Assembly (NCBI GenBank): GCA_017994055.1
Contig: JAGOLL010000018.1
Span: 1-36,855 of the forward strand
Length of the DNA stretch: 36,855 nt
From: Methanothrix sp.
GTDB lineage: Archaea; Halobacteriota; Methanosarcinia; Methanotrichales; Methanotrichaceae
Direction: 5' to 3'
Below the pieces are notes generated by a model. It was not told where the DNA came from. It made no database searches and saw only the letters and a list, made by a program, of their open reading frames with translations. Numbering within the stretch: the first letter of the stretch is position 1; every line of letters starts with the position of its first letter. The position numbers were made by a program, and so were the translations under genes. Below, piece after piece: positions 1 to 36,855 of the stretch.

Positions 1-182
1 GCCTCCGCCAGCTCCGGCCCTTCGATCTGAAACTCCTCCGCCAGCCTCACGATCCACTCCGTTGGCCCCTTGGACTCGGAAAACGAGGCTCGCACCATTC
101 GGGCGATCTGATCGGCACGCTCCTTGGTTATGCCCAGCAGCTGGTAAAGAGTTATCTTTGTCTCTCTCTCCTCATGGCTCAT
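1..182 (-). CDS. Partial small protein of unknown function, 3' end outside window
   Basis: The reading frame starts at an ATG whose first base is position 182 and runs off the left edge after 60 codons without a stop. The visible N-terminus begins MSHEERETKITLYQLLGI and is hydrophilic and helical, with no signal peptide or membrane segment. An AAGGT stretch a few bases upstream of the ATG is a plausible ribosome binding site. It lies 40 bases downstream of the DUF2240 gene on the same strand, so the two may be co-transcribed, although a short T-run between them could also end the upstream transcript. I do not recognise the family. The regular codon pattern and the ribosome binding site argue that it is real. 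Confidence 0.6.
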   Translation of the reverse strand, partial: MSHEERETKITLYQLLGITKERADQIARMVRASFSESKGPTEWIVRLAEEFQIEGPELAE

Positions 183-222
183 AAAGACCTTCTGACGCAG
201 TAAAAATTGATTTGATCATTGA

Positions 223-711
223 TTATGCCTTTATATCACACTCTTTGCCCTGGTCCCCGGCCCGAGCCAGCAGGTTCTGATAGGCCTGGCAGGCCAGCTC
301 TTTTACATCTATGCCCATCTCCCGGGCCAGGAGCAGGACCACGGCATCCAGCTCTACCAGCTTCTTCAGCGAGTCCTGCTTTTCATTGGCTGCTGCTATG
401 ACCTCCTTTCGGCTCATGCCGGTATGAGAGATAATGAGCCTGATTCCCTGATCCAGTATGCCTTCCTCTGTAGAGGGCTTGAATCCCAGGGGAACCTCTA
501 CTGCAGCCGGATCGAAGAGGGCCTCAACCATCTGCTCATCCATCCTGACCATGCCCTCTGCTTCTGCTTCTCTCAAAAGAGATCTTACCTTCTCCGGGGG
601 CCCCCATTTCAGGTCCAGGGAGAGAGCAAATATGAAATCGCTGATCTTCAAGCTGCTCTTGCCCCTTTTCTTAAAGGGCGTGGCCACCAGAATGGCTTTC
701 TCAGGCTCCAA
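223..711 (-). CDS. DUF2240 family archaeal protein
   Basis: This encodes a 162-residue soluble protein. Its N-terminal half (VATPFKKRGKSSL, then FALSLDLKWGPPEKVRSLL) resembles the archaeal DUF2240 family (COG3612), which has no established function. The start is a TTG preceded by GAGGTG at five bases, better than any nearby ATG. A TATA-like stretch at 744-754 would place transcription start about 10 bases before the TTG. The middle (FDPAAVEVPLGFKPS) and the helical C-terminus show no catalytic motif I can name. The neighbour on the left is a short unknown gene and the neighbour on the right is divergently transcribed. The family call is from memory of sequence patterns, so it is moderately secure. 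Confidence 0.75.
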   Translation of the reverse strand: MEPEKAILVATPFKKRGKSSLKISDFIFALSLDLKWGPPEKVRSLLREAEAEGMVRMDEQMVEALFDPAAVEVPLGFKPSTEEGILDQGIRLIISHTGMSRKEVIAAANEKQDSLKKLVELDAVVLLLAREMGIDVKELACQAYQNLLARAGDQGKECDIKA

Positions 712-743
712 GCAAACACCTCTGACCGCTTATCCTGTAAGAC

Positions 744-754
744 AGATATAGCTA
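744..754 (-). promoter_or_regulatory. TATA-box candidate for the DUF2240 gene
   Basis: On the minus strand this reads approximately TAGCTATATCTG. Its centre lies about 37 bases upstream of the TTG start at 711, which fits an archaeal TATA box with transcription beginning near 722 and a short leader that still contains the GAGGTG ribosome binding site. Confidence 0.4.
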
Positions 755-866
755 GCCTGAAGGTAGCAGAAGGTTATTTATTCCTTTGGGAGAGAAATAG
801 GAACCGGTAAATGAAGGTGGGTAGTAACTCCAGAAAATCCGGATCATACCAGCAGTGTGGTGTTTG

Positions 867-2453
867 ATGAGGCCAATATATCCAATTGTATTTATGTTCC
901 TGCTTGCTGCGGTCAGCTCAGCCCAGCTGTCTCCAGACAAGGATAGGTTCGATGTGGTGCTCCATCCCGGCGACCTGGTGGAGAGGACTCTTAAGCTGAC
1001 AAATACCGGGGACTCCACCATCCATGAGATCTCCAAGACGGAGATGAGCGGGACCGCCAAAGGCTATATCTTTTTGGATATGCCTGAAGAGGAGCCTCTT
1101 GCCCCCGGGGACGAGGCTGAGATCAAGATCTTTTTTGTCTTGCCGCCGGAGACCGAGCCTGGAACTTATACCGGATTTCTGTATCTGCTGGACAGCGCCC
1201 CTCCATCTCTTCCCATAAGGATCGAATTCGATTTAACCGCCATCGCCCAGGAGAGCTACGGAATCAGCATGACTATAAATGATGCCAAGTCGGCTGAGAT
1301 CTCTGCCGGAGCGGAGGACATAGCGGAGTTCGATCTGGCTATTAACAACCTGGGAGCATTCCGTGATGTCGCCTCCATCGACTGCGGCTCTCTTCCGGAA
1401 GGCTGGAGCGCCAGCCTGATGGACGGCGAAGAGACCCTTGAGTTTCCCTACGACCTGGCGCTTGATCCCTCTGCCACCCACACATTGAAGCTGCATATAA
1501 AAACCACCAAACCGGGACGCAAGGATAATCTGACCATCACCGCCACATCCCTAGGCAACAGGTCCAGGAACTCCTCGGCGGAGGCTGTGGTCAGCTTTGC
1601 CATGGAGGTTCGGGGCTACAGCGTGGATGTCAAGGTTCCGGAAGCTCTGGTAGTCAACCGGACCTACAAAGGCTCCTTCAGAATCGCTCTGGATGTGGAG
1701 GAAGAGGTGATGGTGGGAATAATCACGCCATCAGAGCTTATGGTCATACCTTCCGCCCAGATCGTCAAGGTCAGCCCCAAGAATCCGGGGATCGCCAATT
1801 TCACCATGCTGGCATCAGCAAGCGGCGAATATCCTATCCTGTTCAGGCTCATGGACTCGCACGGCATTCCCATGCCCGAAGAGTCAGCCACAATAAATGC
1901 TGTACCCCCCACGGGATTGGTGGTGCTGACCGGGGAGGACTTCCTCTACAGCACAATCGTCTCTGCCAGCAGCATGGGCAATGCAACGATTGATTTTGAT
2001 CTCGTCACCACTGAACCGGGCAGGATACCAAGTGAGGATCTGGAGAAGCTGCAGGAGTATTCTGAGATACTGATACTGGGAAATGAATCCATAGTCTCAG
2101 ATGATGTGGAGAAGAATCTCAATGACGCCCGCATAAAACGAATTGGTGGCGACAGCCTCTATGAGCAATCCTGGCTTTATGCTGCAGATATCTGGATCAA
2201 TGGAAGCAAGAATGCGGTGCTCTGCGGCACCAGTTCGCCGGACCTATTCCGGGCTTATCAAATGGCCCAGACCTCGGGTATGCCCATGGTGGTCTGCCAG
2301 GGCCAGGCCACAGAGATTGCTAAGGCAGCAGTAGCCGAGATGGCGGGGCGAAATATCACCCTGGAAAAGGCCTATTATGTGGGCGATATAGATATTCAGT
2401 ATCTCCAGCCGCTTGATGAAGCGGGCGTAGAAACCGAAGAGGTGAGAGCATGA
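867..2453 (+). CDS. Secreted surface protein with CARDB/NPCBM-like beta domains and a C-terminal cell-wall-binding-repeat-2-like domain
   Basis: This is a 528-residue exported protein. The N-terminus has a signal peptide (hydrophobic core IVFMFLLAAV, then SSAQ). Two beta-sandwich regions follow, roughly residues 25-125 and 130-330, with patterns such as LKLTNTGDSTIHEI and DLAINNLGAF that are typical of archaeal surface proteins. The last 140 residues (YEQSWLYAADIWINGSKNAVLCG) resemble the cell wall binding repeat 2 fold. Several N-X-S/T sequons (NRS, NSS, NRT, NGS) suggest glycosylation. A GTG at 855 also opens the frame, but the ATG at 867 has GGTG four bases upstream and directly starts the signal peptide. 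It overlaps the next gene by ATGA, so the two are translationally coupled and probably act together at the surface. The exact role is unknown. Confidence 0.8.
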   Translation: MRPIYPIVFMFLLAAVSSAQLSPDKDRFDVVLHPGDLVERTLKLTNTGDSTIHEISKTEMSGTAKGYIFLDMPEEEPLAPGDEAEIKIFFVLPPETEPGTYTGFLYLLDSAPPSLPIRIEFDLTAIAQESYGISMTINDAKSAEISAGAEDIAEFDLAINNLGAFRDVASIDCGSLPEGWSASLMDGEETLEFPYDLALDPSATHTLKLHIKTTKPGRKDNLTITATSLGNRSRNSSAEAVVSFAMEVRGYSVDVKVPEALVVNRTYKGSFRIALDVEEEVMVGIITPSELMVIPSAQIVKVSPKNPGIANFTMLASASGEYPILFRLMDSHGIPMPEESATINAVPPTGLVVLTGEDFLYSTIVSASSMGNATIDFDLVTTEPGRIPSEDLEKLQEYSEILILGNESIVSDDVEKNLNDARIKRIGGDSLYEQSWLYAADIWINGSKNAVLCGTSSPDLFRAYQMAQTSGMPMVVCQGQATEIAKAAVAEMAGRNITLEKAYYVGDIDIQYLQPLDEAGVETEEVRA

Positions 2454-5400
2454 AGCTGCAATATCCATTGCTGTTCATATTGATCACATCCTGCATCGGA
2501 TCAGCCCTGGCCCAGGATCAACTCCTGGAGAGGGGAGTCAAGGGCGAGATGGAGGATGTGGTCCTGATAGGAGCTGACGACTGGCATGCTGCCATCGCCG
2601 CAACACCTCTTGCCATATGGTCCGAGGACAATGAGACCATCCATCTTCCGCTTTTGATCCTTCCCCAAGAGGTTCAGGCGGGGGAGAGGACCGGATGGGT
2701 GGATGGATCCGATCTGCAGAGATACGGAGCGCAGGCCATATTGAGTGCATTCAAGAGCGCCAATATCAGCGCCATTACCATCCACGGCACCGGGGAGACG
2801 GTCAAGGATCTGGCCGAGTCCGCCCATAAGGGCGGTCTCAAGGTTTATGTCACCGCGGGCCTGGAGGTTTCGCGCTCTCCCGGGAAGGCTGCCCTGCAGG
2901 GATTATCGGATCTGCCTGAGGCCATCGGTGCCATGCTAACTGAGGCCGGCCTTGATCTTCCCGTCAGCAACGACTCTGGAGTGGACAGAAGCCTGCTTCA
3001 GGTTGCCAATCCAGATATAGGCGGAAACGCCACCCATTACTGTCCTGTCAACCAGGGGGCAAAGGACAATCTCTACGATTACATTGAGACTCTCATCGAT
3101 GACTACAAAGTCGATGGCGTGGTCCTCTATAATTTCGGATTTCAAGATGAAAACTATTGTTACTGCAATTTCTGCAAAGAGAAGTTCTATCAGGATACCG
3201 GCATCGACCTGAGCAAGGTTTATGCCAGCTCCTACAACCGCGAAAGATGGAATCAGTGGAAGCAGGACCAGGTCATGGAGATCGTGGACTATGCTCGTAA
3301 TATAACCACCGATCTCGGGCCGGTAAAACTGGGAGCAGCCCTGGACAATCCCTTCGACCGGGCTCAGGGATACAACTTTGCCCGGATATCCCAGGCCACC
3401 GACTTCGTGATGATATCACCCCTCTCGGCTCAGGAGGTGGGAGAGGTCTGCCTTCTCAGCGAAAAGCCGGTTTATGTCCGCCTGAGCGATGATTATCTGG
3501 CCTATATTCTCTCCACCCAGAATGTGGAGGGGGCGGTAAGATATATGGAGGAGCTTCGGAGCTTCGGAGCATCCGGACTGGCCCTGGAGTATAATGTCGT
3601 CCACACCCCGGTCTGGGCTGAGCTGGAGCCGCCCTCTCCGGCAGCCAACTGGCTGCTGAAACAGATCGGCGGAGAGAGTCTGGCTATAGGCAATGTCTCC
3701 TGGAGATATGACCAAAAGCTAGAGGCCAATAGCAGTTATGATCTGGCGGAGAAGATCAGCCGCCGCTGGAAGAGCGCACCGGGTGCGGTGATTGTAGGCG
3801 AGAACTACAGCGCTGCTCTCACCGCTGCGCCTATTGCCTCATATCTCAACTGGCCCCTTCTCTATGTGGGCGAGCAGATGCCCCTAGAGACCGAGGCGGC
3901 TCTGCAGCGTCTGGATATCAGAAAAGCGGTGCTAGCAGGCCCCATCTCCGCTCAGGTCAAGGGGAACTTGAGCAGGATGAATATCACCTGGCAGGATGCA
4001 TCTGAGGGAATGCTTATCGAGCAGATGAGGCTGAGGGGCGAGAGCCCGGATATGGTGGTTTATGCCAACTCCCGCGACCTCTCTCTCCTTCTGCCCCAGT
4101 CCCGCCCATCGGTGAAGAGGACATTTGTGGAGGATCTGCTGGTGAGGATGGAATTGAGCCCCAGCCAGGTTCCGGCAGAGGAGATAAGCCAGATCGTCAG
4201 GCTCAATATCACACTCAGCAATACCGGAGAAGAGACAATGCATGGCGTGCGGCTGCTGGATGTCTTCCCCATGGGCCGCCTCATAAAATGGCCCCGGGCG
4301 GAGATGGGGCAGGTAAATGTCACCGATCCCTATACCGGACAGCCCTCTGATGCCATGAATTCCTTCCTCAATGGCTCCATGCTTCGCTGGAGCATAAACC
4401 GCCTTGAGCCAGGTAATTCATCGAGCCTGAATGTGGATGTAGAGCTGCTCTATCCCATGGACAGCGGATGGGAGGAGGGGCTGGACAGGGGGGCCACTGT
4501 TGCCTATGAGGGATACTCCTACAATCATACCTTGAAGAATCTGGACGATCCTCCGGCAATAAATCTGACCTATCCCGTCTGGATCTACTCCGGCAGGACC
4601 AATATCTCCTGGAGCCTGGACCGGGAGGCAGCCTACACCGCCATAAACCTATACAGCCCAGACCGGGGCAGCGGCAGGCTGGAGATCACTGATATGGAGC
4701 GGGATAAGCTCTATGACATCCAGGTGCAGATGCTCACCCCCGGAAGGTGGACATTCAATATCGAGGCAGGAGATGGGGCGGTCCGCAGGACCAAGAACTA
4801 TACCGTAGAGGTCTTGTCCAACTCCCCGGCACTGAATATTACTGCCTTCAGCCATACCAAGGTGCCGCGGCTCTCCCTGCTAGCGCCAGCTGCAGCCGCT
4901 GCCCGCCGGGCAGTTTTATTGGATGCCGCCCGCGATCCTCAGCAGATCGATCCATCCGCCGAGGAGGAGGCGCTCAATCAGAAGGTCGAGGATCTGGAGA
5001 TCTCTCCCCGCTATCTGATGGTGGTGGGAGACCCCGGCTCGCTGCCATTGATATCCACCGGCCTTACCCAGAAGGTTGACAGCGTTATGGAGTACGAGAT
5101 CTTCCGAGATTATCAGCTCATGGACGAAGGTAACTACAGCAAGGTGGCGGTGGGAAGGGTCATGGCCCTCTCGGTTTATGATGCATCCCAGCTTCTGGCC
5201 AGAACCCTGGCCTACCATCAGCTGAACGGCTCCTGGAAGGGAAATGCTCTGGTTATATCCTCGCCCCCACTCTCCTTCCCCCAGTCGCCCATAGCCATGA
5301 GTATCAGGGATTACCTCAGAGATGCAGGACTGGAGGTCAGAGACCTGCGTTACGAGGAGGCCACCTACCAGCAGGCCGTCTCACAGATGAACAACGGCCA

Positions 5401-6802
5401 GAACATAGTCACATTCAATAACCACGGCTCTGAAGACCAGTGGGGGCTATCGGACTGGTCGATGATGGATGCCACTCTCACTGCCGGCCATGTCAAAGAC
5501 CTGGTCTTAGCTCCCCAGAGCACCACCACCGATGCCTGTGTCACTGCCAACCTGAAAGGATATTATCTCAATGTGACCGGGACCAGGATGTACATCCCTC
5601 TAAAGCTGGAGAACTCCATAGCCCTGTCATTCATCCGGGCCGGTGCGGTCAATTATATTGGAACCTCTTCGCTATCCTGGATCTTCCTCTCCGAGGACTT
5701 CATCAAGAAATTTTATCAATCTCTTATCTATGAGAATTCCACGGTGGGAGAAGCGGTACTTGATGCCGATAACCTCTATCGTCTGAAGTTCCAGGGCGCG
5801 GAGAACATTAAAGAGATATCGGAGTACGATGAGCCCCTGCCGGATTGGGATGAATCCATCTCCGAGATGCTTAACCAGACAGCTTATATGGATATGATGC
5901 TTGGCGATCCCAGCTTCCGACCTGATCTGCCCCGGTCGCCTGCTCTCCCCTACCGCATCGATACCACTCCCTCCAATGCTACCAAGGAAAACGCCAGCTC
6001 AGTCGAGACATCCATAACTCCGGAGAAGGAGAGCGCAACCGACTGGGTGTATTGGATTGAGACCGATAGCATGAGGGATTCACTCAATCTCAATGCTCCT
6101 CCAGCGATCATAGGCGAGGCCTTGCTTCCCAGAGACGCAGATAAGGTCGTGGTCAAGGAGGATGGACTGACGGTCTGGCATGACGAATATGTAATTGGTG
6201 ACAAAAAGAAGGTTATGTGGCCTGTGATCCGGCCCCGGCTGGGAGAGAAAAGGAGCTTTTCTATAGAGTATATGATCATCCCCGGCCAGGTCCAAAGGAT
6301 CAACATCACTGCCGGTTGGAATGCGGTATCAATTTTCTTAGAGCCTGATGATGCCAAGGCATCGAAATATCTGGCTAAAAAGCCATATCGCAGCATATTC
6401 ACCATAGCCGGAACGGGCTGGGATTTCAATATGAAAGAGGGAGCCCTGGTCAATGTGACCAGCTTTTATCCCGGACAGGGCCTGCTCATCGACAGCTCGG
6501 ACAACTTCACCATGGAGATCTCAGGAAAGCCTGTGGACCTCCCCCATCGCCTGAACCTGCATCCTGGCTGGAATATGGTGGGCCTACCTGTGAACCAGAC
6601 CGTAGCCCTGGAGAACATCACAGTCAATATCAAGCATAAGAGGTATAGCTATCCTGAGGCGGTGGATAAGGGAATGGTCTCTGCTTTCGTGTGGAAATAT
6701 GATCCATCAGGCTGGATACATCTGGGCGAAAACGAGACTCTTATGCCCGGAATGGCCTACCTCTTCGAGGCTATGGATGAGGCCAGACTGGAGTTCCGCT
6801 GA
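2450..6802 (+). CDS. Giant secreted protein: CWB2-like and glycosidase-like TIM-barrel regions plus gingipain-like (C25) cysteine peptidase domain
   Basis: The 1450-residue product starts with a signal peptide (PLLFILITSCIGSALAQ). Residues about 95-400 look like a glycoside-hydrolase-type TIM barrel, with a Cys cluster (YCYCNFCKEKF) and a conserved-looking WNQWKQDQV segment. Residues about 440-515 resemble a cell wall binding repeat 2 unit (GAVIVGENYSAALTAAPIAS). CARDB-like beta domains follow. Residues about 850-1120 match clan CD family C25: PRYLMVVGDPGSLPL, then a His in NNHGSED (H992) and a Cys in TDACVTA (C1030), spaced like the gingipain dyad. The C-terminus has two beta units each containing a GWN motif (AGWNAVSI, HPGWNMVGLPV). 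Many sequons are present. There is no obvious C-terminal anchor. It overlaps the upstream surface-protein gene by four bases. Peptidase activity is inferred, not shown; the domain could also be a caspase-fold protein with another role. Confidence 0.82.
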   Translation: MKLQYPLLFILITSCIGSALAQDQLLERGVKGEMEDVVLIGADDWHAAIAATPLAIWSEDNETIHLPLLILPQEVQAGERTGWVDGSDLQRYGAQAILSAFKSANISAITIHGTGETVKDLAESAHKGGLKVYVTAGLEVSRSPGKAALQGLSDLPEAIGAMLTEAGLDLPVSNDSGVDRSLLQVANPDIGGNATHYCPVNQGAKDNLYDYIETLIDDYKVDGVVLYNFGFQDENYCYCNFCKEKFYQDTGIDLSKVYASSYNRERWNQWKQDQVMEIVDYARNITTDLGPVKLGAALDNPFDRAQGYNFARISQATDFVMISPLSAQEVGEVCLLSEKPVYVRLSDDYLAYILSTQNVEGAVRYMEELRSFGASGLALEYNVVHTPVWAELEPPSPAANWLLKQIGGESLAIGNVSWRYDQKLEANSSYDLAEKISRRWKSAPGAVIVGENYSAALTAAPIASYLNWPLLYVGEQMPLETEAALQRLDIRKAVLAGPISAQVKGNLSRMNITWQDASEGMLIEQMRLRGESPDMVVYANSRDLSLLLPQSRPSVKRTFVEDLLVRMELSPSQVPAEEISQIVRLNITLSNTGEETMHGVRLLDVFPMGRLIKWPRAEMGQVNVTDPYTGQPSDAMNSFLNGSMLRWSINRLEPGNSSSLNVDVELLYPMDSGWEEGLDRGATVAYEGYSYNHTLKNLDDPPAINLTYPVWIYSGRTNISWSLDREAAYTAINLYSPDRGSGRLEITDMERDKLYDIQVQMLTPGRWTFNIEAGDGAVRRTKNYTVEVLSNSPALNITAFSHTKVPRLSLLAPAAAAARRAVLLDAARDPQQIDPSAEEEALNQKVEDLEISPRYLMVVGDPGSLPLISTGLTQKVDSVMEYEIFRDYQLMDEGNYSKVAVGRVMALSVYDASQLLARTLAYHQLNGSWKGNALVISSPPLSFPQSPIAMSIRDYLRDAGLEVRDLRYEEATYQQAVSQMNNGQNIVTFNNHGSEDQWGLSDWSMMDATLTAGHVKDLVLAPQSTTTDACVTANLKGYYLNVTGTRMYIPLKLENSIALSFIRAGAVNYIGTSSLSWIFLSEDFIKKFYQSLIYENSTVGEAVLDADNLYRLKFQGAENIKEISEYDEPLPDWDESISEMLNQTAYMDMMLGDPSFRPDLPRSPALPYRIDTTPSNATKENASSVETSITPEKESATDWVYWIETDSMRDSLNLNAPPAIIGEALLPRDADKVVVKEDGLTVWHDEYVIGDKKKVMWPVIRPRLGEKRSFSIEYMIIPGQVQRINITAGWNAVSIFLEPDDAKASKYLAKKPYRSIFTIAGTGWDFNMKEGALVNVTSFYPGQGLLIDSSDNFTMEISGKPVDLPHRLNLHPGWNMVGLPVNQTVALENITVNIKHKRYSYPEAVDKGMVSAFVWKYDPSGWIHLGENETLMPGMAYLFEAMDEARLEFR

Positions 6803-6880
6803 GAATCTGGAACTCCATTTATCTCTTTCTTTCGGCAAGCTGAAAGCATTTTCGATATCATCAGATGAAGCACTTCAGAC

Positions 6881-7810
6881 TCACTTCTTCCGGTGCAGCT
6901 CCCGGATCAGCTCCCGATGCATGGAGGCCATCATATCTCCCTGCATGCCTATCAGAAATAATTGGAAGCCCACGATGATCAGAATGGCGGTGAGTATGGT
7001 AAGTGGGATGTGATCTATGCGATAGTAAAACCAGTCCCTGGCCACATAAAGGCCTATGAGAAAGCCGGCTGCGGCAAAGAAAGAGCCGATGAGGCCGAAA
7101 TAGAACATGGGATTCTCCGTCTTAGCCATGCGAAAGATGGTGAGTATGATCTTCAGGCCGTCCCGGAAGGGATGCAGCTTGGTCTTGGTGCCGGCCGACC
7201 GGGGCCGATAGGATATGGGCACTTCAACTATGCGCAGCCCTTTCTTGACGCTCTCAATGGTCATCTCCGACTCGATCTCAAAGCCGGGTGTGGAGAGGTC
7301 CAGGCGGCGTATGCCCTCCCTGGTAAAAGCCCTGTAGCCGGAGAGGATGTCGGTCAAATGGACCCTGTAGATGGTGGAGAAGAAGAAGTTGATCATTTTG
7401 TTGCCGAACATATTTAGGCGCTTGAGAGCTCCGCCCTGCATGCGGCCGTGCCGATTGCCCACCACATGCTCTGCCCTTCCCTTCAGCACCGGCTCGAGAA
7501 GACCGGGTGCCTCGGAGGGAAGATAGGTGCCGTCGCCGTCGATGAGAAGTATGTAGTCCTCCTCTATCACCTCTAAGACCTCTTTCATGGCCTGGCCCTT
7601 GCCCGAGCCGGACTGGACAAAGATGCGCGCTCCAGCGGCTCTGGCTATATCTACCGTGCCGTCGGTGCTGTGGCCGTCTGCCAAAAGGATGTTAGGAAAT
7701 CCCAGAGCCTGGAACTCCCTGATAACCGGGCCTATGGACTCCTCTTCGTTGAGGGTGGGGATGAGGACGCAGACATCTCTGTATTTGGCGCTAATATCAG
7801 CTTCGGACAT
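6881..7810 (-). CDS. Family 2 glycosyltransferase, AglJ/dolichol-phosphate-mannosyltransferase-like, with two C-terminal membrane segments
   Basis: It probably transfers a sugar from a nucleotide donor to a dolichol-phosphate carrier on the cytoplasmic face of the membrane, an early step in archaeal protein N-glycosylation. The GT-A fold is clear: VCVLIPTLNEEESIG at the start, LADGHSTDGT, then the metal-binding LLIDGDGTY. Further motifs are GNRHGRM and LTDILSGYRAF. Two hydrophobic helices lie near the C-terminus (FGLIGSFFAAAGFLIGLY and PLTILTAILIIVGFQLFLIG). The 309-residue length fits AglJ-type enzymes. An in-frame ATG at 7825 exists, but the TATA box at 7838-7847 places the transcript start near 7816, so the ATG at 7810 on a near-leaderless message is preferred. 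The next gene upstream is a phosphohexomutase, which could supply sugar phosphates. Confidence 0.85.
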   Translation of the reverse strand: MSEADISAKYRDVCVLIPTLNEEESIGPVIREFQALGFPNILLADGHSTDGTVDIARAAGARIFVQSGSGKGQAMKEVLEVIEEDYILLIDGDGTYLPSEAPGLLEPVLKGRAEHVVGNRHGRMQGGALKRLNMFGNKMINFFFSTIYRVHLTDILSGYRAFTREGIRRLDLSTPGFEIESEMTIESVKKGLRIVEVPISYRPRSAGTKTKLHPFRDGLKIILTIFRMAKTENPMFYFGLIGSFFAAAGFLIGLYVARDWFYYRIDHIPLTILTAILIIVGFQLFLIGMQGDMMASMHRELIRELHRKK

Positions 7811-7837
7811 GGCAATATGATGCAAGGGTAAGGACGG

Positions 7838-7847
7838 TATTAAATAG
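7838..7847 (-). promoter_or_regulatory. TATA box for the glycosyltransferase gene, near-leaderless transcript
   Basis: The minus strand reads CTATTTAATA. Archaeal transcription normally starts 25-28 bases downstream, near 7816, only a few bases ahead of the ATG at 7810 and downstream of the alternative ATG at 7825. No Shine-Dalgarno sequence precedes either ATG, which agrees with a leaderless message. Confidence 0.55.
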
Positions 7848-7853
7848 ATTGGC

Positions 7854-9167
7854 TTAGGGCTTAATGGCCTTTCCGATCAGCCCCATGTAACGCTCCTCCA
7901 GCTCAGCCATATCATCTCCGACAGTCTCGATGTAAAGCCTGATTATGGGCTCGGTGTTGCTGGGACGGATCAACGCGCTGTGGCCTTCGGTGGTTATCTT
8001 CAGCCCGTCCAGAGTGTCAGGCTCCATTCTGGCGAGAGCATCTTTTAGCCGCAGCATCACTGTAGTGGTATCCCCCTCGATTCTAATGCTCTTCTGCAGG
8101 TAGGGATAGTCGGGGATCTCGTCCGCGAGGACTGAGAGCTTCTCGCCCTGGGATATGATCTCGGCCAAGACCAGGCTCATGGCGAAGGGATCGTCGGAGT
8201 ATTGGAACTCGGGCAGGAAGAAGTGAGCGCTGCGCTCAACACCTAAAACAGCTCCTGAGTTTTTAACCCGGTTAGCAATAAAGACATCCCCCACGCGCTC
8301 CCTTTGGACATTATATCCTTTTGGTTTGAGTTCTCTTTCTAGGATTATAGAACAGTCGAAGCCAGAAATAACCAAGTCTCCGGGCCGGTATCTCTTTTTA
8401 GCTATGATTATGGCAATTTTTTCTGGAGGAACAACTCGACCGAGATCATCGACAATCAGACCTCGATCTGCATCTGGATCGAAGCCAACTCCAAAATCAG
8501 CTTTATTTTTTACAACTATCTTTGAAGCTTCTTGAAGAGATTTTTCGGTCGGGCTTGGACCCCTGCCTGGGAATCGTCCATCCATGTTTTCATTAACCTT
8601 AATAATCTCAAGCTCTGATTTTTCGTAGATTGGCGCCATCGAGCAAGCTGAGCCGTTTCCAAAATCCAGAACTACTCTTAGCTTGCGTTGGATATTAACT
8701 TTTTTTGATATGTAATCACTATAGCGATCCAAAGCAACGGATGGATCTTTATCTATTATACATCCATTTCCTCTTGAAAAATTGCCTTCCAGATAATACT
8801 CCATGATCTTCGTTTCTTTGTAAAGCATTCCGTAGCCATCACCAGTTCTAAACCTTATACCATTGTATTTAGCGGAATTGTGAGAGGCTGAAATATACGC
8901 GGCTGCATCTAATTTATCTTCCCGAGTTATATAGCTTAAAACGGAAATAGGAATTATTCCATAACTCTGGATATTGCAGCCAGCAGAAATAACGCCTTTA
9001 ATGAAAGCTGCTTGAAGATGTGGACCGCTAATGCGAGTATCTCTGCCTAGAGATACATCGCCCCGTTTGAAGCATGATCCGAATGCTGATCCTACCTTTT
9101 CAACTAGCTCTTCAGTTACCTCTGTACCGTAGATGCCTCTGACGTCATAAGCTCTGAATGCACTCAA
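7854..9167 (-). CDS. Phosphohexomutase (phosphomannomutase/phosphoglucomutase family), compositionally mosaic
   Basis: It interconverts sugar 1- and 6-phosphates for nucleotide-sugar and surface-glycan synthesis. All four alpha-D-phosphohexomutase signatures are present: the phosphoserine loop SASHN (S95), the metal loop DPDADR (residues 230-235), a sugar-binding segment around GVERSAHFF, and the phosphate-binding RPSNTEP near residue 410. The length of 437 residues is normal. The start is a TTG preceded by AAAGGAGG at ten bases. It overlaps the upstream gene's TGA (TTGA), so translation is coupled to the 726-aa protein. The first roughly 305 codons are AT-rich like that upstream gene, whereas the last 130 are GC-rich like the glycosyltransferase side. 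This suggests recombination inside the gene. Mannose versus glucosamine specificity cannot be read from the sequence. Confidence 0.9.
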   Translation of the reverse strand: MSAFRAYDVRGIYGTEVTEELVEKVGSAFGSCFKRGDVSLGRDTRISGPHLQAAFIKGVISAGCNIQSYGIIPISVLSYITREDKLDAAAYISASHNSAKYNGIRFRTGDGYGMLYKETKIMEYYLEGNFSRGNGCIIDKDPSVALDRYSDYISKKVNIQRKLRVVLDFGNGSACSMAPIYEKSELEIIKVNENMDGRFPGRGPSPTEKSLQEASKIVVKNKADFGVGFDPDADRGLIVDDLGRVVPPEKIAIIIAKKRYRPGDLVISGFDCSIILERELKPKGYNVQRERVGDVFIANRVKNSGAVLGVERSAHFFLPEFQYSDDPFAMSLVLAEIISQGEKLSVLADEIPDYPYLQKSIRIEGDTTTVMLRLKDALARMEPDTLDGLKITTEGHSALIRPSNTEPIIRLYIETVGDDMAELEERYMGLIGKAIKP

Positions 9168-11344
9168 TGAATTGCTTCCTCCTTTAAAGTTTTAGGCTTA
9201 ATTTCCTTTGGCCCATAACCTTTTAAGAAATCCCAGCTTTCAATTTCTCGAGTATCTGCAAAAGTCATTCTAGCGGGCTGAGGTGTACCAATAGTTGGCT
9301 GAGGTGTACCAATATGGACTTTTATAATGGCTTCAACGCCAATGCCGGTTGTGCTTTCTAATGCGAAATTTATTTCTTTTAGCATTTCTTCAGATTTCAA
9401 TCTTTTAGGTTCAGATGCATGAAGCCCTCCTCCAGTCAAAATTTCAGCTAATGCTGAAGTCGCAGGACCGCTTACTCCGTTCAATATTACCACCCAGTTC
9501 TTGCTACCACTATTTGGAGGATATTTCGCAATTAATAAGTGGCCAAGAAGATCAAAGCCATTCTTAGATATTAATCCTTGCCTAAAATATTTTTCATATA
9601 TAGGCTTCAAACCAGTAGTTCTTGAATGTGGTTTAAATCCTCTATCTGCTTTCTGTCCTTTCCGCAAAGATTCGCTTTTATAGAACAATCGCGGAAATAC
9701 TTTCGCATAATCCTTCTCCTTGCCATTGGAATTATCCGCTTCATATCTTTTTACTGCTATGTATCCATCGAATTCCGCATCAGGGCATTTCGTTAAAGGT
9801 TTGCATGATGGTTCTAAATTATATATCTTGTAAAGAAGATATTCTGTTAGTGCATTTACATCAGGAGAAGCTATCACAATTGCATTAGAATTTTCCAAAT
9901 GATTATCGAGCTCTCCGCAAAAATCCTTGATAAACTCGTCATCTTTAGGCTTATTTTTTTGTTTTTCATATGATTCTTCAGGAGAATAAAGAGGAGCAAC
10001 TAATTTAATTGTGGTTGCTTCTCTGACAGTCGGCAGATAAGAAAATAGATCTGAGACGACACGTACGTCCCAATCACCTACAACTTCTCTTGTATGCGTG
10101 GGCGAATGAACCGCACCAACAAAAACTTTTAGAGGCGTTTCGGCTGGAAATCTCTCCCAGAAGGTACGTCTATGCAAATCGGATAAATCGCGCTCCATTA
10201 GGTGCTCGAGTATTTCGCGGATTTGATTTTTAAAATTAATTAGATCTGATCGATCACACTCAGCGTACCATAAAGCTCTGATGTCGAAGGCTAATTTATT
10301 TTTTCTATTTTCATCCAATTTATTTCTGCCAATTTGGTTAATTGGTATTGCATTTAAACCACGCGCGTGACAATAGCCAAGCCAGAAATATGCTACGGGA
10401 TCATTATTGGTTATATCTATTAGCGTACAAAACGATTCCTCTAATTTCCCTATAATTTTATCAGTTGTAACCTCCGTATCATCAATTATTGATTCAGCCT
10501 TTGTGAATTCCTCCCAATCACTACCCATGGTTTTTATAAATTGCTCCCATGGTTTTAATTCAGATGCTGCGTTGCCCTCTTCAACATGATTCTTTTTGCC
10601 AGCAAGCTCATCTTTTTTGAGAATCTCGTTCATTATCTCAGCCATAGCCTTCGCTACAGCACCGATAATTAATTTTTTAAATTCAATATTGAGATCTAAA
10701 TTATCCTCTTCCTTGTTCATTTTATTTTCATCTCTGAAGCTTAAAATTTGAATTTTAAAATTTAATTTTTTATTGCTGGGGGGTCGTGGAAAATAAGTTA
10801 TATAATCCTTAAAATATTCCTCGCCATTGCTAAAGGAAAGAGGCTTAACACCTTCGTAATAAAAAATCTTGCTGCTATTAAAAAAACTGAAGGCGCCTTT
10901 GCAGGAGGGAAGACTAAGAGTTGATTTTACGTTATTAGTATTATATGAATCATTTTTATTTTTCATTAGAACAACTGGGCGATTGATACCGCATGCAAGG
11001 CCAAATTCATAAAAAACATTGGGATTAGGCAGACTAATCTCTACCAGGACCAAATCGGATTCTTGTATTTTTCGACATATTTTTTCGCAGATTATATAGC
11101 CAATATCCCTTACCTCATCCGCAATTTGGATGTTTTTAATTTTGCATCCTTCAAGCAGGAATGGTTTTAGGCTCCATTGATAAAACGCCTCAAAATTCGG
11201 TCTCATTGGCATAATAGCAAACGCGTTATCTTTTTCTGAATCCTGAATTTGCGAAGAAAAGATGCATTGCTTGCCGGTCATAAAACAGCGTCTCATAACT
11301 GGTTTTGCAGGATCATTCATAACAATTGCCATATTCATCCTCAT
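9164..11344 (-). CDS. Conflict-type protein with N-terminal nucleoside 2-deoxyribosyltransferase-like domain and further alpha/beta domains
   Basis: This encodes a 726-residue soluble protein in a low-GC island. Residues about 20-140 carry a nucleoside 2-deoxyribosyltransferase-like (TIR/SLOG-related) pattern: FAIMPMRPNFEAFY, then ESDLVLVEISLPNPNVFYEFGLA followed in the chain by RPVVLM. A CxxxxxxC pair (CFMTGKQC) precedes it. The middle is helical and lysine-rich. Residues about 430-560 form a second alpha/beta unit (DWDVRVVSDL, then NAIVIASPDVNALTEYLL). Residues about 640-670 hold a third conserved-looking unit (WVVILNGVSGPATSALAEIL). Near the C-terminus a heptad, IGTPQP plus one residue, is repeated twice. 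Several ATGs lie at the start; the one at 11332 has AGGA five bases upstream and may be the true start. It is coupled to the phosphohexomutase downstream. The function is unknown; nucleotide sensing or cleavage in defence is an inference. Confidence 0.72.
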   Translation of the reverse strand: MRMNMAIVMNDPAKPVMRRCFMTGKQCIFSSQIQDSEKDNAFAIMPMRPNFEAFYQWSLKPFLLEGCKIKNIQIADEVRDIGYIICEKICRKIQESDLVLVEISLPNPNVFYEFGLACGINRPVVLMKNKNDSYNTNNVKSTLSLPSCKGAFSFFNSSKIFYYEGVKPLSFSNGEEYFKDYITYFPRPPSNKKLNFKIQILSFRDENKMNKEEDNLDLNIEFKKLIIGAVAKAMAEIMNEILKKDELAGKKNHVEEGNAASELKPWEQFIKTMGSDWEEFTKAESIIDDTEVTTDKIIGKLEESFCTLIDITNNDPVAYFWLGYCHARGLNAIPINQIGRNKLDENRKNKLAFDIRALWYAECDRSDLINFKNQIREILEHLMERDLSDLHRRTFWERFPAETPLKVFVGAVHSPTHTREVVGDWDVRVVSDLFSYLPTVREATTIKLVAPLYSPEESYEKQKNKPKDDEFIKDFCGELDNHLENSNAIVIASPDVNALTEYLLYKIYNLEPSCKPLTKCPDAEFDGYIAVKRYEADNSNGKEKDYAKVFPRLFYKSESLRKGQKADRGFKPHSRTTGLKPIYEKYFRQGLISKNGFDLLGHLLIAKYPPNSGSKNWVVILNGVSGPATSALAEILTGGGLHASEPKRLKSEEMLKEINFALESTTGIGVEAIIKVHIGTPQPTIGTPQPARMTFADTREIESWDFLKGYGPKEIKPKTLKEEAIH
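9276..9317 (-). repeat. 21-bp tandem duplication inside the 726-aa gene
   Basis: Two copies of a 21-bp unit lie at 9276-9296 and 9297-9317, with 18 bases identical in each. They encode two IGTPQP heptads near the C-terminus. The duplication keeps the frame, so the protein gains one heptad. Confidence 0.85.
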
Positions 11345-11472
11345 AATGCCATCGGATAATCATGTTTTGTTTTACTATCGCTTAAAGAGTTTTTGGTCTT
11401 ATTTGCAGCGTTGTGCCGTCCTAAAATATCTCGCGCTTGATCTAATTTGATACAATCTAATTTATTCGTATA

Positions 11473-11595
11473 TTATATAGTTAACTTTAACTGGCACGCT
11501 CTCGCTTCAATTTCCTCTAATGTGACTCCCTCGGACTTATGCTTCTGCAAATATCCAAATTGGGAATCAACGTAGGCAGCCTCGCTCTGATCCAT
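11473..11595 (-). CDS. Small 40-residue protein of unknown function
   Basis: This short frame was found by reading the minus strand. The ATG at 11595 is preceded by AAAGGAGA at five to six bases, a very good archaeal ribosome binding site, and the frame runs 40 codons to a TAA. The product starts MDQSEAAYVDSQFGYLQKH and ends LEEIEARACQLKLTI. It is charged and helical, with no signal peptide or zinc motif. It lies 72 bases downstream of the acylphosphatase-like gene on the same strand and at the edge of the low-GC island. It could be the remnant of a longer gene. I do not recognise it, but the ribosome binding site and balanced codons argue for translation. Confidence 0.5.
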   Translation of the reverse strand: MDQSEAAYVDSQFGYLQKHKSEGVTLEEIEARACQLKLTI

Positions 11596-11667
11596 ATTCT
11601 CTCCTTTAGCCTTGACGGCGGCGGGCATATCTCTGCCGCCTATCGGACTCTCAAGTCGAAATAGCCT

Positions 11668-12162
11668 TCAGAGCATCCCCAGCCGGTCTTTTATGGCCCT
11701 GATGTCCGTCTGCATCTGCCGGAAATTGCTGGCATATCCGGGCTGAATATCCTCTCGAATGCCTCGCACCTCCTCTAAAACCAATGGGATGGTATCGGTA
11801 TTCCTCCGGACTTCCTTGATATCGTCCCTCATCTCCAGAAGAAGCGGGATGGCCTTGTTCATCTGAGAGAATGTGCCGATAGAAGCAAACTGCCAGGCGG
11901 GCATGATCTCGCCATTATAGTCCTCCTCTAAAACCCTCTCCACGCTGGCCAGAGGCGGCTTGGTCGAGTTGGCCATCTTCCGGAACCTATTGACCCGAGT
12001 CTCATCGCCTTCGATAAGGGCTACAACCGACTGCTGATCATTTAATTCATCGTTGAAGACCTCAAAGCCTCTCAGAGCCATGCTCAGGGCAAGCTCCGAG
12101 AGATAGGGCCTGTATCCCACATCATGCACCTTTGGGCCGCAGATGGTGATCTTGAGCTTCAT
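11668..12162 (-). CDS. Acylphosphatase-like domain fused to a C-terminal coiled coil
   Basis: The 164-residue product has an acylphosphatase fold in its first roughly 90 residues. The ITICGPKVHDVGYRPYL segment supplies the phosphate-binding loop with the catalytic Arg (R18), EVFN supplies the catalytic Asn (N37), and an EGDETRVNRF segment follows. The family hydrolyses carboxyl-phosphate mixed anhydrides such as acetyl phosphate. The last roughly 70 residues (EMRDDIKEVRRNTDTI, then REDIQPGYASNFRQMQ) look like a coiled coil, absent from ordinary 90-100-residue acylphosphatases and possibly used for oligomerisation. The open frame continues upstream to 12585, but that extension is Pro/Ser/Cys-rich, overlaps a dispersed repeat and looks non-coding, so I place the start at the ATG at 12162. 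No clear ribosome binding site is seen. Confidence 0.75.
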   Translation of the reverse strand: MKLKITICGPKVHDVGYRPYLSELALSMALRGFEVFNDELNDQQSVVALIEGDETRVNRFRKMANSTKPPLASVERVLEEDYNGEIMPAWQFASIGTFSQMNKAIPLLLEMRDDIKEVRRNTDTIPLVLEEVRGIREDIQPGYASNFRQMQTDIRAIKDRLGML

Positions 12163-12657
12163 CCAGAGGTGATATGTGCCGGCTGGAAAGAAAAAGATTT
12201 GGGTATGGTAGCGAGGGCAATTATTGAGCCCGCTCGCCTTGCGGCTGCTTTCGCAGGACTGGGGATCCGGGGACATGCCTCGAAAGCTCGCCGCATGCAG
12301 CTCTGTCATGCACGAATTGCCGGGACATCCGCACGCCAGGGGCGCCGCCGCCCGAGGGCCGGAGCCGGGATCGCCCTGCCGTTGCCATTGAAAGACGGGA
12401 CCAGGACCTTGGCCTGAAATCCGTGGGGATGGATTGGGATAGGCTGCTGCAAAAGTTGGCTTGGATTGAAGAAGGCATAGACAAGGTGCGGAGCAGGCCC
12501 ATCGACCACACGCAAAATGCGAGCGAAGATGGCAGGGATGCCCGCAGGCCGGAAGGACTGGTCTCGCCTGGGCAGCTGCGCTCACGGTCGGACTGGGATC
12601 AAGGGCGGCAGTTCGGAGGCCTGCTCGCCAGGAGCTTCATGGACGGCAGAAATGCTG
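12163..12657. other. Gene-free GC-rich stretch containing repeat copy A
   Basis: All six frames here give low-complexity translations rich in Pro, Ser, Arg and Gly, and long frames exist only because stops are rare in GC-rich sequence. The middle (12344-12470) is a copy of the 127-bp dispersed repeat. I see no other gene, RNA or terminator in it. Confidence 0.6.
12344..12470 (+). repeat. Dispersed 127-bp repeat, copy A
   Basis: This begins with the GC-rich core GCCGCCGCCCGAGGGCCGGA, continues through a TGCCATTG block and a GATTGGGATAGG block, and ends at a GGATTGAA block. The same blocks occur in the same order and almost the same spacing at 15760-15887. The core alone recurs at 13105-13132. 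No open frame is convincingly conserved between copies, so I treat it as a non-coding element of unknown function. Confidence 0.75.
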
Positions 12658-12873
12658 CTAAGCGCTCACTTTTATGCTTCTGGCTGTGACCGTCGGCTGA
12701 GGGATGGGAAGATTCTCTTCTTTCAAACCATCCAGGTGGAATTCTATAGCTTCCTTCATCAGCTCCGCAGTCTCTTCTTCGGTCTCGCCGGCGGCTGCCA
12801 CGCCAGGCAGGTCCGGGCAGTAGGCAGAGTAATTCCCAGCACCCTTTTCGATGATAATCGTGTATCTAGTCAT
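12658..12873 (-). CDS. hicB: HicB-family antitoxin
   Basis: The 71-residue product has the HicB partial RNase-H-like fold: an N-terminal strand YTIIIEKG, then YSAYCPDLPGVAAAGETEEE, and a helix MKEAIEFHLDGLKEE. HicB binds and neutralises the HicA mRNA interferase and usually represses the operon. There is no long C-terminal DNA-binding extension, so this is a short HicB. Two in-frame ATGs compete. The one at 12873 has GGAG seven bases upstream, while that at 12879 has it directly adjacent, so 12873 is preferred. The gene overlaps hicA, which lies upstream in the same operon. A truncated second copy lies at 15588-15719. Confidence 0.88.
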   Translation of the reverse strand: MTRYTIIIEKGAGNYSAYCPDLPGVAAAGETEEETAELMKEAIEFHLDGLKEENLPIPQPTVTARSIKVSA

Positions 12874-13066
12874 CTTCATTCTCCATTATGCCGGCCTGCT
12901 TTAATATACTTTTCAGGGTCTTGGGGTGAAGGTCCTTGTCTGGCCGACCGGCGATAGTCACCAATCCCAATTTAAATGGATGTTTGAATTGCCGATGGCT
13001 TCCACTGGTTCTCGTTAAATACCAGCCATCAGCTTCTATAAGCTTAATGACCTCCCTGATCCTCAT
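12866..13066 (-). CDS. hicA: HicA-family mRNA interferase toxin
   Basis: The 66-residue product matches HicA (YcfA-like double-stranded-RNA-binding fold). It starts with REVIKLIEADGW, then the signature TSGSHRQFKHP with the catalytic His, and continues through VTIAGRPDKDLHPKTLKSILKQAG. HicA cleaves mRNA when free of HicB. The gene overlaps hicB by a few bases and comes first in the pair, the usual HicAB order. A fragment of the dispersed repeat lies 39 bases upstream of its start. All expected residues are present, so the toxin is probably functional. Confidence 0.9.
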   Translation of the reverse strand: MRIREVIKLIEADGWYLTRTSGSHRQFKHPFKLGLVTIAGRPDKDLHPKTLKSILKQAGIMENEDD

Positions 13067-13104
13067 CGAGTATCCCTATTTTCTGTGATTGAAAATAAGC
13101 TTTT

Positions 13105-13132
13105 GCCGCCGCCCGAGGACCGGAGCCGGGCT
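13105..13132 (+). repeat. Dispersed repeat, truncated copy B
   Basis: Only the first 28 bases of the 127-bp repeat are recognisable, with one mismatch (CCCGAGGACCGGAGCC instead of CCCGAGGGCCGGAGCC). It lies upstream of hicA, as copy C lies upstream of the hicB remnant. Confidence 0.65.
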
Positions 13133-13215
13133 GGTTATGATTCTCCTAAAGCTGAATTCTTCCCCTATTTTGGCTAACATTTTTACACAAGAACGCCAGT
13201 ATCAAAATAGGTGAG

Positions 13216-15591
13216 TTGTTCACGAAAGAGAGTCGAGTCAGGATTGCAGCGGTAATAATGACTGCGATAGTCTTGCTGCTTGTGGCATTAGTCCTGATTC
13301 TGGATCGATTTCCGGACTTGCAGCAAAGCAGATGGGCGGTAGCCCTGGGCATTTTTGCTTCCATCACCTCACCAATTGCGGTTTATGAATTCCTCATTAA
13401 ACGGTTCATCAATCGGGGCGGGATAAACGGCAAATCGGGTCAGACAGAGATCATAAACGGACAGGCTCTGGAGATCAAAGGCAATCAGCAGGGCACAGTG
13501 ACGCAGCACGACCAGCGCGGCCAGATTGTCCAGGGCCCGCAGACAAACATTGCCGGAAGCGTTCAGGGACCGGTGCTTTCCGGTCAGATCGATGGTCCTG
13601 TGGCAGCGGGAGCAGGGGATGCAGTAGACCTTCGTGGCTCCATAGGGCCGATCTACAAGTCCAACATCATCCAGCGGGAGAAGCTGCCGGTTCCAAGAGC
13701 ACCGCCGCCTCCACAGGATTTCATCGGCAGAGGAGAAGAGCTGGAAGTAATCCTGAAGTCCTTTGATCGAGGTGCAACCATCACCGGGCTGCGGGGAACT
13801 GGCGGCATCGGCAAGACCGCCCTGGCTTTGGTAATGGCGGACCGGCTCAAGAGCCGCTTTCCAGACGGCCAGATCTTTCTCAAGCTGGAGGGCACGAGCC
13901 CCAATCCCTTGAAGCCTGCCGAAGCCATGGCCCAGGTGATTCGCGCCTTTCGCGGCTCTGAAGAGCGCCTGCCTGAAGACCAGAACGAGCTGCAAGGGCT
14001 CTACAACTCGGTGCTGGAAGGAAAGCGCATCCTTCTGCTGCTTGATAATGCCGCTGATGATAAGCAGGTCATCCCACTCCTACCACCCAAGGGCTGTGCC
14101 GCCCTGGTCACTTCAAGACAGAATTTCACCCTGCCGGGAATGCCCAAGCCGTTTTCTCTGGATACCATGAAGCCTGAAGAGGCCAGGGACCTGCTGCTAA
14201 AGATCAACCCACGCATCGGCGATAGGGCTGGAGAGCTGGCCAGGCTCTGTGGCCACCTGCCTCTGGCGCTGCGGGCAGCGGCCAGCTTTTTGGCAGTCAA
14301 GATCGACCTAAAGCCATCTGCCTACCTGGAGGAGCTCCGCTCCGAACGCACCCGCCTGGAGAAGATAGGCAGGGAGGGCGTGGATCTGGACCTGGAGGCG
14401 TGCTTTGATCTGAGCTACAGCCGCTTGCCGGCAGAGACTGCAAGGGTCTTCCGCATGCTTTCGGTCTTCCCTTCAGACTTCGATGCTGCTTCCGAGGAGG
14501 TGATCTGCCAGGACAAAGGGCACCAGCATCTGAGCGAGCTGCTGCGCTGGAGCCTGGTCGAGTTCCCGAAGCAAGAGGGCGAGGGAAGGTATCATCTGCA
14601 TGATTTGGTGAGGTTGTTTGCGCTCTCTCTTCAAGATGGGGATAAGGACCTGAACCTGCGTCATGCTACATATTATCAAGAACTCTTGCGGAAGGCCAAC
14701 GATCTCTTGCTGCAAGGAAAAGATTCCACGCACAAGGGCTTGCAGCTCTTCGATCTGGAATGGACGAATATCCAGAGGGGACAAAATTGGACTGCGACTA
14801 ATGCTGATGAAGACATTGAAGTCGCCCGCATATGCAGCAACTTCGCCTGGACAGGAAGCATTCTGAATTTGAGGCTTCATCCGCAGGAGAATGTGAAATG
14901 GCTTCTAGCGGCCCTATCCGCTGCCCGCCGACTAGAGAGCAAAGAAGCTGAGGGTGCCCACCTGGGCAACTTGGGCCTGGCCTACGCCAACCTGGGCGAG
15001 ACCCGCAAGGCCATCGAGCTCCACGAGCAGCGCCTGATCATAGCCCGCGAGATCGGCGACAGGAGAGGCGAAGGAAACGCTCTGGGCAACCTGGGCCTGG
15101 CCTACGCCGCCCTGGGCGAGCCCCGCAAGGCCATCAAGTACCATGAGCAGGCCCTGGCCATCGACCGAGAGATCGGCGACAGGAGGGGCGAAGGGAAAGA
15201 CCTGGGCAACCTGGGCATCGCCTACAAGAACCTGGGCGAGCCCCGCAAGGCCATCAAGTACCATGAGCAGGCCCTAGCCATAACTCGCGAGATTGGAGAC
15301 AAAATGGCAGAAGGGGCAATTTTGGGCAACCTGGGCATCGCCTACAGAAACCTGGGCGAGCCCCGCAAGGCCATCGAGTTCTACGAGCAACGCCTGATCA
15401 TCGCCCGCGAGATCGGAGACCGGAGGGGCGAAGGCAGTGCTCTATGGAATATGAGCCTGGCGCTGGACAAGCTCGACAATAGAGGAAGAGCAATCGATTG
15501 TGCCAGAGCAGCCCTCAAGATTCTTGAGGAAATCGAAAATCCGCGTGCCGAGGAAGTAAAAAGACAGCTGCGGGAATGGGAAAGCAGCTAG
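13216..15591 (+). CDS. Membrane-anchored STAND NTPase (NB-ARC-like) with C-terminal TPR array
   Basis: The 791-residue product has two N-terminal membrane helices (residues about 9-30 and 41-62). A Gly/Gln/Ile-rich repetitive linker follows (75-150), with units such as GQIVQGPQTNIAGSVQGP. The NB-ARC-type NTPase starts at FIGRGEEL (169), with Walker A GTGGIGKTA (K200), a Walker B-like ILLLLDNAAD, and a later LCGHLPLALRAAASFL motif of the STAND type. A winged-helix-like stretch ending in YHLHDLVRLFA comes next. The C-terminus has about five 40-residue TPRs. STAND proteins usually sense a ligand through the repeats, oligomerise on ATP and trigger an effector; here the membrane helices may be the effector. 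The start is a TTG with GGTGA too close for normal spacing, so it is uncertain. The gene is flanked by hicAB and a hicB remnant. Confidence 0.85.
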   Translation: MFTKESRVRIAAVIMTAIVLLLVALVLILDRFPDLQQSRWAVALGIFASITSPIAVYEFLIKRFINRGGINGKSGQTEIINGQALEIKGNQQGTVTQHDQRGQIVQGPQTNIAGSVQGPVLSGQIDGPVAAGAGDAVDLRGSIGPIYKSNIIQREKLPVPRAPPPPQDFIGRGEELEVILKSFDRGATITGLRGTGGIGKTALALVMADRLKSRFPDGQIFLKLEGTSPNPLKPAEAMAQVIRAFRGSEERLPEDQNELQGLYNSVLEGKRILLLLDNAADDKQVIPLLPPKGCAALVTSRQNFTLPGMPKPFSLDTMKPEEARDLLLKINPRIGDRAGELARLCGHLPLALRAAASFLAVKIDLKPSAYLEELRSERTRLEKIGREGVDLDLEACFDLSYSRLPAETARVFRMLSVFPSDFDAASEEVICQDKGHQHLSELLRWSLVEFPKQEGEGRYHLHDLVRLFALSLQDGDKDLNLRHATYYQELLRKANDLLLQGKDSTHKGLQLFDLEWTNIQRGQNWTATNADEDIEVARICSNFAWTGSILNLRLHPQENVKWLLAALSAARRLESKEAEGAHLGNLGLAYANLGETRKAIELHEQRLIIAREIGDRRGEGNALGNLGLAYAALGEPRKAIKYHEQALAIDREIGDRRGEGKDLGNLGIAYKNLGEPRKAIKYHEQALAITREIGDKMAEGAILGNLGIAYRNLGEPRKAIEFYEQRLIIAREIGDRRGEGSALWNMSLALDKLDNRGRAIDCARAALKILEEIENPRAEEVKRQLREWESS
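14941..15540 (+). repeat. Five 120-bp tandem repeats encoding TPR units
   Basis: The period is exactly 120 bp, with units beginning at 14941, 15061, 15181, 15301 and 15421. The first four are highly similar in bases as well as residues (LGNLGLAY, then NLGEPRKAI, then REIGDRRGEG). The fifth is diverged. The high base identity suggests recent duplication or gene conversion. Confidence 0.9.
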
Positions 15592-15719
15592 CCCATCGGC
15601 TGAGGGAACTTTGCGGTTTCTTCCTCGGTCTCGGCTGCGGCTGCCACACCCGGCAGGTCCGGGCAGCAGGCAGAGCAATTGCCGTCGCCTTTTTCGAAGA
15701 TAATGGTGTAATCGATCAT
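15588..15719 (-). pseudogene. Truncated second hicB copy with internal in-frame deletion
   Basis: The 43-residue frame matches the intact HicB at its start (YTIIFEKG, then PDLPGVAAAAETEEETA). It then lacks 19 residues corresponding to the main helix and ends soon after a PQP shared with the intact copy. At base level the similarity to 12660-12873 is roughly 80 percent on either side of a 57-base gap. The ribosome binding site (AGGA six bases before the second ATG) is preserved, but no hicA lies upstream. Its 3' end overlaps the stop of the STAND gene on the other strand. It is most likely a dead duplicate; a short decoy antitoxin is a less likely alternative. Confidence 0.75.
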
Positions 15720-15726
15720 CTTCATT

Positions 15727-16127
15727 CCTTTATATTCAGTCTTGGGAGAACAAGCCTATGCCGCCGCCCGAGGGCCGGAGCCAGGCTCGTCCTGCCGCTG
15801 CCATTGCCGGTCGGGGAGATGAGGCAGGCTGGGATTCGGGGGGGCTGAATTGGGATAGGAAGCGATAAGGTCCGGCTCCGGATTGAATAGCCGCTGCCAG
15901 GGCGCGCTCGGGTATTGATATGAGTTAATCCGACTGGAGATGGAAGGATCACATGCAAGTAGGTGGAAGGAGGATTATCGGTGGCGGCGAAATCTTATGG
16001 AGATTTGCCGGGGGCTAATTGTAGCTTGTTTGCTTGCCGATAAAGGAAAGAAGAAGATACACAGATTGCATCTTGATAAGGCTGCTTACTATAAAGTCGA
16101 CAAGGTTACAGTTGTTCATAACGTTTT
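15727..16127. other. Gene-poor stretch with repeat copy C
   Basis: This 400-bp gap holds the 127-bp repeat at 15760-15887 and then AT-richer sequence. A 70-codon plus-strand frame from 15940 has no ribosome binding site and an unconvincing sequence. I see no RNA gene. Confidence 0.5.
15760..15887 (+). repeat. Dispersed 127-bp repeat, copy C
   Basis: The core GCCGCCGCCCGAGGGCCGGA is identical to copy A. The TGCCATTG, ATTGGGATAGG and GGATTGAA blocks then follow in the same order over the same length. Copy C lies about 35 bases upstream of the hicB remnant, much as copy B lies upstream of hicA. Confidence 0.75.
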
Positions 16128-16943
16128 TCATATACTCTGTGGATTTTCATAAATCCATATCTTTCGGCGTATCTCAATCGCCGTTGGATCTTCCATTGGC
16201 AGATCTTTAATATGATATTTTAATACTTCTTTGACCAGTGGCCAAGGATATTGATACGCATCAAGAACTTCATTTATTTCAGTATCTATATCCATAAAAC
16301 TAATTATTTCTTTTTGAATTTCGGAAAATTCCTTAATTGATTTATCTATTTTATGCTTGTCTCTTAGATCTTTCAATCTTTCCTCCAGGTTTAATCTTTC
16401 ATGAAGTTTTTTATATAAAGTATTCGCATCCTTCGGATCAAACATATCCAAAGTCCAGCTAAAATATTCTTCTTTAAGTGGAACTGGGTATCTACCCTTC
16501 CATTTAGTATATTCCGACAGTATTTTTAAAATTCCATCATATTCTCTGAATTCTGTTATTTCATTTTCATTCAATAGATCATTAGTTTCATGCTTATTGA
16601 TTTTGTCTAATCCTTTTTCAGTTAAATTTCCTGGAGTTCTTATCATTATAATAGCTTTGGCTAAATTTTCAATGGAATATCCTAGCAATAAATAATAAAC
16701 TTCCTTTAAATGTAAATCTTCAAACTCCTGCCCCAATTCTCCATCTATTTCATAATACGGTTTCGGAAGGGAACAGAATCTTTCGTATGGAACCTTATAC
16801 ACCTCTAATATAATATCTGCTGCTCTTTTTAGAAGTCTGGCTTTTCCTTTCCAACTATATGGCCCAATGCTAAGGGCGCCATTTTTAAAATCGTCTTCCA
16901 TCATCTTTCTTATATCATCATCTTTTAATTCGGGAAAAATCAT
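16128..16943 (-). CDS. Low-GC gene for a HEPN-like helical protein of unknown function
   Basis: The 271-residue product is almost all helical and clearly more AT-rich than its neighbours. A central segment (YYLLLGYSIENLAKAIIM, then a KHETNDLL region and ILSEYTKWKGRYPVPL) resembles HEPN-type proteins found in defence loci, where a helical bundle presents an RNase or nucleotidylation site. I cannot see a canonical R-X4-6-H motif, so the HEPN call is tentative. The start is the ATG at 16943, with GGAGG seven bases upstream; a TTG directly before it is less well spaced. No partner toxin or antitoxin gene adjoins it. It is separated from adenine deaminase by about 95 bases, and its composition suggests acquisition by transfer. 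Confidence 0.6.
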   Translation of the reverse strand: MIFPELKDDDIRKMMEDDFKNGALSIGPYSWKGKARLLKRAADIILEVYKVPYERFCSLPKPYYEIDGELGQEFEDLHLKEVYYLLLGYSIENLAKAIIMIRTPGNLTEKGLDKINKHETNDLLNENEITEFREYDGILKILSEYTKWKGRYPVPLKEEYFSWTLDMFDPKDANTLYKKLHERLNLEERLKDLRDKHKIDKSIKEFSEIQKEIISFMDIDTEINEVLDAYQYPWPLVKEVLKYHIKDLPMEDPTAIEIRRKIWIYENPQSI

Positions 16944-17038
16944 CAATTTTCCTCCAAATTACTTCAATGTCCATGCAATTAAGTCTTATTCAATGGAGAT
17001 TAATATTTTATTGACACACGATCAATCATCTCAAAAGA

Positions 17039-18754
17039 TCATTCTTCTTCCTTAAACATCCCCACCATCCTGAACACCCCCACATCCACCAGCCCCCGGT
17101 CCGTCAGCTTCAGCTCCGGTATCACCGGCAGGCACAGGAAAGACAGGGTCATGAAGGGATCGGTCAGACGGCATCCCATCCTCCTTGCCGCGGCGATACA
17201 GCTCTCCAGCCCCTCTTGCACCTCCTCCAGCCTTGCCTCCGACATCAGTCCAGCCACGGGCAGGGGCAAGCGCGCACGCGTCCGGCCCTCCGCCAGAGCC
17301 ACCAGCCCGCCGCCCATCTGCTGCACCGCCTGGACCGCGGCCAGCATATCTTCGTCGCTGACGCCGACCACGGCGATGTTGTGCGAGTCATGGGCCACGG
17401 ATGTGGCCAAAGCCCCGCGGCTCAGGCGAAATCCCTGCACCAGGCCGAGGCCGATGTTGCCCGTGCCCCGGTGCCTCTCCACCACCGCCATCTTCAGGAT
17501 ATCCCGCCCGGTGTCGGAGACCACAAGGCCCTCCTCCACTCTGGGCTTTAGAGACAGCGATTTGGTGATAATCTGACCGTCTACCACCCCGATCACCCTG
17601 GCCGGGCCCGGCTGCGCCGCAATTGCAAAGGACGCGGGGCCCAGGGGGGCGATATTCATGCTTCGCACAGCTGCCCCTCCCGCCGGCTTCAGGTTGACGC
17701 ATAGCCGCCCCTCCTCCGCCACCCGGGCTCCATCCTTGATCACCTTTACCGGGTGCAGGCTCTCCAGGCTGTCCAGAATCACTATATCCGCCCGGTATCC
17801 TGGGGCAACCGCCCCCAGATGGGAGAGGCCGAAGTAGCGGGCGGCGTTGATGCTGGCCATCTGCATAGCCATGATGGGCTCCATGCCCTGCTCGACAGCT
17901 GTCCGGACCATGAAGTCGATGTGCCCCTGGCCCAGAAGGTCGGCAGGATGCCGGTCGTCAGAGACGAATAAAAAGCGCCCGGCATTCTTGGCTGTAACCA
18001 GGGGCAGCTGATCCCGCAGATTTTTGGCAGCGCTGCCCTCCCGCAGCATGATATGCATCCCGGATCGGATCTTCTCCCGCGCCTCCTCGATGCTGGTGCA
18101 CTCATGATCCGAGCCGATTCCCGCAGCGATGTAGGCCGATAGGTCCCGGCCCGACAGTCCTGGCGCATGCCCGTCCACCGGCCGGCCCTCCGCCAATGCC
18201 AGCTTGGCCATCACCTCTGCATCCCGGAAGAGGACTCCGGGATAGTTCATCATCTCCGCCAGCCCCAGAACCCGATCCTCCTTGAAGAGCATAGCGAGAT
18301 CCTCTGCCCGAAGGCTTGCCCCAGCTGTCTCCAGATCGGTGGCCGGAACGCAGGATGGCAGCATGACATAGACATTGAGGGGCAGATCTCGGGAGGAGTC
18401 CAGAATGTAGCGTATCCCTGCCTGGCCCCAGACATTGGCCAGCTCATGGGGATCGGCGATAACGGTGGTTGTGCCCCTGGGGACGACGGCCCGGGCATAC
18501 TCCGGGACGGTTACCATGCTGCTCTCAATATGAACATGCCCGTCGATGAACCCCGGAGCGATGATCCGGCCCTCCAGCTCCAGAACATCCCTGGCGCTGG
18601 AGCACTCAAATCCCACAATCCGGCTTCGGTGAATGGCCACATCGGCCCGGTAAACCTCTCCTGAGAGGACATTGGCCAGCTGTCCTCCGGACAGCAGCAG
18701 ATCGACCTCGATCTCCCCCCGCGCTGCCGCAATCAGCTCCTCTCTCATCTGCAT
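17039..18754 (-). CDS. ade: Adenine deaminase
   Basis: It converts adenine to hypoxanthine and ammonia in purine salvage. The 571-residue length fits the Ade family of the amidohydrolase superfamily. Metal ligands are visible in GFIDGHVHIESSM, and other family motifs are ADPHELANVWG, VDGHAPGLSG, GIGSDHECTS and LREGSAAKNL. The C-terminal domain (GNIGLGLVQGF, ATSVAHDSHNI) is typical of adenine deaminase rather than other amidohydrolases. The ATG at 18754 has GGAG about eight bases upstream, overlapping the end of nfeD. The gene follows nfeD at two bases on the same strand, so it is probably the last gene of the stomatin-nfeD transcript. A functional link between them is not known. Confidence 0.95.
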   Translation of the reverse strand: MQMREELIAAARGEIEVDLLLSGGQLANVLSGEVYRADVAIHRSRIVGFECSSARDVLELEGRIIAPGFIDGHVHIESSMVTVPEYARAVVPRGTTTVIADPHELANVWGQAGIRYILDSSRDLPLNVYVMLPSCVPATDLETAGASLRAEDLAMLFKEDRVLGLAEMMNYPGVLFRDAEVMAKLALAEGRPVDGHAPGLSGRDLSAYIAAGIGSDHECTSIEEAREKIRSGMHIMLREGSAAKNLRDQLPLVTAKNAGRFLFVSDDRHPADLLGQGHIDFMVRTAVEQGMEPIMAMQMASINAARYFGLSHLGAVAPGYRADIVILDSLESLHPVKVIKDGARVAEEGRLCVNLKPAGGAAVRSMNIAPLGPASFAIAAQPGPARVIGVVDGQIITKSLSLKPRVEEGLVVSDTGRDILKMAVVERHRGTGNIGLGLVQGFRLSRGALATSVAHDSHNIAVVGVSDEDMLAAVQAVQQMGGGLVALAEGRTRARLPLPVAGLMSEARLEEVQEGLESCIAAARRMGCRLTDPFMTLSFLCLPVIPELKLTDRGLVDVGVFRMVGMFKEEE

Positions 18755-18756
18755 GA

Positions 18757-20064
18757 TCAGGCTCTCCTGACCTTCAGCCTCTCCCCTTCCTTGGCCAGGA
18801 TCACCACCCGCTCTCCCTTCTCCACCGGCTCCTCCGCCTCGGCCCTCCAGTACTCCCCCTGGAAGAGCACATACCCCTCCCGGTCCAGCCTGTCCAGGGC
18901 CTCCGCCGTCTCTCCCACCAGCCTCCCCGATGCCAGCGGAGCAAAGCGGGCCTTAGCTACCTTGTACATGGCAAAGGCCACAAAGGCGGCCAATATCAAT
19001 GAGGGCAATATTATAGCCATGGCCATGGACCTTTGATAGCCTCCCGGCACATACCACTCCGGAAAGCTGGTGGGGACAAAGAGAATGCTTCCCACCATGA
19101 CGCAGGCCAGGCCGGCCAGGGCCAGGATGCCGAAGGAGTGGCTGTGCAGCTCCGCCAGTATCAGGCCCAGGCCCAGCAGAATCAGAAAGATGGCTCCGAC
19201 ATTGACATTGAATCCCAGGCCAATGAGCCCCATAGCCAATGCCACCACTCCCAAAGCCTCCGAGCCTATGCCTGGGCTGGACAGGCCGAAGATGAGGGCA
19301 TAAAGCCCCACCAGCATCAGAATCCCGGCCAGGGTGGGGTCCGACAGGGCTCTAAGCAGGCGCAGGTTCAAAGGCAGCTCGAAATCCTCTATCCTGGCCG
19401 TAGTGGTATTGAGGGTGATATTCTTGGCCCGGCTGCCGTTGATCTGCTTTAGCAGCTCCTCCGGGGAAGCAGCCACATATTCTATCACCCCGTATTTCTT
19501 GGCCTGATCGGCATTGAGATTGAGATTGGAGAGCACAAACTCCTCCGCAGCAGTCTCGTTCCTGCCCTGGGAGCGGGCCTTCTCCCGGATCAGGGCCACA
19601 ATGGCATTGGTGGTCTTGCTGTCGTTTACCGGCTCCACCTGGCCCAGAGGAGAGAGCTGCACCGGCTGGGCGGATCCGATGATGCAGTGGGGGGCCATGG
19701 CCGCCACATCCGATCCGATCAGAATCAGAGTACCCGCAGACCAGGCCGCCGCCCCGGATGGATAGACATAGCCGATCACCGGAACCTTCGACTCCTCCAT
19801 CAGCTTGAGGATCTCGTAGGTCTCCGTCAGCCCTCCGCCGGGAGTATCCAAGAGCAGCATCACCGCGCTGCTTTCATCCCTCTCCGCCTCCTGCAGAGCG
19901 GAAGAAACTATGTCATCGCTTGCCGGGGTGATGGGGCCCTGCAGATCCACAGATAAAACGTCTCCCCTGGACGCAGAAGCGGACGGGCTGGCCAGAGAAG
20001 AGAATAGGATGAATAGAGCTAAAAAAATAAAAGCCAGTCTGTCCAGCTTCATCCCTGCGATCAT
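18757..20064 (-). CDS. nfeD: NfeD-family membrane-bound serine protease (stomatin-specific, ClpP fold)
   Basis: The 435-residue protein has an N-terminal signal/anchor (FIFLALFILFSSLA). A ClpP-class protease domain outside the membrane follows (LLLDTPGGGLTET, then YPSGAAAWSAGT). S109 and K150 are 41 residues apart, the same spacing as the Ser-Lys dyad known from Pyrococcus PH1510, so I take them as catalytic. Four to six membrane helices span residues about 235-375. A C-terminal OB-fold NfeD domain ends the chain (GRLVGETAEALD, then GERVVILAKEGERLKV). The family cleaves the C-terminal region of its partner stomatin. The start ATG overlaps the stomatin stop (ATGA), as expected for this conserved gene pair. 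Confidence 0.92.
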   Translation of the reverse strand: MIAGMKLDRLAFIFLALFILFSSLASPSASASRGDVLSVDLQGPITPASDDIVSSALQEAERDESSAVMLLLDTPGGGLTETYEILKLMEESKVPVIGYVYPSGAAAWSAGTLILIGSDVAAMAPHCIIGSAQPVQLSPLGQVEPVNDSKTTNAIVALIREKARSQGRNETAAEEFVLSNLNLNADQAKKYGVIEYVAASPEELLKQINGSRAKNITLNTTTARIEDFELPLNLRLLRALSDPTLAGILMLVGLYALIFGLSSPGIGSEALGVVALAMGLIGLGFNVNVGAIFLILLGLGLILAELHSHSFGILALAGLACVMVGSILFVPTSFPEWYVPGGYQRSMAMAIILPSLILAAFVAFAMYKVAKARFAPLASGRLVGETAEALDRLDREGYVLFQGEYWRAEAEEPVEKGERVVILAKEGERLKVRRA

Positions 20065-20918
20065 CTCCGCATCATTGCCGCTTCGCTTGCCGCTTGCCTC
20101 AGAGCATCCTTCCTGGCCTCTTCCTTTCGCTCCCCTTCTCTCTCAGTCAGCTCCCGGTTGAGAGCTGCCGTCAGCCCGGCCATGGAGCCTGTCCCCATAT
20201 CACCGCTGGGGGTGACCACAATAAGTGTCTTCTCCCTGGCGATATCAACCAGGGTCTGAAGCTCTCGCAGCTTGAGGGCGGCGGGAACCTCCTCATAGAG
20301 CCTGGCCGCATCGGTCATGGTCTTGGAGGCCTGGAACTCGCCGTCGGCCAGAATGATCCTCGACCGCTTTTCTCTTTCCGACTCCGCCTGCTTGGCTATG
20401 GCCCGCCTCATGGACTCGGGAAGGGCCACATCCCGCAATGTGACTGCTGTAACCTTGATCCCCCAGGGATCGGTGTGCCGGTCGAGTATCTCCTGCAGCT
20501 TCTTGTTCAGCTCATCCCTCTTGGAGAGAAGATCATCGAGCTCAATCTGCCCCAGCACATCCCTCAATGTGGTCTGGGCCAGGAGGGATGTGGCCAGCTT
20601 GTAGTTTTCCACCTGAATGACAGCTCTTTCCGGTTCAGTTACCCGGTAGTAGATGACCGCATCCACCTCCACGCTGACATTGTCCTTGGTGATAACCACC
20701 TGCTTGGCCACATCTATGGTGAAAACCCTCAGGTCCAACAATATGACCCGGTCGATGATGGGGATGATGAAGAAAATTCCCGGTCCCTTCACCCCGGAAA
20801 AGCGGCCCAGACGGAATATGACCACCCTCTCGTACTCCCGGACGATCTTAATGGCCTGGTAGAGTATTAAAAATGCCACCAGGACGGCGATAATAGAAGA
20901 TGAAGCAATTTCAGCCAA
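20061..20918 (-). CDS. Stomatin/prohibitin (SPFH, slipin) membrane protein
   Basis: The 285-residue protein has an N-terminal membrane segment (SSIIAVLVAFLILYQAI). The SPFH domain follows (REYERVVIFRLGRF, then GPGIFFIIPIIDRV and LDLRVFTIDV), and then a long charged coiled coil that supports oligomerisation. Stomatins form membrane scaffolds, and the neighbouring NfeD protease is expected to cleave the C-terminal part. The start is a TTG with GGTG five bases upstream. A TATA box at 20950-20959 would give a transcript with about a ten-base leader. The C-terminus is Arg/Glu/Ala-rich and ends AAMMRR. It heads an apparent operon with nfeD and ade. Confidence 0.93.
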   Translation of the reverse strand: MAEIASSSIIAVLVAFLILYQAIKIVREYERVVIFRLGRFSGVKGPGIFFIIPIIDRVILLDLRVFTIDVAKQVVITKDNVSVEVDAVIYYRVTEPERAVIQVENYKLATSLLAQTTLRDVLGQIELDDLLSKRDELNKKLQEILDRHTDPWGIKVTAVTLRDVALPESMRRAIAKQAESEREKRSRIILADGEFQASKTMTDAARLYEEVPAALKLRELQTLVDIAREKTLIVVTPSGDMGTGSMAGLTAALNRELTEREGERKEEARKDALRQAASEAAMMRR

Positions 20919-20949
20919 ATAAACACCATCAGATGATTGGCATCCTTAG

Positions 20950-20959
20950 CTTAAATAGA
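20950..20959 (-). promoter_or_regulatory. TATA box for the stomatin-nfeD-ade transcript
   Basis: The minus strand reads ATCTATTTAA, centred about 37 bases before the TTG start at 20918. Transcription is predicted near 20928, leaving a short leader with the GGTG ribosome binding site. Confidence 0.5.
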
Positions 20960-21024
20960 TGCCCGGCGGGCAAAATAATGGCGTTGTCAGCCCAGAAAGA
21001 TTATGGGGGGTCGCAGCCCCTCAT

Positions 21025-21213
21025 CTATTTCTTGAACTCGGTGTAGCCACACTTGCCGCAGCTCTGCCGGTCGGCATGAGCCGCCAAAAAGACGCCGTTG
21101 CCGCACCTGGGACAGACCGACTTCTTGGACTTGATGGCATCCCCGGACAGCTCATAATATCTGGAGACTCCCTTTGCCCCTTCGCCCTTCTTTGCACCCT
21201 TCTTGGCTGCCAT
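21025..21213 (-). CDS. rps27ae: 30S ribosomal protein S27ae
   Basis: This is a 62-residue zinc-ribbon ribosomal protein. The basic N-terminus ([14 protein letters not shown]) leads into [13 protein letters not shown], then two Cys pairs (CPRCG and CGKCG) that bind zinc. It binds the small subunit head. The ATG directly follows the S24e stop codon, with GGAGG eight bases upstream inside the S24e gene. It is the last gene of the translation/transcription operon. The length and motifs are normal for archaea, which lack the ubiquitin fusion found in eukaryotes. Confidence 0.96.
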
Positions 21214-21522
21214 TTAGCTCGCCTCCGGAGTGGCCTCTTCGGGCTTGGCAAAGGTGTTTCTCTCTATGATATGGGCCCGCTCTATCTGCTTGGCCCTCTC
21301 TTCCGTCTCATAGATCTTGGCGTATCCAATTGTCTCCCGCTTTCCGAATTCGGTCTTCAGGCTATCCACAAAGACCAGGCCGACCTTGGAGTTCTGGGTC
21401 GCAGCCAGCCTCTCAACAATACTCTTTCTAGAGGGCGTAGCCTCATCATGAATTACCTTGAAAGAAATCTCACGTCTTTTAAGGACTGAATTGTTCTTCT
21501 CACTGAGTACCTGTATATCCAA
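21214..21522 (-). CDS. rps24e: 30S ribosomal protein S24e
   Basis: This is a 102-residue small-subunit protein with the S24e pattern: NSVLKRREISFKVIH, then ATPSRKSIVERLAA, VFVDSLKTEFGKRETIGYAK and a YETEERAKQIE segment. The start is TTG with GGAGG eight bases upstream. It lies three bases after the stop of the dephospho-CoA kinase gene. It continues directly into S27ae, an archaeal gene pair of long-standing conservation. The short acidic tail (PEEATPEAS) is variable in the family. Confidence 0.96.
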   Translation of the reverse strand: MDIQVLSEKNNSVLKRREISFKVIHDEATPSRKSIVERLAATQNSKVGLVFVDSLKTEFGKRETIGYAKIYETEERAKQIERAHIIERNTFAKPEEATPEAS

Positions 21523-21525
21523 ACT

Positions 21526-22056
21526 TCATTCCTCCACAATCATCCGCTTCATTAATTCCTCGATATGCATCTTCTTTTCCGCAGTAACATCAACCAGAAC
21601 GCTTCCCTCATTGGGCTGGCCGTAGACTACAGCCGAGCCGGGAGGAGCATAAAGAATGGCCGGAAGCGTTGCCAGATCCTCTTCACCCTCCACTATGATC
21701 TTGATCTTCTCTTGGCCCTGCATGCTTTCTTGTATCCGATTTATGAGATCGTTGCTCAGAGTTGCCGCTGGGTTTTGGACTGGTACCGTTTTATAGCCTT
21801 TGTGGTCCAACTTATCCATGACCTGGTCTGAGACCTGCATCCTCTTGGTCTTGTTGTCCACTATCATCAGATCAGGGCATATGCCGGATTTGAGCAGATA
21901 AAATGCGGTCATATCTCCCACCGCAACCAGTTTATTCGCTCTGCGAATATCATCTTCCATGGCCTTTACGCAGTCAAGGCCATCTCCCCGACATAGCTTT
22001 CCCAGCGGCTCCTTTAAAATGGACCGGAGCTCATCCGGCAGCAGAAGCAGGCCCAA
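21526..22056 (-). CDS. GTP-dependent dephospho-CoA kinase (DUF359)
   Basis: It phosphorylates dephospho-CoA with GTP in the last step of archaeal coenzyme A synthesis. The 176-residue chain has the DUF359 motifs: AVGDMTAFYLL, then CPDLMIVDNKTKR, VQNPAATLS, and the strongly conserved VEGEEDLATLPA followed by APPGSAVVYGQPNEG. This family is related to thiamine pyrophosphokinase rather than bacterial CoaE. The start is TTG with GGTG eight bases upstream, just after the spt4 stop. It sits between spt4 and S24e, a common arrangement in Euryarchaeota, so CoA synthesis is co-expressed with transcription and translation genes. Confidence 0.92.
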   Translation of the reverse strand: MGLLLLPDELRSILKEPLGKLCRGDGLDCVKAMEDDIRRANKLVAVGDMTAFYLLKSGICPDLMIVDNKTKRMQVSDQVMDKLDHKGYKTVPVQNPAATLSNDLINRIQESMQGQEKIKIIVEGEEDLATLPAILYAPPGSAVVYGQPNEGSVLVDVTAEKKMHIEELMKRMIVEE

Positions 22057-22058
22057 TT

Positions 22059-22244
22059 CTAACGCACCTTCAATGCATATCTGCCAGGCAGATTTATCTC
22101 CAGCCTTTTCGCGATAATCGATTCCTTGGGATCGATGATCACCACATAGCCGCTCCAGTCTCGGCTCAGTGAGGCTGAGTTGCAGATTGGACAGACCTGG
22201 CCTTCAACTATCCTGCGACACTCTCGACATGCCTGCTCGGTCAT
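22059..22244 (-). CDS. spt4: Transcription elongation factor Spt4 (RNA polymerase subunit E'')
   Basis: This is a 61-residue zinc protein that pairs with Spt5 on RNA polymerase to promote processivity. Cys pairs CREC and CPIC form the zinc site, followed by SLSRDWSGYVVIIDPKESIIAKRL, the Spt5-binding face with the conserved WSGYV. The frame is open further upstream to 22295. However, the MTEQACREC start at 22244 overlaps the rpo7 stop codon by ATGA and gives the normal family length, so the upstream extension is rejected. The rpo7-spt4 pair is conserved across archaea. Confidence 0.95.
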   Translation of the reverse strand: MTEQACRECRRIVEGQVCPICNSASLSRDWSGYVVIIDPKESIIAKRLEINLPGRYALKVR

Positions 22245-22816
22245 TTCGCCTCTGCCTTTAGATCTTCCTTTTCGGCTGTATCGGCCTCCAGCCACTCCAG
22301 TCTTCCGAGGCCGGTCTGCCTCATGGTAAGCCCTATCTTGCTCTCGCGAGGCTCCTTCTCATTCAGGCTCACAGCTATGATCCTGGCCCGGACCCGATCT
22401 CCCTCGCCCAGGGATTTGCTCGACTCCTTGCTGACCAGCCGCGCGTTCTTTTCATCATACGATATATACTCATTGGTGATCTGGCTGACATGAAGAAGGC
22501 CGTCGAATGGCCCGAGGGAGAGGAAAGCTCCGAACTTCACTATTTCAACCACCTCTCCTTCCACGATCTCCTGCATCTCCGGCTTGAATACCAGGGCCTC
22601 GAAATCAACCTCGTAATAGATGGATCCGTCTCCGGCCAGGATGCGGCCCTCGCCGATGTTGTCCGATCCAAGGACGGCCACAATGGTGCCCAGGGATTTG
22701 TCCACTACTGCCTCGTATTTGTCCCGCAGCGATCTCTCCACTGCCGCTTCCAGGGGGTCACCCAGATGATCCGGCTCTATCCTGGCCACGCCCTTCAGCT
22801 TCATCTTCTTATACAT
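22241..22816 (-). CDS. rpo7: DNA-directed RNA polymerase subunit Rpo7 (RpoE')
   Basis: This is a 191-residue stalk subunit that pairs with Rpo4 outside the RNA polymerase core. It has an N-terminal RNP-like domain (YKKMKLKGVARI, then YEVDFEALVFKPEMQEI) and a C-terminal S1 domain (EGEVVEIVKFGAFLSLGPFDGLLHVSQI). The start is the ATG at 22816, with AAGGAG five bases upstream; a TTG just before it is too close. The ATG shares one base with the stop of the PIN gene. The C-terminal tail (EKEDLKAEAK) is a little longer than in many archaea. It is followed by spt4 with a four-base overlap. Confidence 0.95.
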   Translation of the reverse strand: MYKKMKLKGVARIEPDHLGDPLEAAVERSLRDKYEAVVDKSLGTIVAVLGSDNIGEGRILAGDGSIYYEVDFEALVFKPEMQEIVEGEVVEIVKFGAFLSLGPFDGLLHVSQITNEYISYDEKNARLVSKESSKSLGEGDRVRARIIAVSLNEKEPRESKIGLTMRQTGLGRLEWLEADTAEKEDLKAEAK

Positions 22817-23223
22817 CAATACTCCTTCCCCGTCGTCTCCAGATACTGCCCCTGGCGCAGGTATATTACGGTAATGCCTTTACTAAATAATCTTTTCTTT
22901 AAAGCTCTATCATTGGTGAATACAGCAGACCCTGTCTCCAGTGCCAGCTGTTCTATGGCCGAATCGGCATCAGAATTGTCCTCTCCCACTGCAGTGCAGC
23001 CTTCGGCCAGGCCAAGGGCTACCCTGGCGGCGGTCTTATCCCTGCCTTTGTCTGCCTTACGGGAGAGGGATCGCAGCTCTCCCAGCACTGCCGCCGGGAC
23101 CAGCCAGGTGGAATACCCCAGGCGCAATAGCTCGCTGAATATGTCCACTCCCAACTGCTCGGGCACCATCAGGGCATTGGTGTCCAGTATAGCCTTAGAG
23201 CTTTCATCGGGGCTGTGCTTCAT
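22816..23223 (-). CDS. PIN-domain protein (Fcf1/VapC9-like, predicted rRNA-processing nuclease)
   Basis: The 135-residue chain is a PIN domain with the conserved acidic residues: ILDTNALMVP, then VLGELRSL, GEDNSDADSAIEQLA and AVFTNDRALKKRL. These acids coordinate Mg or Mn in the active site. Its place between aIF2-gamma and rpo7 is conserved in Euryarchaeota and points to a housekeeping role, probably in rRNA maturation, rather than a VapC toxin; no antitoxin gene adjoins it. It starts one base after the aIF2-gamma stop and ends overlapping the rpo7 start, so all three are coupled. Confidence 0.88.
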   Translation of the reverse strand: MKHSPDESSKAILDTNALMVPEQLGVDIFSELLRLGYSTWLVPAAVLGELRSLSRKADKGRDKTAARVALGLAEGCTAVGEDNSDADSAIEQLALETGSAVFTNDRALKKRLFSKGITVIYLRQGQYLETTGKEY

Positions 23224-23224
23224 G

Positions 23225-24520
23225 CTACTCGTTTATGGTGCCGACACCGATAAGACGCCATCTGGCTCCTATGCGCCTGCTGACTGCCACCCGATCTCCT
23301 CTCTCCGCGCAGACCGGCCTTTTCAGCTGAACCTGGACCACGCCTCCCTCCCTGGCGCTGGATACGACGCCAACAGTTGTGGCTGTGCCCACATTGAGCA
23401 TAAGCGGCTCGCTGGAGTGAATGGGCTCCACACTGGACTCGTCTGTGACACCCACCACCCTCTCTAAAAGCTGCATGTTCATGGTAAAAGAGCTTCTTGC
23501 CGGCGGAAGCTTTCCCGGCTCTCCAGCCACCTGTCCCACCAGGGCATCGCTCTTGGTCATGATGGGATCGAGCTGGGTTCCCAGGCCCATCAGGCCGCCC
23601 GGCCCTATCTCCTCCAAGACCTGCTTTCCGGCCAGCAGCGTCACCACCTTGGTCTGGATGGGAATCCACTGCTTTCTGCCCTCGTAGTCCACAAGCCTGC
23701 CCGGACAGATCTCAATCTTGTCTCCTATGTGAAGCAAGCCCTGGCTCAGAGAGCCGCCGATGACGCCTCCCTTGAGGGAATCGGGAGAGGTCCCCGGTCG
23801 GTTGATATCAAATGAGCGGGCTATCTTGAGGAGCGGCGGCTTTTCGATGTCGCGGGGAGGTGTGGGTATGGTCTCCTCAATGGCCTGGATCACCAGGTCC
23901 ACATTGAGATTCTGCTGGGCGGAGATGGGAATGATGGGGGCATTCTCAGCCACTGTGCCCTTCACAAAATCCTTGATCTGCTGGAAATGCTCCATCACCT
24001 GCTCCCTGGTCATCAGGTCGATCTTGTTCTGCACAATCACAATTTTGTCTATGCCGGTGATATTGAGGGCCATCAGATGCTCTTTGGACTGAGGCTGGGG
24101 GCAGGGTTCATTGGCGGATATGACCAGGACCGCCCCGTCCATGATCGCCGCACCGCAGAGCATGGTGGCCATGAGCGTCTCGTGGCCCGGCGAGTCCACA
24201 AAAGAGACGGTGCGCAGGACCTCTGTCTCTGCACCGCAATGGGAGCATTTCTCCTCCACGGTAAAGGCATCCGGCTCCGGACAGCTGGGGCACTTGCGGA
24301 AGGTGGCGTCGGCGTATCCCAGGCGGATGGAGATGCCTCTCTTGACCTCCTCGCTATGCTGATCGGTCCAGATGCCAGAGAGGGCCTTGACCAGGGTGGT
24401 TTTGCCGTGATCGACATGGCCCACCATGCCGATGTTTACCTCCGGCTTGGGGGCGGCCGCCTCTTTTGCCCCGGCATTGGAATCTAAGCCAGATTCGGGT
24501 TTGATATCGGATTTTGCCAA
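23225..24520 (-). CDS. eif2g: Translation initiation factor aIF2 subunit gamma
   Basis: This is a 431-residue GTPase that carries initiator Met-tRNA to the small subunit as part of the aIF2 heterotrimer. The G1 loop is GHVDHGKT (34-41), switch I includes [11 protein letters not shown], a zinc knuckle is formed by CPSC and CSHC, G3 is VDSPGHE, and G4 is VQNKID. Two beta-barrel domains follow, ending [15 protein letters not shown]. The N-terminal extension of about 25 residues is Ala/Pro/Lys-rich. The start is TTG with GGAG eight bases upstream. It heads the seven-gene operon, with a clear TATA box at 24569-24579. Confidence 0.97.
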
Positions 24521-24568
24521 ATTAAAATCTCCTTAAGGATTGTAATGAACGGGAATAGATGGCGATCA

Positions 24569-24579
24569 CTATTAAATAC
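24569..24579 (-). promoter_or_regulatory. TATA box for the aIF2-gamma operon
   Basis: The minus strand reads AGTATTTAATA, about 54 bases upstream of the TTG start. Transcription is predicted near 24547, giving a leader of about 27 bases that includes the AAGGAG ribosome binding site. Confidence 0.6.
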
Positions 24580-24600
24580 TTCCTGTCCCCCGGCCCGGAT

Positions 24601-25416
24601 TCAGGCGTATCCCCGGTTGGCGTCCCTTATATGTGCCGCCATCTCCCTCAGAAATAGATCGTAGGTCTGTATGGTGAAGGCCTTCCATCCGGAGAACTCT
24701 TCTGCCAGCTCCCTCCCAAAGGCCTCCTCCTCCTCACTGGAGCTTGCTCTGCCATAGCCCTCCAGCCGGGGCAGATTCTCCTCCAGATAGCAGAGAAGAG
24801 CCATCTCGGCATAGGGCTTGGGCAGAAGTGGAGAGCATAATGCGAGATCTTGCATCAGCCGGTCATCCTCTCTCAGCTCCTCCGGGGTTATGGTCAGCTT
24901 CTTCTCTGTGCTCTTCTGAGCGGAGAGCATGATATCCCTCTTCTGATCCGGGGCGATGATCTTGCCGGGAGAGACCATCTCCTGATAGATGCGGCTCATT
25001 TCCAGCTCATGCTCCAGGGCAAAGGCCAGTATGCGATCGTTGCTGCAGCGGATTTATTGGGAGTTCAAGGAGATTATGGGATACCATTTATGGCCGCAAA
25101 AGAAGCGGCGGTTCATGGCCACCGCATAGTCCAAAGCTCCGTGGGGAGCTAATACAGCGGAGGGAAAGAAGGTTACGGCCTCGGTCTCCACAACGATAAA
25201 GGAGTTGATTCTCTCGTCTGCCAGGCTTCTTATCCGCTCCCAGTAAGGGGTGTCGCGAAATACTCGTTTCGGATCTCTCATCTCCTGATAAGAGGCCAGC
25301 AGCCTCTTCTGCTCAGAGTCGGGCCGGGCGGATAGACGGCAAGCTGCATCCAGGGACATGAGCCGGATCCATTGTCTGTACTCCTCTTCAAATCTGGCTC
25401 TATCATCCTGCTGCAA
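24601..25416 (-). pseudogene. Unknown archaeal protein interrupted by one in-frame TAA
   Basis: The first part runs from a TTG at 25416 (AGGA seven bases upstream) for 120 codons to TAA at 25056-25054. The same frame then continues without another stop for 151 codons to 24601. The continuation immediately after the TAA (IRCSNDRILAFALEHELEMSRIY) reads as ordinary coding sequence, and the first ATG of the downstream half, at 24999, has a weak ribosome binding site. So this was one gene of about 271 codons. The N-terminal half contains PDSEQKRLLASYQEM and FFCGHKWYPIIS, and the C-terminal half is acidic and helical. I do not recognise the family. It is TAA, not the TAG used for pyrrolysine. Two separate proteins remain possible. 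It follows the PC4-like gene by three bases. Confidence 0.72.
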
Positions 25417-25419
25417 GGC

Positions 25420-25674
25420 TCAATCCTGCTGGGAAGCCAGACGGTCCGGTCCGCCTGCTCTCTTCTCTTTCTCCTCGAGATCGACCCCGTCCAGTATGGT
25501 TTTGAATTCCGGCCACTGCTCTACAGGTATTCTAATTCCATTCTTGGACCAGCCAGTATACCTCTCACTGGTCACATACTCCCGGAGGTCTATTCCCACC
25601 GCTCCCCGATACTCCGTCTTCTGCACCACGATCTCTGTAGTCTCGTTCTTTCTCAGCCTTCCAATCTCAGCCAT
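25420..25674 (-). CDS. PC4-like transcriptional coactivator / ssDNA-binding protein
   Basis: The 84-residue product has a PC4/YdbC-type single-stranded nucleic-acid-binding fold: EYRGAVGIDLREYVTSERYTG, then WSKNGIRIPVEQWPEF. Proteins of this kind bind ssDNA as dimers and can stimulate transcription or act in repair. The N-terminus (MAEIGRLRKNETTEIVVQK) forms the first strands and the charged C-terminus is disordered. The ATG at 25674 has GGGAG five bases upstream. A TATA-like AT-rich stretch at 25705-25715 gives a short leader. The disrupted unknown gene follows at three bases, so both were one transcript. Confidence 0.88.
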   Translation of the reverse strand: MAEIGRLRKNETTEIVVQKTEYRGAVGIDLREYVTSERYTGWSKNGIRIPVEQWPEFKTILDGVDLEEKEKRAGGPDRLASQQD

Positions 25675-25704
25675 GATTCTCCCATTCCCTCTATTTCTTC
25701 ATTT

Positions 25705-25715
25705 ATTTTTATATG
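25705..25715 (-). promoter_or_regulatory. TATA box for the PC4-like gene
   Basis: The minus strand reads GCATATAAAAATAA across this site, about 35 bases before the ATG at 25674. The predicted transcription start is near 25683, so the leader holds little more than the ribosome binding site. Confidence 0.55.
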
Positions 25716-25778
25716 CCAGCAATAAAGCCCGTATAAGGCCCCCTATCTCCCCCTGCATAATTTCATTCCCTGCCAGTT

Positions 25779-26738
25779 TCAGGAGATTATCTCCACATAA
25801 AATGCTCTGGTATCGGCCACGATGTTCTCCCAGGGGCGCTTGTAGACTAAGCGTATGGTGGTCTTGCCTATACGGAGGGGGGTGAATACGAATACGGAAG
25901 TACCTCCCGCCCCCGGCCGCACGGCGTTCGTGGCGGACGGCTGGAACTCGGCGTCCTCCGCCCTGAGCAGGACATTATCATAATCCATGGTCCAGGCATA
26001 TCCGGTGGTGGGATTGGAGGGAAGGGATATGGTAAAGGGCTCATCTACCCTTGCCCTTATGAGTTCCGTCTCAATCTCTTTCTCCTCAGGCACTCTATAA
26101 TTATCCACAGGATACATCAGAGGATGATAGTCTATATTTTTTTCGTTGAGGAACACAGGCTGGTCTCCGATTCCATCTCCATTCTCATCTGATCCGCTGT
26201 AATCGTCCCAGTAGTTGCCCAGATAGCCTCTCAGAACTCGGCTACGGAACTGATAATTTATCTTCTGGCTCGAGTTCCAGGATGCAGCATCCTCCGGACA
26301 GACGCTGCCCTTTCCCCAAAACTCATTGAAGAAGATGATGGCCGGCAGTATCACCTCCAGAGTGCAATTCTGGGCAGGCTTGCGGCCAGAGTCCTCCGGT
26401 TTTGGGAACCGGAAGCCTCTCAGAGTCGCACCGTAAGCGGCCAGAACTACCTGTTCCTCCTGGGGGACGAGGACGGGTTTGCCCTGGCCGGTGTCCAGGC
26501 CGTGCAGAAACACCCTCTTGGCCACGACAACCGGATGGCTGTATACGCCGCTACAAACGGTTATGGTTTCATCCTGGGCCGATGCATTCAGGGCCTGCTT
26601 TAGATCGCTATAATCGCAGCCATCCGGGCAGACCCGGATCTCGGCCAGGCCGGGCAAAGGATGCAGGAACATCATTAATAGCAGGGTGGCGAGAAAAGGG
26701 AAGGAAATAAAGATGGATAGTCTTTTGTAATCGGGCAT
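25779..26738 (-). CDS. Secreted protein with truncated NosD-like region and C-terminal chagasin-family (I42) inhibitor domain
   Basis: The 319-residue product has a signal peptide (LATLLLMMFLHPLPGLA). An opening beta-helix strand of the NosD/CASH type follows (IRVCPDGCDYSDLKQALNAS, then ITVCSGVY). A NosD-like GNYWDDYSGSDENGDGIGD segment and the typical DYHPLMYPV follow, but most helix coils are missing. The last roughly 95 residues match chagasin-family cysteine protease inhibitors: the NPTTGY loop, the GAGGTS loop and the RPW loop are all present in order. Known I42 inhibitors block papain-type (C1) peptidases. It is divergent from thiL, with about 67 bases between them. Whether it restrains an endogenous or foreign protease is unknown. 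Confidence 0.85.
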   Translation of the reverse strand: MPDYKRLSIFISFPFLATLLLMMFLHPLPGLAEIRVCPDGCDYSDLKQALNASAQDETITVCSGVYSHPVVVAKRVFLHGLDTGQGKPVLVPQEEQVVLAAYGATLRGFRFPKPEDSGRKPAQNCTLEVILPAIIFFNEFWGKGSVCPEDAASWNSSQKINYQFRSRVLRGYLGNYWDDYSGSDENGDGIGDQPVFLNEKNIDYHPLMYPVDNYRVPEEKEIETELIRARVDEPFTISLPSNPTTGYAWTMDYDNVLLRAEDAEFQPSATNAVRPGAGGTSVFVFTPLRIGKTTIRLVYKRPWENIVADTRAFYVEIIS

Positions 26739-26805
26739 GCCAGAGTTGATATTGGCCTGCCAGGGGATAGACTTTTCCTTTCATCTGGGCCAGAGGTCGG
26801 CGATT

Positions 26806-27756
26806 ATGTCGGGAGGAGCTATAAGAGAGAGGGATCTGATCCGGCGCATATCCGAGATCCTGGGCGGGGTGGAGAATGACGACTGCGCACTGATCGAGGC
26901 AGGAGAGCGCTACCTGGTGGCGACGACCGATATGCTGCACCGCCAGACCGACTTTCCAGATATTATGAATCCCTGGCAGATGGGCTGGATGGCGGTGGCG
27001 GTCAATCTGAGCGATATCGCTGCCATGGGAGCGGAGCCTGCCAGCCTGCTCATGGCCGTGGGGCTGCCTCCTGAAGCAGACCTTTATTTCATAGATGAGC
27101 TATTTTCCGGATTTCGAGATTGCGCCGCATACTACGGCACCAGCATCTTGGGCGGTGACACCGACAGCCATCAGGAGCTGACGGTAACCGGCACAGCCTT
27201 GGGATGGGTGGAGAGGGATCTGGTTTTGAGGAGAAGCGGGGCTCATCCCGGAGATCTGCTCTGCACCACCGGCTCACTGGGCGGGGCCGGGGGGGGCCTC
27301 TATGCCTGGCGGGAGGAGAGGCTCAACAGCCCCTTCATCGAGAAGCTGCTGGAGCCGGAGCCGCGCCTCAAAGAAGGCCGGGCGCTGGCAAAAAGCGGAG
27401 CGGTCACGGCCATGATGGACAACAGCGACGGCCTTGCTCTGTCCTTGTCCGACCTCTCCGTCGTGAGCCGGGTGGGCTTTTTGATTTATGAGGAGAGGCT
27501 GCCCCTGGCGGAGGGGCTGGAGGAGATGGTGGGCCGGGAGAGGGCGGTGGAGATGGCCTTTAGCGCCGGGGGCGACTTCGAGTTGGTCTTCACCGTGCGT
27601 CGGGAAAGGCTCGAGGCGGCCCGTCGGGCCTGCAAGCTGACGGTGATAGGCGAGGCCGTGGAGAAGGGGATATGGGTGGAGGGGGATGGAGAGCGGAGGC
27701 GGGTGGAGGCGAGGGGGTACGAGCACAGGATTGGAAAATTTGGTAATAGGAAGTAG
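26806..27756 (+). CDS. thiL: Thiamine-monophosphate kinase
   Basis: It phosphorylates thiamine monophosphate to the diphosphate cofactor with ATP. The 316-residue chain has ThiL/AIR-synthase-fold motifs: ENDDCALIEAG, then TDMLHRQTDFP, VNLSDIAAMGAEP and GGDTDSHQ, all contributing Mg-ATP ligands. SLGGAGGGL and MMDNSDGLALSL come later, and FSAGGDFELVFTV lies near the C-terminus. The frame is open back to 26737, but the ATG at 26806 has GAGGT eight bases upstream and gives the family's usual start (SGGAIRERDLIRRI). It stands alone and converges on the TIR gene. Confidence 0.95.
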   Translation: MSGGAIRERDLIRRISEILGGVENDDCALIEAGERYLVATTDMLHRQTDFPDIMNPWQMGWMAVAVNLSDIAAMGAEPASLLMAVGLPPEADLYFIDELFSGFRDCAAYYGTSILGGDTDSHQELTVTGTALGWVERDLVLRRSGAHPGDLLCTTGSLGGAGGGLYAWREERLNSPFIEKLLEPEPRLKEGRALAKSGAVTAMMDNSDGLALSLSDLSVVSRVGFLIYEERLPLAEGLEEMVGRERAVEMAFSAGGDFELVFTVRRERLEAARRACKLTVIGEAVEKGIWVEGDGERRRVEARGYEHRIGKFGNRK

Positions 27757-27804
27757 AATTTCAGTTCAGACTCATTTGCGGATTTATTTGATCTCTATTG
27801 TCCT

Positions 27805-29247
27805 TTACTCCTGATTGCCAAAGCGCTTGACCAGATTTTTGCTATCACGTGATATGTCCCATGCACCCTGTTTATTATCGCGGAGGTCATTCTTCTCAAT
27901 AATCCCTGCGCCTTTATCATGAATATAGACTGCATTATAGGCGTTTTTATTTATGCGGTTACCCCGAACGGTTGGATTGCCTGCCTTTTTGATCTCGATA
28001 CCAGTTAGAGTATTTCCAAATATGTCGTTATCTTCGATAAGTCCCTGGCCGTTCTCGTAAATAAATATCCCAGATGCCTTACCGTCGTGGATCCTATTTC
28101 TTCGGACGGTTGGGTTCCCAGCCTCTTTGATAGAAATGCCCGCATTCGCATTTCCGAATATCTCGTTATCTTCTATTAATCCCTGACCGTTCTCATAAAC
28201 AAAGATCCCGGCTGACTCGCCATCGTGGATCTTGTTGCCTCTTAGCTTTGGAAATGCTTTACCGTGTATCGCTACACATGACAAGGAATTACTGGTTATA
28301 TCGCATCCTTCTATCTCCAGCAATCCCTGCTGGATATCAACACCATAAAAATTCCCTCCACCGATTTGCTGGAGAACAAGGTTTTCGACTCTTCCTCTGG
28401 CGGCCTTAAACAGTATAGCATCTTTTCCTTCCGCCCTGATCACAACATCCCCTAAATTGCCGTCTCCCACTATACATAGTGGCTTATCTAGAATGAGCCC
28501 TTCATCGTAGATCCCGGAATGAACCAGAATTCGCGATCCGGGATCTGCTTCTTTGATGGCCTGGGAAATGGTGGTATAGTCTCCCCGATGCCATTGATCG
28601 ACCACTACGGTGGGCATCTCAGGTTTCGGCCTTTCTTCCACTTTATTTTCGCTTGCATCAATGTAAGGCCTGGTCTCATGATGGACTGGCGCTGGAGTCT
28701 CAACCGCAGGTTCATGATCTCTGGAAGACGGCGGCATAGAGTCCAGTGCATTACGTATATGAGCTGCCAGTTTAGACAGTTCCCGCCGGACAGCCCCGGT
28801 GCCCAAGTCCTCAAACCTCAGCCCTCTCCAGTCTGCATACTGGCGGGAGGCGATGGTCTGTGCCAGTTTATCCTGATTCTTCTTGATTTTATCGTTAAGG
28901 AGAGGTGTATCAATAAGATATATTGGGAGGATCAGGTCGTCTCTTTCTAGCTCCCTCTCTCTTTCCAGGAATAGGTTCAACTCATTGCGGCAATTTTGGC
29001 TCTTGAAAAATCCCGGAGAGATAATGGGGATGAGAAAGGTGGTGCCATCAATGGATTCTTCGATCCTCTTTTTCCATGAGTCCCCCCATTTTATGTCCTT
29101 TCGGTCCATAAAGATGGGGAACTCTTCTCCCAGGTGCAGGCATACTTCGCCGCTTAAGCATTCGCAAAACTCGGTAAGATAGCCCCTGTTGAGCCTGTCG
29201 TCAATATGAGCATAGCTCATGAATGCCATTGGTTTGCGATCAGCCAT
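27805..29247 (-). CDS. TIR-domain protein fused to a right-handed parallel beta-helix
   Basis: The 480-residue product has a TIR domain at residues about 5-165: AFMSYAHIDD, then PIFMDRKDIKWGDSWKKRIEE (a BB-loop-like region), FLIPIISPGFFKSQNCRNEL and ILPIYLI. E89 in CRNEL sits where TIR NADases have their catalytic Glu. A Pro/Glu-rich linker (170-215) follows. Residues about 215-480 form a NosD/CASH-type beta-helix: YTTISQAIKEADPGSRILVHSG, then 46-residue units with ENGQGLIEDN and AGNPTVR. There is no signal peptide, so the helix is probably cytoplasmic and may sense or scaffold. The TATA box at 29288-29297 gives a leader of about 20 bases. It lies 127 bases downstream of the SLATT gene on the same strand. 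NAD cleavage in defence is an inference. Confidence 0.9.
   Translation of the reverse strand: MADRKPMAFMSYAHIDDRLNRGYLTEFCECLSGEVCLHLGEEFPIFMDRKDIKWGDSWKKRIEESIDGTTFLIPIISPGFFKSQNCRNELNLFLERERELERDDLILPIYLIDTPLLNDKIKKNQDKLAQTIASRQYADWRGLRFEDLGTGAVRRELSKLAAHIRNALDSMPPSSRDHEPAVETPAPVHHETRPYIDASENKVEERPKPEMPTVVVDQWHRGDYTTISQAIKEADPGSRILVHSGIYDEGLILDKPLCIVGDGNLGDVVIRAEGKDAILFKAARGRVENLVLQQIGGGNFYGVDIQQGLLEIEGCDITSNSLSCVAIHGKAFPKLRGNKIHDGESAGIFVYENGQGLIEDNEIFGNANAGISIKEAGNPTVRRNRIHDGKASGIFIYENGQGLIEDNDIFGNTLTGIEIKKAGNPTVRGNRINKNAYNAVYIHDKGAGIIEKNDLRDNKQGAWDISRDSKNLVKRFGNQE
27963..28238 (-). repeat. Two 138-bp tandem repeats encoding paired beta-helix coils
   Basis: The units are 27963-28100 and 28101-28238. 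Each encodes 46 residues, that is two 23-residue coils, with the shared pattern IHDG, GIF, YENGQGLIEDN, IFGN and AGNPTVR. Base identity is high enough to suggest duplication within the gene. Confidence 0.8.
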
Positions 29248-29287
29248 AAATCGACCCTTTTATCAACGAATAGCCCTGCAATTTCAT

Positions 29288-29297
29288 GATATAAATC
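29288..29297 (-). promoter_or_regulatory. TATA box for the TIR-beta-helix gene
   Basis: The minus strand reads GATTTATATC, about 45 bases before the ATG at 29247. Transcription would start near 29266. The TIR gene can therefore be expressed apart from the SLATT gene upstream. Confidence 0.5.
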
Positions 29298-29374
29298 AAT
29301 GGTGGGAAATTCCTACCAGCGTCTCCTTTTACCATAAAAACCACTCAATTGGCATTCCAATTCGATATCAAAAT

Positions 29375-29806
29375 CTACTGTTCTCCCCCCACTTTTTTCT
29401 CTCCTGCATGCTCCTTGTCCATTATCCACTTGGCGTTCTCTGTGGAGATCAACGCCTCAATCCTCTCAGCCAGCAGGGCCTCGGGATTCTCGGCATTGAG
29501 GTAATGGCCGGCTTTTGCATACCAGAGGTACTTCTCGTGCTTCAGAGCCTCTGCTGTGGTGCGATAAGTGATCCAGTTGCTCTGGAACTGATAGATGCTC
29601 TGCATGGACTCCAGCACCACCACGACCACTCCCAAGAGTCCGGTGAGCACCGCAGGGGCATGCAGGCCTGCGGCAAATGGAATCAGCGCAGCAGCTATAA
29701 CCTCTGTCACCTTGAGCTTCTTAAACCAATCCTGATTCCAGGCGCTCTTTTCGCTGTACCACTTGATCTGGCCTTCCATTCGCTCTAATGTCAGATTTGT
29801 CACCAT
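29375..29806 (-). CDS. SLATT / DUF4231 two-TM protein, predicted membrane effector
   Basis: The 143-residue product matches DUF4231, a branch of the SLATT superfamily. The N-terminal helix contains QIKWYSEKSAWNQDWFKKLK. Two close membrane helices follow (VIAAALIPFAAGL and LTGLLGVVVVVLESM), then the hallmark YQFQSNWITYRTTAEALKHEKY and a C-terminal ALISTENAKW. SLATT proteins have been proposed from genomic context to be pore-forming effectors of nucleotide-activated defence systems. The ATG at 29806 has GGAG seven bases upstream. It lies 127 bases upstream of the TIR-beta-helix gene on the same strand. No cyclic-nucleotide synthase gene is visible nearby, so it may answer to a TIR product instead. 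Confidence 0.88.
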   Translation of the reverse strand: MVTNLTLERMEGQIKWYSEKSAWNQDWFKKLKVTEVIAAALIPFAAGLHAPAVLTGLLGVVVVVLESMQSIYQFQSNWITYRTTAEALKHEKYLWYAKAGHYLNAENPEALLAERIEALISTENAKWIMDKEHAGEKKVGGEQ

Positions 29807-30088
29807 AGCCGCTCTCCTTCGAATATCAATCAGAATGAATAGAATTCTTTAGCTGTCTCTCCGGTTATCTGCACAAGGATATTAAGCCTTTTGAAGAAGC
29901 TCGCAAATGAACGCATCGGGTCTTGTGCTTGCGGCCAGGCATCAGATTTACCTTGCTAGGGAAAGAAATTCCGGTTCCAAATGGCTTGGATAACTTCTGC
30001 TAAAACAAACTTTAAAAAAGCAATGGGGACGGCAATTGCATCCGCCCTCTCCTTATTGTCCTTTCGCCGGCTACAGAAGATCCACTCT
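29807..30088. other. Intergenic region without a gene
   Basis: This stretch separates the secreted-protein gene from the SLATT gene. Its left end holds the SLATT leader with GGAG, and an AT-rich CTTAATATCC on the minus strand near 29876-29885 is a possible TATA box. I see no RNA gene or repeat. Confidence 0.4.
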
Positions 30089-30553
30089 TCAGCCCACCAG
30101 AGTGGAGTTGAAGTCGATGAATATCCCCGTCATCTTGCCTTCTTCAAAGTAGCCATAAACGGGATAGGTTCCGGCACCCGGAATCAGTCGCATGCTGCTG
30201 CCGCTGTCAGAGGCGATGATAAATCCTGTGGTTACATTGAGCATTCCTATGAACTGATAGCTGATGAGGGGGCATGCTTTGATCTTCTCTTCATCCTCGA
30301 CTATGCCGCTGCTGGATGAAAACGGCTCGCCTCCCACCCAGGGGCTGCCTATACCCTTCTCGAAGAGCTCTCTCATGGCCGACTCTGCGGGGCGATCTTT
30401 GGGCTGGGGCCTGTCTCCAAGCAGAGATAGGTCCTGATTCGTTGTATCTGCATCTGCATTGCTCTCTTCCGCCTGGACTGAGCCGATGGCAAACAAGGCC
30501 AGAAGCATTGCTGCCGCCAGAAAGGCAGGCATCGCTCTTATAAATCCTCTCAT
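30089..30553 (-). CDS. Secreted protein of unknown function
   Basis: The 154-residue product has a clear signal peptide (PAFLAAAMLLALFAIGSVQA, cleaved before EESNAD). The mature part begins with a polar linker and ends in a compact beta-rich region (YQFIGMLNVTTGFIIASD, then GTYPVYGYFEEGKMTGIFIDF). Two N-X-S/T sequons are present near the end. The frame extends upstream to 30607, but the ATG at 30553 has GGGGAG four bases upstream and starts the signal peptide directly. I do not recognise the family. Neighbours give no clear hint. Confidence 0.7.
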   Translation of the reverse strand: MRGFIRAMPAFLAAAMLLALFAIGSVQAEESNADADTTNQDLSLLGDRPQPKDRPAESAMRELFEKGIGSPWVGGEPFSSSSGIVEDEEKIKACPLISYQFIGMLNVTTGFIIASDSGSSMRLIPGAGTYPVYGYFEEGKMTGIFIDFNSTLVG

Positions 30554-30728
30554 GGTACTCCCCTCTTTAATATTCTTTAAAGATTTTCTGACCAATATGC
30601 TAAGCATGCCAGTGTTCGCATTCTATAATATATTGCTTTCCCTGCATTAAAGCCAATTCAGGAGGCTATGATCAACTTATCCGGTGCCGGCCTGCCAGAG
30701 CCGTTGCCTCGAGCCAGGATTCAGTGCT

Positions 30729-30750
30729 TAAAATAAAAATAATTAAAAAA
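30729..30750 (-). terminator. T-rich terminator candidate after the Hfq-like gene
   Basis: The minus strand has TTTTTTAATTATTTTTATTTT just downstream of the Hfq-like stop codon. Archaeal RNA polymerase terminates at such T-runs without a hairpin. Confidence 0.45.
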
Positions 30751-30763
30751 TGCATTAATAGTT

Positions 30764-31006
30764 TTAAGTTCCTGGCTTATAACCGCGTGGCTCTTCAACC
30801 GCCTCCATGGTGGCAATGGCATGCTTGAAGACCAGCAGCTCGCCCTTAGCCGTCTGGAGCAGGATCTCATATGAGTTGAATGATTCAACCGTCCCCACAA
30901 CAGGCTGGCCTCCCGAGAGGAGGCGAATCATAACCTTCTTGCCTTTGAACTTGGGTATGAATTGCGGCAATGGCTGTTTTACAACGGATTTTTCTTCTTC
31001 GGACAT
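30764..31006 (-). CDS. Hfq-like Sm-fold RNA-binding protein
   Basis: The 80-residue product has a short charged N-terminus and then an Sm-type core: KKVMIRLLSGGQPVVGTVESFNSYEILLQT, ending in LLVFKHAIATMEAV. The FKHAI segment matches the bacterial Hfq Sm2 motif (YKHAI) rather than the archaeal Lsm consensus. By family it would form a hexamer that binds U-rich RNA. Three in-frame ATGs lie within 20 bases. The third, at 31006, has the best ribosome binding site arrangement (GGAGG 11 bases and GAGG 3-4 bases upstream), so I prefer it. A TATA box at 31062-31071 and a T-rich terminator make this a one-gene unit. Confidence 0.75.
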   Translation of the reverse strand: MSEEEKSVVKQPLPQFIPKFKGKKVMIRLLSGGQPVVGTVESFNSYEILLQTAKGELLVFKHAIATMEAVEEPRGYKPGT

Positions 31007-31061
31007 TTTCCTCATTCCCTCCATTGATGCTTCTGCTTATTAAGAGTATCATCTGATAAAC

Positions 31062-31071
31062 ATAAATAATT
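31062..31071 (-). promoter_or_regulatory. TATA box for the Hfq-like gene
   Basis: The minus strand reads AATTATTTATG here. The predicted transcription start is near 31041, giving a leader of about 35 bases with GGAGG. Confidence 0.45.
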
Positions 31072-31132
31072 TGCAGATCCAATGGCAACTCAAGCTGCCT
31101 TTGATCCGGCTCTATAAAATGAGATCATGCCT

Positions 31133-32227
31133 CTAGCCGAAGATCTCCTGGGCCGGGCAGCTCCGAACCGAACCCTCAAAATCCCTGCTGCGGCGCAGAG
31201 CCCTCCAGGCATCCTTGAGTGAGATCTCTTTGACATTGGCATAGCTCTCTTTCAGGTATGGACAGCCCCTGATGCTTCCGTCCACAGCCACATGCATCCA
31301 TCTTCTGCCAGCCATGCAGCCGAGCATCTGGCCCTCGAAGTAAGTATTGGCAAAGATCCTGGGTCCGCCCGGTGTGGAGTTGATCTTGCGGTAGATATCT
31401 ACAATCTTCTCTTTTTCTATGATAGTCAGCTTCTCCTCTGGAGTCCTGGGCATGCCCTCCCATACCGACAGCTCCTGTACCCCCAGTTCATCGGCCAGCC
31501 TGTAGAGGTCCAAAATTCTGTCCACCTGCCCCGCCTTGATATGGCAGGACATGGTAACCATAAGCCCGGCATCAAGAGCCATGCCTATGGCCTCCAGAGC
31601 CCTGCCGTGGGCTCCGGAAACTCCTCTCACCTGGTCATGCTCCTCGGGATTGGTGCTGTAAACTCCGATGATCAGATTATAGAGGCCTGCTTCTTTGAGC
31701 TTAACCGCCTTTTCCGCCGTCAGCTCCAGGCCGGGGGAAAAGAGATTTACGACTGCCTTATCCGGATCGATATATCTGATCAGATCGAATATATCCTCTC
31801 TCAGCAGCGGATCGCCCTCAGTGAATGTTATTATGCAGCTTCCCAAGTCCAGGGCCTGATCTATGACCCGAGTCATCTCCTGATAGTTCAGCTCCCCTTC
31901 ACCCTCTCGGATCAGACAGTGCTCACATCTGGCCCCGCAGCTCCTGGTGACCTCGATGGACACAGTCGAGGGAACGGGACGGCCTATCGCTGCCCTGGCC
32001 TCATTGGCCAGTAGCCTCCGGAATGGCCCGCTGGGTATGGGTGGAAGCCAGGTGCTGGCTACCATATCATCAGGCCGGATCAGAGCAGGCTTCTCCTCCG
32101 CCAGCCTCTGGTTCATGATATTCAAAGCCGGTTGGATCATCCCGGCCAGAGCCCCACTGGCCTGCAATGCTCGACGATCACCATCAAAGTCCACGCGCAG
32201 GGCGGCCGTCTTGAGAAGCATGGTCAT
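31133..32227 (-). CDS. Radical SAM protein with SPASM-like C-terminal Cys region
   Basis: The 364-residue product binds a 4Fe-4S cluster through the CxxxCxxC motif in [11 protein letters not shown] (C97, C101, C104) and uses S-adenosylmethionine, here with [10 protein letters not shown] as the GGE-like motif. The C-terminus has [22 protein letters not shown] and a final SCPAQ, resembling a short SPASM/twitch region that may hold a second cluster. The N-terminal 85 residues are helical and unusual. I cannot name the substrate. The TATA box at 32250-32258 places the transcript start at the ATG itself, so the message is probably leaderless; an ATG two codons later is equally possible. It is divergent from argG. 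Confidence 0.82.
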
Positions 32228-32249
32228 TATATGCTATCTTTTTCCCGGC

Positions 32250-32258
32250 AGTTATAGA
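32250..32258 (-). promoter_or_regulatory. TATA box for the radical SAM gene, leaderless
   Basis: The minus strand reads CTCTATAAC, about 27 bases before the ATG at 32227. There is no ribosome binding site between them, which fits a leaderless transcript. Confidence 0.5.
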
Positions 32259-32282
32259 GTTATCGCTTCTTGGAGAGATAAG

Positions 32283-32289
32283 GTTAAAT
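32283..32289 (+). promoter_or_regulatory. TATA-like box for argG
   Basis: The GTTAAAT stretch lies about 40 bases before the TTG at 32326. The predicted start near 32312 leaves a leader containing GGTGA. Confidence 0.35.
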
Positions 32290-32325
32290 CGATCATCACC
32301 CCTTTACGGCAGCGGTGAAGCTGAA

Positions 32326-33501
32326 TTGAATGAAGTTGTACTGGCCTACTCCGGTGGCCTGGATACATCGGTTTGCATACCGCTCTTAAGAGAGCGCTAC
32401 GGATTTGACAGGATAGTGACTGTATTGGTGGATGTCGGCCAGCCGCGGTCGGATATCGAGCGGGGAAATAAGAGGGCCGAGCTTCTGGCGGATGAGCATA
32501 TAACCATAGATGCCAGAGTGGAGTTTGTCAATGACTTTATCTTCCCCTTGATCAAGGCCAATGGCTCATATGAGGGCTACGTTCTGGGAACGGCCATCGC
32601 CCGGCCGCTTATAGCCAAAAAGGCAGCGGAGATTGCCGAGAAGAAGGGAATAAAGAACCTGGCTCACGGCTGCACCGGCCGAGGCAACGATCAGCTCCGC
32701 TTTGAGGCCATATTCCGGGCCACGAACTGCCGGGTGATTGCTCCCATGCGAGAGCTGGACCTGGCGAGGGAATGGGAGATTGACTATGCCCGGGAGCACG
32801 GAATAGATGTTCCTGTAACCAAGGACAAGCCCTGGTCCATAGATGAGAACATCTGGTCCCGCTCCATGGAGGGAGGACGGCTGGAGGACCCCTACTTCGA
32901 GCCACCCGAGGAGATCTACGGCTGGACGGAGAAGCCCGATGCCGGCAAAAAGCCAGAGGTGGTGGAGATCGGCTTTGCCTCGGGTGTGCCCGTCTCTCTT
33001 GATGGCGTGCCCATGGGCGGACTGGAGCTGATAGAGAGGCTCAACCGCATAGGAGGAGAGCATGGAGTGGGCCGGACGGATATGGTCGAGGACCGGGTGC
33101 TGGGGCTGAAGGCTCGGGAGAACTATGAGCATCCTGCGGCAGCTATCCTGCTCACGGCCCACAAAGATCTGGAGCATCTGATTCTCTCCCGGGCCGAGCT
33201 GCGCTTCAAGGTCATGGTGGATGAGGCCTGGTCGGAGCTGGCCTATATGGGCCTGGTGGAGGATCCTCTCTACGCCGATCTCATGGCTTTCCTGGACCAG
33301 TCCCAGAAGAGGGTAAACGGCACGGTGAGGATGAAGCTGTACTGCGGCTCAGCCATGCCTGTGGGCCGCCAATCGCCTGATGCCCTCTATTCTCAGGATA
33401 TGGTCTCCTTCGACTCCGAGACATTGAGCCAGAAGGATGCGGAGGGCTTTGCCAAGTACCACGGCTTCCAGGCCCGGCTGTTGAAGAGGAAGGCATTGTA
33501 G
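32326..33501 (+). CDS. argG: Argininosuccinate synthase
   Basis: It joins citrulline and aspartate with ATP in arginine biosynthesis. The 391-residue chain starts with the ATP pyrophosphatase P-loop [15 protein letters not shown]. It carries [20 protein letters not shown], then [15 protein letters not shown] and [24 protein letters not shown], and later [24 protein letters not shown]. All are family hallmarks. The start is a TTG with GGTGA seven bases upstream; an ATG four bases further on is in another frame. It is followed at 16 bases by a DUF2111 gene and the acetyltransferase, so these may be co-transcribed. Confidence 0.97.
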
Positions 33502-33517
33502 GTAGGGCAGGATTTAT

Positions 33518-33934
33518 TTGATATCGCTGCTCAATATCTCTATCATGCCCGGAATTGTGATATCGGAGGATGCCAGGCCAGCTGACCTGGCACCCCTGGC
33601 CCTGGCCCTGAACGAAATCATCCGCCTTCCAGTAACCATACGCAGCAGAAGCCATCCTGGCGTCAGGGTGGAGAAGGGAGATGTTGTGGATGACAGCTAC
33701 AGCGGACCGGTGCTCGAGGCAGTTATAAGCACAGGAAAGAGCATTCGCACCACTCCGGATAAGGGGGCCTACCGGGGCATTCCTGTTTCCGTGGCACCGA
33801 TAGTGGTGGATGGGCAGACGGTGGCTGCATTGGGCATTGTTGATGTGATTGGCACCATAGATATTCCTGAGGTATTTGGGGCTTATGGTGATGTCATAAA
33901 GCAGGTCCAGCAGCAGTCTCCAGTGAGGAAATGA
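33518..33934 (+). CDS. DUF2111 family protein, known mainly from methanogens
   Basis: The 138-residue product matches DUF2111: LAPLALALNEIIRLPVTIRSRS, then PGVRVEKGDVVDDSYSGPVLE, and YRGIPVSVAPIVVDGQTVAALGIVDV. The last part looks like a GAF/PAS-related small-molecule-binding fold, but the function is unknown. The start may be the TTG at 33518, which has AGGA five bases upstream, or the ATG at 33545, which lacks a ribosome binding site. It overlaps the acetyltransferase start by ATGA. Its restriction to methanogens supports the organism assignment. Confidence 0.8.
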   Translation: MISLLNISIMPGIVISEDARPADLAPLALALNEIIRLPVTIRSRSHPGVRVEKGDVVDDSYSGPVLEAVISTGKSIRTTPDKGAYRGIPVSVAPIVVDGQTVAALGIVDVIGTIDIPEVFGAYGDVIKQVQQQSPVRK

Positions 33935-34392
33935 GGATCCGGAGAGCAGAGCCGGGTGACCTGGCCCAGATTGTGCAGATCGAGGGCCTATGCTTTCCTG
34001 AGGAGGAGGCCTTTCCTCCCCGCATGTTCGCCTATCTCATAGAATATGCCATCTCCATGGTCGCCTGCCAGCCGGAGAAGAAGGTTCTCGGTTTCATCAT
34101 GGGCTATGTTAGCGGAAAGGCGGGCGCGGTTTATACCCTGGACGTCCATCCCGGATATCGTAGGATGGGCATCGGAAGCAATCTCATCTCCGCTCTGGAG
34201 CTGAGACTGCAGCAGATGGGTGCAGAGACGGTACGGCTCGAGGCGGCCACAGAGAGGCCGGAGGCGATAAAGCTGTACCGAAAAGCCGGCTATCGGGATA
34301 GAGAACTGGTCAGGAACTATTATGGCATGGGAAAACATGCCCTGAGGATGTGCAAGGCCCTGGCTTCTGAAAAGGCCGCTATCCAGAGCTGA
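33931..34392 (+). CDS. rimI: GNAT N-acetyltransferase, RimI/Ard1-like
   Basis: The 153-residue product is a GNAT acetyltransferase that probably acetylates protein N-termini with acetyl-CoA. Visible motifs are IRRAEPGDLAQIVQIEGLCFPE, GFIMGYVSGKAG, and motif A VYTLDVHPGYRRMGIGSNLI, where RRMGIG binds acetyl-CoA. AIKLYRKAGYRDRELVRNYY matches RimI-type motif B. It overlaps the DUF2111 gene by four bases. The symbol follows the closest named family; archaeal members are often also called Ard1 or NAT. Confidence 0.85.
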   Translation: MRIRRAEPGDLAQIVQIEGLCFPEEEAFPPRMFAYLIEYAISMVACQPEKKVLGFIMGYVSGKAGAVYTLDVHPGYRRMGIGSNLISALELRLQQMGAETVRLEAATERPEAIKLYRKAGYRDRELVRNYYGMGKHALRMCKALASEKAAIQS

Positions 34393-34479
34393 GAACCAGT
34401 TTCAGGGCAGATATCTGAGAGCTATTTGCAGGGATGCGTTGTTATGCTTAATGACAGGAGCCGGATGAGGAGTGGCGAT

Positions 34480-35331
34480 ATGGAGGCAGAGATTTCTGCC
34501 GGAGTGGATGGCCTTTTGGATGAGTTCATGGCCGTGGTCGATGGCATGGTCGAGGAGAGGCATCTTCAGAAGGGGATTGCCAGGAGCCAGCTGCCATCCA
34601 GTATGGTGGCCATACTCGATCAAGAGAGCCTATATGTACTGGGGCAGTTCCGGCTTGAGAATCGAACCGGCAGCTATTACCATAGTCCGGATAAATCTTT
34701 GACCCACCAACAGGTGGCCAAGAGCGGCCAGTGGGAGTTTCGCTTCGATGATCCATTTGTAATCCGGTTTCCTGCCATTGTGTTGCAGCAGAGCAGTCAG
34801 GAGAGAAAGGCTGCTTTGGAGGCTGCTGCCGCCCAGCATATCGACTCTGAGTTCCTGAGGCTTGTAGAGAAGCTCAGTACGATTCGCCACCGTCCCATAT
34901 TCGGCCAGGCAGGAGAGACGGCTCTAGACAGGGATCTACTTCTTCTCCAGCCTATGGGTGGAGAGAAATCGGGTGGGATATGTGAGGCCATCCAGTCGAC
35001 TCTAACCTCCCGCAATCTGGCTTATCAAGAGGCTCCAGACATCCGCAGGGGAAGAGCAGCAGTGCGGGAACTGTGGCTTTCCATCAATTATGCTGCGGTG
35101 ATACTGGCAGACCTCACCGGGTCCGATCCGCAGGTTATGTACGGCTTGGGGATAGCTCATACTCTGGGAAAGGAGACTGTCTTGATCTACCCAAAGGGCT
35201 CTAGCTATCTGACCGACCTGCCACGAGCCGAGAGAATAGAATATGAAGACAGCGATGCAGGAAAAGCCAGGCTGGCAGAGGATCTGGCCGAGCTTCTGGG
35301 CAGAATTCTGGGGCCCGTCTTAGAGGATTAA
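34480..35331 (+). CDS. Protein with C-terminal nucleoside 2-deoxyribosyltransferase-like domain
   Basis: The roughly 283-residue product has an N-terminal half with a plain alpha/beta character (PSSMVAILDQESLYVLGQFRL). The C-terminal roughly 130 residues are similar in pattern to the 726-aa protein: LLLQPMGGEKSGGICEAIQ, then NYAAVILADLTGSDPQVMYGLGIAHTLG followed by ETVLIYP. This is the nucleoside 2-deoxyribosyltransferase/TIR-like fold seen in conflict proteins, here with D in place of N in the NPNV motif. Possible starts are at 34426 (TTG), 34444, 34465 and 34480. The last has GAGGAG at seven bases and is preferred. The function is unknown, and its neighbours are housekeeping genes. Confidence 0.72.
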   Translation: MEAEISAGVDGLLDEFMAVVDGMVEERHLQKGIARSQLPSSMVAILDQESLYVLGQFRLENRTGSYYHSPDKSLTHQQVAKSGQWEFRFDDPFVIRFPAIVLQQSSQERKAALEAAAAQHIDSEFLRLVEKLSTIRHRPIFGQAGETALDRDLLLLQPMGGEKSGGICEAIQSTLTSRNLAYQEAPDIRRGRAAVRELWLSINYAAVILADLTGSDPQVMYGLGIAHTLGKETVLIYPKGSSYLTDLPRAERIEYEDSDAGKARLAEDLAELLGRILGPVLED

Positions 35332-35461
35332 GGTTAAAGCCAAGGTGAGCAATGCTGATTTCTGCCGGGCCTATAATGTTATATATGTCCTGCATTTATA
35401 CGAAGCTCCGACTCCTAATTCAGGTCTCCGAGCTTCATTTGACCCAGGAGGGGAAAAGAGT

Positions 35462-36601
35462 TTGAAAAAGATAAGGTTGGCAATCGCGGGCTTGGGAAAC
35501 TGCGCCAGTTCCCTGATTCAGGGGATAGAATATTACAAAAATGCTGATGAAAAGGATTGCATAGGACTTATGCATTATGATATCTGCGGTTACAGAGCCA
35601 GTGATATCGATGTGGTGGCGGCCTTCGACATAGATAAGCGAAAGGTAGGAAAGGACGTAGCCCAAGCCATATTTTCCCCTCCTAATTGCACCAAGGTGTT
35701 TTATCCAGATGTTCCTAGCAAGGGCGTATCGGTAAAGATGGGGCCGGTACTGGACGGATTCGCACCTCATATGAAAAACTATCCCGAGGAAAAGAGATTC
35801 GTCGTATCCGATGACAATCCATGCGATGTGAGAGAGGAGCTCGTATCCTCTCGGGCGGATGTGCTGGTGAATTATATGCCCGTGGGCTCGGAGGAAGCCA
35901 CCCGCTATTACGCCCAGGCTGCTCTGGATGCCGGCGTTGGCTTCGTAAACTGCATGCCTGTATTCATAGCATCCAATCCCCAGTGGGCAGCGAGATTCCA
36001 GGAGGCAGGAGTTCCAATCGTGGGAGATGACATCAAATCCCAGATCGGCGCCACCATTGTCCATCGGGCCCTGACCCAGCTCTTCAAGGATCGGGCCTGC
36101 ATCATGGATCGAACCTATCAGCTCAATATCGGTGGAAATACCGATTTTCTCAATATGCTCAACCGGGAGAGGCTCAAGTCCAAGAAGATCTCCAAGACCG
36201 AGGCGGTCCAGTCCATTCTGGATGTGCCCTTGGGCGATGATGATATCCACATCGGCCCATCCGATTATGTTCCCTGGCAGAAAGACAATAAGGTCTGCTT
36301 TTTAAGGATGGAGGGCAGGATCTTCGGAGATGTGCCCATAAACCTGGAGCTGCGACTTTCGGTGGAGGACTCTCCCAACAGCGGAGGATCTGCCATCGAC
36401 GCCATAAGGATCTGCAAGCTGGCCAAGGACAGAAAGATAGGCGGCCCGCTCCTGGCCATATCCGCCTATACTATGAAGCACCCGCCGGTCCAGTATCCAG
36501 ACGAGCTGGCCAAGGAGATGGTGGACAGGTTCATAATGGGCCAGCCAAGCGAAGCCGATAATGTGAAGGCATATCTGACCCAGGCAGTAAAGGTCAAGTA
36601 A
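35462..36601 (+). CDS. ino1: Myo-inositol-1-phosphate synthase
   Basis: It converts glucose-6-phosphate to inositol-1-phosphate with NAD, feeding inositol lipids of archaeal membranes. The 379-residue chain begins IRLAIAGLGNCASSLIQGIEYY, the Rossmann NAD loop. Family motifs VLVNYMPVGSEEATRYYAQ, FVNCMPVFIAS, GDDIKSQIGATIVHR and YQLNIGGNTDF follow. The catalytic lysine candidate lies in KSKKISKTEA. The frame is open upstream to 35345, but the TTG at 35462 has AGGAGGGG eight bases upstream and gives the family start. The cupin gene follows with no spacing. Confidence 0.95.
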   Translation: MKKIRLAIAGLGNCASSLIQGIEYYKNADEKDCIGLMHYDICGYRASDIDVVAAFDIDKRKVGKDVAQAIFSPPNCTKVFYPDVPSKGVSVKMGPVLDGFAPHMKNYPEEKRFVVSDDNPCDVREELVSSRADVLVNYMPVGSEEATRYYAQAALDAGVGFVNCMPVFIASNPQWAARFQEAGVPIVGDDIKSQIGATIVHRALTQLFKDRACIMDRTYQLNIGGNTDFLNMLNRERLKSKKISKTEAVQSILDVPLGDDDIHIGPSDYVPWQKDNKVCFLRMEGRIFGDVPINLELRLSVEDSPNSGGSAIDAIRICKLAKDRKIGGPLLAISAYTMKHPPVQYPDELAKEMVDRFIMGQPSEADNVKAYLTQAVKVK

Positions 36602-36855
36602 ATGTTCTCTTTCTTTGACCGGGCAGAGGCCGTGGAGATGCTTCCTGGCCTGGTGCGAAGAACGCTGGTCAGCGATGACAGGCTGATGATCTGTCGATTT
36701 GATCTGGAGAAGGGTGTCGAGATCCCGGGCCATTCTCATTCCCAGGACCAGGCTGGCTATGTGGTCTCAGGAAGAATTCGGGTGATTGTTGAGGGCAAGA
36801 GTTCTGATCTGGGGCCGGGCGACAGCTATTCTGCACCCTCCGGGGCGAACCACTC
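36602..36855 (+). CDS. Cupin-domain protein, 3' end outside window
   Basis: The frame starts at an ATG adjacent to the ino1 stop codon and runs to the window edge. The first 84 codons show a cupin 2 fold: the metal-binding GHSHSQDQAGYVVSGRIRVIVEG, then LGPGDSYSAPSGANHS. Two His and a Gln/Asp in the first cupin motif suggest metal binding. The N-terminus reads MFSFFDRAEAVEMLPGLVRRT. Cupins of this size are small-molecule or regulatory enzymes; which one this is cannot be told from the part seen. It is probably co-transcribed with ino1. Confidence 0.8.
   Translation, partial: MFSFFDRAEAVEMLPGLVRRTLVSDDRLMICRFDLEKGVEIPGHSHSQDQAGYVVSGRIRVIVEGKSSDLGPGDSYSAPSGANH

Follow-up and report, generated by a model that had tools for sequence, protein, structure and literature searches.

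What a 726-residue protein encoded in a low-GC island of a Methanothrix genome might do is the question raised by this locus, which lies in a 36,855-nucleotide stretch of contig JAGOLL010000018.1 (hereafter the window). The gene occupies positions 9164-11344 on the minus strand and starts with ATG, exactly where a preliminary description of the window had placed the open reading frame. That description saw an N-terminus of a deoxyribosyltransferase-like fold used by conflict proteins, followed by two more alpha/beta units in a combination that it did not recognize; the motifs it quoted are located at residues 99-115 (VLVEISLPNPNVFYEFG), 487-497 (NAIVIASPDVN) and 621-634 (LNGVSGPATSALAE). With a probability of roughly 0.6, the gene encodes a horizontally mobile conflict protein, probably antiviral, of the TIR-DrHyd-SLOG class, in which an N-terminal domain (D1) would be working, a second domain (D2) dead and the C-terminal region (D3-D4) a sensor.

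The base composition differs from that of the neighbouring genes, as had been noticed before: GC is 0.367 and GC3 0.303, against a GC3 of 0.64-0.77 for most other measured genes of the window. Low GC3 is also seen at two further places of the window, 0.25 in the 272-aa gene at 16128-16946 and 0.50 in the ORF at 27805-29247, and the low-GC run extends past the main gene through some 800 bases at the start of the adjoining glmM. The composition is foreign and AT-rich, and the gene has been acquired horizontally. An AT-rich stretch 5' of the gene (11465-11485, minus strand), with a TATA-box-like CTATATAATATA, is a possible archaeal promoter.

Three full-length relatives (32-47% identity) were found in about 1,670 genomes searched. 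Their hosts belong to another archaeal class, to Methanobrevibacter curvatus and to a Blastocatellia bacterium, and the family of four members spans three phyla. Homolog L022/L030 shares 47% identity over the C-terminal part and 43-44% overall, L032 and L042 share 33% and 32%. A family member occurs in one of 238 genomes of the window's class and in two of 394 of its phylum; in further genome sets the counts are 1/152, 1/396, 1/199 and 1/162. Since the hosts are distant and no full-length homolog is present in close relatives of the window genome, the spread of the family appears to be sporadic and horizontal. The residues kept in homologs from three phyla argue that the ORF is a real gene and not a chance ORF. 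Three scans of viral contigs gave no relative of the full protein, and plasmids and phages yielded D1/D2-type similarity and no more. Weak matches (L024-L029) had E values of 0.006-0.05; L023 (G485), considered as a relative of the C-terminus, is an acyl-CoA-synthetase-like protein matched by chance.

Ahead of D1, the alignments of the homologs reveal a C-x6-C motif, RRCFMTGKQCI (residues 19-29; 11258-11290, minus strand), which hardly varies among the four homologs; the separate N-terminal piece of the M. curvatus protein (L033, ORF 4534-4839) carries it too. A C-x6-C likewise precedes the DrHyd domain of L043. D1 itself comprises residues 36-165 (10850-11239, minus strand) and matches the PADLOC 'TIR' effector PDLC00733 (E 1.5e-7) and phrog_3634 (E 2e-20). 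Its match to Pfam PF05014 reaches 18.3 bits, under the gathering score of 28.8, and each of the four homologs shows the same weak sub-threshold match, with an E of 0.0026 at best. The family profile matches DNPH1/Rcl sequences with E 0.007-0.01, and among solved structures, DNPH1/Rcl and CMP/hydroxymethyl-CMP hydrolases are the closest in sequence. Within the active-site-type motif ISLPNPNVFYEFGLA (residues 103-117; 10994-11038, minus strand), N109 and E113 of a catalytic-type Asn-x3-Glu are invariant in the four homologs. E113 aligns with the Glu in 'GYELG' of DNPH1/Rcl, and the Glu of this motif is invariant across ten diverse DrHyd-like domains. The family matches, together with N109 and E113, support the assignment of D1 to the TIR/DrHyd/nucleoside-deoxyribosyltransferase type, a class used in conflict proteins, as had been suggested for the N-terminus.

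A second domain of the DrHyd type, overlooked in the preliminary description, comprises residues 290-402 (D2; 10139-10477, minus strand). Phrog_3634 aligns to the protein in two separate stretches, D2 shares 40% identity over 67 aa with a DrHyd protein (E 4e-6), and profile-profile comparison by hhalign with the DrHyd core gives a probability of 96% (E 3e-9). The similarity amounts to 43.5 bits, while 1000 shuffles reach at most 25.8. In the aligned motif PVAYFWLGYCHARG (residues 316-329; 10358-10399, minus strand), the catalytic Glu is replaced by Trp, which is invariant in the four homologs. Judged by these comparisons, D2 is a decayed DrHyd copy.

The remaining part of the protein, residues 404-706 (D3-D4; 9227-10135, minus strand), is modelled as an alpha/beta domain of unassigned family, for which Pfam, NCBIfam, PADLOC, PHROGs and PDB sequences gave no match. 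An AlphaFold2 model of D3-D4 alone, calculated from four sequences and of moderate confidence (pTM 0.68, mean pLDDT 62; an earlier prediction from two sequences had a pLDDT of 30), displays alternating alpha/beta elements and a low-confidence insert at about residues 518-593. Foldseek searches with this model returned no significant match; asparaginase, caspase/CHAT and phage nucleoside deoxyribosyltransferase matches were weak, with TM-scores <0.3, and were discarded. A plain DrHyd/SLOG/TIR repeat was rejected as well, the hhalign probability to DrHyd, SLOG-like and TIR sequences being <1%. A recurrence of the SP-x-VN / NG-x-SGPAT pair in the C-termini of helix-turn-helix or STAND proteins was not confirmed: searches with the D3-D4 profile recovered the four family members and nothing else. 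In this moderate-confidence model without significant fold match, the (near-)invariant REVVGDWD follows predicted strand 1 and DVN-x3-E (SPDVN-x3-E) follows predicted strand 3. The longest invariant run of D3-D4, NGVSGPAT, lies in NGVSGPATSALAE (residues 622-634; 9443-9481, minus strand; alignments and model), and a further feature was placed at 9842-9868 (minus strand) by sequence comparison and the model.

The alpha/beta character proposed for the units around NAIVIASPDVN and LNGVSGPATSALAE is retained in the model, which probably shows them as two halves of one domain and not as two separate units. Instead of DrHyd plus two units, the ORF and its full-length homologs display DrHyd, pseudo-DrHyd and one larger alpha/beta domain. 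No known family has this full-length architecture, in line with the unrecognized combination described before, and a full-length match to a characterized metabolic enzyme was sought in Pfam, NCBIfam and PDB and not found. The protein class is known; the architecture and the C-terminal domain appear to be undescribed.

We regard the protein as a probable single-component antiviral device of rare occurrence that would act by cell shutdown. For its trigger, catalysis, substrate and antiviral role we infer the following scheme: an infection cue would be sensed by the C-terminal region and D2, which would release D1. D1 would be the working domain and probably cuts NAD+ or another nucleotide at an N-glycosidic bond, acting as a suicide effector (abortive infection) or producing a small-molecule signal. 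D2, catalytically dead through the exchange of Glu to Trp, would likely serve as a ligand-binding or dimerisation module, and D3-D4, with the conserved loops REVVGDWD, SPDVN-x3-E and NGVSGPAT, would sense the trigger. As no relatives could be assigned to D3-D4, the label 'sensor' is taken solely from the architecture. More tentatively, D3-D4 could be a sensor domain of a new type or an unrecognized third TIR-DrHyd-SLOG-like Rossmannoid domain in a self-contained, horizontally spread immune protein without described relative. In that case, a single immune protein of archaea and bacteria would combine active, dead and highly diverged nucleotide-processing modules.

The gene neighbourhoods, whose survey for defence association the preliminary description had called for, place one relative, that of G517, in a dense island of conflict genes. 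TIR, TrkA-RyR and DUF4062-NACHT-TPR/WD40 genes border this homolog, and AIPR/DUF4420, Schlafen/AlbA, MoxR-RyR, vWA, PP2C and FtsZ-like genes lie further out. In M. curvatus, a protein that reads as SLOG plus transmembrane helices, with no Pfam match, is encoded two genes from the homolog. D1 might accordingly be a signal generator, whose nucleotide-derived messenger (e.g. an ADP-ribose derivative) opens separate effectors such as these RyR- or SLOG-containing membrane proteins; the TrkA-RyR gene of G517 adjoins a TIR gene, and TIR/DrHyd enzymes can produce cyclic ADP-ribose variants (PMC9503650). However, the neighbours differ in every homolog and include no conserved partner gene, the RyR and TIR genes of G517 could belong to many other systems of the island, and the window copy has no such partner beside it. 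There, one side consists of genus-conserved housekeeping genes without an obvious defence island, and an NB-ARC-TPR STAND protein is encoded ~2 kb away. A signal generator acting on separate effectors is rather unlikely.

The stop codon of the main gene overlaps the start of the downstream glmM by 4 nt, which suggests coupling to a housekeeping gene and, together with the DNPH1/Rcl and CMP/hydroxymethyl-CMP hydrolase structures, speaks for a nucleotide-metabolism or house-cleaning enzyme (a DNPH1-like nucleotide N-hydrolase or deoxyribosyltransferase) with regulatory domains and no role in defence. However, nearly every genome of the genus keeps glmM (63-68% identity, conserved gene order) without the main gene, and glmM was therefore rejected as a partner; it also lies one gene away from the M. 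curvatus homolog, a recurrence most likely due to chance. Lack of a full-length metabolic match, sporadic distribution, foreign composition and the conflict genes around the G517 homolog make such an enzyme rather improbable. Decay of a non-functional, horizontally acquired gene would fit a single copy of atypical composition in one genome of its class, and the M. curvatus homolog appears distributed over two contigs, its N-terminal ORF being truncated. Still, the reading frame of the window copy runs unbroken through 726 codons with all motifs that are invariant in the family, and the G517 and L032 homologs are intact as well, which leaves little room for this explanation.

The conflict protein favoured here, known from four sequences, carries a dead enzyme copy between a presumably active domain and a C-terminal domain that is strictly conserved and absent from current libraries, and would offer a compact test case for the control of a nucleotide-cleaving effector by a sensor in the same polypeptide. 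Immunity by cleavage of NAD+ or nucleotides is well known in bacteria and, to our knowledge, thinly described in methanogenic archaea.

Among known systems, Thoeris (ThsB TIR / ThsA SIR2-SLOG) likely shares the chemistry of the TIR-DrHyd-SLOG class with the main protein. In the latter, Pfam detects no TIR domain, and the tested neighbouring genes include no SIR2/SLOG partner. Retron-Eco1 (Ec86) defends by NAD+ hydrolysis through an NDT-like effector (PMC12405507) and resembles the main protein in this use of an NDT-like domain. The main protein, however, has another architecture and, judged by the neighbourhoods examined, forms a one-gene unit; no reverse transcriptase was found among the neighbours scanned with Pfam. 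DUF4062 TIR-like NADases (Swarozyc) act in antiphage defence (PMC13174449) and likewise join an N-terminal TIR/NDT-related domain to an auxiliary domain in one protein of patchy distribution, and DUF4062-NACHT genes occur beside the G517 homolog. None of the four homologs matches PF13271 (DUF4062), and the main protein differs in its second pseudo-domain and its C-terminus. The short Staphylococcus phage proteins of PHROG 3634 (e.g. SA13 gp16; L018, 2953-3603) have the same DrHyd/TIR-like core, similar to D1 and D2, but consist of a single domain in 216 aa and lack D2 and D3-D4. The DrHyd/nucleoside 2-deoxyribosyltransferase superfamily (PF05014; DNPH1/Rcl; conflict DrHyd domains), weakly matched by every homolog, is related to D1, but the 726-aa protein is no stand-alone enzyme of 150 aa: D1 is followed by a dead copy and an unassigned alpha/beta domain.

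The main gene, an open reading frame of 726 amino acids at 9164–11344 on the minus strand, was borne out as the preliminary description gave it. The foreign base composition noted there is likewise evident, with a GC of 0.367 and a GC3 of 0.303 against a GC3 of 0.64–0.77 in most other window genes measured. Its N-terminal domain D1 (residues 36–165), described as deoxyribosyltransferase-like, is indeed related by profile matches to nucleoside deoxyribosyltransferases and TIR-like proteins. D1 matches PHROG 3634 (E 2e-20) and the PADLOC 'TIR' effector (E 1.5e-7), Pfam PF05014 is matched below threshold in all four homologs, and PDB chains of DNPH1/Rcl match the family profile at E 0.007–0.01. 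Conservation was read from an alignment of these homologs, from the window, from G517 (a genome of another archaeal class in the same phylum), from a Blastocatellia bacterium and from Methanobrevibacter curvatus. Within D1, Asn107, Asn109 and Glu113 are invariant. Glu113 lines up with the glutamate of the DNPH1/Rcl motif GYELG, which we take to be the catalytic residue. Ahead of D1, the segment RRCFMTGKQCI (C-x6-C) is near-invariant, and the linker at about residues 170–290 is poorly conserved.

PHROG 3634 matches the main protein twice. D2 (residues 290–402) is 40% identical over 67 residues to a protein of genome G208 that is of DrHyd type (nucleoside-deoxyribosyltransferase-related), scoring 43.5 bits against 25.8 for the best of 1000 shuffles. 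Compared by hhalign with a ten-sequence DrHyd profile, which contains the G208 domain and D1 itself, D2 reaches a probability of 96% and an E of 3e-9. In all four homologs the catalytic position is occupied by Trp (AYFWLGYCHARG), and the runs WLGYCHAR and LAFDIR-x-LW are invariant. Its sequence marks D2 as a pseudo-enzyme domain that the family has kept in this form, and this conservation would imply a role in binding or assembly.

Further DrHyd proteins were encountered. In the same class, one at 254–2334 of locus L020 has a D2-like core with the Glu kept; its neighbours are a SIR2/DUF4917 gene and one that is HsdS-like. On contig C63 of the window's own genome (locus L003, 661–1860), a DrHyd/TIR-like domain is fused to a Macro domain beside a NUDIX gene, an ADP-ribose-themed pair. 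A 576-aa protein of the same genus (L008, 237–1967) combines an N-terminal part that is CHAT/caspase-like by eye with a C-terminal DrHyd domain, and in L044 (1414–2838) a C-terminal DrHyd domain follows a part reading like a terpene-cyclase/prenyltransferase repeat.

For the C-terminal region D3-D4 (residues 404–706), two separate alpha/beta units had been proposed; the structure model, calculated from four sequences (pTM 0.68, mean pLDDT 62), is instead consistent with one alpha/beta domain. Its first half runs beta-alpha-beta-alpha-alpha-beta-alpha and its second alpha-beta-beta-alpha-alpha-beta, with a disordered or unmodelled insert at about residues 518–593. REVVGDWD, SPDVN-x3-E and NGVSGPAT, the longest invariant run in this region, are conserved in the four homologs. 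A Foldseek search of the model against the PDB and viral models gave nothing below E 0.001, and profile comparison did not support homology to DrHyd, SLOG-like or TIR sequences.

The window's own genome carries a single full copy of the gene. Among 238 genomes of its class no other C-terminal part was found, the sole other match being of D2 type, and among 394 genomes of the phylum it recurs in one other, G517 (47% identity over that part), whose homolog is full-length at 769 aa. Scanning GTDB genome contigs with a profile built from two sequences yielded a 760-aa protein of Blastocatellia bacterium AA13 (L032; 33% identity) and, in M. curvatus, an N-terminal fragment (L033, 4534–4839), the remainder of 689 aa lying on a separate contig (L042, within the region 2457–8466). 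Both pieces are at contig ends and the N-terminal reading frame is truncated; this homolog may be interrupted, or split by an assembly break. The family occurs in 1/152 genomes of the M. curvatus phylum, 1/396 of the Blastocatellia phylum, 1/162 of the Blastocatellia class and 1/199 of the G517 class. Phages, plasmids and viral contigs gave D1/D2-type similarity or nothing, and no full relative. Since the family is rare and patchy across three phyla (1,676 genomes searched in total), its distribution fits horizontal transfer.

The AT-rich stretch extends past the main gene into the adjoining downstream glmM (7854–9167), a genus-wide housekeeping gene, whose first ~800 bases have a GC of 0.37–0.46 per 200 bases. 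Window GlmM is 58–59% identical to genus orthologs in its N-terminal half and 75–76% in its C-terminal half, whereas the GlmM proteins of two relatives are 79–81% identical to each other in either half. The AT-rich start and the lower N-terminal identity of this mosaic-looking gene suggest that it may contain a recombination junction of the acquired segment. As read by eye, the position upstream of glmM varies across the genus: G013, G004 and G014 have a gene for an FtsJ-type methyltransferase there, and G001 has a radical-SAM gene plus type I restriction-modification genes.

About 2 kb upstream of the main gene lies an NB-ARC-TPR STAND protein (13216–15591). A membrane segment is predicted by eye at its N-terminus, and its TPRs include recent duplications of 120 bases (64–81% identical). 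The product of the 305-aa reading frame at 11668–12585 is probably shorter than annotated by length and carries an acylphosphatase domain; the 5' part of the frame overlaps a GC-rich repeat that recurs at 15760–15859. A further very AT-rich gene at 16128–16946 (272 aa, GC 0.315, GC3 0.25), for which no confident family match was obtained, looks HEPN-like by eye and may be another conflict gene that was acquired.

The neighbourhood survey for defence association was positive for one relative and gave no partner common to all homologs. Near the G517 homolog are a TIR protein, TrkA-RyR, DUF4062-NACHT-TPR and DUF4062-NACHT-WD40; within about 40 kb there are also AIPR with DUF4420, DUF4062, a Schlafen/AlbA protein, MoxR/AAA-RyR, another WD40 protein, PP2C, FtsZ-like, SIS, vWA and MoxR. 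The G517 loci (L030, L100, L101) form a dense archaeal conflict island of about 57 kb with two RyR-domain proteins. Beside the M. curvatus homolog come glmM and then a 558-aa protein that reads by eye like SLOG plus transmembrane helices and matched nothing in Pfam. Because no partner gene is conserved across all homologs, a single-gene unit is favoured.

Neither the three-part architecture, nor the dead DrHyd copy that all homologs share, nor the C-terminal domain matches a Pfam, NCBIfam, PADLOC or PHROGs model, in keeping with the earlier view of the domain combination as unrecognised; no published description surfaced in the literature searched, a body largely without subscription papers. 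Among the rival explanations, one would make D1 a messenger synthase, another the protein a metabolic hydrolase, and a third would take the gene to be dead. Best supported by our analysis is that D2 and D3-D4 would form a sensor controlling D1, a domain that would cleave a nucleotide or NAD+; catalysis, substrate, sensing and a defence role are what we infer here. The DrHyd class and the sensor-effector principle are already known. The proposed sensor-controlled D1 may be likened to the DUF4062 TIR-like NADases, in which sensing of a phage portal leads to NAD+ depletion (PMC13174449), and to the NDT-like effector of Retron-Eco1 (PMC12405507).
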